Positions 1-64,000 of a stretch of DNA of 64,000 nucleotides are shown here, piece by piece (within the stretch, counting starts at the first letter, position 1; every line of letters starts with the position of its first letter). The notes beneath the pieces are model-generated. The model made no database searches. It was not told where the DNA came from and saw nothing but the letters and a program-made list of their open reading frames with translations. The position numbers and the translations under genes are program-made. The stretch spans positions 1-64,000 of the forward strand of contig JADNRX010000184.1 of NCBI GenBank assembly GCA_015501595.1, written 5' to 3'. The DNA is from Hymenopellis radicata. Its lineage: Eukaryota > Basidiomycota > Agaricomycetes > Agaricales > Physalacriaceae.

Positions 1-301
1 CCCAGCGCCTCGCCCTATAAATCGCATAGGAGCCCACAGTACATACGCGTTACTCACTCCATTCACGGGTGGATTCTCCATTATGGCCAGAATCCTCTTC
101 TAAAGGTATACTAGTCGATTCTGAGGTGGGGTTTGAGGTTCCTCAGTCTATTCCGCTTCACGTTCATTCATGATGCGTACACAGTGGTTCTGCAGAACGA
201 GGCCATTCAGTTTTGAGGAAAGCTTATATATTGCAATAGCACATGTATACATGTCTCTCCACCCGGAAACACCTGGAAACCTTCATGAATCGTGTGTGCT
301 G

Positions 302-841
302 TTACTCCTCCTGTTCGCTTGCCCGCCTCCGCACTGCCCTGTCCATCCTCATCTTATCCATGCTCTTCCTTGCCTTGGCAAATCTTAAACGCTCCTCCAA
401 CTCTGCCGGACTGTAATCCTCGGGGCGCTGCAAATGCCCCAACCTGTGTACGACGTTTCCGTCTCGATCCGCTCTGAAGTCAATCGTCAAACATCATCAC
501 AAGAAAACTCTGAAAACCCATACAGGTTTCTCCTTCTCCGCTCCTTGGTCGCCAGCTTTGGACGATTGTTTTTTTTGTGTTTAGCCTGATAGCCGCGGTC
601 TGCCTCTCGCGCGGCCTCTTGGTCTTTAGCAGGGAGTTCCTTCAGTCGCGCTCGTTTCCTAAACCAGAATTCAATACTGCAAGCAGTGCATATGAGGCCA
701 ACCCACTTACCGCGCCATACACGCTGCCGATGCCGCCCGAGCTCGCTCTTTTTTGGCTTGAGCAATCTCTTCACAAGCCTTTTTGTCAGCGCCAGTCGAC
801 ACAGGTACTGGTCCCCGGGCTGTCTTCTTAGTCCGCGCCAT
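302..841 (-). CDS. Small basic protein with histone H3-tail-like N-terminus
   Basis: Three exons (841-711, 658-524, 473-302) join through GT-AG introns of 52 and 50 nt. They sum to 438 nt, giving 145 aa and a stop. The protein begins MARTKKTARG; processed histone H3 begins ARTKQTAR, so residues 2-9 differ at one position only. The rest is highly charged: a Lys/Arg/Ala-rich helix-like stretch at about 18-45, RKRARLKEL after the first junction, KERRRRN near residue 88, and a final helix rich in Glu, Arg and Lys. No catalytic domain is visible. The H3 tail is read by chromodomain, PHD and methyltransferase proteins, so chromatin mimicry is a reasonable inference but not shown. The gene points away from the TET/JBP-like gene at 1422, with about 580 bp between the two start codons. 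Function unknown. Confidence 0.6.
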
Positions 842-1421
842 TTTGATGGTGGTACTTCAGGTCCAAGGATTAACTTGCCACGTTCTGTCACTCATTCGTC
901 ACATTCCCGAAACCTATGCCGGTACAGCCTAAGGAAAAAGCAGATGTTCGATACATAATGCCTGCTTAGCTGAGTCGTTTGGAAAGCACAAGCGTGGTTA
1001 AGACGCCCTCTGAAGTCGCGGGTTCCAGTCTTATCTTCATAGTACTTTTTTGAAACTGGACGAACGGCACCAATTACGACTTACTTTACACTAATTGTAG
1101 GCTGGCGCAGTAAATAAACCAACGCCGGGAGGCCCGATTTGAGTCTTCACACGCATTGTCACCTTGACACTTCCTCCTCAGGTTGCGGGTTTCATGGGTA
1201 TGTAATTTCCGTCTGTAGTTTTCTTATATTATTTCACTCTGTCGCAGGTCACGGGCATTCGGCGCGGTTTCGGGTCCTGCCGCGTACCGGCCCTACTCGT
1301 TAGGTACCTCCCTTGATTTTCAAGGCCTTCCTTTGACGACTACCCTCGTAACAGGTCGCTCACCAACCCAAGCGCTCAACGTCCACATTGAACGTTGAGC
1401 GCTTAACGTTCCACGCACAGC
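842..1421. promoter_or_regulatory. Divergent intergenic region of H3-like and TET/JBP-like genes
   Basis: These 580 bp separate two start codons pointing in opposite directions, so they should hold both promoters. No clear TATA box was found. The region contains a 20-base sequence (864-883) that recurs exactly at 34296-34315, and a perfect 13-bp inverted repeat close to the dioxygenase start. Confidence 0.45.
1370..1404. repeat. Perfect 13-bp inverted repeat upstream of dioxygenase start
   Basis: AAGCGCTCAACGT (1370-1382) is followed by a 9-nt spacer and its exact reverse complement (1392-1404). It ends 17 bp before the ATG at 1422. It could be a dimeric transcription-factor site or a hairpin in the 5' leader. 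Confidence 0.85.
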
Positions 1422-3310
1422 ATGAAATTTCTAGGTAAGCTCTTTTCTGCCTCCTCGCTGTCCTTCTTCCTTTCCCTTTCTCTGGGTCGTCGTCGTCAGT
1501 AGGCCCTTCGCACTTGGAGGGCCCAAAAGGACGCACGACCCGCGCTGGCCGTTGCTAACCCGTGTGGTGGGCTCCCAGATGCGTTGTTCTTTTTCGTTTC
1601 TTGCGTGTGGTTCTTTGCCCCCCCCCCCATGTTTCCCCTACCGGTGCTTATCCCCACCATACCAGAACGTCAAACGCGCTCCAAACGCGTCTTTTCTCCA
1701 TACGCCGCCTTCCTGCCGTCCCAGGTTATCAAGACCCACGCCGAGGTGGGCGCACTAGTCCTCAAGCGTCTCGCCGAACTCGAACAGCACCAAGACGCGC
1801 CCAATGACGACGTATATGCGTCAACGAAGGAGAGTCCGTCCCTTCCGCCACTTCCTCCGTCGTCGCCTGCGGCGCCCTTGTCTGCGTCCATTCCCTGCGT
1901 GCCGCCGGACGCGTCGGCCCTCCCTCCGTCTCCGCTCACTCCCGACTTACCCCCGGCCGAGACCTCCAACAAACAAAAGCGTAGCCGGCATTCGCGCAAG
2001 CGAAAACGCGAGAGCGAGATCATGCCCGGGAGCGCACGCACGGTGGCGGACGGTCCTGGTCCCGCTCCCCGTGGTGCGGCAGGTCGCAAACACGACCAGC
2101 GCGCTCGTCGCCGTGCCTCTGATCAGGCTCAGCGTGTTGAGGATAGCTCTCCCCTGTTGATGTCACGGCTCCGGCCTCCTAAAAAGAAGGCCCGCAAGCA
2201 TGCTTGGGAGGCTAGAGTTGAGGATACTCAATTTGAGCCCCCTCTTCGCGAATGGCAAGGGGAGCGCACCGAGTGGGATGCTGAGGAATGGCCGCTTGAA
2301 CGGTTAGAGGAACTGTTGGCCTTAGGACATACCGTCATTGAGTGGGAGGGAGAGTACGTACGCCCTGCTCAGTATACCCACCAGGCACTGACGCACCCTA
2401 TAGGCGTCCTCGTGTCATCCTCGACGCTACACGTCGAGTTATCGTCGTTCTCTGCGGCCATCCACACGATCCAGCTTGGGGTGCAAAGATGCGTCGCGCA
2501 GCTGAGATCATCCGGCGGTATAAGGCGCGCTGCAAGTTTGACGCTGCACACTCTTATCACCGCCGTGGGGAGTACGAAACGCTGGGCTGGGGTCTGTCCT
2601 TTGGCGGCGGCCGGGTGCAGCCTGGCTGGATCGATAATACAGCGTGTAACCAGCAGGCCATGGCTGAGCTTCTTCAAGAGGACATCTTTCAAGAAATGAT
2701 TGGTTTTGCAGACTGTGAGTACAGTTAACCCCTAAGTCCCTGTCCAACCCCCTCTACAGCTCAATTCGCCCAATACTTTCCCAGCATTCACGACGACTTC
2801 CAGGACACTCTTGAAAGAGTGGTCGCCGACGATCCCCGCCTTAGCTACCCTATCCCCGGCTGTGCTTGGGCGGCTGCCCATGTCAACTTTCCGCCGGGCA
2901 GTTGGACACGCGCTCATACGGACCATCTTAACCATGTTGGAGGGCTCTGTGGCGTGTGGGCGTTGGACGACTTTGATCCTGATAAGGGTGGCCACCTAAT
3001 TCTCTGGGATCTTCGCCTCATCATTCGCTTCCCCCCTGGGAACTTTATCCTCTTACCCTCCGCCTTGATCAAACATGGCAATATCTCTGTTTACAGCGGT
3101 GATAAACGCAGCGCGTTCGTCCTGTTTTCCGCTGCCGGTTTGTTTCGGTGGGTTCACAACGGCATGCAGTCAGACCGCGAGTTTAAAGAGTCACGGTCTA
3201 CGACCAAGGAGGATTTGCAGGCATGGATGGAGCATCGTGCCACTCAACCCGAGCGCCTCAAAGAAAGGTTTCCCCTATGGGATCAATTAAGGGAGAGCTG
3301 GGGTCAGTAA
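1422..3310 (+). CDS. TET/JBP-like Fe(II)/2-oxoglutarate dioxygenase
   Basis: Likely oxidises methylated bases in DNA, by analogy with the TET/JBP family. Four exons (1422-1434, 1666-2353, 2404-2714, 2760-3310) sum to 1563 nt, giving 520 aa. The first intron (231 nt) is long for this region, so the 13-nt first exon is the weakest part; an in-frame ATG at 1629 is the alternative start. The N-terminal half is low-complexity and basic, with two clusters resembling nuclear signals (RKRKRE and RPPKKKARK). The C-terminal double-stranded beta-helix has the metal-binding HxD at H390/D392, the distal H443 and the 2-oxoglutarate arginine R454. Around these are GGHLILWDL, FPPGNFILLPSA and GLFRWVHNG, which recur in Agaricomycete members of this family. 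In basidiomycetes such genes expand together with KDZ transposons, and two KDZ-type genes lie in this window. All key residues are present, so the enzyme may be active. Confidence 0.85.
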
Positions 3311-3510
3311 GGTCATACCTCATCTGTAGCTGCATAGTTGCTATTCGTAGTATCTATGGTGTACGGACTAGAATAGCATTTATTTAATTCGAAACTCTGA
3401 CAGAACAAGGGCGTCCACCATGAGCCTACTCCTCCAAAAGCATTACCATCCATCAGGTCCCTAGTCAGACTCCGAAGTAGTATTAACTTGCCACGCAATC
3501 AATCACACGC

Positions 3511-5184
3511 CTATACGCCGGTCGCTCTTGCAGGCACTTTTACACCACAAACCGGGGCTACAGACTTGGGCCAGGCCCTCCACTCTTCAGCGCCCTTCAA
3601 CATCTGCGCTGTACACTTGCCGTTCATGCGTACGCAACCCTCCCTGCCTCCAAAGTCTGATTATTTTCGCTACAAAACATTTCCTTGGTTGTGTTACAAT
3701 GCATTCACGTATGCGCCCCGCCATACCAGTCCTTCATGCCCGTTTTCTCCTCGTAGTAGCCTATAAGCTCGACGATCTGCTTACTGGTCAACTGTCGTTC
3801 GGCCAAGCGATGCTAACAGTCTAATGTAAACCGAAGTAGTGCGGAACAAAGGTAAGAAGAACTCACGTAAAGCAACCAAGACAAGGCTCTATGCCCAGCA
3901 GCGTAGTGTATCATCCTCCAATACTCCCGTATGAAATCCTTTGTTCCCTCGAAGGCGCTCCCGACGAACTTGGGTCTAAGTGATACCCGTCAGTTCACGA
4001 TGAAAGCTGAGCTCGATGTCTTACCTGTTTAAAAAGATCCACCTAGCCCAGAGGGCGTGAATCACCTTTTGCTCGTCTGTATAATCCTCACTGGTGAACA
4101 GCTCTTCCTCTTGTGCTACCACGTCCCATGCTAGTACCCCGAATTTCTGCATCGACAACGCCCCAAGCAGATCATACAATTTGGGACCCAGCGGACGACA
4201 GGAGTATTCCATGTCCTGCCCTCCATCGTAGGACTTGAAAGGCAAGTAGGGATATACCGCAGCGGGCCCCAGCAGGTTTTCAACAGGAGGTGGTGTGCAC
4301 GGTCTTCCTTTTATATCCGACCTGAGCTGAGGTTCGATAAGTGACATGGTGGGCGCCAATGAGGACTCACCGAGCGTCGTCTTCATCCAACTCCATCCAA
4401 GGTGGATCTTCAGCGCGTGCGGCAGAAGATTGGATCTCAGCAGGGGTCATCGGACTGCCACTACCTCGTCAGCGGTTATTAGACGACGAGTAAGGAGTAT
4501 AACACGCACCGTGGCGGCAGCGTTAAATCAAGCCTAAAAGTAGGTCGATCTTTCTGATCACAAGTGAGTCGGAGTAGTTAAAAAGAGGACGGAACAACTG
4601 CTCACAGGCGCATCGTAGAAATTGAAAACCTGACTACACTTTACTTCAAATTCAGCATGGTTCCACCTCAGATGGGCAAGCAACATATGCTGTGTCCGGA
4701 ATGGGACCAGACCTTGTTCCTTGCAAAGAGGACAATACCAACCTCCGGTCGTCGTCATGTAACATGCCTGGTTCCCCTGCTCTGTGCGATAAATGAACCT
4801 AGTCTCAACATCTGCCTCAAGGGATCCGGACGGCGAGTCGGTTTTCACGTCAGCCTTTCTACACGCCAGCAAGAATCCAGCACGGAGATTTCGAGGGAGA
4901 AACGGTAAATTCTGAACTGGACGAAGGTATTCCAGCAAAGATTGGAGTTCGGGGGGTGGAACCGGTCCACTGCTTATACAAACCACTTCATCAGCATGGT
5001 CAAGTTCAAGTTCGTCCTCCGAAGACACAGGTTGATCTTGGGCGGAATCGGACAACTCGCTCTCTTCAGAGGAAGACTCGGCTCCCTGTTCCTCGTCACC
5101 TACATCCACATTTTGTGCTGGCCTATTTACGTTCAGCCCTATACACGACGAGGAAGAGCTATGCTTACTTGGCCTCCCGCTCAT
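3511..5184 (-). CDS. Agaricomycete-specific protein with CPLC zinc-finger-like motif
   Basis: Start chosen at ATG 5184 (MSGRPSKHSS). An acidic serine-rich N-terminus leads to a block with GGWYCPLCKEQG followed by a His pair in LLAHLRWNHAE: a C-x2-C...H-x4-H pattern resembling a C2H2 finger. Later exons carry PPWMELDEDDAR, LLGPAAVYPY, QKFGVLAWDVV, ALWARWIFLNR, FIREYWRMIHYAAG and YYEEKTGMKDWYG, and end with AEEWRAWPKSVAPV and a stop at 3511. Introns are about 45-70 nt, and the longest gap lies near 4460-4600, where a second start is possible. I recognise no enzymatic domain. The last 50 coding bases are nearly repeated in the Ulp1-like gene at 5985-6034. The gene may belong to the same mobile or lineage-specific cassette as its neighbours. 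Confidence 0.55.
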
Positions 5185-5761
5185 GGATAGTGAATCCGAG
5201 ACCAAGAACAAAGCGCGGTCGCTCGACAGTCGACGACGACGACAAATTTGTCGCCTCCTCAAACGTCGAAGCACTAGCCACCATTGCTGGCCGTTGTGTC
5301 CTAGTCAGTAGCTCAAGGTCGTCCTCCTGTTGTTTCCACGCCGGGAGTGGGGGGAACATCGGCATCTTCCTTGCAGTGAACCCCCCCAACGGGTTCGGTA
5401 CTCTCTAAGGAACGGGTATTGTAGATTCTAGTGTAAGAATGTTGTTCATCACTTACGCTCACCGTTTTTCGAGTGAATCCGGACCATGCGGTGCGCAGGC
5501 CCAAATTGTGGGGTGACTCACTACTGTCCGTAGAGTCTGCATTTACTGGTCTTGTTTGTTGTCTTGGAGCAATTGGCCTCCCGCCGTACCGCCGATCCCC
5601 GTAGACCTGGCCGTCCTTCTCGTCTGTCTCCCTGTGTGCCATCCAGTAGAGCGGCGAGGTCTGCGGTGGTAGTCGATTCAAGGCAAGGCCAACTTCCACA
5701 TCAACACGTGGACACCGCCTCTTTGGGCTTTCGGCATTTGCCGCAAATTCCGCAGCTCTAA
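5165..5761 (-). CDS. Short hypothetical protein, spliced
   Basis: An exon near 5761-5710 contains CGICGKCRKPKEA, a possible C-x2-C-x2-C metal site. It can splice in phase to TSPLYWMAHRETDEKDG (to about 5464), and then across a GT-AG intron to an exon beginning RVPNPLGGFTARK and ending HEREAK at 5165. Its last 20 bases overlap the start of the next gene in another frame, so it could instead be upstream exons of that gene. Its 5' end is not resolved. No function can be assigned. Confidence 0.3.
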
Positions 5762-5895
5762 AGTGGTTGCGCGCGCTTCTGATACTTTGTATCAGGCAGA
5801 ACTTTTTGGAGACTTTTTAAGAAATACTGCCACCGTCTGGCAGCCTTGCGCCCGTTATCGCCACGTACGCCCTCAGGTCGCATTTGCACGGTCTT

Positions 5896-7530
5896 TTACA
5901 GAATGTACGTTACATCATGGTCCATACTGCTTCCTACGATTTCCACCTCGTCCTGTTCCTCCGACTTCGAACCGCGTGATACACACTTGCGCCAGGCCCT
6001 CCACTCTTCAGCGCACTTCAAAATCTCTGCTGTAAGTCGTCCGCGAAGCGCGTCAATTTCCTCCATCTGCCACTGCTTTCTGGCGTCGGTCGCCGTCTGA
6101 TCAGTCTTCGTCTCAATCAGTAATCCGTACCCTGTCATCGGGCGCGAACTGACCTTGCGGATGACCTGCCCATAATAATCCATATCGGAGAGGAACGTAC
6201 CCAAGAAATGGACCAGGTACACTCCACAGTCGAAGCTGTTCGTTTGCATGGGCATCTGCACAGGACCCTCTACCCGTCATGTTACACAGGCATGCATGCC
6301 ACTCACCAAAACCTTTCGTCCCCGAGCGTTTCTGCCTTGTTGCGCTTTCTGTTTATCGACCGCCTCCGCTCGTAGATATCTTGCAAGAATATCCACAACA
6401 TCATCATGGGTGAAGCCCAACGAATCCAAAGTCAAGATCATACACCTCATCTCCTCCTCTGCGCTTTCTTGTCTTAAAATAAATTGCGGGTCGCATATCA
6501 CCACCAGAAACCAATGCTGCCTACGGAATCATGTTGTCAAGCGCCCACCCTTTTGTAACTATCCATACCTCTCATGTACAGGAATTAGCAGATAGGCTTT
6601 CTTGAATATATCCACGTCGCGCGTCCACTTTCTCACTTCTGCGAAACCGCTGTGGGCAAACGTTAGCAGGACAGCGTCGTAGGTCAAGCAATTACTCGCC
6701 GTTCCCTCAACTTCGTAAAGAAGAAAGAGTTGAAAACGTAGACGACGTCACGGCGCGTCGACGGGAGTTTCATAGTCCACCAACTAATGATGGTGCGTCA
6801 ATGAAGGGAACAACGACTGCATCAGTGGCTCTTTAATTCACTTGATTCCAAAAGTCACCACACCATCACTCAGGTAGTTTTGCGGCACTAGGCGGGCAAG
6901 ATCACCCCTTGTAACACTTGCACCCCCACCGACCGTCCAAGGATAAACGAGCATACTAAGGAAACTGCATCAGTGATTCCTGTCTTTCATGAGACCTATA
7001 ACTTACACTTCGTTCCGTTTACTTGCGTCCGCGTCTGTCCCCGCCTCTAAGCTCGTGCCTCCCTCCGTGCTGCCGCCGAAAACTTCGTCGGCCTCGACCT
7101 CATTAACGCTCGCAGCGCCATTGCTGCTACTTGTCTCTGCGCGCGGTCCAAAGTTCCTATTAGTTCATCCACTCGCGTCAACCGCAAAGGCACGTACCTA
7201 CGTCGCCTCCTTGCCTTTTACGATGTTTCGCGCGGCGGGGCTTTGGTCGCAGCTTTAAGTAAGGCCCGGGAACATAAGCGAGGTCCGCTGTAAAAGCGTT
7301 GGTTCCTGCGTGGCGCCTGGTTTTACCATCCACTGCAGATCCGCGCATGAGTGGTGGTGATAGTAGTTTAGAACGCGGTGACCGATGTAACGCCCGGGGT
7401 CCCTCACGCATAACCGTCCTTTGTCATGGTCGAAACGCGTATAAAGCCAATGAGATGCGCGCAAATCTTGTCGCTTCAACGCGCAAAATACGGGGAGCAA
7501 AACCACAAAAACCTGATCGCAATCGCGCAC
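5896..7530 (-). CDS. Ulp1/SENP-type cysteine protease (SUMO protease-like)
   Basis: Ulp1 enzymes cut SUMO from proteins or mature its precursor. Successive minus-strand exons give VYPWTVGGGASVTRGDL and the YLSDGVVTFGIK strand-helix start of the domain, then DVVYVFNSFFFTKL, RKWTRDVDIFKKAYLLIPVHE, HWFLVVI, TLDSLGFTHDDV and finally MQTNSFDCGVYLVHFLG. These provide the His (HW), Asp (LDS), oxyanion Gln (MQ) and Cys (DCG) of the C48 catalytic set, in the right order. Introns are about 45-60 nt. An acidic segment (near 7110-6990) and a Lys/Arg-rich segment (KPRRAKHRKRQGG near 7200) precede the domain. The N-terminus, about 7260-7530, is uncertain. Ulp1 domains occur both in host genes and in several fungal and plant transposons. 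The setting among lineage-specific genes favours an accessory or mobile origin, but this is inference. Confidence 0.75.
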
Positions 7531-7632
7531 CCCCTTAAAACGGGAAAATAACCTCTTCGTCTACCCCAAGATCTTATTCCCTGTTCGTCACGGCTTGGTG
7601 TTCCGGCGGTATCCGACCTATCCCATCCTTCC

Positions 7633-8965
7633 ATGCAAGCCACCCAAGGCACGCGTATCACCAATGCACTGGATGCTCTCGAAAGCGAAGTCCAGATGCT
7701 TATAGATTCGGGCGACATCCTGCTCACACAAGGCAGCCAGCATCATCGTCAAGAGATATGTCGCGAAGCTCACACTCGTCTAAACGACATCCTTGCCAAG
7801 GTGCCCTGTGCCAGCTCCTCGCCCCATGACGACCGCTCTGTCCGCGAGCAAGCCACACCGTCGCCCTCCTCCCACCGCACTCCTCATGATGGAGATGCAC
7901 GACAGGTGTCCCCCGACGTCCCGCAACTCCCAGACCTATCGTCCGACCCGCGTTGGCTCGGTATCATGAAAGCCGTCTCTTCCAGTGGCCACATATCCGC
8001 AGACGAATTCGTAACGCTCACTTTGGTGCCTTCCATCAACAGGCATTCCACTCAAATGCTGGAGGACCAAGCTCTCATTCGCCTGCTTAGAGCATACGTA
8101 GACCAAGACGACAACTGGGTACGCCGCCATCACTGAAGCCGGGCATTCGCTACTCACTTCCATTGCGTCTACTAGGTGCGTGCCCTGAACAAGTTGAAAA
8201 ACCCATACCAGTCTTCCATCCTCGACATGTATTCGCACCCCAGCCCCGCGCAATATCGGGATCAGACGTATCGAGTAGGCTGCCACCATTGCCCGCTCAT
8301 TGTCGTCGGCTGACGATGCCCTTAGGAACTCTTGACCGCGCAACATCGAAACCGCATCCATGCCCTTTTTTACCACATAGCCTCTTTCACCAAACAGTGC
8401 GAGCTCCTAGAGGCCGTCGCAGATTGGCAGGCCGACACCGGAGGAGTGCGTACACGGGAACAGTACGCGTCGGAAGTATTTCCTCGCCGCTACAAACATA
8501 TCGTCGATCGTCTTGAGTATGGAGCCCCCCCGCCAGCCGAACAGGGAGCCTTGAGAAAAGAAATTACTGGCGTGAAAAGGGTCTTCAAAAAGCGATTTCT
8601 CATGTGTCTTGAGCGAGCTGACCTGTTGTATGACCTCCATGACTCTGTGAGCTCGCTCACTCTTTTGAATGCCTAGAAGACAATACTGACAAGATTCCCA
8701 GTTTGGAGCTACCGTACTGCTTGATCCCTTCTGGCATATGGAGTGGCTGGAGGAGGGCTCTTCCTTCACTAAGCAATTCCCCGATCTGCTACGTTACGCC
8801 TGCCTCCATGTACCAACGTCCCAGCACCTGCATGGTCATGCCGAGCGCGTCGTTCGCCACGTCGCGTCGATTCTAGGAGACACTGACAGTGTGGCCATTG
8901 TCGACGAGTGGTCCCAGAATCACCAGCCCAGTCGTCTCAGCGTCGAGGAAGATTGGTCGGAGTAA
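7633..8965 (+). CDS. Hypothetical Agaricomycete protein, 389 aa
   Basis: Four exons (7633-8118, 8176-8274, 8326-8646, 8702-8965) joined by introns of 51-57 nt give an uninterrupted 389-aa protein. It starts MQATQGTRITNALDALES. The order is a helical N-terminus, a Ser/Pro/His-rich linker at about residues 60-105, a helical middle (LRAYVDQDDNW, VRALNKLKNPY), and a C-terminal block with DPFWHMEWLEEGSSFTK and ILGDTDSVAIVDEWS. I do not recognise a named domain. About 100 bp separate its start from the Ulp1-like gene on the other strand, and the large unknown gene at 9298 follows in the same direction. The whole-codon exon sum argues that it is a real, intact gene. Confidence 0.6.
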
Positions 8966-9297
8966 CTTGTAATACTAGTCAATGAAATGGCGCCTTCAGG
9001 CGCCGCTACATATTGATCTATTCATCGATAAGTCTACGACGTGGTACAGGGCGCAACCCTGATACCGACCTCCAGCACAACTAGAGGGCACTTTGCAGAC
9101 GTCAAGAGGTGATGAACGCTAGTTATTAAGTAAAGTATTATGCTTTAGTGATGATCATTGTTTGTGTAGTCGCCGATCATCTCCTATTTTGGCATACAAC
9201 ACTGTCATCTCCTCCTCCCCCGTCGGCCGCCTGCGTCGGTTCGCTTTCAGCACGTCGCACAGGATTGCGTCCTGGGACGCTCAAATCTTTCACCAGT
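8966..9297. other. Intergenic stretch
   Basis: No coding signal was found. It should hold the terminator of the preceding gene and the promoter of the following one. The AT-rich part at 9120-9150 is the only compositional feature. Confidence 0.4.
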
Positions 9298-12200
9298 ATG
9301 GCCACCACTGCCTCTGTTCGCCGTTATAAACCGGGTCATTTTGTATGTAGTTATGTGCCAGCTTTGCCCTTCACGTAGTGCTAACCGCTGCCGTCAGGCG
9401 AGGCATAATTGCCAACAAACGATTCTACTCAACGGTCCGAGGGATGATCTTTTTATTGAGCCTTTTAAATTGGACGCCCGCAGTGTCGCCATCCGAGCCA
9501 AGGAGGTCGCGCGTGAGACAGAGAAGTTGAACGCCGATGATGCAGTGGATCAGGACATGTCAGTGCGTCGGCATCCGTCTTTTGTTTGGCTTGACTAAGG
9601 AGCGTCTGTACTAGATCTCCCGACCTTGTATTCTTGATATCGCAGCAAAAACACAGCTTCACGATTTTACACGGCGACACTCTGCAGAGGATCCCGGGAA
9701 GCCCTGTGTCTAAGACACGGACAACCACGCGCATGATAGAACCCGAGCTGCTGCTTGGATGTTACTGGTCGATAAATTCCATTCCTTACATGGGCTTTGT
9801 GCCCGTCAATCCGTATCGGGCGTGTTTTGGGGACTCGTTATTCTCTCCAGTCTTTTTGCGCAAGTGGGAACTTCCCTTGGAGCAGGCTGACAATCACTAC
9901 TGGAGGTTAGGACCAGACCTCGCTAGCCAATGGCAGAATTTAGAAAATGTCCTGGTCGCCCTCCGAGAGATCTTGGTCGCTTCCATACTCATTCGTGGCA
10001 GTCAGGAGCATTTGCCTGCTCCTCTTCCATCATATTATAGATTTGCTCGAGCGCATCCGGACTGCCTACTGGTCACGAAAAGGCTTGTCCGCGCGCGCTA
10101 TGCGTTTCTATTGCTCGGCGCAGAAATCTCCTTCCTCTATGCTCTCCAATGCGAAAACGCCGATTTCCAGGCCTCCTTTCCAGAACAACTGCAGCAGCAT
10201 TTCGGACATGCAGCTCTTGTTGAGAGCATTTTGGATTCTTGGTTATTTTGGCACGGAACGGGGTTCTTCTCTCATCGCTACTGTCAACTGCTTGACGAGG
10301 CAGCCGCCAAGCGGACTTGTCCGCGTCAGGGCATGTTCGTCAATGTCGCGCTCTCTACACTCGCTCACGCCTTAACCGCCTATGAAAAGTTTGACGTTCC
10401 CGTATGGTTCTGGTGGGGAAATCGGACTCTCACGCATACACCAAAATCTGCCGTTATTGCGCGCCGCTACGGGTTTAATAGAGATATGGTGGGGCGATAT
10501 CTCGACAGCGTCGGCGCTACATGGGTCGACTTAGAAACGGGCCGCATGTTTGAGCGCCTCGTGTATAAACCATCTTATGAACAACGTCCCTGCAGCAAAC
10601 CCATTCAACTAATCACTGCTGAGTCACTGTTTGCGGCCGCTCCCAATGAACAGTGGTTTGAATTTTTTCAGAGGCGGGAACGCGCCCTTTTGGCTTGGCC
10701 CGTCGACGGCGAGCAGCGGCAGCTGACCATAACGCGTCACCTGCGGGCGCAAACGCATGGTTTGGATCAGGGCTCCGCCCTGTTTGAATGGGTTCTGTTG
10801 CCCAACAGCGTTGATAGGTTTTGTCGGCGCCGAGTCCCTGCTCACCAAGCACGCCGTGTCTGGGCGGAGTACAAACCCTTCCAGCGTTATTATTGTGCGG
10901 CTTATGACGAATGGGATCTTTCGAGAGTACTCGCACCCGGTACTGATGCCTCGATCGCCCTCCAATGGCAAGAGAATAACATTCAACCTTTATGCGATGC
11001 AGCCGTCGATGAAGACCTGTCTACTTTGTTGCCATCAGAAGAAGTCGTTACTACCTCCCATTCGCCAGGTACTATAACGGCCGATACACAGGTGGCCACG
11101 GCTGCGGAACAAAGCTCCGAAAGTTCTGTACCTGAAGAAGACCTGCGATTTGCTCCGCCTGATGGTAGCGAGCTTCCGGACTTCCCGCTGGAAGATGGCG
11201 AGGTCTCTGATGCCGCCACTCCCATTGACTGGGCTACAACCTATCGCGCACTGTTTCCCATTACCAAGGAACGACTCGGAAGTAGACGTGTCGAAACCCC
11301 TTCATTCGCTACAGTTCTTCGGGTGTTCTACGGGATCTACGTACCGCCCGAGTTCGTGCGTGTACCGGAAGATCATCAGGGCAGCACGCTTTGGGAAGAA
11401 ACGTTAAAGAAATACCTGAAAACCTGCGTCCGCAGACTGTCCTGTTCCAGCCCCATTGTCGAAGAAGACGCTGCCTTCAATGCTTCAGCGTACCATCACC
11501 TAATTACATTGTTTGAGCATCTTCAATGGTATGCCACGGCGCAGAACGCCGCCACTCTGCCTGCGCATGGCCCTGCTATGGCTTGGTCCGATCTCATGCC
11601 ATCTCATGCGTCCTACGTATTATCCAATCTGAAGCATCGGTTGGTTATCCAGCGCATTGAATGGCGCATGCGCAAAGACATGAACTACCAGTTCTATTGG
11701 CCCAACACCCTGATCAGGGTGCTTCTTTATCGTGCTACCGATGTAATGTGGCTCCTACGCCTCATCAATGAAACATCAGTCGAAGCAGCACTGAGGCAGC
11801 TCGTCACTGTTGGTATTCGCTTCACTTTCGCCACCATAGCTCTTACGCCTCTGCTAGCGACGACGCTACTCTCCGAAGCAATTCCGTGGCGGCGTTTTCC
11901 TTTTAAGGCCACCACAGTCGATTATGAGGAATACCTCGCCCGCCGCGCTCGGTTGTTCTCTTCCACCACAGTCCTCCGCGCCGCACTACTGAGTGGGGGT
12001 ATTATCTGGCGCATTGCCATGGAACATTCTTCAGACCCAGCAAGTCTTCTCACGACGACCGCCGAAGAAATCCAACGCATAGGTTCGCGGGCGGGGCTTC
12101 CTAACGGCGACGTTGTCGCGCAGCTAAGCCTCACGGAAGAGCAACGACAGATCATCATCGGAACGTATCGCGTCAGCCCAACCCTGCCCGCTCCTAAGGA

Positions 12201-12447
12201 TTGCCCAACAGTCTCGTGGTTCCCATCGGCGACCTCTTTCTGGAAGAGCGGTATAAACGTTGGCTTCTGGAGTAACGATGCCGAGTCTTGGTATCAACTT
12301 CGTGTACACAACTACATCCACGGCCTCAAGCAACCTGTGGCCAAAGGGGCATGGACGACCACCATGAATCTACACCAGCCTGCGCAAAGAGTCGCGCGTG
12401 GCTACGAGAATCGGGCACGTAAAGTGCTGGACGCCGCTCTGAGCTGA
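9298..12447 (+). CDS. Large lineage-specific protein, 1003 aa
   Basis: Three exons (9298-9342, 9398-9562, 9646-12447) are in phase throughout and give 1003 aa. The start MATTASVRRYKPGHF was chosen because it links in frame through two GT-AG introns to the long third exon, which itself has no ATG near its 5' end. Aromatic-rich motifs include ELLLGCYWSINSIPYMGF, VPVWFWWGNRTLTHTP, WFPSATSFWKSGINVGFWS and SWYQLRVHNYIHGL. Between residues of about 450 and 540 lies an acidic Ser/Thr/Glu/Asp-rich linker dividing two folded halves. No transmembrane segment or known catalytic motif is evident. The final segment resembles proteins I associate with repeated Agaricomycete gene families, but I cannot name the family. 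It follows the 389-aa gene in the same direction and ends 270 bp from the RPA3-like host gene. Confidence 0.65.
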
Positions 12448-12715
12448 TTTTGACAGTTGCACTCCATAGATCATTCGAGTGAGTGCTCATAGCATTGTTC
12501 GTAAAATACTCGCTTACTAAATTGGCAGCTTTCTTATCATTCTGCTGCCAGGGATGCTTTCGCAATGCTTCGTCCTGTATGTAACACCATGCAATGTACC
12601 ATAACTCGCAACCCATATAAGCCTTTATTGATAACCGCCAAGATCGTTCAGCAGTCTCTTTGTCCACAACAAGTTTTTATTCATCATGGCTCACGTTTGG
12701 CGTGACACACGTAGG

Positions 12716-13288
12716 CTACATAGTATCGGAGGGGAAAAAGATACGGCGGAACCGTGGCTCGTGAATCAGCTCAATCACAGAGTCGATGATGCGCATATCT
12801 GAGAGTGATTAGTATGAGCGACCGACAAAAAAAGAGGCTCGCGCGGACCGATATCCCCAGGCATTGAAATCAGTGTATGCGCCGACACGATGTGTTCATC
12901 GACCACCGTCCCGCACACCTCTAGGTAAGCGTTAACCGCCGTCGCATCCGCGTCTTGCTATACTGATATCAATGGATCTTTGTCGTGTGATGGGAGCTAT
13001 CCGCCGCACCTTTGTGACATCTCTGATGACCACTTCCATATTGTCCGTCGACACACCTAATAGAGTGAAGTCCTCCTTCTCTGCAGTACTGAAATCTTGC
13101 TTCTGGAGAATGCGCGCTGTTCATTGTCGGACCTCTCCCCCTTGAAAATGGAAACCGACCTGTGTAACACGGCAGGGTAATCGCACTTCTTCCCCAATGA
13201 AAGCAGATAAGCGCTTTCCGTTAACCCGAGGTTGAACTTTCGGCTGGTCATCTAGTTCCGCCAGCGGGCAGTCAAGAAACAAACTCAT
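12716..13288 (-). CDS. RFA3: Replication protein A subunit 3 (RPA14-like)
   Basis: RPA3 is the smallest subunit of the single-strand DNA-binding heterotrimer used in replication, repair and recombination in the nucleus. Four exons (13288-13160, 13102-13010, 12957-12849, 12798-12716) sum to 414 nt, giving 137 aa. The OB-fold core has PRVNGKRLSAFIGEEVRL, then LGVSTDNMEVVIRDVTK, YLEVCGTVVDEHIV, and the trimerising C-terminal helix DMRIIDSVIELIHEPRF. The layout and length (about 110-140 aa) fit the family. An AATAAA signal lies 35-40 nt after the stop (12676-12681). A motif ACGTGGCAAGTTGAT (13356-13370) sits about 70 bp upstream of the ATG. The gene looks intact and single-copy in type, and marks host chromosome between accessory regions. 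Confidence 0.85.
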
Positions 13289-13299
13289 GTTTGCGAAGT

Positions 13300-14230
13300 T
13301 ATGGGTGGAGACAAGAACCAAGGGCGGACACCGTGCAAACAGAACAAAATATGTTACGTGGCAAGTTGATAGGCAACATACGTCGCCACCTTCCGACCTC
13401 ATCGAGCACGAGTACCATTTGCACGTTGCTCCCGCGAGCGCTCTCTGGACCTCTTCACGAGTAGCCTCTCGTCACGGCTGCTATGCGCTGCCTTATCGCG
13501 CCGGGAGCACGTAGTGACGCGTACGATTTTTACGCGCGGGTACCGCAGCAAGACTGTCCTGCTCAAAGTATCAATGCGAGATTGCCAGGTGCTACGTTCT
13601 TCTGTTGGTGTCTGGGGGATAGGTGCGTGGTCTGCTCTTTCCTTCGTGTTCACTTGCTCACCTGCTTGTAGTTTTTTCCCTTACATTGAATGGCCGCGAT
13701 GGATATCACATACGCTCCTGCGCTCGCGATGCTCGCTTTGCACTTCCGCCTGCTGTATACACACATGTCATCTGTTACCACTCCCCCCCACAACGTCCCA
13801 ACACATGCAGTGAGCATGCCCCGTAACATTGCAGGGGGATGTACAACGGACATGAACGTCGAACGTGGTCGATAGGCAGCCTTTGGTTCTATTCTGAAGT
13901 GTCGGTTACACGTAGGAATCAATACATAACTTACCACGGTTTGTCTGAAACGCTGTTGGGTCTGAGGAGCGATTCAAGTTGATTTCGAGCAGCATGAACT
14001 GAGGCCACGAGTTTTTATGCAGTCTGTACTCAGACCAGGGCAGGAAGGAAAGTCAATACACGGATTTGAATGGTCAGTGCATCTACGGCGAAAACACAAG
14101 TAAATTTTGTACAATGGCGCCACTACATGTTGTACTACGAATAACATGAGCATTTTCAATGGCCCATCACAGCCGGACACCAACTACGACAAGGCATCAG
14201 AGTCGGGCAAGCTAAGGTGAGAGCAGATAT
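13300..14230 (-). other. Unresolved stretch, possible degenerate spliced gene
   Basis: Minus-strand exon-like pieces exist: one around 13930-13690, then a GT-AG gap, then 13618-13411 ending in an Arg/Ser-rich tail (KRSRERSREQR). No convincing start or domain was found. It could be an unrecognised small gene or non-coding sequence. The stretch also contains the promoter of the RPA3-like gene at its left end. Confidence 0.25.
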
Positions 14231-14245
14231 GGCGTAGCTACTGAC

Positions 14246-14621
14246 CTAGCCCGTGGTGGATGTGAGGTTCGTTTCGGGCATTGCCCGAGCAACTCTCAGT
14301 TTGTTGGGATCCGTTTCCGGGTACGCGGGAGTGGGGTCGAGCTTCACCGTGTAGGTATAGGCCTAGTTGAGCGTATACTGAGCAAAGTGTGATGAATACA
14401 AGATAAGCACATACAAAGGGGTTGCGGGGGGTGGAGGCGTGATGGGTAACAATGGTGCCTTTGTCGCCAGCGTTGACGACGCCGACGATGGTCTCGATCG
14501 TTTCGACAATGGCGACCCGGTCACTGGTGGCGAACTGTTGTACAACCTCAACAAGTCGAAGAATAGAGAAGGAAGGAAGGTGACAAACCACAGGAGGCGG
14601 AAGGTCTTGGTCTTGGCTCAT
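14246..14621 (-). CDS. Small hypothetical protein, 107 aa
   Basis: Two exons join across a 52-nt intron (GTATGT...CTAG) in phase. The start is ATG 14621 (MSQDQDLPPPVV) and the stop is at 14246. The protein has a helical N-terminal half (RLVEVVQQFATSDRVAIVETIETI) and then NAGDKGTIVTHHAS ... FAYTYTVKLDPTPAY. The GxxGTIV followed by a Tyr-Val-Leu strand recalls small beta-barrel modules of the DUF4926/KOW kind, but the match is too weak to name. An AT-rich GCTGTATAAAAAG lies 50-60 bp upstream, though its polarity fits the other strand better. Compact, intact and beside host genes, it is probably a host gene. Confidence 0.5.
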
Positions 14622-14775
14622 GGTAGATGATGATGTGGTGAAAGGGATGGGGCAAGGTGCCTTGAGCCACGCTGTATAAAAAGCGCATATTGTGTCACGT
14701 CACTGGTCACTCAGGCATCTTTTAATACAGTTTTAATACGAAATCAAACACACTTTCATTGCATGTATGGCTACC

Positions 14776-16231
14776 TCAGTTCAACGATAAGTCCTCGCAA
14801 GTGATTGTGCGGTACTTGAAGGTGCCTTGCGAGTGATATGAACATACATTACTGGAGAAGGTGACGTATGAAAGCGTACCATGAGAATAGAGTACCTTTG
14901 TTGTCGGTCTCTCTAAAATAGTGACAGGAACGCTGTTGCAGATAGTTTCAAATCGATGAAGTACCTCCGAGGAGGAGATCGCCGTGTCCTTCATCTCCCG
15001 TAGGAGAGGTGCAATCTCTGGAACATCATCGGCAACGCACTATAAAGAACACTGAGATTAATCTAGAATCTAGATTCGAAAGGTAAGCGTGGGCTCACCA
15101 GAAGTGTGCGTTCGAGAACAGCGGCCAGTTGCATGATGTCCTTGCGATAAGCCATCTGATCACAGCCAAAAGTAGCCGCCTCGAAATCTATGAAGGCGTA
15201 CCGGCGTTCCGGCCCCCGCATGCCCCGAAAACGATACTGGAGATCGGCGTATGGTGCTACAGCGTCTTTAACCATGTTTTGAACACTGATATCCCCATGA
15301 GTGAGGTTATTCTTGTGTAGGAATGCAAGGGCCTTGTCCCCGAAGATGAACATAGTAGCGGGGAACATGCATAAGAATGGGAAAGGAACTCACCTGAAGA
15401 AAGGCCAGTCCATATCGAAGAGCTTGAGAAACAGTCTCAAAATCACCATCGCAGGCTGCGCCCCATCTGTAGAAGGACGTTAGAGCACAAGCCGCTCACA
15501 ACGCAATGATGACATACCGGGGCATGATAGCGAAGACTTGATCGTGAAACACAAGCAACTGTAGGAGAGGAATCGTATGATTGTGTGGATGGTCTCGAAG
15601 GGGTGGGGTGTTCATTTTGCGTAGCGCAGATAGCTCCGCATGTGGCTTTAACCCGGAAACTGCCCTGGGGTCTATTGACTATCTGTGACGCGCGTAGTGG
15701 TGAGGTGAACCTACTTGATAACAACATCGCGTCCTTCGGAGTCACGAGCCGGCCATACGCGGGGGGCCTTAAGGAATATCCAGTGAGCATACAGCCACCG
15801 TGGATGATGAGGGAGAGGCCTACTACGAAGAGGAAAGTGGCATCAGAGTCCTGGCGGTAGAACCGCTGGGCAAAAGGAAAAGCCGGAGTTTGTGTAGATG
15901 GAGGACTTGGAGGGAGTAGTGGCGCAAAAATATCGTTCGGGTTAGTGAGGAAGAGGTCGTAACCGTGCGAGCGGAAGAATGGGCGAAGGAATGCCCAAAG
16001 GCGTACAAGGCGGATCATTTGTTGGAGATAGTTTTCGGTGTCGTTTGGGTTTCCAACACACCAAAGACCTGGATATTCAGAGGTGACTGGGTAGTTGCAA
16101 AGCCACGAGCGAACGGTCCAATAAATGGAACTCTTCAGACCACGCACGTGGACCATATGAAGAGGCCTGAGAGTAAATAGGAACCCCAAGGCGCATACAA
16201 TGAATGATGAACAAAAAAGCATGGGAAGCAT
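14776..16231 (-). CDS. Protein-kinase-like protein with N-terminal hydrophobic segment
   Basis: The start at ATG 16231 gives MLPMLFCSSFIVCALGFLF, a likely signal anchor. A leader with GYDLFLTNPNDIFAPLLPP and FAQRFYRQ follows. The kinase fold begins with VWPARDSEGRDVVIK, where the final Lys is the expected ATP-binding lysine. Then come ELSALRKMNTPPLRDHPHNH, VFHDQVFAIMPR, ALAFLHKNNLTHGDISVQN (catalytic loop) and YAFIDFEAATFG (metal-binding loop). HRD is HGD and DFG is DFE, while the catalytic Asp, the loop Asn and the metal-binding Asp remain. Exons are separated by introns of about 50-60 nt; the C-terminal exon follows an in-phase junction near 15050 and reaches 14776, but its last part could be intron. 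Agaricomycetes carry many such divergent kinases. Activity is uncertain. Confidence 0.65.
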
Positions 16232-16572
16232 GCTGTCAAGTCGCTAGGCGTGGAGAGACGAGTGCCACATTCAAAAATGGTATCTCACATCGGTCAGTTC
16301 CCAAAAAGGCGCCGACGCAAACATGGACAAACGGCAGTCGGACTGGGAAATTGATCACGGCTTTCCTTCTGCCATCGTCATGCATAATACATACTTCTGT
16401 CTGCCCATTGTGTGGGAGCACTGGGTGTTGGGCCTGCGGCTCGGACTCTTTCTACTCACCTTTTACTGTTCCTAGTTCGGCAGCCGGTGGGTGGTATGGT
16501 GGGTCGGGAGAGCCGGGGAAGGTTTCGAGGTTTTTGTTTGTAAAGAAAAACTAGGTGACAGGGAGGTCAACG
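16232..16572. other. Intergenic stretch
   Basis: No supported gene. It lies between the 5' end of the kinase-like gene and the 3' end of the KDZ-type gene. Short open frames here have no recognisable content. Confidence 0.4.
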
Positions 16573-18948
16573 TTACGTCGCGCCCGCCCAAGTTCCGTCC
16601 CAGTGCGCTAGAGGAAGGATCATGGGGTGGAGACCCTTCCTCCGCAAGTTCATGTCGACCAGCTCGTTGTGGATCAAGATCATCTCGTCAGCGAAGAACA
16701 TGAAGCTGAAAGAAAGACGTCAGATTGGGTGCCTATCAATTCGGAGGCTGCTTACTGGGCGAAAGTCATTTCCCTGGCCACCGTCGTGAACCCGCCAAAC
16801 CAGACGTTTGCCTGTTCGCACGCGGACGTATTGAAGATGACACGCCCTTCGGCGTCCAACACGTCGTTGTGGAGGGCAGGGTTGCAATGCTGGTTACAAA
16901 ACGAGTCGCCCTCCTTGTGACAAAAGGCCCCATGAAAAATATCATACAGATGCAAACTGTTCGCTGTAAGGTAAGAATCCCCCGATTTGATCAAGTGCTC
17001 CAATAGATGACACGCTTTGTCGTAGAAAAAGGCGGCAGGCATTGCTTGCGCGAAACGTGTAGGGAAGAGACTTTTGAGAAACGTCTGCGAGCCATGTGAG
17101 TTGCCTTCTGCCATGCCGCGTTTTGAAGACGCTTACCACGACAGCTTTAATACCTTCGGCGCCGAATAGCGTAGTGCGTCCTATGATGATTCCACACGGC
17201 CTTACGGCGAGCATTTCGCAATGCGTGTACTTCGATGTTAACAGTCTTTTACGTCTCTTCTTGGCCTGTTTCTTTGTGGCGAAAGGAGGCATCGGCCCAT
17301 TAGCGCTCAGATCATTCGTCGTTTCCTCCTCCTCCTCCTCCTCCTCCTCCTCCTCCTCGTCGGTATCCATGCCGCCAGTGTCCTGCTCATCATCTTGAGC
17401 GGTCCCTGATGCAATGCAATGCGTATCCAATGTTTCGGAAGCTGGGTCTTCGCTTTCCGGACCCGGAGACCAAGGCGCCGCGCTCGTCTGTGTAGTTCCC
17501 GCGTTCCTTGGCCTTGAATGGCGATTTCTTCTCTTTCCAGGGCTTGATGTACGGGGTCCGCACACGCACGCGAATTCTCTCCCCGGTCGTTAACGCACTC
17601 TCGGACGAAGCATCGCCAAGCATTCCTACTATGTATGCCGCAGAATTTGTCTTTCGGGTGCATGAGGGGCTCGATACAGGGCATGCCTTCTTCGTCGGCC
17701 GACACGGAACAGCAGCGGCAGCGGACGCTAACACCATCAAGTACGAGGGCGTCTACATACTCTGAAGGTGACGGGGAGGAGGTCATGCTTTGACAGCAAA
17801 GACTGAAAGCGAAATCACTCACTGAGAGCTCCGCTAGTGGGGTCTGGCTTGAGTTTGACGCAGGCATCACAAATATGTCCCCACATTGGTTGACCGGTCC
17901 CTGTCATTGCTAGGTTCCGATTATCGATAGCAGTTTTAAAACGGTCGACTTGGTCGCCTTGGTTCGCAACGGCGAGAGTCCCAGTACCATTCGTCCTGCG
18001 TGCTTGGTCGCGGAGCAGCGCAAAGATCCAGAAGGTGTCCATGACAAGTTCCCGGTTCAAACGCCAGACGAGGTTCGTAAGGCCGTGCCAAGGTTGCTCC
18101 TTCAACTCCAAGTTGTACACGTTTTCAATGTCATTGGCGGAGGCACTGCGAAAGAGAAATGGGTTTACGAAATGGCGTGTTATCGGATAGGTAAGGTGCC
18201 CACTGTTGAACGGCCATTTGTAATGACCAATGGGCAGCTAGATCTCTCTCAACCCAATGTGTCTCCGAGGCTTGGATATAGTCGGGGATGCCAGCGTAAT
18301 AATGGCGCATGGAATCAGGGTGGTCCGCATTCTGCACCCAATAGCCGGGATGGTAGTACGTTGAACATTCTGGTCGGAGCGTGAGGAAAGTCCTTAGGGA
18401 GGGTTAATCGGCGTACCGATACAGTATTTGGAGACGGTGTAAACCGGCAATATGCCTCGCGCTCTGGTGAAGAGTTGGCCTTCGACGGGTCTATTCTTGT
18501 GGTGAACCAGACGGTACTTCGGACATCGCGGGCAATGAGTGACTGGGGCGGATATTACTACTGCTCCTGCTCGTGCGGATAATCAATGGTATGGAGGGGT
18601 GGTGGTGAAGTAGAGCGTACCAATTCGCTGGCTGTGTCCGAACTGGGACAGCAGCGTGTCCACTTCCGCGTCTGGACGAATGGCTATGAGCTGGTCGATA
18701 TCCATTATGACGGCCTGCCAAAGTGCTTGAACTTCCGTTTCTGCCAGTTGCAAGACAAGCCCGACTGTACGTGTGAGGTCGTCCGGTAGCGCCGCCGGGA
18801 AGAAGGCGGCGCGAGCCTTCAGCGCGACCTCCTGCGTTTTGATAATGTGCAGGAAGGTGACGAACGCAGTAAAATCTAACACCCCACCCGGCCACGACAT
18901 GGTGCTAAACGCGTGGCCTAGTCTTGTGAAGATTTCAGCGAGGGACAT
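16573..18948 (-). CDS. KDZ-type transposase-related protein with CxC5 and CxC6 clusters
   Basis: The start at ATG 18948 gives MSLAEIFTRLGHAF, typical of CxC5 proteins. A region with CPHCPRCPKYRLV and ILPVYTVS follows, then MRHYYAGIPDYIQASETHW. Further on are HGLTNLVWRLNRELVMDTFW and HICDACVKL. The CxC6 cluster follows with ALVLDGVSVRCRCC, FCGIHSRNAWRCFVREC and ACADPVHQALERE. A run of 12 glutamates (from a CTC repeat at 17323-17357) precedes the nuclease-like end: FFYDKACHLLEHL, YDIFHGAFCHKEGDSFCNQHCNPAL, FNTSACEQANVWFGGF and MFFADEMILIHNELV, with a stop at 16573. In KDZ families the Asp in YDxxC and the Glu in AEQ-like motifs are thought to belong to the DDE site. No frameshift was seen in the pieces read, so it may be intact. 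KDZ genes are DNA transposases common in Agaricomycetes; flanking terminal repeats were not found. Confidence 0.75.
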
Positions 18949-19098
18949 GGTGACAAGAGAAGAACGCCGATCGGGTGGACCCTGATGAATGGGCGGGTAT
19001 CATACTGCATGGCAAGTTAACATTAACGAGTGACGATAAACGAAGGTACATGAACACTATGTAAAGTTTGAGACTATTGACGAACAGCTTCACTAGAT

Positions 19099-22000
19099 CT
19101 ACTTCTTCCGGCGTGTAGGCATCTGGAATCCAACGGGAGGTCGTTGAAGAAGTTCCTGGTAGTGGGTGTCGACGCTGGCTTTCTTGTCAATCCGGCAGAG
19201 CTCAGCGACGTGCGACCGGAATACGTCCTGACCGGCCATATGCTCGAAGTTGTTCAGCACGTCGCCGAGTTCGGTCACACGAAGCACCCAGGCCGCTCCG
19301 CCTCTGACGATGCGGAGCAAGGCTGCGTTGCGGACGGCAATGGTCTTGATATCTGGGAGGTGGGTCATATCACAGGGTGTTTGGGTCAGGAGAAGGAAAT
19401 CAAACCTTCCAAGCCTTCATAACTGGAGAGCTCCAGGTCTTCCAACGTTTTCAAGGCTGCGATGGTTGAGACAACCGGGGCGATGCGGTAGTAGGCTTGA
19501 AAGCTGGCGCCTGGTTTCCTACGATCCATGGCGTGAATGTCTTTCAAGAGGGGACCGTAGTATTGGTCGTCCTGGATGTACGCCGCCCATACGTCGTCAA
19601 CTCGCTGACGCTGTAATTCCAGCAAATGGGCCTTGAGAGCTGCGCCCCTCAGCTGTAAGTCCTAAAATTTATGTTCATTGAAAAAGAGAAGTGACAAACG
19701 AGGTGAACAGCTTACGTCGGGGTGCATAAGGACCAACGGGACGTTAAAGCTGATGTCATGGTTGCGCTCGATTAGAGACCTCAACGAGTCCGACGCGAGT
19801 CAGACTCGCGACTCGCGACGTGAGTACTTACGTCAAAACCAGTCGAACTTAGACTCGCGTCGGACTCGACTCGCGATGACTCACGAGTCATCGCGAGTCT
19901 ACTCGCGAGTCACTACCACCGAGTCCGAGTCATCTCGGATACTCGTGAGTACTCATGAGTCCATCACCTCCCAGTATTCATGCTCAGCGAGCATCCCCGG
20001 GCAATGGCACGGGGACAGTCAGCTGGGCATGAGGATGGGGTGGGGGTGATGGAGGAAAGGGAAGGAAATGGTGGTGGTAGTGGAGGGAGTGGTTGTGGTA
20101 GTGGAGGGAGTGGTTGTGGTAGTGGAGGGAGTGGTTGTGGTAGTGGAGGGAGTGGTTGTGGTAGTGGAGGGTGTCGTTGTGGTCGTCGCGTCCTCCTCTG
20201 CTCGTGCCCTTCGCTTCATCTCATCCTCCTCTCCATCTCATCCTCCTCTCCATCTCATCCTCCTCTCCATCTCATCCTCCTCTCCATCGCGTCATTGTCG
20301 TGTTGTGTCCTCCTGATCGTCGTTGGGTCCGTTGCCATGGTGTTGACGTCGTCGTGTCTGTGCTGCTGTCATAAAGACAGCAGCAGCACGTCCGGCACAG
20401 AGCCAGAGCCCAAATCCGCAGTCCAGAGGCTGCCCGACAATCGTCGGGGCAGCAGGAGCGACAATCGTCGCATCCTGGGTGGTCGAGGTGGTGGGAGGAG
20501 CCAAGAGAAACGACCCGATCAGACGCTTACGCGTCCTTTCGGATCTCGGGCCGGATCGCCGGATGAGGCGAAATAGTTGCGCATGGCTCGTTTGAGCTGC
20601 GCATTGGTCCGTTTAACTCAGTAAAAATTTGTAAATTTAGGTAAAATACATAGCTAAATATTTGCGAGTCATCATATATGACTCGCAGTCGGCAGAGCCA
20701 TACTCAGACTCGCGACAGGACCCGTGACTACGTGACTCGCGAGTCACGCGAGTCCGAACTCCGAGGTGCCCGAGGCGAGTCGAGTCACCAGATGACTCGG
20801 TGACTCGGTGACTCGTTGAGGTCTCTACGCTCGATGACCGTGGCTAGCCGTACATACAGTCCGTCAGGCTCTTCAAAGTTGTCTTTATAACGCTTGATTG
20901 ACACGCGTGGGATAGAGCATTTATCCGCATATAACCCGTCGACAGGATTAAGATCGGGTATTGTCTCTGCGTAGTCGATGGATTTGCTGCTCTGCTCAAA
21001 CAGAGCGAGCGGACGGATCTGCTGACTTCCTCGAGGGCCGACACGGTGTGCAACGAGGAGGGGCAAGGCGGCATGGAAATCGAGCGCGTGCTGTTCTAGA
21101 GCTAATTCCAGAGCTTTGAACAAAATGTGTCCAAAGGTGAGGAATAAGCCCTCTTCGCCTAGGACGAGCGCCACACGTTTAGGAGCTTCGATATTGATCA
21201 GCCCGTCGGCTTTGGGAGTGTCGACTGGATAGTCGTTGGGAAGACGGCGTTGGTCGGAGAGGCGAATGCGAAAGCTGATGACTTCTTCCTCCAGATCGCC
21301 AGATTCAGTGGGAAGGCGAACCAACGGCCTGTCGTCGTCGTCGGGAGTGGCGGTAAGGTGGTCATATTCGCTCCACCAGTGGGGAGCCTGCCTACGGTCT
21401 GGAACAGTTTAACTCATGTGTTCTTTAGGTGAAAGGGGGGGGGGGGGTAATACCTGCAGGGTCTTCTTCGTGGCTGGGCGAGCGCTGACGCTTGCGTGTG
21501 GGGTTCTCGTGCCCGTTTGTCAGGTTGTCGCCCTGTTGAGTGGAATCGTCCCCGTCGCTAGCGATATCCCCGAGGCCACTTTGCTGAGCTGCTTCACGCT
21601 CAAGGTCTTCTTGGCTCATCTCAACGGGCAGCCGGTTTGGAGGCATGGGGAGCCAGTCTTCGGCGACGCGGCATTGATAGTACCATTGAAAGTCGGCGTT
21701 GTCCGGCAACCTGCCGTGGACGAAAACTCGGGCCCAGGCACGTTGACCACCGCCGTCGAAGTACCTCTTCTCGAGGGCTACGACTGGACCGGGGACAGCG
21801 TTAGCGTCGGGCTCGGCATTGGAACTTTCGGGAGCGGCGCTTGAGCCGTTGGAGGCGGTGAAGGGAGCAGTAGCTTGTCCGAAGGATTCTAATGGGTTCA
21901 TGAAGGAGGTTGTGGGGCGGGGCGGGGGGGGGTTAAAAACGCTCATACCTTGCTGTACTGCGCCAACGGTAGCAAGGGGGGCGGGAAGCGGGAGGCGGCC

Positions 22001-22425
22001 TGCGGCAACCGCGTTAGCGACAATACGCTCCACCGCGGTGAGGGTCGGTGCGCTCGACTGAATAGCGCGCCAGTTGATGGCTAAAATGTCGGTCCCTCGC
22101 GCAATGGAGGCCTTGTTCGCCTCCGTGCGGAAGTCTGAGCGACTGCCAACGACGGTATTATAAAGCTTGAATTCAAAGCCAAGGGCCTCAGCAATTTTCT
22201 GAAAAGGGATGACCTTCGACTGGCGTTATAAACAAGAAGAAAAACTTGACATACAACGAGTTCGTCTTCTTGCAGCTTGCGACTGTATGCAGGTGAGTAG
22301 GAAACTGCTCCGGAGGGAGATGACTCTTACATGTCCGGCCATTGCAAGGAAGTGGGAATGTCCTCGCTGGGGGTTGCGCTGGTTTTGGTTGTGGTCTTGG
22401 TTTTCTTAGCCTTTCCTCGACGCAT
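19099..22425 (-). pseudogene. Unknown gene interrupted in an exon by a hAT MITE
   Basis: The reading starts at ATG 22425 (MRRGKAKKTKTTTKTS). It continues through KIAEALGFEFKLYNTVVG, INWRAIQSSAPTLTAVERIV and a low-complexity Ala/Pro stretch to EKRYFDGGGQRAWARVFVHG, QWYYQCRVAEDWLPMPPN, an acidic segment ending TRKRQRSPSHEEDP, VALVLGEEGLFLTFGHIL and YVRLATVIER. There the MITE at 19773-20827 interrupts it. Beyond the element the frame resumes with NHDISFNVPLVLMHPD, then LELQRQRVDDVWAAYIQDD, and ends QMPTRRKK at 19099. Removing the element and one 8-bp duplication would leave the codon frame continuous, so the insertion is the obvious lesion. Domain and function are not recognised. The N- and C-terminal basic ends suggest a nuclear protein. 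Confidence 0.5.
19773..20827 (+). mobile_element. hAT-type MITE, family A, copy 1
   Basis: A 1055-bp element with perfect 18-bp terminal inverted repeats (TAGAGACCTCAACGAGTC) and an exact 8-bp target duplication, CGCTCGAT, at 19765-19772 and 20828-20835. An 8-bp duplication and a terminus fitting YARNG are hallmarks of hAT elements. The arms, about 200 bp at the left and 160 bp at the right, are packed with GACTCG/CGAGTC hexamers. The centre has a 21-bp GGAGGGAGTGGTTGTGGTAGT-like array (about 20065-20170), a 17-bp CTCCATCTCATCCTCCT array (about 20212-20290) and a core at 20499-20575 shared with other copies. It has no transposase and must be mobilised in trans. It sits within an exon. Confidence 0.92.
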
Positions 22426-22545
22426 GACGGCCTAAGAGAAGTGAGAAACCTGCATGTTTCTCGTTTTGTAGGAGGGCCGTGAGAGATTGGATTGGTAAGC
22501 GGCATTAAGTATCTTATCTAATCTTATGCTACTTAAGGAAGGTTT

Positions 22546-23524
22546 TGACGGATATCGACGAGCTGTCGGATCTTCGGCCCGCTTACGTAACCCTTAGCTT
22601 ACGCGTCCGTATTTCCGTCATTTACACTTGCCGTTTACCACCATGTACAGTAGTACCTAACGTGGCCTAAACGTCTTCAATTTTGCGTTTGCTCGACTTA
22701 CCGGCTCTCTCCTGGTCAACATCTGTCATAAACGGCGACCTTGGTTGGTGGGCATACCAATCCGTCTTGAGTGACGTTAAAAACTTTGTTGGATGAGCAG
22801 TAGGCTGTTGACTGCTACGATGGACAGATACCATAGGTTTTCTGGATTCCACAAGTGTGTTGACTTGTTCCCTTCCCCGAAACTCCCCGACATGTCCGTA
22901 ATTGACGCTAAACTATCCGCCGACGTACTGGCACCGTACTGGCACCCGCGCGCCCTCGACACGGCTGTGAAACTGTCCCTGAACCTCGCTGCCCTCGACA
23001 CGGCTCGTAAACTGTCCCCGGATGTGGCCTCGACATGCCAATAAAACTGTCCTCGTACCCCCGAGCATGTCGCTCACCTGCCCTAGTCACGGCCCGTAAA
23101 CTGACCTCCCGTCGGCGTCAATTCCCATTCCCACCGACATCTTTTCTTCATTGCTGTCATCATTATACCGCCGATGCACTTATCCAGACCGTGATGATCC
23201 CATTCCGAATACTGTCCACCGATGACACCGGATACTTAGGATTCATTTAGTTGCGAGGAGAGTTGTTGATTCGAGGGGATGCAGTTTCCGTTTTCTTTTG
23301 TTGGTTTGTTGGTTTTCACTCGATCCTCTGCTCGAGGGGATGTGACGGATATCGACGAGCTGTCGGATCTTCGGCCCGCTTACGTAACCCGTAGCTTACG
23401 CGTCCGTATTTCCGTCATTTACACTTGCCGTTTACCACCATGTACAGTAGTACCTAACGTGGCCTAAACATCTTCAATTTTGCGTTTGCTCGGCTACCGG
23501 CTCTCTCCTGGTCAACATCTGTCA
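22546..23524 (+). mobile_element. TRIM (short non-autonomous LTR retroelement)
   Basis: Direct repeats of 183 bp (22546-22728) and 182 bp (23343-23524) both start TGACGG and end CTGTCA. They differ by about three substitutions and one indel. A 5-bp duplication GGTTT flanks the pair (22541-22545, 23525-23529). The 614-bp interior has no coding frame. A purine-rich GAGGGGATG immediately precedes the right LTR and is a candidate polypurine tract, which would make the plus strand the sense strand. The interior includes an imperfect repeat around CCCTCGACACGGCT (22950-23010). TG...CA ends, a 5-bp duplication and small size define a TRIM. It lies at the very end of the minus-strand gene that starts near 26353. 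Confidence 0.9.
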
Positions 23525-23529
23525 GGTTT

Positions 23530-26353
23530 TGCGCGTAATCACTAACTATTTTCCATCGAGCTGCGGGAACGCGTCCTAACGGTTTGAGCTTGTCCGCCAG
23601 CTGGCGCGCGCTTTTGTAGAAGCGGATGTGATCGTTGAGCGTGCTAGGCTTCAGTGTGGGTCGAACCTCCTGAGATGGAGAACAAGGTGAGTGTAGACCA
23701 AACGAGTGGAGTATGCACTCACCGCGGCATGCAGGAGGAGGTCGAGAGTAGTTTCTCTAGCTTAGAGACCTCAACGAGTCACCGAGTCACCGAGTCATCT
23801 GGTGACTCGACTCGCTTCGGGCACGTCGGCGTTCGCACTCGTGTGACTCGCGAGTCACATACTCGCGAGTCCGAGCACGAGTCTGAGTATTGATTTTCAG
23901 AGCACGAGTCATCACACGATGACTCGCAAATATTTAGATCTATATTTAAACTAAATTTACGAATTTTTTGCAGAGCAAATGGTCCGCAACGTCTCGAGAA
24001 CGAGACGTGCACGATTATTCTGCCCGATCCGGCGATCCGGGCCGAGTCCCGAAGCGACGCGTCAGCGTCTGATCGAGTGTTATTTCTTTCTTCTGAACCA
24101 CCACCACGACCACCACGACTACCCAGGGAGTGACGATTGTCGCTCCCGCTGCTCTGACGATTGTCAGGCAGCCTGTGGGGTGTGATTTGGCTCTGGCTCT
24201 GTGCCGGGCCTGCTGCTGCTGGCTCTGCGCCAGTAGCAGATCTTGAGGACGACTTCCGTCGCTCGACTTCAAGTCGGCGACGACGACACTGGCGCTCGAC
24301 TCTAAGTCGGCGTCCATATAAATGGAGACTGACTTCTATAAATGGAGACCGACTTCACGTCGTCTTCATGGAAACGTGGACGCGACGCGTAAGCCCCAGC
24401 AAGTGGGCAGTATTCGACGATGATGGCGATGACACGACGACCGAGATGGACGGCGATGAGAAGGAGGAGGAGGATGCAACATGATGAGGAGGAGGAGGTG
24501 AGGGGTCGGATGATGTGAGAGGACGTGTCGACGCCGCAACCACCACCACCACCACCATTCCCCATCACCACTTCCCTCACTTCTCTACCATCTTCCCCAC
24601 TCTCCTACCATCACTCCCATCCCATCCTCATGCCCAGCTGACTGTCCCCGTGCCATTGCCCGGGGATGCTCGCTGAGCATGAATACTGGGAGGTGATGGA
24701 CTCGCGAGTACTCACAAGTATCCGAGATGACTCGGACTCATGGTGAGTACTTGCGAGTGGACTCGCGATGACTCGTGAGTCATCGCGAGTCGAGTCCGAC
24801 GCGAGTCTGAACTGGACTTCGTTTTGCCTGAGTACTCACGTCACGAGTCGCGAGTCTGACTCGTGTCGGACTCGTTGAGGTCTCTACTCTAGCTTGACGT
24901 CTGTTTGGGCAGAGCGGCACTTGAGCAGCATAAGTGTCGAGCAACTCGATCATGTCCACAACGAATTCGAAAGGGAATTGGCTGCGAGAATTGAATGGCG
25001 CTGGCACATATGATGGCGGGGTTCGAATGGTCGGAAGGAGGGACGTTGATGGAGCGGACGTGGCGAACCTGCTTGACGGTCAGCAATGTTCATGTATTGC
25101 AACGGAACGACGACTAACAGCGTGTTAGGAGGCTGTGTATTAGTTGTAGCGCTGAAAGGCAAGGTTCAGTTCCATGGTGTAGGTGGGGGTGAGACTCTCA
25201 CGATGGGTTATCATCGGTCTTTTGGCGTTTAGCAGGCCGCTCCGAAGCAGCCTCAATGTCATGTTGCTGTGCGAGTGACCGTGCGGTGGGTTCCGTTGGC
25301 GGGGAGGCATGCAAATAGTGGAGCATGCCCGGAATCATGGGAGGGGCGGAAGAGAGGTTCTTTCGCACGCAGGTCAACTCAAGGTAACGACTGAAGTCCA
25401 CCTCGATGGGCTGACAGAGTTCAACCCATCGCATTCCTCCAGGATCGTCGCCAAGGGGTGGCATAAGCTGCCACGCCCAGAAAGGGTCTCCTGGTTTGCT
25501 GAGGCCCAGGTCTTGACAGGTCTTTGAGTCCGCATAAATATCAAAGTAATTCTTTTTGTCCTTGGGGATGTGAACGGGACGTTGTAAGCTTTGCTGCGTA
25601 CCGTCCTGGGCTTCAATGTAAGCGTACTATATGTGAATAGCGAAGGAACTGACTGCTCACCTCATTCCAAGTGCGAACCCAAACGATTCGCCCCTTCTGG
25701 CGGGCAAGGGCGCTGACCATGTCTTCTTGAGGCTGCGAACGCGGCTGGTTATCCAGAGCCCAGCCTTCGGCACACAAAGCGCGCATGAGGAGCGGACCGA
25801 CGTTGCGACCGATGGTCGCACGGTCGACGTTGACGCTCTGCCCCGGTGGTGCGGCCCGGATGACGGCTGGCTGCTGAGGAGCGGCGGTATTGCTTGGGTG
25901 AGACGTAACTGAGGCCATCCCTATGCTCGCGAGGGCGGGCGTCTGGTCGGCTTGGCCGGTCCACGACGCGCATATCTTGTGTGGGTGACATTTGAGGATG
26001 CGCAGGTCTTCAGCGGCTACCCTCTTTAGGAGATACATCTCGCAGCATTTTTTGCATGCCTGTGGCTTACAGGTCCGGTTGCCGCGCCCAGGCGCCTCAT
26101 CTGCTGAAGTGACACAGTAGCGAAGTTGACAGTCAACTGTGGGGTGTGTTAACGGGGGCGCGAGGTTCCAGATTCTGCATCGCTTACTGCCATCTGCGCG
26201 CCTTCCACGCTTGTCTGGGCTGGGAGGTGGGCTGAAAAGCCCTTGGCCATATAACGAACTGGAGGAGGTCGGCGTTTGGTTCATGGGGCTCGGGTGTGAA
26301 GGCGGTAGGTGGTTGCCATATGCTACCGCCACGTGGTTGTCAGATCGGAGCAT
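23530..26353 (-). pseudogene. Unknown gene with cysteine cluster, interrupted by a hAT MITE
   Basis: The start at ATG 26353 (MLRSDNHVAVAYG) leads into a Pro/Ser-rich segment, then a cysteine-rich block NRTCKPQACKKCCEMYLL followed by ILKCHPHKICASW, a possible zinc site. Later exons give RKGRIVWVRTWNE, DIYADSKTCQDLGLSKPGDP, FWAWQLMPPLGDDPGG, RYLELTCVRKNL, a basic RPAKRQKTDD and FVVDMIELLDTYAAQVPL. The frame then runs into the MITE at 23763-24886 and resumes beyond it with ETTLDLLLHAA and LNDHIRFYKSARQLADKL. The ancestral stop appears to lie just where the TRIM landed (SDYAQNLP and a stop), so the TRIM displaced the last codons and 3' end. Cysteine patterns of this kind recur in Agaricomycete gene families of unknown role. 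Confidence 0.45.
23763..24886 (-). mobile_element. hAT-type MITE, family A, copy 2 (inverted)
   Basis: A 1124-bp element with the same 18-bp termini as copy 1 and an exact 8-bp duplication, CTCTAGCT, at 23755-23762 and 24887-24894. Its left arm matches the right arm of copy 1 and vice versa, so it lies in the opposite orientation. GACTCG/CGAGTC arrays fill both arms. The shared core is at about 24029-24100 on the minus strand. It interrupts the coding frame of the gene at 23530-26353. No coding capacity for a transposase. Confidence 0.92.
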
Positions 26354-26683
26354 GGGACGAAAGGGATTTGCGCGTAAATTGGGGACGATATGCGCGTATT
26401 TTCAGCTCAAGAGTCGCGCACGTGATACACGTGACAAGCACACCTCGGCTTTCCGTCGGTTCACATCGGCCGATGAAGGATTTGAGGCAAAAGCACATTA
26501 TTGGGTGGTAGACGACTCTACTCTATCTCTATATATTCTTGGTTCCGGCGGGTGACGATGAAGCCTTGCCCGACGGGCAGACTGATGTGCGGCATGAGTC
26601 CTACAGCAGAGACTGACAGAGAAAGGACTTACTTCTGGTGGATCTTGATGGTACCACGCCGAACGTGGACCTGCGGTGATACT

Positions 26684-26831
26684 GAGCGCGCGACAAGCTC
26701 CGGGGATACTGAGCGCGCGATTACTTCCGGTGATACTGAGCGCGCGACGAGCTCCGGTGATACTGAGCGCGCGATTACTTCCGGTGATACTGAGCGCGCG
26801 ACGAGCTCCGGTGATACCGAGCGCGCGATAG
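26684..26831 (+). repeat. 27-bp tandem repeat, about six units
   Basis: Units of the form CGGTGATACTGAGCGCGCGA plus 7 bases alternate between a CGAGCTC-type and a TTACTTC-type ending. They stay in register as 9 codons, encoding SGDTERA followed by TS or IT on the plus strand. The alternation means the higher-order unit is 54 bp. Whether it is translated is unclear. Confidence 0.85.
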
Positions 26832-26899
26832 GCGGGTGGTTGGGTGGGGGTTCACTGCGTATGAGGAATTGATCACCGGGAACGACTTTGATAGGCTGA

Positions 26900-27640
26900 C
26901 GGGCCTTGCGCCAGTCGTATCCACGCTTGTATTGGAAGGAGGCTGTGGGCGATGCAAGGACAAAGCGAAGGTTGGGAAACCAGTACGGGTGAAAATAAGG
27001 CCATCGTCGCTGAGGAACAACAATGATACGAGCATGACCGGGATCTTCGCTATCCTACACGGAATGTTGGTAAACTGTTGACTATGGCAAAGGACCCGAA
27101 TTTACCCATCGTGGAGCGACATAGACAGTGATAGTCGTTCGAGCCATAGTGAGTGGATCAAGCACCGACTTGGACGGACTAACATCGGGCGAGGGAAGGT
27201 TGATGATTGGAAGGCGGAATCGGGCGCGTTGGGCCCAGTCTGCGAGGTGCTCCTCGGTGCACCAACGAAAGACACCCTGGCAGGCAGAAGGTATATTAAA
27301 GAGCTGGCGAGAACACTGGGAGACGGTTGAGAGTACGTTTGGAGGTTGCAGGTTGTTGAGAGACATACTTTTTGGTAAAATTTTCCCTTGTGCATCGCGT
27401 TGTGCAGCCCGGTACACTTGCGGGGGCAGTCCAAGGAGCAGAACACTTAATACATGCATCAGAGGCATTGAGTGCCGCCACCCAGGCCGAATACTCGACA
27501 GGCATGGGCACGAATGTAAACGCAAGAGGCAATGACGGGAGGAGAGGATTGGATGGGTGGTGCGTTTGTTTGGACGAGTTTGGATGCGCTCCGGGCGAAG
27601 GGTGGTCTCAAAATACTGCCAGTAACACACTTGAAGTTCG
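26900..27640 (-). CDS. Fragments of an unknown minus-strand gene
   Basis: Coding-like blocks on the minus strand include AFTFVPMPVEYSAWVAALN (about 27530-27470), LPPQVYRAAQRDAQGKI (27430-27385), then FNIPSACQGVFRWCTEEHLADWAQRARF and MARTTITVYVAPRW (27300-27105), separated by plausible short introns. A further exon may lie at 26900-27030. It could be the 5' part of the gene at 23530-26353 or a separate gene. No start codon is certain and no domain is recognised. Confidence 0.35.
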
Positions 27641-27703
27641 AAAGGTAAACCTGTTCTTGTAACGTTGCGGAGACGATAGCGCTGATTTGGCCGCTTAGGA
27701 AAT

Positions 27704-28458
27704 ATGTTTTGCGAACTTGCGACGGAAATAGTACAAAAAGTGTTGATATGCGGGGAGGAAAACGGAGGGGATATGTCGGCCTTCGCCCAGACATGTCGCC
27801 GCGTATGGACGATCTATCAAGCTCTGAATCCACAGCGTCCGTGTCTCAAGTTGGCGATGGGGAGGAAGGCCGACGTGGCTAAGTGGGAGTGGAAGGCTTG
27901 CGTAGTGGAGCTGTGGATTCGTGTGTTCGGTGCGTATTTCGGAGCCACTTCAGACCATATTTTGACTGATGAATGGAGGTAGTTGGAGGACGAGATCTCA
28001 GACTCGATGGTTATGCCCATTTACAGGAGATCAATATCAGCGGTTGGGTGGATTCTCACCAGCGCATTGGGGGGGTGCTGAAAACGGCGTCCGTCCCACC
28101 TTTGAAGACGCTGAGGGTAACGTACTGGTACGCGAGCGTTGCGGAAATAAACGCTCCGTGGGCGGAGGATGCGTTGGAGGAGTTGACACCGGTGGTGTTG
28201 AACTTGATGGGCAGAGGTGCAGACAGTTTCGGGATCATAATGCGCCTAGCGGAGTACGTGGAACAGCGACCGGTATTCGGACGGTTTACTTGGCGCGACC
28301 AGTACTGGTTCACTCAAAACATGAGGCGGAAGATTTACACTTGGGATATGGCAGAAGCTGTCGCGCCTCGGATGAGGGCATCAGCGGATGATGGTTTAGT
28401 GGAAGTGATATTCGATAGCAACGAGTTAAATGAATGTCGACGCATACTGTTAGCGTAA
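27704..28458 (+). CDS. F-box-like protein, probably partial
   Basis: It opens MFCELATEIVQKVL and DMSAFAQTCRRVW, which fits the LPxEIxxxI...AxxCxxxW outline of a short F-box. ADVAKWEW then appears, a motif found near the C-terminus of two neighbouring paralogues. A second exon carries LRLDGYAHLQEINISGWVDS, LKTLRVTYWYASVAE and EVIFDSNELNECRRILLA with a stop at 28458, a leucine-rich layout usual for substrate-binding ends. The exon junction near 27900-28025 could not be fixed, and the early WEW motif suggests a rearranged copy. F-box proteins recruit substrates to SCF ubiquitin ligases. Confidence 0.45.
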
Positions 28459-28620
28459 TAAATGCTGCAGTTGGAGGTAGCGCGCCGAACATTGTAACTC
28501 CGCTTGAAATGTGACACGGGGTCTTCGCGCTCAGTGGCCTTTTTTTAAGACGCCAAGGGCATGGAGCGAAAAATATCACTGTGAGTCGACACACTTGTTT
28601 AGTTGGGAATTGTATTGACC

Positions 28621-30109
28621 ATGCGGACATTCCTTAGTTTGGGTGTGGACGAAGATGGACCGGAGAGCGTAGAACTGCACGAGGAAATATCTGCACGGTA
28701 AGGTAGAACGTGTGCTTCAAACAAACGCTGTACTAAAACCGTAGCTGGTAGACTGCCGGTCGAAGTGCTGTTCAAGATTATGGCTGCTTCGTTGACGGGG
28801 AAACGAGGTTTAAGCGGCTTATCCTTGTCGCCGGCGACGCTTTACGAGGAGCCAGCGCGCATGGCAATGGCTCTAAAGTGGATGGGGGTCCAGCGGACCT
28901 TCTTTTTCGAGTCGCAGCGAGTGACGCGGGAGACGATGGCTGTAACAGAGGATAACTCCATAGCAAACGTGGATCGGATGTGGTTCCCGAGGAAGTCGCT
29001 GCAGTGGGAGGTCGCGGCTGACTACCTGATGGAGACGCCTGGATTCGCTGAACTGATTCACCATTTCGCTTTCGATGGCATGACCGTCTTACGCCGTCTT
29101 CACTTGGTCGCCTATGTGTGTCGCAACGTCGAGGTCGTGACGCTACTGAATTTCTACATCAAACTCATTCACGACAACTTGGACTGCACGCGTGGGGGTG
29201 GCTGGACGGGTCCTACGGAGGTTCGAGTGTTAAGCCATCGGATCGAGAGTGACCACTTGTCCAAGTTACGTATGATCGTGCCGATGATGAGACACCTAGT
29301 TATCCTGCCGGGTTCTCTTTTGATGCACGCACCCATCGGAAGCGCAGGAGCGCCTTTGTCGCTGGAGGTTTTGACGTTGCGTTCCCGTTGGGATGGGAGG
29401 ATGAGGCATTGGCCGGAAAACTCGGTGGCTGAAGCGTGTATCGAGGCAAGACGAGTGAACATCATATGCGACCAACGGGAGCCGACGTTGAGTCAAAGGC
29501 TTGGCTACGAACTCGGAGCTGTGTTCGGCGTAGAAGAGTTTTACTGGGCTATCAACGGTGCGTGTTCACATTCGTGCGGCATTTCATAAAGTGAACGAAA
29601 GATGTTGTTTAGATGCGGCGCCTTGGATGCAAGGGCGATTGGTAGAGAGCATGCCTCGAGAAATGGTTAGTCTCGCCAGATGGGACAAGCTGCGGGTGTT
29701 GGAATTAAGATTCCACTACAATGCTGCCATTGTCGTCGCGCGTACTTTACTGACGGTGTCCAATGACGCGCAGTTGAAGCACACAAGGTTAGAGATCTTT
29801 GTCAGCGACAACATCGGTGGCGCGCCAGAGACGGAGGGAGGGTTGGATGTCGCTACGACAGAGATGGTGCGGTCAGGATTGCGGGCGGTACTGCGTACAG
29901 GTGGAAAGTTAACGATTGATTGGGTTGGTGTATCGAAGGAGGGCAAGAGTGGTTGGTTCACGGGGTTCCGTGGTCCAAAGCTGGAGCGTGTCGGGAGATC
30001 GGTGACCGATGCCGTCGTAGCGGAATGCCCTGAAAGAGTGACTGTGGGCTTCCAAAGTGTGCGGGAAGAAATGGTCTCTCAATGGGAATGGCGAGGGTGT
30101 ACCGCGTAG
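28621..30109 (+). CDS. F-box-like protein, 459 aa
   Basis: Three exons (28621-28697, 28752-29557, 29613-30109) sum to 1380 nt, giving 459 aa. After a 25-residue acidic leader comes RLPVEVLFKIMAASL, the F-box start. LLNFYIKLIHDNLD, LRMIVPMMRHLVILPGSLL, LSLEVLTLRSRW, LRVLELRFHYNAAIVV and LKHTRLEIFVSDN follow, resembling leucine-rich substrate-binding repeats. It ends REEMVSQWEWRGCTA, sharing the QWEW/KWEW signature of the copies at 27704 and 32285. Likely a component of an SCF-type ubiquitin ligase; substrate unknown. It is in a same-strand run of closely spaced genes. Confidence 0.6.
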
Positions 30110-30224
30110 TATTGCAGTAGGAGAACGAAGCTGCGTCCTTGACCTAGGAACAGGGCGGATGGCGGGCCGGAGCAATCAGTCACTTTTTTCTGAACCCTGA
30201 GCTGGTTTGTGTCCGACGACAAGG

Positions 30225-30987
30225 ATGAGCGGAGCGTTCAACGCAGAATCTGACCAGTTTAGGCCAGAGATAGAGGTGTCATTGGATTTCTATCCACCTA
30301 GTGACGTGGACGCGTCACAGAGACCACACCGCGGGGAAAGGCTGTACTTGGCGTACTTGAAAACGCCGTTTACTCCGACAGAACTTCATATGGTGGCGAC
30401 CTTAATCCCGTTCTTTGACAACGCAGAGGAAACGGGCACGAAAGCCGAATTCTGGGCACGAGTTCCCCTTTTTTTCTTCCACGTCTTTCAGAAATACCCG
30501 GCAGACCAGTTTTTGGAGGTACGTGAGAGATGACGGTGGGCGCACTAGACGGACTGACTAGGTGGTTAGGCCTTGGAGTTTCGCGTGGTGCACGGCTTGT
30601 CGACGTTTCTTTTCGAGGGGTCGTTGGATATACCTAGTAATGGTGTGCTGAGAAGTACACGTCACTTCTGGACTCTGTGCGACGCGCACCGCGACGACGC
30701 TCATTGGTACGGATACGCGAAATGGAATACAGCTGTGAGGCTGGAGTTTGCCTTATACGACATTTTTGGTTCGGAGTGGCGAGGGCTAGGGTGGGTCATA
30801 CAACTCTTCGCGGCGCTTGAGGAAACTCATTTCTGATCATAGAGCACTACCCGACAAAACGAACGACCTGCGATTGATTGAATGGGGCTATAGAGTGCGT
30901 GGGCACATTTATGAGCTGAGGATGGTGACTATGGCAATGGACTACTGGTTCCAGTCTTGGGATCCTGTTCCAGAGCTTGTGGACTAG
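30225..30987 (+). CDS. Hypothetical protein, 219 aa
   Basis: Three exons (30225-30518, 30570-30790, 30843-30987) splice in phase to 219 aa. The start is MSGAFNAESDQFRPEIEVSL. Other segments are RGERLYLAYLKTPFTPTELH, RVPLFFFHVFQKYPADQF, HGLSTFLFEGSLDIPSNG, WYGYAKWNTAVRLEFALYDI and IYELRMVTMAMDYWFQSWD. If the second intron is retained, the frame instead ends at 30836. No family recognised. About 115 bp follow the preceding F-box gene. Confidence 0.5.
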
Positions 30988-31259
30988 GTGGAGAAAGCAA
31001 TTGTAGATAAGCACATGGAGTGAGCTTTGTTGCCCGCCGGATGGATGGTAAGGGGACGGAGCGGAAATACGCGAATTCAGACGCCGGTTTGCGCGCATAG
31101 GTAATGCCATAGCTATGCGTGAAAGAGCATGAGAAGATACCGAAATGAGGGAGGGATTATGCCAGTATGGATGTATGATGGTGCGAGGATGGTGATTGGC
31201 TAGATTAGTGCTGAATTGGGTGGGGCCGTTGGCGCCGAGTAGATGCACGCCCGACTACA
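30988..31259. other. Intergenic stretch
   Basis: No supported gene. A short open stretch just after 30987 (VEKAIVDKHME) could be read-through or a further exon, but no splice signal decides it. Confidence 0.35.
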
Positions 31260-32188
31260 ATGACTACGACGAGCGCCGATCTGTGGGACCATTTAGGGTA
31301 CTTTGAGGCGCTAGCCGTCTTGTCAGACGAATCAGCTGTCGAATTACTGCCAAGGCAAAGTCGGGAAGCGCGATCCGGTGCGGAAGAGCGAGGGCGGCGA
31401 GTCTACGAGTGGGTTGTCGAGGAGGTGGTGTTAGAGGCTGAACTTGTCGTCAGGGAAGACGTACTGCGCAAGGTGAGCTTCTGAGTGGACGCTGGATCGG
31501 GACTTACGATTAGCGCAGATGGTCAGCGCTATAGCGAATGACGGCGTGCGTATGGAGGCGTGGGCGAGAGAGAGCGGCCTGAGAGAAAAGGTTTTGTCAA
31601 GCGAACAGCGGCGGCCTTTCGTGTACACGAAGGAGGTACGTGCTTGGGGTGAGTGGAGGTACACGAGGTTAACGAAAAGGTAGGGGACGATGGGTGTTTG
31701 GCGACGGCTGGTGGGGTGGCCTGGCAAGCTTTGGGAGAGCGAGAGACACAAGGAGCCCTGCGGGAATTACTATTGAGAAAGTCGGCTGAAAACGTGACAG
31801 GAGGGGTCGTTGAGATGGATGCTGATGAGGAGCGCGAGATTGAGATTATCATGGCTCTGCGGAGCCCGGAGGGGGTTCTGGAGAAAGAGGATATTTATTG
31901 GGGATTACTCATTTCGGGCGTGACACAGGTGGCGACCGCCATGAGGTATACTCTATCATACAGCTGCGAGGAGCAAAAGCAGCACGGCGTGAGATTATAC
32001 GTAGGAAGATTGGAGGGTAAGCGTAGTTCTACAATGTGTGCTTCCTGCAAAACCTGACGCGAACTTTGACAGTAGACCAGCACATAGAGGCAACGGTAGT
32101 TTCGAGGGATAAGAAACGGGTGAAGGGATATATGTACGAGGCTTTGCTGGAGGCGCGCCAGTGGTATTGGGCAACGCCAGAGAGATAA
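31260..32188 (+). CDS. Hypothetical protein, 260 aa
   Basis: Four exons (31260-31472, 31519-31635, 31680-32016, 32073-32188) sum to 783 nt, giving 260 aa. The protein starts MTTTSADLWDHLGYFEALAV. It is strongly charged and helical (ARSGAEERGRRVYEWVVEEVVLEAELVVRED), with VAWQALGERETQGALRELLL, EMDADEEREIEIIMALRSPEG and a terminal ALLEARQWYWATPER. It looks like a coiled-coil or all-alpha protein. No domain name can be given. Only 96 bp separate it from the next F-box gene. Confidence 0.5.
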
Positions 32189-32284
32189 GAACGGGTAATG
32201 AAGAGTAAATATACAGATCGGAACGCAGGGCTAAGCGGAGTTTGAAACCACGGTTGTCCTTCGCTCTTACGCGCGGCTGCAATC

Positions 32285-33598
32285 ATGACGGGGGTAGGAG
32301 AGCTGTAAGTGAAAAGAGTGCAGCGTAGGCGGGTTTCTAATGATGGGTGTAGGTCGTTGCCGCAGGAATTGTGGGACGAAGTGGTTATTCCATTGGCGTG
32401 CGTGGGAGAAGCAGCGTTGGATAGCTCGGCCCACCTACTGTGCATTGACCGTTTGCCGGGGCGGAAAAAGATGGCTCAAACGCTAATGCTCGTCAGCAAG
32501 CGTTGGGGGTTTGCAGCGAGACGCATCTTGTGGGAGAAAGTGATCGTGAGAGGCGAGGATTACCGTGGGGCGACGGAGATGACCACGCCTTTCATGGATA
32601 GAGAGGACATACTGGAGTCAGTTCGCATTTTGGAGTTCTGCGACGCGGTCGGACCACGGCGACTGGAATACGTGCTGAGCCGCTTCCCGGGCGTGCGGGA
32701 CTTGACGCTTGTAGATGACCTGCATCACCCGATGGCTATGCGTACGCTGTCATTGCTGGACGATATCAGGGTATGGGATCTGGAAGTGACGGGGGAGGCG
32801 TTAGACGAGCTGAGGCTGGCGACTGCGAAGACTGCGACGGTGTCCTTGCTGGGCAGTGCGACGCTGGCACGCCCCGAAGGTAGAGCGCCTGTGGCACTGG
32901 ATCGTCTCAATGTGTGTTTGTACAGCCCACTGAAGCGGATTACGGCGGAGAGGGGAGTGTTGTTCGAGATTCAGCGGATAGAAATCGTGTGCGAGGCGTT
33001 GGGAACCACAACACAAAGTCTTACGATACTACTGGATAGGACGCGCGGAATCGAGCATCTAATACTGTGTATACTGAGTGAGGTTTCCTTTGACAAACCA
33101 GCTAAAGAAGTTCTGACAATGCGTTCTGCAGACTGCAACCCAAAGGCCTTGTTCCCGGAGTCTGAAGGGTGCATGGATGTGCGTGAACAACGGACTTTAA
33201 AAGAGCTATCGCTGTCATTTCATTTAATGAGGTCGGGAGCTAGCGCAGCGGGAACACTGATGGCGGCACGCGGGCTGAAGAAGCTGGAGGTGACGCGGCT
33301 TGAGGTGTTTGTGATTGACCCGTCAGATAGGCCCGTGCAGATGAAGCGTTTGAAAGACATAATGATGGTGGCATTGCACGATGTTGTGAGGGGCGGAGGA
33401 CGTTTGGAGATCCTATGGCGCTTACTACGCGATGATGACGACAGAGATAGGTTGGAGGATCGTGTGCAGGCATGTTGGGAGATGGGAAGTGCAGCTCGCA
33501 CTGAGTTTCCAGCCCGGTTCCAGGAGACGGTCCAGGAATTAAGAGTAGGGGATGTGGCCAAGTGGGAGTGGGGAGGTTATTACAGGTGTCCAATATGA
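32285..33598 (+). CDS. F-box-like protein, 421 aa
   Basis: A 20-nt first exon (32285-32304) joins in phase to 32353-33598, 1266 nt in all, giving 421 aa starting MTGVGELSLPQELWDEVVIP. The F-box is SLPQELWDEVV ... QTLMLVSKRWGFAARRILWEKV, the classic LPxEL...L..VSKRW...A...LW pattern. Leucine-rich segments follow (LEYVLSRFPGVRDLTLVDDL, LLDDIRVWDLEVTG, LKKLEVTRLEVFVID). The end VGDVAKWEWGGYYRCPI carries the WEW signature. Likely a substrate adaptor of an SCF ubiquitin ligase. It appears intact and is the clearest member of the local cluster. Confidence 0.7.
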
Positions 33599-33715
33599 GA
33601 TTACAGCAGAGTGAGTAGTTTGAATAGGAGGCCATGACTGTGATGGGCCATCAAAATTTGGGGTCAAACGGAGCGGGTACACACGTCACCGGCGTTCGTG
33701 CCTTCGTCTTTGGCC

Positions 33716-33950
33716 ATGGGTCGTAAACCGCGCAAGCAGCTGCCTGGACAACGCAAAGTTACTTCGTTCTTCGGATGTGTGGAGCAGAAGCGAGACTGTA
33801 GCGCTGTGCTGGTGTTTTTCTCAGAGGTTAGTTCATCGCTCTGGGTTTCACAGAGCGGCAGGTTATTGAGGAATTGGTAGAACAGATTACAGACGATCCC
33901 GCTTCGGAACATCGGTCGCAGAATGCGCCTGCTTGAAGTCCATTCTGTGC
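33716..33950 (+). CDS. Putative PIP-box microprotein
   Basis: ATG 33716 opens MGRKPRKQLPGQRKVTSFFG. QRKVTSFF satisfies the PCNA-interaction (PIP) box Q-x-x-hydrophobic-x-x-F-F and is preceded by the basic residues often found upstream of such boxes. One in-phase intron (about 33805-33857) leads to RQVIEELVEQITDDPASEHR and a stop, for a total of about 55 aa. PIP boxes dock replication and repair proteins on the sliding clamp. Short length and lack of other domains make the call tentative. Confidence 0.35.
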
Positions 33951-34159
33951 TACGTGAGGCGGACTACATGCCACCGGCTAGAATACGTCTACTGCGACTG
34001 GAAGGCGCGTGTTGCGAGTGGAGACATTGGGGTCACTTCCGGTGGATAGATGTGGAAAGCAGAGCCGGGAAGCCAATCTTTTTCGACGCTATGCCGGAGG
34101 GAATGGCACTACCAGAGGATTGGGTGAGGGTGGTTGCACCATACTTGGATGTGCTGTAA
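33923..34159 (+). CDS. Small hypothetical protein, 78 aa
   Basis: An ATG-initiated frame (MRLLEVHSVLREADYMPPAR) has protein-like composition: RLLRLEGACCEWRHWGHFRW, KPIFFDAMPEGMALPEDWVR. It ends APYLDVL. It overlaps the end of the PIP-box frame in another phase and could be its alternative last exon. No family recognised. Confidence 0.35.
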   Translation: MRLLEVHSVLREADYMPPARIRLLRLEGACCEWRHWGHFRWIDVESRAGKPIFFDAMPEGMALPEDWVRVVAPYLDVL

Positions 34160-35246
34160 GAGAGCACGGTTCGTTCTGCAAGGTGTGCTTTTCGCTCGCG
34201 ATTAGTGGATACTATTAACGGGCATTAGGGACGTGCTTTCATAGCTATGCTGTAGATAAAAACGCCTAGGAACATGATGGGTGTTGAAAAATGCGCAAGG
34301 ATTAACTTGCCACGTAGTATCGATGGCGTAGGGTATTCCCAATCTTTGCTGCTCAAGATGGGTATGTTTGATTGCTACCAGTCGTCTGCGCTGCTCAGAG
34401 TTGGTCTCCATCATACACCTCGAAATTGGCAAGAGATGGCATGTCGTCATGGATTTGAGCCGGACAACAAGGATGGGGAATCAGGCGAATCTGACGACTT
34501 CAACCACAGACGGACCTTCACCGTTTCTTGGATGTCCATCACGCCGATACGGGGGCGCTATCGTCGCCGCCTGGCAGGTACGTTTGAGATGCGCACAAAT
34601 GTTCATCTACCTCAGGCTACTACACTGTTTGGTCTTCGACGCCTTCGTCTACCTTGACGTTGGGTTTCGATAGCTTGATCTCGATTATTGCTTGAGCGTT
34701 AGCCGAGCATGGCCCTGCATCAGGTGAGGTTTTCATCACGTCCCGCATGTCTTGTAGAGTGATGCATGTTAGGAAGGTTGTGGTTGTCACTATCGTCTAC
34801 ACTTGCGGTACTACGGCGTAGACTTCTAGGTAAGCCTATGTATGGCCATCATCGGCGTCGTTGGGGTTTGCGGCACCGTCACGTCGCGTAAGTCTGGCGG
34901 TCAGTGATGCTTTCATTATTGACCACTGTGCTGTCAGTTTGATCATGGTCGACTTCTTAGGAGCGGTTCGTCCGTCGTCGAGTAAGTCTTCGCGGCTTTG
35001 ATCATTGTCTTCCACGCTGACTGTCATGATGCAGATGGTGCGCTCCTTGGTCGTTCAGTTCCAGATTGGAATCTCTCACTGATCTGTCAACTTGTTGTGT
35101 TCTTTGATTCGAGGTACTGATTCATGCTACGACGGCTGTTATTCAGCACGTGCCTATGACGCATACAGGCTTGTTTTCGTACTCTCATCATCTTTCGCGC
35201 TCTCTTCATCGTTGTCCGCGTCCAACGGCCTCTCTCCGCCTCCCAT
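34160..35246. other. Stretch without supported genes
   Basis: No gene model could be supported. It includes a 20-base sequence at 34296-34315 identical to 864-883 near the window start. The rest is of average composition up to the hAT MITE. Confidence 0.4.
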
Positions 35247-36285
35247 TAGACCTGGGCACGAGTGCCCACCCGGGTGCACTCGCACTCACGGGGCGGGTCA
35301 CTCGCGGCTCTAAGCCGGACACCCGCACTCGAGTGACACCCGAGTGTGGCACTCGAATGTGGCACCCGTTCGCGGGTGTTTCGCACACCCGGGTGTGCTG
35401 CCACTCGTGTAGGGTGGCGGGTGTACTCATGTACACCCGCATCCTGCACCTCACTCGCGGTCATCTCATGCAACGTCGGCATCCTCCAGCAATTGCGGGA
35501 GGAGCATCGGCGGTGCATGACACCAATGATGCGAGGGGTGTGGGGATAGCGGTGAGGGGAGGGAGGGTAGTAGAATATACCTACAATAAATTATCAGTGA
35601 TACAAGAGTCGATGGCGTCTGCAGACACCCCGAATATCAAAAAGAAGGAAGCAAAATCCATACCAATCCACTACGTCGCCAGCAGACGACGTGGCAGCCC
35701 AGATCCCCGCCCCCGCTCTTCAAGCGTGCTGTTGAGCACGGCGGGTGGCACCACAACTCATATTCCATCTGCTGCCCGTTTGCGGGGGGCTTACGCGTCC
35801 TACTCTGGTCGTTGTCGTGGAGACGACTTTAAGTCGTCTCCAGGTCCATTAACGCCGACTCAAAGTCGAGCGCTGCTGCAGTCGTCGCCGACGTAAAGTC
35901 GAGCGACACTGCCGATGTCGCCGACTTAAAGTCGCGCGACGTGTGGTGGTCAATGGAGGAGGAAGGAGGCAAGAGAGACGTCCCGATCGCACGCTTACGC
36001 GTACGTTCGGATCTCGGCCCGATCTGCCGGATCGCGAGAAATCCTCGCGGACGTCGTTTCTCTTAGTTTTTAAGGTAAAAAAAATTCAAAAAAATAGGTA
36101 AAAAATGCGAGTGTCCACCCGGGTGTCTGCCGCCGGGTACTCGTGACCCAGAGGCAGACACCCGCACTCGGGTGGACACCCGTGCTGGCACTCTACTCGA
36201 GTGCAGCAAACACTCGGCACCCGAGTGCCGAGTGCGGGTGCATCCGGGTGCACACTTAAGCACCCGACACTCGTGCCCACGTCTA
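35247..36285 (+). mobile_element. hAT-type MITE, family B
   Basis: A 1039-bp element with termini TAGACCTGGGCACGAGTG and its complement (one mismatch), and an exact 8-bp duplication CCTCCCAT (35239-35246 and 36286-36293). The arms are filled with ACCCGGGTG and CACTCG motifs, unlike the GACTCG arms of family A. An internal block at 35968-36042 closely matches the core of family A, and a block at 35673-35750 matches the last 75 bases of the window. Four AGTCG-rich palindromic motifs (such as GACTTTAAGTCGTC) lie at 35820-35935. No coding capacity. Confidence 0.92.
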
Positions 36286-36621
36286 CCTCCCATCAATCTC
36301 AGTGTGCCTTAATCTTGGCGAGTCGACTTGGACCTCCCTCTTTACTACTGGAATACCACCACGATACTGGTGTCTTTCGCGTTGTTTCCGCGTATACGAT
36401 CCGACGCGCTCTGGAGGCAATCTTCCAGCTCTGAAAAGTGCTGGAACCTCAGGAACAGGTGCTCGGGGACCTAGATGGTTAGGAATCGCGGCTGGGGCGC
36501 GGCGTTTCGGGTGCGTTCTTTGGAATCTGGATTGCGTGTTTTCGGAATATTGGCGCTGGGAGGCAAAGATACGACCAGAAATAGATTGGAATATGTGCGG
36601 AGGATCGGATGGTCCGTGCAC
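36286..36621 (-). pseudogene. Remnant of a minus-strand gene cut by MITE B
   Basis: An open minus-strand frame gives GPSDPPHIFQSISGRIF, RAPAAIPNHLGPRAPVPEVP and REVQVDSPRLRHTEIDGR, ending at the MITE insertion point. Beyond the element the frame continues briefly (RREAVGRGQR) to a stop. An AT-rich CTTTATATCAC lies about 15-25 bp upstream, but no ATG opens the frame. Probably a decayed gene. Confidence 0.3.
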
Positions 36622-36639
36622 GAAAGTGTGATATAAAGT

Positions 36640-38962
36640 GGGGCGAGTTTGGTCAGTTCAAATCATTCCCCCTTCCACCACATTTCTCCCCATTCGCTCT
36701 TCTCAGCCTTTCTCCCTTATTCCACATGACGAAATCACTCTATTACACAGTCTCTTACATCTGGCATGTACACCCCTTGCCCGGTCGACGTCCTACTGAC
36801 ATTATTCCTGCAGTGATTTGTTACCTCAGAGGTAACATTTCAATTCTCGCTTCTTATCGACTCGGTTCACGAGTCTAATACTCTCACTAGGCAATACTCT
36901 TACTAGGCCTTTCTTACCTCTCGCTTGGACGTACTTGACTCCTTCCATGCTCTGGTTGGTTTTCCTTCTTTGCTGGTTACCTGCCTTAACTAACAGACCT
37001 TGTATTAGATCCCTCGCAATACCTCCCGTCATGTTATCTAGGTCAGTAACAGTTTGTGTTGACATATTCGACGCTTTCTCACCCTTCGCCAGGATTTCTC
37101 TTGACAAAGTCTATACGAACTGGTATGTGTGACCTTCCTGATCGGGCTCTCTCTGACTTACCACCATCATCTAGCTTGACCGACTTTGGCTCGGGCTTCC
37201 GTGGGCGACTCAGACCTCAAGAACGAACGCTTTGGCTATCAATCACGATTTCCCTTGGTTCTCCCTGCCTGTCCGGTTGTGCGAACGCCGCCGCCGGCAT
37301 CCTTGGTCCATAAGAGTCAGCCTACGAAAGGGAGTAGGATGTTGTTTCGCGAGCAACACCGAACCTCTAGGGGACGACATACCTGTTATTAGGAGCATAT
37401 TCCGATGCAGACTAACCTGCTGAGAGGTCTCCTTTGTTGCTGTACCGTGAGCGGCGGTCACTTTCACTCTGGCGAATGTACTGATGCAGTAACGTTAGGA
37501 TCTGATCTCTCCTTTCGGTTCGCGTAGCTGTGGTCCATACTACAGCTCGGAATGCTATTGCAGCGTATTCGCTCTAGGTAGAACGTTCTGTTCGGAATCG
37601 GTGAGTGTTAACATTGTGATAGCCAACATAAAGTTGTTCATTTTGCAATCACGAAACCCACGGCGCCCCTCACATCATTCGTTGGACGGATTATCTCTCT
37701 GATAAACGCAAGAACACATTGTCGTTGGTGCCCGGACGTCCTCTCGACGCGACTTCGCCTTGTTCACGACGGGCTTCCGGTTTGCCTTGTTCGAGGGCTT
37801 GTTGCGAATATATCGCAACCGTTAAGCGTTCTCTCCCTCTCTCTAGGAGTACCCTCCAGACGACGTCTTGCGTAGCCTGTGTTTCGCATTCTTCGTCGGT
37901 GAGTTACCTATTTTGATCTTTTGATGCAAACACTAAACTTTTCATTTTAGTACTTAGAGCTCGCAAGGCGCCCAGATCGCCATGTATATTGCCCCTTGGA
38001 CATCTTAAGCTACTATTCAAGTCGCAAAGAGCACGCCGTCGTTGTCCGTGACCTCGCTGAACACAACTTCGCCTGAGGCGGGATCAGCTCTGGGAGGTTG
38101 GCGTTCGGCGACTTTGCGACTATCTGTCACAATGATAATCTCAGAAATACTGTCAATAATGCACTACAGGCGTCTTGAGCTGCCTGGCTTTCGGCTTCTT
38201 CGGCGGTATGTTCCTCTTTTGCGTACAAATTTTCATTCCTCATTTTCTTCCTTAGGACATGCGTCGACCAAAAGGGCGCGACACGCTTCGTTGACATAAT
38301 GTTTAGTATACATGCCGCGCTGCTCTTTCTGTCCAGGACACCGCTGCTTCCACCAACATCAACATCAAGTCAGAATGGGATTCGTCTAGGCGCGGCGGTA
38401 TGACGACCAGCGGGAGGACGTCTCGATGTCGTTCACTCTCGAAATAAGGCCCATTCCTGCTCTCACGATGTCTGAAGGCATCCTGGAGGTCCTGTATTGC
38501 CTGGTAAGATTTATGACCTACTTGCCATTGTCAGCATGTTGATGAAATACGTACCAACAGATGCTACTTGTATCTCATCCACGATGATCTCAGGACCTTC
38601 GACATGGTGGGCTCTCATGCCTTACAACTGAACTCTGTGCTGACGATGATCATCGTTCGACAGGTTCACTCAAGTCAGTCCCTTTCGAGTCGGCGAACTG
38701 ACATTCGGCTCGTCATGATTTCGGAATCCAAGGCTCCGATTCGTCATATCAAGGGATGCAAGGGATGCCTTACGACTCATTGAATGCCCGTACAAAGTGC
38801 TAGAAGCCGACGTGCCTTCCTTGTTCAACTGTGAGTGAAACTATGACTGACTTCTGGACCCTTTGACTCAAAGGGTTTTCCGAGGCTTCGATAATTGCCT
38901 CAAGAGTATACCTGGACAGTCTTCACTGCAGTTACACTCGGCTTCCGCATCTGCGCTACCTC
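36640..38962 (+). other. Stretch with intron-like signals but no recognisable protein
   Basis: Several plus-strand GT-AG pairs of 45-60 nt with good consensus occur (for example around 37898-37950, 38204-38257 and 38502-38535). The frames between them are short and do not connect into a convincing protein. It could be a decayed multi-exon gene or a spliced non-coding transcript. Confidence 0.35.
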
Positions 38963-38994
38963 TACATCTGGAAAGGGCTATATGCTTTAAGTTG
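38963..38994 (+). repeat. Left terminal inverted repeat of candidate 18-kb element
   Basis: A 32-bp sequence beginning TACATCTGGAAA and ending CTTTAAGTTG matches the reverse complement of 57061-57092 at 28 of 32 positions. If TA is the target duplication, the terminus proper begins CATCTGG. AT-rich repeat DNA follows immediately inside. Confidence 0.6.
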
Positions 38995-39130
38995 TCTTAA
39001 AGCGATTTAAAACACAATAAGAAGAAGAAGAAGAGAAATCTACAGAAGTGATTGAAGACAAGGTTCTTGTAGACAGCTACTTCAAAGCATCTTAAGATCC
39101 TAAAAGTTGCTTATAAAGTACTGAAAAAGT

Positions 39131-39412
39131 GCTTAAAAAGCACTTATAAGTATACGTTTCCGAGAACCTTATCTTAAGTTGACTTTTGAGTGCTTATTCA
39201 ACACTTGTTGAATGCTTGCTAGATGCTTAAAAAGCACTTATAAGTATACGTTTCCGAGAACCTTATCTTAAGTTGACTTTTGAGTGCTTATTCAACACTT
39301 GTTGAATGCTTGCTAGATGCTTAAAAAGCACTTATAAGTATGCGTTTCCGAGAACCTTATCTTAAGTTGACTTTTGAGTGCTTATTCAACGCTTGTTGAA
39401 TGCTTGCTAGAT
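39131..39412 (+). repeat. 94-bp tandem repeat, three units
   Basis: Units starting GCTTAAAAAGCACTTATAAG recur at 39131, 39225 and 39319 with near identity. Each contains TTATCTTAAG, a motif also found inside the opposite end near 56840. The position just inside the left inverted repeat fits subterminal transposase-binding repeats. Confidence 0.9.
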
Positions 39413-39795
39413 GCTTACTGAATGCTTACCAAACACTTACTGAACGCTTACCGAATGCTTACTGAACGCCTATAGAACACTTACTGAATGCTTACCGAAC
39501 GCTTACTGAACGCCTATAGAACGCTTACCGAACACTTACCGAACACTTACCGAACACTTACCGAACACTTACCGAACACTTACCGAACACTTACCGAACA
39601 CTTACTGAACGCCTATAGAACGCCTATAGAACGCCTATAGAACGCTTACCGAACGCTTACTGAACGCCTATAGAACACCTATAGAACGCTTACCGAACGC
39701 TTACTGAACGCCTATAGAACGCCTATAGAACACTTACCACACGCTTACCGAACACTTACTGAACATCTATAGAACACTTACAAAAGACTTATTAA
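39408..39795 (+). repeat. 11-bp degenerate tandem array
   Basis: About 35 units based on ACTTACCGAAC / GCTTACTGAAC / GCCTATAGAAC run without interruption, including seven near-identical ACTTACCGAAC units at about 39530-39605. It continues the 94-bp array and is non-coding. Confidence 0.9.
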
Positions 39796-39989
39796 ACTAC
39801 TTAAACCCTTGCGAACAGCTTAGAAAGCTCTGAAAGATCACAATCGTAATAGTATGCAAACATAATTCTATTGATGGGCTACCTAAACCTAGCTACGGCT
39901 ACCTACGTATGTAAGATTAAGGATGGGAGAGTAAAAGTAAGGAAGCAGGAATTATGCAACAGCAGAACACAAAATGACAGAAGATCAGA

Positions 39990-41719
39990 ACATGCAAGTC
40001 CAACCTAAGAACAGACCTAATCAGAGCGGGTAACTGACTTCTCGAGGGCATCAAAATCAAGACTACCCATCGCATCCGATACAGAGGTCTCCAAAAGAAA
40101 TGTCTTATTCGTGTGGATACTACAACAAGATTAACAAAGAAGCAGGTGACAAACTGAAAGCAACTTACAGCAATGCTCTTGAAAAGAGCAGATTGAAGTT
40201 GAAACATGTATTGCGGGGCTTTCTTGACGACGTGTTCAAGGCCAGCCAAATGATGGAGATAGCGAACAGAGGCCTCTTCACGGAAGTCAGCGCGACGCTG
40301 TGTGCCGTCGCGCCACTCCCCGAGACAATGTTCAACCTGCCAAGAACTGAACAAGCAGCATCACAAATAAGGACAATGCACACTCACAGCTGTCATCGTA
40401 AGGGCCATCAAGACCAATGGAACCTTCTGAAGCTCGATGAGGAATCGAAAAGTCTCCGAATTCGCCTTGCCGCGTCCTTCCATAAAAAGCGCCCGGGGAA
40501 CCGCCTCGAAAAAGGCAGCCGCAAATGGCGCTGACCGGTTGAACTCGCGCTTCTACAAAGACTAAGTCAGGCACTGTTAATCACCAAAACAGGTACTCAC
40601 TGCAATATCAAGGCCCCCGAACTTCCAGGCCTCATCCTTCAACAGCCACGTAACCACCTCGATGACGACGGGAGGTGTCATCGAGCCGGGAATCCCCAAT
40701 GAACCAAGCTGCTCGCGGCAGACGCGGGACATCGCGTTCATGAACCCACCACGGGCGTATAGAATCTAGTTCGATAAATGTTAACAGCAATGTCAGGCAT
40801 GGTACATGTGACGCTTACCCAAACTTGAACAAGCTGGAGCTTCTCAGGAAGAGCTTCCAGACGCTCCAAAGTCTCAGCGTAATCAGTATCACCCGCCCTC
40901 TCCGCCACTACCTCCCTCATGAGAGAAAGAGCAAAAGGTAGGCGATTGAGGACGCCGGGGTAAGGGTTTTCGGTGGCGGTAACGCGCACCATGGCCCGCC
41001 GGACGTCAGTGGCGAAGCGAGCGGACCGCGGAGTGATCTGCGCCTTAGTGACTTTGGCGCCCTTAGGAGGGCCGCCCTCGTCGTCGTCGGAGCCGCGACG
41101 GCGTTTCCTGGCCTTGGTGGGGGTAGCGAAGGGATCGCCAGCCGATGACACCACCTGCAGCTATAGTCAGACCAGCACACCAACAAGATCAAGAAGACCT
41201 ACAATGTCGTCTTCAGAATCCTCGAAGTCGATGGGATCGCTGGAGGCAACGGGAAGAGAGTTGTCCTCCTCGACATCAGAGGGCGGGAGGTCGCCAGCAA
41301 GGCCATCCTCCTCGTCGTCGTCAAGTTCCGCCACGGCGACATGGGGGGCTGAGTATCTTTAGCAGGTCACATTTGTTAGTAAGGCGATCTCACCGGTGTA
41401 ACCGGCCTCTAGAGCGTTGTCGTCGTCGTGCGCGCCATCCTCGGCCGCCTGCAAGGCAGCATTGCGCTCGAGAACCCCGTTCCGGAACGCCTCAGTCTCT
41501 GAGGCGAAGCATGAGAACCGAGGTCGCAGAACAATAGGAATACATACCGAGCTGACGCTTGCGCCTGTCAGCCGCCACTTGGGTGGGCGTCTTACGACGA
41601 GCGAGACCAGGAGAAGGGTCCGACGGGGCCTTGGGCGTGCGCGAGGCAGCGCGCGAGGAGCGGGACGTGCGCGCAGCAGCACCCCGAGAGTGAACTGTGC
41701 GCTCAGCAGCAGCAGGCAT
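39990..41719 (-). CDS. DUF6532-like Agaricomycete protein
   Basis: The start at ATG 41719 (MPAAAERTVHSRG) begins a Lys/Arg/Ser/Ala-rich tail with SRSSRAASRTPKAPSDPS. An acidic segment follows (AELDDDEEDGLAGDLPPSDVEE), then TPTKARKRRRGSDDDEGG, which resembles a nuclear signal. The folded region has NPYPGVLNRLPFALSLMREVV, GFMNAMSRVCREQLGSLG, WLLKDEAWKFG, NRSAPFAAAFFEAVPRALF, KVPLVLMALTMTAV and VEHCLGEWRDGTQRRADF followed by RYLHHLAGLEHVV. The last three match the outline of the DUF6532 domain, widespread in mushroom genomes and of unknown function. The exact 3' end (about 40.0-40.2 kb) is unclear because the last exon may stop earlier. The gene lies inside the candidate 18-kb element. Confidence 0.6.
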
Positions 41720-41818
41720 GACGATAAAGGACGATATGACGAGAATGAAGAGGAGGGAAGAGAGATGAAACCAGACAATGGATGAACGGTGGTGAGGAGG
41801 AAAGGAAAATAAACTCAA

Positions 41819-41826
41819 CCTATATA
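41819..41826 (-). promoter_or_regulatory. TATA box of the DUF6532-like gene
   Basis: Minus-strand TATATAGG lies 100 bp upstream of the ATG at 41719. A pyrimidine-rich leader follows it, an arrangement usual for expressed fungal genes. Confidence 0.55.
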
Positions 41827-42080
41827 CCATTTTGGGTCAGGGTCCAATAGTCCCTGCACCAGTTCCACGCACGGGCCAAGTGCGCACGGACCATCCTGAT
41901 GTTGTCACGTATTTGATCCCTTACCGCAAACAGTAACCAGAGCAATGCAAAACAAAGATGATATTTTTTTGAGCGGTGGGCGGGGCGAAATGCGTACAAC
42001 TTTCTAGAATAGCCTACATAAAATACAACTAGGCAATGCATCAGTTAGCGCCGGGAAAAACAACAATATTACACTTACAG

Positions 42081-44467
42081 TTAACCAAACCGGCGATGAG
42101 GGACGACGGGCGCACGGTTGAACACTGTCGCAAAACACTCTATGTACCAAAGCACAACAAGATATTCCGTGTGGCCGAGCTCGCGTTCTGATAGGTGGCG
42201 GTCTCCCGCGACGACGTGAAGAAGTCGATTCCCAGCATCCCGAGTCTCCTTCAGCATCGATTGCTGGGACAACGACCAGCTCTTTAAGACGAGGAATAAA
42301 CCACGGACGGCTTGCTCCCTCTCGCCGACGTCTTTGGAAGCAAACCCAATGTCGCGATCTTGACCTTCACTCGGGATAACGGAACCCCCGCAGTATGCCA
42401 ACGCCGTCGAGAGAATTGCCGCTTCTCGATCCAGGCGTGTTGAAGTGTCGAACTCGTCCCATTCCCCCCGCTGACCCTCCTCATCGTCCTCCTCGTGAGC
42501 ATTGGCGAACCCGACTTGAGAGTGTACAAGAACGAATCGAGACAGACAAGCTCCCAGCGGAAGCTGACCTCAGCCAGCTCCCAAAGAATGGGGCGCACGG
42601 CGGCTGGATCCAGTTGTTCAAGCTGTTGTCCGTGCCATTTGACAGGCTGCGCACTCCAATTGTCGATAGCGAGGCGGCCCTGGCAAGAATCAATCCAAGT
42701 TCAATTCAAAAACGCGAAAGAAAATACCTCCTTTGTGGCGGAATCCAGACAGGCATTCAACAGCATCCCCATCGCCTGACGATTTTGAGCCGCCTTAGTA
42801 CCAGGCGTCGTACTGGTGTGCTCCATGATGAGGATTGTCCGCCATTCCCTGGGTTTCAAAACCTGGAAGTGTCTGCTCGTCATGCGATACAGAAGGATAT
42901 CCCAGGGCTTGCACAGGGAGCGGAGCTGACCAGACACGGCGCCCTCCTTTGTCGCACTGACGATGGCGTTAGGGTCCGGAAGGCAATAGCCGGTATGTGC
43001 ACCTTGCCAAGGCTCGCGACTTTGGCTGGTGAGGGACTTCGTACTGGCTTTCTTCATGGCGGCGTCCCACATGAGAATGGGAGGCGGCATGAGCGGAGTT
43101 GCAACATCGACAAACTTGTTGCGCGGGGGCACCGCGGTTGAAGAAACTTGATGGGATTTCGTTCGATGGGATTGTGAAGGAGGAGCGTCTGTAAGGTAAG
43201 ATCAATTAGTGTGAAAGAAGAAAATGAAGGAACATAATTACATGGCGAAGAGCGACGTTGCTCTCGATGGTGAGAAGTCCTTTCCGTGCGAGAAGTTCGG
43301 GTGCGAGAAGTTTGGGTGGACGAAGACGATGGAATAGGTTCGGCCACGGCGGGCGAAGACGATGGAATGGGTTCGGCCACGGCGGGCACAGCTGACGACG
43401 CAAAGGACGCGAACGAGGACATTTGAGAGTCGACGTAATCGTGCATAGCACGATAGCGGTCGATATCGCGAGCATCACCCCTCCAGATGATTGGATTGGG
43501 AGGGTCGGCCGCTGAGCCACTAACAAGCCAGGAAGGCAAAGGGCAGCGAAAGGCCTCATCGAGCCAGACAGTTGACCGAACACCAGACTTGTGAGTGAGA
43601 GGCCGAATCAACCAGAAAGGTACACCAGACTGAAACGGGAGTGAGAACACGAAGAAAAAAACAGAAGAGGCACATACGCGGTGGAGATTCTCCGCGACAG
43701 TCAAGTCCCTAGTCAACGCCCCCATCACCTTTAACACTTGATTGGGGCCCTCCACCGGTGTCGGATCACGGAAGCGCTGGCGCACGGTGGTGAGCCACGT
43801 AAGACGCGCTCGCAGCTCCAAAGCAATGCGGGACGTGTGGCGGAAGGTGACGATGCACTCAACAAAAGACCCGACAAGGTCCAGTCTTTTCATGAAGTAG
43901 CGGAGCCGATGCCGCAACGTCGTCAAGACCCGGTCCTTTTCCAAGTCCTTGTGGCGTGGCGTTGCCAGTTCGTCTCGGACATGGCGGAGGAGCCTATGTG
44001 CAGCGTCAAACAGTGCATGGCGGAGGGTTTTTCTGATGCGCCCGACATTTTGGGCGATGGAGGGGTCACTATCGGTTTCAAAAATCTTCGAGAGTTGCAT
44101 CAATCTCGTGCCAGAAGACCCAGTCCCGTCCGCCGGCGTCAACGTCTGGTATTTCGAGACAACAGAGGTGGGGGACACGGGCGTCGAAGTACTGCGGATG
44201 GATGAGGGGGTCGTCGGCGCCAAAGTAGTAGTTGCCGTTCATGGAGACTTGACGTTGATCCAGAAGGAGGTTGTTCGGGATGAATTTTGCGTTGGGAGTG
44301 GTGACAAAGACGCCTTGGCTGGTGAATGTTCGCGCTAACTCGCCATCGAAGGAACTCGGCATGATTGGAGTGCTAAAGGACGTCATTAGCCAGTCAGATG
44401 AAAAAATCAAACAAAACGTACCTACCGCCGATGACAATGCACTGACTGCGCGTTTGAGCGCCTCCAC
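42081..44467 (-). CDS. Repeated Agaricomycete gene family member, unknown function
   Basis: Minus-strand exons give FVTTPNAKFIPNNLLLDQRQ, YYFGADDPLIHPQYFDARVP, LRYFMKRLDLVGSFVECIVTF, RTSRIALELRARLTWLTTVR, VMGALTRDLTVAENLHR and GVPFWLIRPLTHKSG. A Ser/Thr/Pro-rich linker with two copies of AVAEPIPSSS follows, then NKFVDVATPLMPPPILMWDAA, GYCLPDPNAIVS, HFQVLKPREWRTILI and ILWELAEVSFRWELVCLDSF. The GVPFWLIRPL and LWELAExxFRxELxxLD motifs mark a family I know from many mushroom genomes, usually in repeat-rich DNA, without an assigned role. The start is not certain because tandem repeats occupy its presumed 5' region (44390-44870). Confidence 0.5.
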
Positions 44468-44870
44468 CGATGAAAATGTCCTGGATCCTGGCGCAGTCGG
44501 AGTGTTCCTGTACGAACAGGAGTCATTAGCGCGTCAGAGAAACAAAGAGAACATACCTAGCGCAACCGCCGATGAAATGTATTGACTGGCGCAGTCGGAG
44601 CGTTCAGTGCCCTGTAAGAACAGTAGTCATTAGCTCGTTAGAGAAAAAATCAAAGAGGACGTACCTAGCGCAACCGCCGACGAAAAATGTATTGACTGGC
44701 GCAGTCGGAGCGTTCAGTGCCCTGTACGAACAGTAGTCATTAGCTCGTCAGAGAAAAAATCAAAGAAGACGTACCTAGCGCAACCGCCGACGAAAAATGT
44801 ATTGACTGCGCGTTTGAGCGCCTCCACCGATGAAAATGTCCTGGATCCTGGGCAGCCGGAGCGTCAGACA
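44390..44870 (-). repeat. 108-110-bp tandem repeat, about four units
   Basis: Units containing TACCTAGCGCAACCGCCGA, GACTGGCGCAGTCGGAGCGT and AGTCATTAGCTCGTCAGAGA recur at about 44554, 44662 and 44772, with diverged partial units at both ends sharing GAAAATGTCCTGGATCCTGG. The array overlaps the probable 5' end of the unknown gene at 42081-44467, so promoter duplication is possible. Confidence 0.8.
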
Positions 44871-45863
44871 CAAAGTCGTAACGCGAAGAGCACCAGATTC
44901 AAGATCGTAGTGAAAAAAGCCAAGAAACAATAGACGCAAGTCGTATTGTTTAGAGAGCGCGGGGGCGGGGCATGCAAAAAGGAGATGGGAGTCAGGGCGT
45001 GGAGATGGTATCTAAATGAGCGATCCGATCGTGTTTGGAGGCCAGCTTGAAGCGGAGTTTCAATTAGCGCACAGACCACCTACCAAAAGCGGACATTGAA
45101 TCTGAGCCCACATTCCGAAATCGTCCAAGTCCCATTCCCCCCCCATCGTCGCCGCCTTTGCCATCATACCCGCTCAGATTAGTTCTAGCGGGCGTCGAAC
45201 ACCACTCAGATTTGTTCTGGTGCGTGGATACACCGCCAATGGTCGGCCAGGTTGATTCAACCTGGCGGAAACATCCCAAGCACATTCACCGCCCAGCCTG
45301 CTGAAGGGTGACAGTATGGTGGCATGAACGTTATGGAGCCAATGGATGCATCCTGGCCCCAGGTCACCTGGCGAACACCTGGGCGCGAGACCTGGTAAAT
45401 ACATGGCGGGCGGGATGTGGGCAGGTTACGCACTGTCTTGCATAGATGTAATGATGCATACAATCACGATGATGTTCGAAACATCGTGGAGATCCATCTG
45501 CTCACATGCTGTGCCTGCTGTCAGTCTTATCACACTCACGATTGTGAGACTGCGACAGCAAGGTGACACGAAATGTTCGTACCGGCAGCTTGATGTTCTG
45601 TATCTAAGATATTGTTTTACCACTCATCGTGGTGCTAACCTTGGTAAGGGAAATATGCATCTCTGGTGCATGTGAGGTATCATATCCTCTCGACTCAGGA
45701 ATGCCGTGGCTCTGGAGAAAGGACTGTCATAGAGGTCTCGCAGATATGCAGTGGTGTGGAAATATCTTGTATTATGCAGGAACTATTCTACTGACATTGT
45801 ACTACTACGACAGACTATAGAGGTATATAACATTGGAAGGAGATTACGGAGGTAGGTAACAGC
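44871..45863. other. Stretch without supported genes
   Basis: No gene was recognised. CCTGG/CCAGG motifs are dense at 45240-45400 (for example CCCCAGGTCACCTGGCGAACACC), suggesting subterminal repeats of some element, but no matching partner could be fixed. Confidence 0.35.
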
Positions 45864-47296
45864 CTATACAGGCGCGATGATAGGAGTAACAATGGGAGGA
45901 ACAATGGGATCAATAATAGGAGCAACAGGATCCGAAACGACGGAAGGAACAACGGGAGCAATAACAGCAGGAGCGGCGGCGGCGGCGGCGGTGGAGGATG
46001 CCACATTCATCGACGAGGCGGTGATGATATCATCAATGCCTTGCTGGAATGCATCGACTTCGGCAGCAAGGTTGTCCGTCGTGTTCTCAGGATCTGGAGT
46101 CCCATGATTCGCCTGGTCCTTCTCCAGGATAAACTTGAACGCTCTTGATGGTACCATAAGCGACAATATGAATGGATCAGACAATCACGTACTTGACTAG
46201 TAGAGGCGCACTACCCTTTGCCTGTGCCCTGATGGATGCGAGGCGAGCATCGAGCTTGTCCCAGAAGTCGGGCCCGGAGTGCTTGCGGTAAACCATACGC
46301 TGTCTATACATCAGAACGAGGACATGATAAAGGAATGATGCTTACCATCAGAGCAATGCGACAACACAGCGGCACTGAGATTACACAGTTCGAGCCTTCG
46401 ACAAAGGCACGAGCAAGTGTAATGATGTCCTGCTGTTGCTCCTTCGGTAGGAGGATCAGTGTCTTCTTCTTCGTGTCGCGGGTCCCAAGGCTGACTCCAA
46501 GCTAAGAACGGTGTCAAAAACATAATCGAACATGTAAGCAGAGGACTCAGGAGAAACATACCAGCTTCTTGAACTTGGAGCGCTTCTGTGTAAGTGCATC
46601 ACCCGCTGCGGCGGTGATCTTGAGCATGGCTGAGTGGTTGAACTGGATACGGGGCGGAAGTTCGAACCCTAGCTTGAAGGTAACATCCTGTAAAAGCAGA
46701 AGAGGTCAGTTGAGGAATGAATAAGATGATGCAGAAACGCACTAGAACATGCCCTGTGGCATATTTACCCTTGTAGCTCGCGATTCCCTTCGATAGAAGC
46801 ACACCGGCGGAGTAAGCGCTCAAGTTTTTCTGAGGTCACGGTGAGCCAAGTGAGCACAAGAGAAGAGATAGGACCATACCTCGAGATCAGCGGAAACCGT
46901 ATATGGCGGCGTGTTGACAACGATTGTGTTCACTTCGTTTGAGACCGACAAGAGAAGAGTAAACATCTTCGCCTCTCGAATAGGCGCGATATCCTTAATA
47001 ACGAGTAAGAAAGAGCTAGTACTGAAAAAAAAAAGACGACTCACCTGGACAAAGACTTGGACGTCTGTGACTTGCTCAGTCCGAAGCTTCTTGCGCGACA
47101 TGAAGCGCTGGAGGTATTCCATGTCGTTCGGACCCAGAGATTGAGCAGTGCCCTCTCGCACATCCTCCTCGTCGTCCTCCTCGTCACCGTCGCGGCGACG
47201 ACGCTTGGGATCTGGTCGGACTGGTGAACTTGAGGCCATGGCAGAGAATACATCGTCGAGATCTGCTTCTGGGGAGGAGGAACGTTCGGTGGACAT
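45864..47296 (-). CDS. Hypothetical nuclear-type protein with poly-Ala/Val-Pro tail
   Basis: The start at ATG 47296 (MSTERSSSPEADLDDVFSAM) is followed by PDPKRRRRDGDEEDDEED, a basic-acidic stretch resembling a nuclear signal. The body, spread over about seven short exons, has YLQRFMSRKKLRTEQVTDVQ, IREAKMFTLLLSVSNEV, YSAGVLLSKGIASYKGKYA, FNHSAMLKITAAAGDALTQK, LLPKEQQQDIITLARAFVEG and YRKHSGPDFWDKLDARLA. The C-terminus is low-complexity: an Ala run, then alternating Val/Pro/Ile (VAPIIDPIVPPIVTPIIAPV). A good TATA box precedes it. No known domain. It belongs to the gene set inside the candidate 18-kb element. Confidence 0.5.
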
Positions 47297-47330
47297 GATA
47301 GAGGTAAGGGAAAGGAGACGAGCGACGGGA

Positions 47331-47338
47331 CTTATATA
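47331..47338 (-). promoter_or_regulatory. TATA box of the 47296 gene
   Basis: Minus-strand TATATAAG lies about 35 bp upstream of ATG 47296, a canonical core promoter spacing for a short leader. Confidence 0.6.
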
Positions 47339-47475
47339 CTATTACGAGGCCCCTCGCTGAAACAAGTGATGGCATTGCGGCAGCCGGCTGCTGGCCTACT
47401 TGAGACGTAATGGGAAGTGATTTGTCGATGACGGCGAAGTGTTAAGCGAGGCAGACATTCTGCAGTACCCTCATC

Positions 47476-50400
47476 ATGCCTCCAAAAGGTCAGGCTGTCA
47501 AAGACTTAGATGAATGTAGGCGTTCGATCGGATCGAAACTAGCAAGTACTTACGTCTGTGAAGGCTTTCGCATCAATGACAGCAAAACCAAGATTTACTG
47601 CGCGATATGCACAGAGGGAATCGTTCCCCCGATAAACTCTCCGAATTGGATACTGCTAAAGAGTTCAGGTCGCCACGTTAAAACGGAAGGACACGAAAAG
47701 ATCGTCCAGAATATCGAGTCCGCGCGAATGGAGGCAGAAGAGCGCGCGCGGATTGAACGTGTCCGAGCGGCAACCACATCAGCATCTCTAAACCGTAGTA
47801 TCGATACGCGCGATCCAAGAAACTTGGGAGACGACCTCACCAATGGACCTTCAGCCTTTGAGGGCAACATCTTCGCGAATTATAGCTTTGATTCCGAAGA
47901 CTTCGTCATGGGGGACGAATCTCAAAACGATCAGGCAGAGCGAGCGCGCTTGCAGCGGGACATTGATGAGCTCGGACTCTGGAATTCACATTCGATGGCC
48001 GCCGCATTGGGGATGGCGGAAGACGTCCAGGAGCTTGAAGATGAGGCGGAAGCTGATGAGATGTTGGCAGAGATGATGGAAAACGTTGGTAAGAGATTAT
48101 TGGCCAAAAATGGCGCACACCCCTATTCACCCTTACTCACAGACTTCGACCATCTTCACACCACTTCAAGTGAAGATGCGCCAAAACTCGATGCGGAATT
48201 CCGCCCATATGATACTAAAACGGCAAGGTTTAGTATTCTGCAATCTTGCAATATGTCTAATATTCATATGCCAGATGTTCTTGCTCGACACACTGGACAA
48301 TTTACCGCGTCTCCGTATTTCTAATTCGCTAATGCGCATTTTTCTCTGGATTCTTAAGGAAACTGGCGCGAGAGACGTTCCCTCATTTGATCGACTTCGA
48401 AAGATCCAAAAGGAGCTGCGTGATGTTGCGGGAATTCCAACAATACCTTGTGAGTCGGTCCAAGGCAATATCTTCTTTCTGAATGATCCTCGTGCCATCA
48501 TCGCCAACGTGCGTTCTCTATTTAAAGACTGTACGATCCTCTCGAATGCTAATGCCCTTTGCAGGACTGGGCAAATCCGGCTACTCGAAAATACATTCAT
48601 CTTTACCCCGAAATTCCTGAAGACGGCATCATTCGCGAAATCTGGCATGGCCAAAAGTGGCGAAATGACTTTGACTTGGATATGCTGAGCCCGATGTATG
48701 ATGCGGGGCGCCTTGGTCACTTCTATGTTCACGAGTTGGCGCGCATGGTTGATGGTTCTTTCGTCATTCCGAAGCGATGGATCATGTTCCGTGGTTCTGT
48801 CTATGCAAATGCCCTTTCGGTTGCTATAGATGCCCAGGTATGATTGCTCTCAGTGTTTCTTCATCGAGTCCTTATTGACTATGGCAGGGATTTGCGTCTG
48901 TTCCCGACACGACTTTCACGCTTATCGCGGCGTCAAAGCTAACGGCAAACTACCCGCAGCTTGTATTTGACAAGGCTATACCTGTATGGAGACGTAGGTG
49001 TTTTGTCATTGTCGATGAAGCGATGTGCTCAACCGCTTACAGCAGATAGCAACATCGACTACCTAGCCGCGATGCCCAATCCTAAACGCGAACTCGCTGG
49101 CGGTGATCCACTCTATGTGTCGTTCATCGACTACTTTGGCGATGATGTATCTGGGAACCGGTCGAAATCGTGGAATAAGCATTGGAACGCCTATATGACG
49201 CATCGGAACCTCCCTCGACAACTTCTTCAACAGGAATTTCATGTCCACTTCATCTCATCCTCACCAAATGCGTCGATCACGGAGCAGTATTTCGAGTTCA
49301 AGGCCATTGCTGAGTGTGTATCCATCTTGTTTCGACGTGCTTGTATCTGATAAAGACTCAGAGAGACTCATCGACAGCCCGTCAAAGTCCGTGACGCGAG
49401 TACAGATACAACGACTCGGTTCTGTATTACCGCGAATGCTGGACCGTCTGATAACCCCATGCAGGCTGAGATATCAGGGAGTATTGGCGGTAAGGGAAAC
49501 CATCCCTGTCGAAAATGTGATGTTGGTGGTACACAGGCCGAGAAGCGTGAAGACGCTGGTTTCGAGGCGATGTTTGAGGTGCATACAATTGTTGTCTCCT
49601 GTTCGTGATGACTAACAGTTGCTTAGGGAGGCGTTCCACGCAGTAAGGAGCAGATCTTAGCCGAACTCGAAAACCAAGTCCGTCTCGCATGTTGCGGCAT
49701 TGCACAGCCAATCAAGGACTCTCAAACAGGAATGGGAATCAAGGATATGTATACCCAGTACTGGATTGACATCCTTCTTCAACGATACCATACGAGAAAG
49801 TCATTGGACACGAACACGGCATCGGATGCAGAAATCTCGCAGGATCTCATACAGTGGGTTGTTGAGAATCGCGACAAGATCTATAGTGGGTTTCTGACAA
49901 CAAAAGGTATAGTCATTCCCAGTACCTGCTTGATTCTGTTGTTGTGACCTCAATTCAGGTTTCGATCCTACACACGATACACCGGTTGAAATCCTACATA
50001 CCATATTGCTTGGCATTGTAAAGTATATTTGGCATTCGTCGCACACGTCGTTCTCAGCTGCTCAGAAGAAGGTATATGCTATACGACTGCAATCTACAAA
50101 TACAGATGCACTTTCCATTCACGCAATACGCTCGAGTTACATCATGCAGTATGCTGGGTCGCTCATTGGGCGTCAATTCAAAACCCTGGTACAAACGAGC
50201 ATTTTCCATATTCGCGATCTTGTCACAGACAAACAGTTTGCCATATGGAGAGCTGTCGGAGAGCTGTCCGCACTGCTCTGGGTACCTGCGATTCATGATT
50301 TTAAAGAATACATAGTAGGTTTCCTGTCCTTCTGGCGATGTTGGTCGTGGTTCTCATCAACTTTAATTCAAGGATGATTTAAAGACGGCTGTTGCAAATG

Positions 50401-51934
50401 TTCTCGATGCGTTCGCAGCCCTGGATCCTACAAAGATCATCTCGAAGATAAAGCTTCATCTTCTCACCCATACCATTGAAGATGTCACAGCTTTCGGACC
50501 ACTCGTTGGAGTTGCCACGGAGATCTTCGAATGCTTCAATGCTATCTTCCGCTTCTGTTCTATTCTTTCTAATCACCTTTCTCCAAGTCGTGATATCGCC
50601 CTTCAGTTGGCTGATCAAGAAGCTCTGAAGCATCGTTTAACAGGCGGTTGGTGGTTAAGCTCAGCTGAAGGTGGTGATTGGTCACATGCTGGACCTGGTG
50701 TTCGACGGTACTTCGAAGACCACGGCGTCCTTCAGCGACTCATTGGGTGGTCAGCTAGAAAGGATCTCAAGCCTGGTGGGCTGATCAACCTGTTTGGCCA
50801 TTCACACATAGCTAATTTGAGTATACAGGTACAGTCAAACTTGCTCCGTTACCGCGTACAGCACCAATACGTGTCGTGCTCCACCTGGTTGATACTGATG
50901 CGAAAAAGGCTCTCAACTATGGTAATTACGATGCGCATGCTTTGGCGCTGTACGGCCGGTACGCCGTATCCGAATCATCGGAGGAATGCCTTGTGAATTC
51001 ATGGGTGTTTCTTAAATCGCCACTTGGCACGGTGCGTTTCCATGATCAGGCTGCGTAAATTTGATACTGATTAAATATTGAAGGGTGGCGAGGTCATTGT
51101 TGGTCGGATTACTTGCATTCTAGCTCGCACGCTCGAAGACGCAGAAAGCAATGCACCACGTCTACCGAGTGATCTTGTCTGTGTCGAGGTGTATCAGATT
51201 TCCCCAACTCGAGACCCAAAATACGGCATGCCAGTTCTCACTCGGAGAAACAGCGAAGTTACGTCTGTTATGGTTTCACCCAAGGTGAGTTTTCATACGC
51301 CATTCACGATTCCGGCTCTTACATTTTCCAGGACATCAAATTCAAGTTCAACGCCCAACACGACTGCGAGACAGCGAAATGTGAGGCTACGGGCGAACGT
51401 CCCATTATGCAAGAACGGCGCCCATCTGGCCGCGTTGAAAAATTCATCATCCACGAGAATGTTGATCGCTACTTGATCAACACTCATGCATTTCACAATG
51501 CCGACTTGCTACGGGCAACCCTACCTCGTCATTTAACAGTGCCGATACCGCTGCATGATGATCGAGCGGCCTATCACAGAGGACTAGCAAGCGACATGCG
51601 GAAGGCACATGGGGAGAAGAAGGTGGCAAAGGCAGCTAAAGCACTAGAGAAAGCCGTTGGAAATCCACCCACAGCTGCCCCAGCACCGAAGAAGAAAGCA
51701 ACAACAAAGCGAAAGCGTGTAGCTGTGAGGGCGGAGGATTCTGACGGGGATGATTACCGTCCTGCTCAACGTCAACGAACTGTAGCCTCCTCGTCCTCAT
51801 TACCATTGACAAGACCCCAGAGAGCTGTTCGTGCATCGTGGAGGACCGAAATGGAGAAGGAATTAGATCCTGATGAGTACGATGATGATGCTCCCGGACC
51901 GGATGAGGATACAGACCTAGACGACATAGATTAG
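47476..51934 (+). CDS. Transposase-like protein with N-terminal BED/C2H2-like finger
   Basis: The start at ATG 47476 gives [16 protein letters not shown], then YCAICTEGI ... HVKTEGHEK, a C-x2-C...H-x5-H finger. An acidic segment follows. The body, over ten or more exons with 45-65-nt introns, has [73 protein letters not shown] Cys residues ([10 protein letters not shown]), [60 protein letters not shown] and [16 protein letters not shown], then [20 protein letters not shown]. The tail has [10 protein letters not shown] and an acidic end. This arrangement is shared by a large Agaricomycete group I associate with CACTA/CMC-like DNA transposases, near but distinct from Plavaka. Intactness is not proven: some exon joins (around 49.0 and 49.45 kb) were not settled. 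Confidence 0.6.
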
Positions 51935-52607
51935 CTAAGGCGATAGCGTTGATTCAATGAGGTTTGTAGACTAACAACAAGGCTTAAATACCGATGTCGT
52001 ATTTTTAGTGATGAGTCAGGTCTAGGTGTTGTAAGATAAGTCTAAGACCAAGTAAAACGGGTGGACACGTCGGGACTTAAAATAGGATTACGAGTCCGAG
52101 ATGTCCGAGGTGTTGATGTCCCGATCCGGAATGATGATCATTACACACACTCACTGTATATATCGGTACCTGTTTATTGCACACTTTTTTAAACCCATCC
52201 ATTAGGTGTATACATGTGACAGATATAATTTAAGCTAGGTAGTTGGGATAGATTGAGAATGGTGGAGGACATGTGTGTGCATGTTGTGCAGGGAGATTCA
52301 TTATGGCAACTACTACATGGCGGGAGGACTGCGTAGAGGGTAGCTGCCATGTTGCAGCCAGGTGATAGATGATGTCGCTGCAACAACTATCCATATGTGG
52401 TTACGATGCTGGGATCTATGCTACACCCACGTCGTCCCGGACGACCTGGAGGCAGCCTGGCCTGGACGTGAGCCACAGCAGTGACCTCTCATGGACCTTG
52501 GCTGAGCAACTCACCTGAGATTCGCATGTAGGACATTTGGCGGTGTAGGAGATCGTGCTCTGCCTTGCGCAAGCACAATCTGGTATTTCGTGTAGCCGAC
52601 TGTTTTC
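51935..52607. other. Stretch without supported genes
   Basis: No gene recognised. It is the 3' flank of the transposase-like gene; AT-rich at 51960-52010 and 52140-52240. CCAGG-type motifs occur at 52355-52470. Confidence 0.4.
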
Positions 52608-52985
52608 GGTGAGTCTTTGACTTTTTCCTGTATATATCTTCTGCTCCAGCAGGCGCCGTTGTCGCGCTTCGACTGGGGTTATCATCCCCTGTGTGCTATG
52701 TTTTTCGCTCTATTAAGTTCGCTGATTTCTATTGCCAGGTTCGCTGTATATCCCAAGATATCCCAAGCGGCGCGCTCCTCGACAAATCGGTGGCTCCTCG
52801 ACAAATCGGTGAGTCTTTGACTTTTGCCTGTATACATCTTCTGCTCCTGGAAGCGCCGTTTTCGCACTTGGACTACGGTTATCATCCTCTATATGCTATC
52901 TCTTTTGATCTATTAAGTTCGCTAATTTCTATTGCTAGGTTCGCTATATACCCCCAGCGGCGCGCTCCTCCACGAATAACGGCGT
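52608..52985 (+). repeat. 200-bp tandem duplication with exon-intron look
   Basis: Two units begin CGGTGAGTCTTTGACTTTT at 52608 and 52808, exactly 200 bp apart and about 85 percent alike. Each carries a strong donor (GTGAGT) at its start and an acceptor-like TTGCCAG or TTGCTAG, followed by GTTCGCTATATA or GTTCGCTGTATA. It lies upstream of the Plavaka gene and may be a duplicated non-coding first exon or promoter unit. Confidence 0.75.
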
Positions 52986-53276
52986 AGTCCTCATATTGCG
53001 GTTGCCTGGTGAGTACCTTATCTCTACGATTTGCCTTGATCTCTACGAATTGCTCCTTTTTTTTTGTCTGACGGCCGGTGCTGCTGCCTGTCCTGTACCT
53101 TCATCCGCTGTCTCTTTTCCGCTGTTTCCCTTCTGTTTAAAATCTTGTGACTGACACCACCTTTCCTAACAGTCTCGTTTCATAACCTTGCTTTCATTCG
53201 TTGGCCACGGTGTGTTGTCCGCTGCTTGCGCTGGTTTCTTTTCTGAACGCTTTAGCAGCATCCTCCTCCCTCCTCC

Positions 53277-56200
53277 ATGGCTCCTCTCGTCCGCTGTGAA
53301 AACCCGGAATGCACCCGCTCATTCATCTCTCTTCAGGCGATGCGCAGTCACCTTCGCCAGGCTCAATCTTGCAAGTGGTGGATTGCCTACAGCAAGAATC
53401 CGGAACATCTCACTGTCGGTACTCTCAACGTCGAGCCTACCCTTGAGGAAGCAGCCGTCGCCACTAGCAGCGAAGCTGCGCCTTCCGCCGTGCCCAGCGA
53501 CTTTTACAATGTCAACGAGGATCAAGACGACCAGGAGGATATCGATGACGAGGACGTTTCCGGTGACACTGAGCGGGGAAGTGGGGACGAGGAGGCGGTG
53601 CAGGAGATCGACGCTGACGAAGACCCGGATGTTGACGACGACGAAGATGCGGGCGGGGTCTTTCGCGAATGGTTGGAGCAGGCGCAGGCAAATGAGGTCT
53701 TCGAGGCTGTCGATGCGTCTGATCATCCTGCGCTCGGACAGCCTGGTCCAGGTCCTACGACCCAGCGGATTCGGATGAACACTCTTCTCGGTGGGCGGGC
53801 ACGGTACCTCGATGATGACGAGGATGATGTTCAATCTGAGAGAGTTTCTGTACCCCATGCGACTGCTGGCGCTGTCATCCGCATGTCTTCCACGGTTCAC
53901 GAGCAGTGGGCCGCGCTCTTTGGTACGGAGATGCCCGATGACGTCGCGATGGACGGTAGTGGCGCCCCAGACGTCGAATGGTATAAACCCTTTGCGTCGG
54001 AACTCGACTGGAGGGTGGCGCAGTGGATGGTTGAGCAGGGCATTGGGCACAATGCGTTCAATGAATTTTTAAAGATTCCAGGGGTGGGTTCTATCGTTTT
54101 CATTTTTTTCCGTCTCTGATGACTCGCGTAGGTCAGAGAAAAGCTTGGACTGTCCTACACGACCACCGCAGGCCTCCACAAAGTCGTCGACTCCATTCCC
54201 CGCTGCGCCGGCAGATGGCACGTCAAACATCTCTCGTTTCCCGATCGTCCCGATGAGAAATTTACTCTCCGCCATCGCGACGTCGTTGAGTCTGTTCGCT
54301 CGCTCTGGGGGGATCCCAAGCTGGCCGAACACCTGGTTTACAAGCCGAGTAGCCTCTTCACCGATGAAGCCAAAAACCACCGACTTTACAATGAGATGTG
54401 GACAGGGAAATGGTGGAATTTTATTCAGGTAGGCTTTTGAGCTTCGGAATCTTGGACCTACACGGACTTACACACTCACACAGGACAAACTTCCCAAGGG
54501 TCGGACCGTTGCCCCCGTCATCGTTTCGACCGATAAAACCCAACTTACCCAGTTCTCGGGCAGCCGTCAAGCCTACCCCGTCTATCTCACTCTCGGCAAC
54601 ATCCCCAGCCACCTACGTCGCAAGCCCTCCCAGCTCGCCTGTATTCTCGTCGCCTACCTCCCCATTGATAAGATGAATCGAGGCAAGTTTTCCAAGGCGA
54701 CAATGGGTTCCCGGTATCAACGTCTCTTTCATGCCGCGATGACGGAGATCCTCAAGCCCCTCGTCGCTGCTGGTACGGATGGCGTCGAAATGACGAGTGG
54801 AGACGGCGCCGTTCGTCGCGTTCATCCTATTTTGGCCAGTTACGTCGCCGACTACCCCGAACAGTGTCTCGTGACCTGTGCGAAGAATGGATCTTGCCCG
54901 AAGTGTCGCTGTAGGACTGAGGAGATGGGCGATGACAAGGTGTCTGCTCTGCGCACACCTCAGTGGACCTTGGACGTCATGGCGAAAGCCAAGGCGTCGA
55001 CATCTTCGACATCGGCGTATTTTGATGCCTGCATGGCTGAGAACGTGTCGGGCCACGCACCGAAGCCATTCTGGGCGAATCTCCCTCACACCAACATTCA
55101 TCTCAGTATTACTCCCGACGTTCTCCACCAACTCTATCAAGGAGTCCTCAAGCATCTGATCTCGTGGTGTCAGATCCTCATGACCGAGGAGGAAATGGAC
55201 CGCCTCATTCGCTGTCTTCCTCCCGGCCTTGGTCTTCGACACTTCAAGAATGGCATCAGTGCTCTTTCGCAGATCAGCGGGACCGAGCGCAAGAACATGG
55301 GCAAGATTTTACTTGCTTGTCTGGTTGGCTCCTCCATCCCCGAACGCGGTGTGACTGCTTGCCGTGCGATTCTTGACTTCATTTATCTGGCGCAGTACTC
55401 CACGCACGACGACGACACCTTGGGTTACATGGATGCTGCGCTCGACACGTGGCATGCCAACAAGGATTATTTTATTCAAGTCGGTCTTCGTTCTCACTTC
55501 AACTTTCCCAAACTCCATTCCCTCCGACACTACGTTCAATCAATTCGCTATTTCGGCGCAACAAATAACTTCAATACGGAAATGTTCGAGCGGCTTCACA
55601 TCGACTTTTCGAAGAAAGGCTGGCGTGCCTCAAACAAACGCGACGAGTATCCTCAAATGACGACATGGGTTATTCGCAAGGAGAACGTTCATGCGTTCAA
55701 ACGGTATACGACATGGGTGCAGAAGAAACTTGGTAAGTCTTTTTTTTTCGCGGGCTTTCATTGACTGATCGCGTGGGTACAGAACTGAAACCATCCTCTA
55801 CTCCCTCCGATTCAACTCCATTACCGACCACATCCTCAATACCACCTGCTGTGCGCAGTGGTCGGCTCCAGCAGGTGTCGTTGCCGAAGCATCCCAGCAT
55901 CGTCAATAAACCTATTCGTCGCATTGCCTCGCAACATCACGTTCGACACTTTGCTGCACATCTGCTGGCATATCTTCTTGCTGTTGGACGAGACGCCCTC
56001 GGTGATGCTGCTCAAAATTACTCAACACTGCCGTTCGACGGCCTCGATGTTTATTACTCCTTCAAGTTTGCGCGCGAGGGCTTGGGTGACGACTTCGACG
56101 TACGAGATGTTGTGAAGGCATCGCCGCAGGATGGTGGGCATTTCGACACAGTTGTCGTTTTGACTGGTGACGAGGCAGAGAGTGCTGGGTTAGAAGGTAC

Positions 56201-56637
56201 ATTGTCTTCTAATCTCTTTTGTTTTTACTTATAAAGATACAGGTACGCGCATTGGTCGTGTTCGCGTGATCTTCCGCATTCCCGCTGCTATCAAGTTACA
56301 CGGAATTTTAGTCAAGACCCCCAATCATTGGCCGCGACATCCACTAGCGTATGTCGAATGGTACACGAAGCCGGTTCTTTCCGCAAAGGCTGCGCGCACA
56401 CATCTACTGCCTTCAGTTTCGAAAGCTTACCTTGCTGATCGTACTACGCGCGCTTGGTCGATCGTGCCTTTGACCAACATTCGTCAAAGTGCACACTTGT
56501 CTCCGGATTTCTCGAAGTGTGGCGAGGAGGAGTGGGATATTCCGGTAACGAAATCGTCTGTATTAGATACTTGTTCACACTTCGTAGTTAATAACTGGCT
56601 TAGTCTCTATACTTACCAAACAATTTATCTTGCTTAG
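53277..56637 (+). CDS. Plavaka transposase, apparently intact
   Basis: Five exons (53277-54083, 54132-54428, 54484-55732, 55783-56196, 56243-56637) sum to 3162 nt, giving 1053 aa with no frameshift. The N-terminus has a zinc finger, CENPECTRSFISLQAMRSHL followed by a Cys. A very acidic linker (residues about 75-140) comes next. The catalytic body includes RDVVESVRSLWGDPKLAEHL, VAPVIVSTDKTQLTQFSGSR, AYPVYLTLGNIPSHLRRKPS, ACILVAYLPI, TCAKNGSCPKCRCRTEEMG, SITPDVLHQLYQGVLKHLI, NMGKILLACLVGSSIPERGV, FPKLHSLRHYVQSIRYFGAT and NTEMFERLHIDFSKKGWRAS. STDKTQL and SITPDVLHQLYQG are the conserved Asp-bearing blocks of Plavaka. The C-terminal exons hold VRVIFRIPAAIKL and a final VVNNWLSLYTYQ. It belongs to the CMC (CACTA-like) group of cut-and-paste transposases and is the most likely engine of the surrounding repeat-bounded segment. 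Confidence 0.85.
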
Positions 56638-56639
56638 TG

Positions 56640-57060
56640 TTATGTTTTCGTACTTTATGTATTGGCTATGGTTCTTTATGTTAAAATTTAAGGTGTGCTT
56701 ACCGTTGCTTTAAGCTAGAGAGTTGAATCTTCAGTGAGAACCGAATGTTGAGTGATTGTACTTGCACTTGCTTAAATGAGACTTACTAGCTTATGACGCT
56801 TTTTGACGTCTTAATGTGTATTACAAACGACTGCCAATCCTAAGTTATCTTAAGATACATGTATCGGAAGCATGTGCTTGAAGTTATCTCAAGACGTTTT
56901 GAGATACACGTATCGAGAGCATGTGCTTAAAGTTAACTCTAGACGTCCGTAAGTGTCTTAAGATATGTGTATGTGATACCTAAGCTTTAAGACGTCTTGA
57001 GAGCTTTGAGAGGCTTTTTGAGTCCAAAAGTTTGATGTTTACATGTCATGAATCCTAAAT
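56640..57060 (-). repeat. Right subterminal repeat region
   Basis: AT-rich DNA holds diverged repeats: two copies of a unit with AGTTATCT(T/C)AAGA ... TA(C/T)ACGTATCG ... AGCATGTGCTT at about 56840-56930, then further palindromic CTTAAG, GACGTC and TCTTGAG motifs. It mirrors the repeat-rich left end near 39.0-39.8 kb and shares TTATCTTAAG with it. No coding capacity. Confidence 0.65.
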
Positions 57061-57092
57061 CATCTTAAAGCATATAGGCTTTTCCTGATGTA
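57061..57092 (-). repeat. Right terminal inverted repeat of candidate 18-kb element
   Basis: Reverse complement of 38963-38994 at 28 of 32 positions; reads CTTAAAGCATATAGGC and ends CCTGATGTA on the plus strand. TA next to the inner terminus on both sides is a possible 2-bp target duplication. Confidence 0.6.
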
Positions 57093-58443
57093 ATGGCTGT
57101 CCAACCCCAAGCATCGGCCGACGCGACTCAGGCGGGACATTCTTCGCGACGTCGGGATTTTGGCGCCCTACTCGGACATGGTGCTCTCAATAAAGGGTTT
57201 ACATGCTATACATGCCATTTACACAGTATGGACGCTGTTGACGCGCTCCTCGTTCCAAGGTGAGATTATTAATTTCGACCACTTTCTGAGTGGTCTTACA
57301 CTACTCTGTAGTCCGACGTTGGAGATCGGATGACCGCCGTAGGACGTGATGTTGTGCCTCTCGCTGCTATTCACGCCGTTGTTACACTCGAATGACGGAT
57401 ACTGCGCCCACCAGACGTTGCCCATGGCTGGGCGGCACGATGTTCGGGATGTCGGCGGGAAGTTCAATCCTTACTTGAACTCTTCGATACTGTGATGGGG
57501 GCTATCTATGACGGTTTCTTCGTCAAGTATGGGCTTTATCGGCGCCCTTGACGCACGATGGTGAGTTCAATTTGTCACTTGAACTGACTTCCCGTTGTAG
57601 ACGTGCCTTTCACTCGTAGCGCTAGACGTCGCAATGAACGCGCCTTTGCTGGGGACTGCTTATGGTCGCAATGATTGTCGTGAGATGGTGGAAAGGAATT
57701 TGAGGGTTACGAAGATGTGACGGTTGCAGGAATGTTCTCGTTGACGAGAGGTACGTTGATGGTGTTGTTATCTTCGTCTCAATGTCCTCATTCTTCGACA
57801 AGGGTTTGTTCCTGACGGGATAGCGGCGTCTTGTCCCATATCCGTTTCGATGTCGGAGAAGGGAGCAGCGGCCTTCGCCGCAACGCCTCCTCCTCATTCG
57901 ACTGACGCACTGACAACTTATTGCAGACACGACTATGCATGTCTTTTCAAAATAATGCCCATCTATGAAGCTGAGCACTTGCCCAACAACTTTCATCAAC
58001 AAGAAACGAACATTGGATACCACCAACGTCGCGATAATACTAGCTGGGACACCGTTCTTCAACGTGACTCAATGCTGCTTCGCAGTGAACGGCTCCCTGG
58101 TCGGGCGTACCATCCGTATCTCGAAGTCGCCTTCACCACACCACTGGCTGTACTACTTTAGTTATCTCCCTGGAACTAGCCAGGGCAACCTGGATTATAT
58201 TCCGTGGAGCTAGCCAGGCTGTGAACAAGACCAGTCTGATACTGTACTCCCTCACCCGTGCACCCCGCCAGACTGCCGCCCTGCTCTGATGATGTAATGA
58301 GCCACATCGCCTGCCCGATCGCTGCCACCCCCGTCTCCCGCTCGCTATCGCTGGCGGGGTCACTATATATGATCATAAAGAAATTAATTACCAAACTAAT
58401 TAATATACAAAACTAACGCCCTAACTCATGTACACCTATGGAC
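57093..58443. other. Stretch without supported genes
   Basis: Short open frames occur on both strands (about 57620-58160), but none has a recognisable domain or clear splice structure. Two similar pieces around GAACTAGCCAGG and GAGCTAGCCAGG (58170-58220) form a short direct repeat. Probably decayed element DNA between the Plavaka segment and the KDZ gene. Confidence 0.35.
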
Positions 58444-61400
58444 CTATGCGACCTGATCATGCCTGCGCTTACCTCCGGCGGTTGCCGGCGGGTCTCCAGA
58501 CTGGGTAGCACTCGCGCCCGCCGCCCGCCTCGCCGCTGCTAATTTCCACCGCGCCTCAAACTGCTCCCGCACCGCATCCAGCCAGTGTGCCTGCCGCAGA
58601 GCGTACGCCCGCCGTCCCGCCTTCAATTCCTCGCTGCCGGGTAAATCCTCTTCAGAGCGGAGCCGCCATTGGCTGGCAAGCCAAAGCAATGTCGTGATGA
58701 CGCGCTCCATCTCCACCTTCAACAGCTTCACCTCCTCACCCCACCTTTGACACCGCGCCCAAGATTTACACCATTCCACTCGGACCGCTACAGCATATCA
58801 TCACGTCAGCACAAGCACCAGCAAGTAACAAAAATCAGCTCACATTCATATAGATACTCTTGCGTTGATGCGTCTGGAGTGCCCGCAGCAGTCCAAATCC
58901 AAGACAACTTCCGTTTACTACCACCCCGCGCCTCTGCCCCGTAATTGTCAGCGTCTTCCGCATCTGCCACGGCCGGCCTCAAGCGGCTTTCACGCCCCGA
59001 AATCCTTGCTAGGCGGCGCGCGGCCTTGGCGTTGTGATCCTCGACGAATTTGCTAGAAATGTCCTCCTGCGTTAACACTCTAAACTCTCCAACTCCCCCG
59101 CTTCCCACCAAACTCGCCAACGCGCCTTGGGCGCAACGGTATTGCGCCGCAAAGAAGTCAACTTGGTCACTGACCCTGTCGATTAGTGTGCGGGCTCTCG
59201 ACGAGCGCTTCTGCCCTGACACGTTCTTGTCGCGAAAGCGGATGATATGGTTCTTGGCGTGAAGCTTCAATCGCATCTTGAGGAGGGCATTCGAGCACTG
59301 TTCGCGCTGCAAAAGTGTCTCCATTCGGACCAGGTAGGGCTTGACGAAGGTATCACGATCCTGGGCGGGTACGTCGGACGGCATCCATAGCTTTATGTTC
59401 TCCGCCAGGATCGGCTCCCCGGTCGGGTTGGGATCCTTGGCGAGCAGCTCAGATACATTCGGCATGTGTATCGCTTGCAGCTCTCTGAACTTCTGCACCG
59501 ATCGCAGCACCGTCCGCCGTCGAGCCTGCACTCTGTCCGTTTCAGTGCCACTCAACTTCACGCGCGCCTTCAGCATACTGGTGATACGCAGTCTACAGTT
59601 GTATAGTCAATGCCCTGTTCAATTAATTCAATCAATCACACTTACTGTCGGGATCGTATATCTGCGCCCATGGTAAGAAGCACAGTCGCAGACTTCCGCG
59701 CATTACGGCGCGTCTTCTTTTTCTTGGTTGTTACAGACGCGTCCGCGTCCGCGTCCGCGTCCGCCTCTGCCTCTGCGGCCGCCTCCTTCTCTTGCTCTGC
59801 CTTCTCCTCTTCCTCTAGATCTGCCTCAATGGTTTTTTTCGACAAACTCTCTGTCAATGTGTTAGCGCAATGTCTTTTGATCATCAACACCGACGTACCA
59901 CGTTCCCAAGTCGAAACGTACGGATTGGCGGCTTTCCTGTCCAAGGATGGCATATCTTCCTCCGCGTGCCATTTATGCAACGATGCCGTCCACTCGTCTT
60001 GCACGCCCTCCTCCAGACTACTCGTTGCCTCACCATGAGACCGAATCTGCACTTCGAGCTCCTCTAATGACACTTCGAGCCTCTTGTCCAGCAGCACACC
60101 TATAAAAAATTCTGTCTGTCAACATGCTACATCGAATCTCGGAAAGAAAATCACCTAGACCCATGCACTTGTCAAAATTATGCGCGTCGATCGCTTCCTC
60201 AATGTTCTCGTGTCGGCCGTCTTGATGCATCTCTTTCGTCGCCATTGCCTTTGGGTTTAATCTCGACCAAACGCGCTCGATTCCCTCTCCATCCGTCATC
60301 GCAGCTCCCGTCTTGTAGCGAAGAGAGTGCTCCGTCGCGCATTTCTCAACATGTGCACCGCCGTGCCATACCGGCAGACCGACTCTGACTGATGGTGCTG
60401 GACGGCCCTCGCTCTCGTCGTGTTGCAAAACGTCTGGCAGCAACGGCTTGCGGTCGAGAAGATGAACCCTCCATTGGCATCCCACGTCGTACGAAAGCAT
60501 GATCCATAATAGAGTGACATATAATATCGAAGCCCAAAAAATGTAGTCCATATTAGAGTAACTGAAACATACATCAGCGCCGACTCGTACTTGTATTGAG
60601 ATTACGCACCGTTCACCCTTCATTAAGTCACCAATACCCAGAGGCCGAACCAGTTCGTGCCGTGCACAGATACATCCTCCAACACCGGTTGCCCTGAGCC
60701 CTGTAGACATTCGCGAGTCTTTCTGCATTATCGCCGCTAGTGAGTAGCGCGGGTGTCCCGAGGGTATTTAGGTTCGAACCCCTACCCGTACCCTCGACTT
60801 ACCCGGTCCCGCAGTGCGGGTGCGGGTTACCCGCCAGAACCGCCTCGGGTTGGGCTTAAAACTCATCTTCGTGCCCGTCGCTGACCCCCGAGCAATTGCG
60901 CAGGGGCAGCGACGTGCACGATGCACACGACGCACACAATTGATGCCCACCCTGTTGTATAACAACAGGGAAGGGACACAATGGTGGTACATGGCGAGAA
61001 TATGTGGGGGAGATGCGGAGAACGGCGCGAGAAGATGGGATGAGTCGAAGGAGAGCGTGGCGATGCAGGACGGGAGAGTGGACATGGCTAAATGAAGATT
61101 AGAATAGAACAGTCAGATAAATGCGCACCGTTTTGGGCTGGATGCGTCCGCGACGCCGTCCAGCCCGCAGATCCATAACATCGCCGCGGCGCTCGCTGTC
61201 CAGCGATAAGGCGGCCTCGTCCTGAGGGCTTGGGCGCCGTGTGTCCTTGTTAAAACAGCGCCGTCGTGTAGACGAGTGCCGTGAGAGTGGCGCCGTCATG
61301 TAGACGAGTACCGCTGCGAGCCCACGCTCGCTGCCCAATAATATGATTGCCTCGTCCCGAGGGCTTACACGTCGCCGAGGGTCGTCGGATTGGTGTCGTC

Positions 61401-62081
61401 GCGAAGACGAACACCAGAATGCGCCCCGGAACGTGTCCGAGGGCGTAGCGGCCGGCGCAAAGCCAAACCGCGCCCGGAGAGCGAAGGAAAACAAAGAAAA
61501 CATGTCAGAGAAGCCCCAGAAACCTTTCTGGGGCCGACGAGCACGACACAAAGGTCGTGCTGTGGTGGTAAGAGGGAAGAACTGAGATCGGATGAGATCG
61601 ATCGTTATCCGGCAACTGCCGGGACGTTCGGCGATCTCGGCGATCACAGAAATTCTTTCGCTACGTCGTTTCTCGACGACTTCGGGCCCGTTTGACCCTA
61701 AATAAATTCGATAATTTACATAGAAATATATATACTCTAATCATATTATGACATGTGGTCAACTGGACCACGGCACGGGTAGCAAAGGGTTATGCGGGTT
61801 AGAGCGGGTGCTCGGACCGAGACCCCTACCCGGACCCTGACACACCCGCATCCGTGACCCGGACCGGGTGCTCCGACCCGGGCTATTCACTAATCGCCGC
61901 GAAACCTACACATGTATTGACCTATTCAAGGTCGTCAGAAACTACAAACAACCCAAAGACGCAAAATACGTACATCCTCCTCCGAGACGTAGTTCTTCAC
62001 ATGCTCGATGTAATTATCCGTCGGCACTTGATATCCCAAGCCGTCCGCCAGAATTACATCATCAGGAAACGGGTCACCAGC
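58444..62081 (-). pseudogene. KDZ transposase gene (CxC2 type), 5'-truncated and split by a MITE
   Basis: Reading from 62081, an exon with GDPFPDDVILADGLGYQVP joins via a 51-nt intron to a short segment (VNTCVGFAA) and then meets MITE C. After it the frame resumes with IMQKDSRMSTGLRATGVGG, ICARHELVRPLGIGDLMKGE, SNMDYIFWASI, IMLSYDVGCQWRVHLLDRK and HGGAHVEKCATEHSL, then TDGEGIERVWSRLNPKAM. Further exons give LKARVKLSGTETDRVQARRR and a Glu-Ala-Asp repeat (ADADADAS). It ends with WCKSWARCQRWGEEVKLLKVEM and a stop at 58444. The CARH...GDLxKGE, SYDxxCQW and DGExxERVW blocks define a KDZ transposase, where the Asp of SYD and the Glu of DGE are presumed catalytic. The N-terminal CxC2 cluster and the block with the first catalytic Asp are missing upstream of 62081, so this copy is dead even without the MITE. 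Confidence 0.8.
60738..61892 (+). mobile_element. hAT-type MITE, family C
   Basis: A 1155-bp element with termini TAGTGAGTAGCGCGGGT and its complement (two mismatches in 17), and an exact 8-bp duplication ATCGCCGC (60730-60737 and 61893-61900). The arms are rich in ACCCG/CGGGT motifs. A weakly similar version of the internal core (GTTCGG, ATCTCGG and GAAAT-type blocks) lies at about 61575-61690. A perfect CCTGTTGTATAACAACAGG palindrome occurs at 60951-60969. It interrupts an exon of the KDZ gene. No coding capacity. Confidence 0.9.
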
Positions 62082-62745
62082 CTAGAGGACTACTGAGTCA
62101 ACCATGGTGAACATGGTTGCCTAGAGGGTATCAAGGTGTAAACTCTGCCAGGTTAACTTTGGCAAAGGTTCACCCCCAAACCTTCCTTGAGGTTGCCTTG
62201 AGTCTAACCTAAAGTAGCTCAAGTCTTACTAAAGGTATCTTAAGTCATGTTTGGGCCAGCTCATGCTGCTCTGAAACAAGATATATGTAACTCGGATGCA
62301 ATGCAAAGTAACCTACACCAACTCAATGTAGCACAGGGTTTAAGGAAATCAGCACACAGAGACAATGAAGATACTTGGGGACTCAGACACCAAATCAAAT
62401 AGAGAACTCTTTCAATTAAAGCAGATATATTGTAACTTATAATAGAACTGAGAGCTGACATGCACCCATAACGACGACACAACGACGATTCAGCAACAAC
62501 TACGATACACAGTGCAACGGCTATAATGCAACTACGACTACAATATGATGACAACTACAATACAACAACAATGATAACTGCGACACACCTACCCGACCAA
62601 GGATAACCTCCTAAACAATGACTACGACCTTCCTGACCATCAACGATAACTCATTTTCTGGTGGCGGCTAGACAATAAGCGCGAGTATTCGGGTGGGTCC
62701 AAAAGTATCGTGATAGGCCGTCCCGGCGATGACATGGCAGGTGGT
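62082..62745. other. Repeat-rich stretch without genes
   Basis: It should hold the missing 5' part of the KDZ gene but shows none of it. It contains a hairpin CAACCATG-GTGAA-CATGGTTG (62099-62119), a run of diverged CCTTGAG/TCAAGT motifs (62180-62250), and a CAA/CGA-rich low-complexity tract (62470-62600). Probably another inserted or decayed element whose far end was not found. Confidence 0.4.
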
Positions 62746-62749
62746 CATT

Positions 62750-62925
62750 GTAGCACAAGGTCGTCGTAGCACAGGTCATTGTAGCACAAGGTCGTCGTAG
62801 CACAAGGTCGTCGTAGCACAAGGTCGTCGTAGCACAAGGTCGTCGTAGCACAAGGTCGTCGTAGCACAAGGTCGTCGTAGCACAAGGTCGTCGTAGCACA
62901 AGGTCGTCGTAGCAAAAGCTTGTCT
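62750..62925 (+). repeat. 16-bp tandem repeat, about ten units
   Basis: GTAGCACAAGGTCGTC repeats head to tail with two variant units near the left edge and decays into CGTAGCGGATGGTCGTC-like units to about 63000. Read on the minus strand it encodes a repeating DDLVLRRPCATTTLCY pattern, but no gene context supports translation. Confidence 0.9.
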
Positions 62926-63059
62926 TGGCGTGGATAATCGTCCTAGCGGGGATGGTCGTCGTAGCGGATGGTCGTCTGAGCAGGTGGTCGTCGCAGCAGA
63001 AGTGGTCATTGTTGTCCTGGTGTAATTGTTAGTGGTCGCCGTTGAGGTGGAAATCATTG

Positions 63060-63920
63060 CTTACTAGTGGGGAAGTGGTGGTGAAAGGCAAGTCATACGA
63101 CGAGACCCTACAGTCCAATCGAAATAAAACCAACACACACGTGATGCATACGTGACAGTATGGACCATGGTCGACTGTCACTTTGACAGATGTCTGGCGT
63201 CAGGGGGAGACGGATTTTAAGGACTAAAATAAGTGTCAGGAGTTTCCGGATAATTCGAGTAGGGACTGGAAGACCTTGGGACGACACCACCTCCCAACCA
63301 TGGGCCCACAAAGCCCTGCTCAAGGTCGGCCTGGCTCTGAGTGGGCCCACGGTTGAGCGTGGTGTGGTGGTCACCGTATCGTGGCGGCAAATATGCTGTA
63401 ACTGTCGCTGTTGTCAGACAAGGAGGATTTAAGCGGACAAGAAAACGCACAATGCAATGCTGCCCGTCTGCGGACAGAACAGCATCCATCTCTGCAGCCC
63501 TTGCTCTTGCAAAGCCTGCAGCCAGGCGTAGTGCTCATCATCGAGTGAAAAGTACTGCCTGTGTCGGAACAGGGCTGACGTGGCGGCTGTCTAGCCCTAA
63601 ACAGAGACGAAGACTAGCAATCGAGACTCAGATAAAGAGACGACGACTCACGAGTGATCAACCAAGAAAAGTCGTGCGGTGGTGGTGGTGGTGGAAGGAG
63701 TGTGCGTCTGATCGGATTTTAAACCAACCGGCACGTGAGGCATACGTGGCCTCAAGTGCCGGCGGCAATTCGACTTGAGGGAAATTTCTTGGGAAAGCGG
63801 AATCAGCGTGAGGATTAGAAACTTGGGAGAATAAGGCGAATGACGGCTACAGCAACATGTAGCCAATGTTCATGTACGCCGTCCAAAGAAATAAAATAAA
63901 AATAATAAGAAATCGACACA
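63060..63920. other. Stretch without supported genes, with one strong hairpin
   Basis: No gene was recognised. An imperfect inverted repeat, CCGGCACGTGAGG (63728-63740) and its near complement (63750-63762, one mismatch), could form a hairpin with a 9-nt loop. GTGG-rich low complexity occurs at 63680-63695. Confidence 0.4.
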
Positions 63921-63924
63921 CCAA

Positions 63925-64000
63925 ACAACGCTGCGTTGCCAGCAGACGACGCGACGTCTCCAATCCAACCCAAAACCGTGCTTGAAGCCTGCACCGCGGC
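63925..64000 (+). mobile_element. Probable fifth hAT MITE, cut by the window edge
   Basis: The final 75 bases (CGTTGCCAGCAGACGACG onward, to GCTTGAAGCC) match the internal block of family B at 35673-35750 with scattered differences. Its left terminus was not located with certainty; the element must start at or before about 63900 and continue past the window. Confidence 0.45.

Follow-up and report, generated by a model that had tools for sequence, protein, structure and literature searches.

A histone H3-like N-terminus on a small non-histone protein family of the mushroom Hymenopellis radicata

Known mimics of the H3 N-terminus

In mammals, the PHD finger of UHRF1 binds the ARTK residues of histone H3 as well as the VRTK of PAF15 (cited sections of PMC8034647 and PMC11187062). 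DPPA3 engages the same finger through a VRT motif and helices, and mouse DPPA3 out-competes H3 for UHRF1 with a KD of 0.028 versus 1.6 uM, so that UHRF1 is inhibited (cited sections of PMC11187062). Both PAF15 and DPPA3 affect DNA methylation in mammals, as described in the same sections (PMC8034647, PMC11187062). In fungi, TET/JBP genes ride on DNA transposons, and according to the cited section of that study no other protein for additional modification steps is encoded by the TET-carrying transposons (Kojima 2025, PMC12730594).

The locus described here lies in a window of 64,000 nucleotides at the start of contig C501, within the 75.5-Mb assembly of Hymenopellis radicata (bare positions refer to this window, and others are written as contig and position). 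A gene close to the contig end encodes a small protein starting with MARTKKTARG, whose closest counterparts in working would be mammalian PAF15 and DPPA3. PAF15 (PCLAF) is likewise small, basic and non-histone, with an extreme N-terminus that copies H3 residues 1-4, and it sets a precedent for DNA-methylation control. However, the H. radicata protein has long predicted helices, it carries no PIP box (no Q..[ILM]..[FY][FY]), the PCNA-binding motif, and there is no sequence relation between the two (two protein searches list H. radicata proteins only at E <= 1). DPPA3 (Stella) shares an ART/VRT-type motif adjoining helices and acts with DNA-methylation loss, but its motif is internal (residues 85-90) while that of H. 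radicata is N-terminal, and no sequence relation was found (DPPA3 as described in the cited sections of PMC11187062). A basic helical body tipped with a free ARTK would be compatible with the way in which PAF15 and DPPA3 work. The original prediction had instead drawn a parallel with pathogen effectors. In pathogen and viral H3-tail mimics, a non-histone protein does carry a short H3-like tail, but in H. radicata the ARTK is at the true N-terminus and belongs to a gene family resident in a saprotrophic mushroom, so that this parallel is not apt and the PAF15/DPPA3 type is nearer. No fungal or mushroom H3 mimic of this kind was found in the sections of open-licence PMC literature consulted, nor was any paper on DNA methylation in H. 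radicata found in that literature.

The gene, its start codon and the protein body

The gene extends over positions 302-841 of the minus strand. Exon 1 (711-841, 131 nt) opens with the ATG at 841-839 and encodes MARTKKTARGPVPVSTGADKKACEEIAQAKKERARAASAACMA plus two bases of the following codon; its codons 1-10 (812-841), placed by the gene model and by paralogue comparison, specify the H3-like MARTKKTARG. Intron 1 (659-710, 52 nt, GTAAGT..TTTAG) is followed by exon 2 (524-658, 135 nt), which aligns with exon 2 of the paralogues, then by intron 2 (474-523, 50 nt, GTATGG..TTCAG) and by exon 3 (302-473, 172 nt), with the stop codon at 304-302. The exon lengths add up to 438 nt (131+135+172), that is 145 amino acids and a stop. 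All 145 residues of the spliced product are identical to an annotated H. radicata protein, BDZ89DRAFT_1130719 (P0001), which is encoded on two contigs, C501 and C741. The coordinates and this identity confirm the three-exon model as first predicted. The start codon had also been called well supported, on the grounds that the exons close exactly in frame. The start itself stands, but the reason given for it does not: among the 40 longest models listed, the predicted one is the only one with GTRNG donors at both introns, and since the remaining 39 reach the same stop, in-frame closure is a weak argument. The start is better backed by the identical annotated protein, by an in-frame stop six codons upstream of the ATG, and by the context of the codon (A at -3, G at +4).

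The whole small gene, together with the 5' part of the neighboring oxygenase gene, lies in a segment (1-1963) that is duplicated with 99.9% identity at C741:8106-10068. A 75-bp stretch covering the end of intron 1 and the start of exon 2 (599-673) is identical at C577:10834-10908, an unrelated place apparently within another gene. A further segment with internal tandem repeats (26601-27292) is shared with C741:15003-15694 at 99.7%.

The 145-residue protein is not a histone. It has no Pfam match of any kind, and none of the 42 matches listed in a genome search with PF00125 falls at the small gene, which bears out the prediction on this point. Searches of Pfam, NCBIfam and PDB sequences returned no informative match to the small protein. 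In the predicted structure, residues 1-16 are unstructured and helices span residues 17-51, 54-89 and 111-144 (mean pLDDT 76.2, pTM 0.35, from a five-sequence alignment, the mutual arrangement of the helices being uncertain). Likeness to H3 beyond the tip (STG, LATK) was considered and rejected: the score of the whole protein is attained in 21 of 2000 shuffles, that of the protein without its first 10 residues in 75 of 2000, and the rest of the protein does not clearly resemble H3. The protein as a whole is basic, with a pI of 10.7 and 42 K+R versus 22 D+E. Such a composition speaks for a rival explanation, in which nuclear import, nucleic-acid contact or start-codon context keeps the N-terminus conserved and basic, and the likeness to H3 is incidental. 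We consider this explanation possible, though less likely than not.

The H3-like tip and its family

Residues 2-9 of the protein (ARTKKTAR) match the H3 start (ARTKQTAR) at seven of eight positions, the one difference being the Gln-to-Lys change at H3 position 5 that had been noted at the outset. By established rules, the initiator Met is expected to be cleaved at Met-Ala starts, and after this predicted loss the tip would coincide with H3 residues 1-4 (ARTK). The H3 likeness of the tip is real and goes beyond chance. A search of the 75.5-Mb assembly with a degenerate DNA pattern for MARTKxTAR gives 15 places, versus none for the reversed-pattern control. Six of these places are H3 genes that have a histone-fold match nearby (C461, C549, C663, C668, C1336 and C1377), three are H3-like first exons on contigs without a histone-fold match (C470, C840 and C913), and five belong to the small-protein family (C501, C741, C610, and C819 twice), while the one on C649 looks incidental. 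With 14 of the 15 places being H3-like exons or family members and none in the control, an incidental likeness in a basic N-terminus becomes harder to defend.

A wider pattern for MARTK-type starts (MASTK also allowed) gives 94 places versus 23 in its control; the 94 include H3 genes, the small-protein family and repeats, and the excess over the control is only partly accounted for. The H3-like first exon at C840:175249 (minus strand from locus position 1526, 14-residue start) is followed downstream by a cysteine-rich stretch with a weak match to Pfam CxC3, a KDZ-transposase-associated entry (E 0.33), on a contig with no histone-fold match. At C913:31862 there is a remnant of H3 exons 1-2, again on a contig with no such match.

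From position 77035 of C470 (locus 1501-2222), an open three-exon chimera of 206 amino acids carries a 25-residue H3 tail, on an H3-like exon layout, fused to a non-histone protein. Neither of two homologues, P0006 from Mucidula mucida and P0007 from H. radicata, has the tail, and for this reason the H3 exons look captured. Among the best 120 of 682 hits the exact chimera protein was not found, and all 120 carry a histone Pfam entry apart from P0006, P0007 and P0098. Capture of H3-tail exons therefore seems to happen in this genome, and the tip of the small protein might itself descend from a captured H3 first exon, kept by inertia and without mimicry. This origin is highly improbable: exon 1 of the small gene extends over 44 codons and shows nothing of the boundary with which exon 1 of H3 ends at codon 14, and only 18-21 of 26 nt are identical to the genome's H3 exon 1, with no excess over what the shared amino acids bring.

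The small-protein family occupies 10 genomic places, about 7 of them distinct. In protein-collection searches at E <= 1 its proteins come from H. radicata only (1 and 5 hits, the 5-hit search having scored the 7989 candidates with most shared words), and no relatives outside the species were found. The A type exists as two near-identical copies, on C501 and C741, both annotated and open throughout. The B type exists as three, on C485, C673 and C741:529, which start with MARTKQSIKAEG. The copy at C819:384 starts with MARTKKTARGD (annotated as P0005), and that on C1165 with MARSKETARGD (annotated as P0004), where Ser replaces Thr and the sixth residue is Glu. The copies at C819:34633 and C610:54 read MARTKKTARG and then lose the frame just past codon 10; at C819:34633 the out-of-frame stretch is open for about 33 codons and very basic. 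A distant member on C634 starts with MLRTR (MLRTRAQANVKKKKR), which is basic and lacks ARTK. A candidate place on C1369 was dropped, as it showed a short tail match only. In a five-row alignment that leaves out C634, members are 32-39% identical to the window protein, M1, A2, R3 and K5 are invariant, and exon layout and helical core agree. A MAR(T/S)K start is found in three of the five annotated family proteins and is absent in P0002 and P0003. The annotated P0002 model splices in directly after MARTK codons that the genomic copies contain, and the DNA of P0003 itself was not found in the assembly, where the best place reaches 76%.

Selection on the tip can be read from divergent copies. Between the A type and C819:384, all 7 changes in codons 2-10 are synonymous (pS 0.89, pN 0), versus a pS of 0.60 and a pN of 0.43 in codons 11-34. 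Residues 2-10 are identical at 9/9 positions, while 9/24 are alike in residues 11-34, where the alignment depends on one three-residue MAFFT gap. Such a tip would arise with a chance of 1.7e-4 if changes were neutral, and the enrichment in identity has a P of 0.0013. The B type retains ARTK when compared with A or with C819:384 (3 silent and no replacement changes), and all of its residues 6-10 differ from the motif that these two share; between C819:384 and C485, none of the five residues 6-10 are alike, versus 16/24 of residues 11-34. The comparisons support constraint on M-A-R-T-K; for the longer motif, they do so in the A and C819 lines only. As a check, it had been suggested to ask whether residues 2-10 are kept more than the rest. 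They are between A and C819:384 and, for ARTK, in the B type, but not for residues 6-10 of B, and homologues whose first ten residues are not conserved do exist (B at residues 6-10, and C634 with MLRTR), ARTK being kept in B. Because the B type keeps ARTK alone, C634 lacks it, and two of the five annotated members are modelled without it, the supported core of the H3 likeness is ARTK, H3 residues 1-4.

These data weigh on the explanation by a basic N-terminus from both sides. The C485 type retains just four residues of the likeness, and the start of C634 is basic without being ARTK, as that explanation would allow; but between A and C819:384 residues 2-10 are frozen and the next ones free, and a loose basic stretch needs no such freeze. 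Part of the family is judged from its sequence to be decaying, since C819:34633 and C610 lose their frame after codon 10. One could go further and see in all of it a decaying, repeat-borne family with no present function, in which the tip survives by recent duplication or gene conversion. The near-identical 1963-bp duplicate, the three near-identical B copies, the two out-of-frame copies and the differing annotated starts all speak for this view. We nevertheless hold it to be unlikely. Recent copying cannot account for the identical tip, since A has diverged from the other types almost to saturation at the tip's silent sites (pS 0.86-0.89 in codons 2-5 or 2-10), and the A copies on C501 and C741 are fully open and annotated.

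The oxygenase-like neighbor and a possible role

The small gene is divergent from an oxygenase-like gene on the plus strand (1629-3310), for which a three-exon model (1629-2353, 2404-2714, 2760-3310) gives 528 amino acids. The two start codons are 788 bp apart, with 842-1628 between them. The neighbor had been described as DNA-demethylase-like. It has no Pfam or PDB match and NCBIfam is uninformative; Pfam Tet_JBP misses it, and the three Tet_JBP matches in the genome, all below cut-off, lie elsewhere. The HxD..N motif and a distal H are invariant in four aligned paralogous cores, one paralogue matches 2OG-FeII_Oxy_3 below cut-off (E 0.029), and hhalign, with shallow input alignments of 4 and 3 sequences, connects the cores with the three sub-cut-off Tet_JBP-matching sequences at 95.4% (E 1.9e-8, 80 columns). 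By this profile comparison, the neighbor is a divergent, distant relative of the TET/JBP-type 2OG-Fe(II) oxygenases. The single-sequence fold prediction of its exon-3 core has a mean pLDDT of 38.5. A genome search with the core gave 63 matches, reduced to 56 places once 6 N-terminal pieces were removed and 2 matches merged; Pfam Tet_JBP matches none of these approximately 56 places in a genome search. Within the oxygenase gene, 78 bp (1912-1989) recur at 97% identity at C862:32937-33014. With its 56 places, H. radicata is an agaric with expanded TET/JBP-like genes, which recalls the transposon-borne TET/JBP genes of fungi (Kojima 2025, PMC12730594); however, no transposase was found by Pfam in the four ORFs scanned near the H. 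radicata locus (4558-12444), and no H3-like companion is named in the cited section of that study.

An oxygenase-like core is found within 4 kb of three of the ten family places (C501, C819:34633 and C634), and the A copy on C741 retains only the 5' part of the gene. At C501, the window begins at the contig end on the small-gene side. Under uniform spread, 3/8 such places would have a P of 1e-5, a figure to be read knowing that the distinct places are nearer 7, that C634 was chosen for its nearby oxygenase match, and that repeat-rich regions are not uniform. Proximity beyond chance is suggestive only.

We tentatively favor, at rather less than even confidence, a role as a decoy or docking protein that imitates the H3 N-terminus, with a link to this TET-like gene family. 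After translation, removal of Met would leave an unblocked A-R-T-K tip, the part of H3 that is gripped by PHD fingers and other H3-N-terminus pockets, and in the nucleus the helical body could hold a partner or DNA. The tip would then fill a reader of H3(1-4), in a manner similar to that of PAF15 and DPPA3 at the PHD finger of mammalian UHRF1. Since the family lies repeatedly near TET/JBP-like oxygenase genes, the small protein may help to undermine or divert silencing that is based on DNA methylation or linked to H3K4. The tip may thereby bait readers or writers of H3K4, as first proposed. The SRA domain, a hallmark of UHRF1-type proteins, has 7 matches on 5 contigs of the H. radicata genome (scored for SRA alone); SET1/COMPASS, other PHD fingers and LSD1-type pockets could equally receive an ARTK tip. 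Against the decoy stand the MLRTR start of C634, P0002 and P0003 without ARTK, the Lys at H3 position 5, the frame loss in C819:34633 and C610, the poorer conservation of residues 6-10 than of residues 11-34 between C819:384 and C485, the finding of relatives in H. radicata only, and the want of clear H3 likeness past the tip. As it stands, mimicry is plausible and partly supported by the comparison of sequences. A bolder proposal makes the gene pair an anti-silencing module, in which the mushroom's own PAF15/DPPA3-like decoy blocks the part of methylation maintenance that reads H3 while the TET-like oxygenase oxidizes methylcytosine; this we regard as improbable.

If the tip does bind H3 readers, H. 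radicata would offer a case of resident, non-pathogen mimicry of the histone N-terminus in fungi, with an origin independent of PAF15 and DPPA3. It would also open a direct way to study how expanded TET-like gene families of mushrooms escape or reshape silencing.
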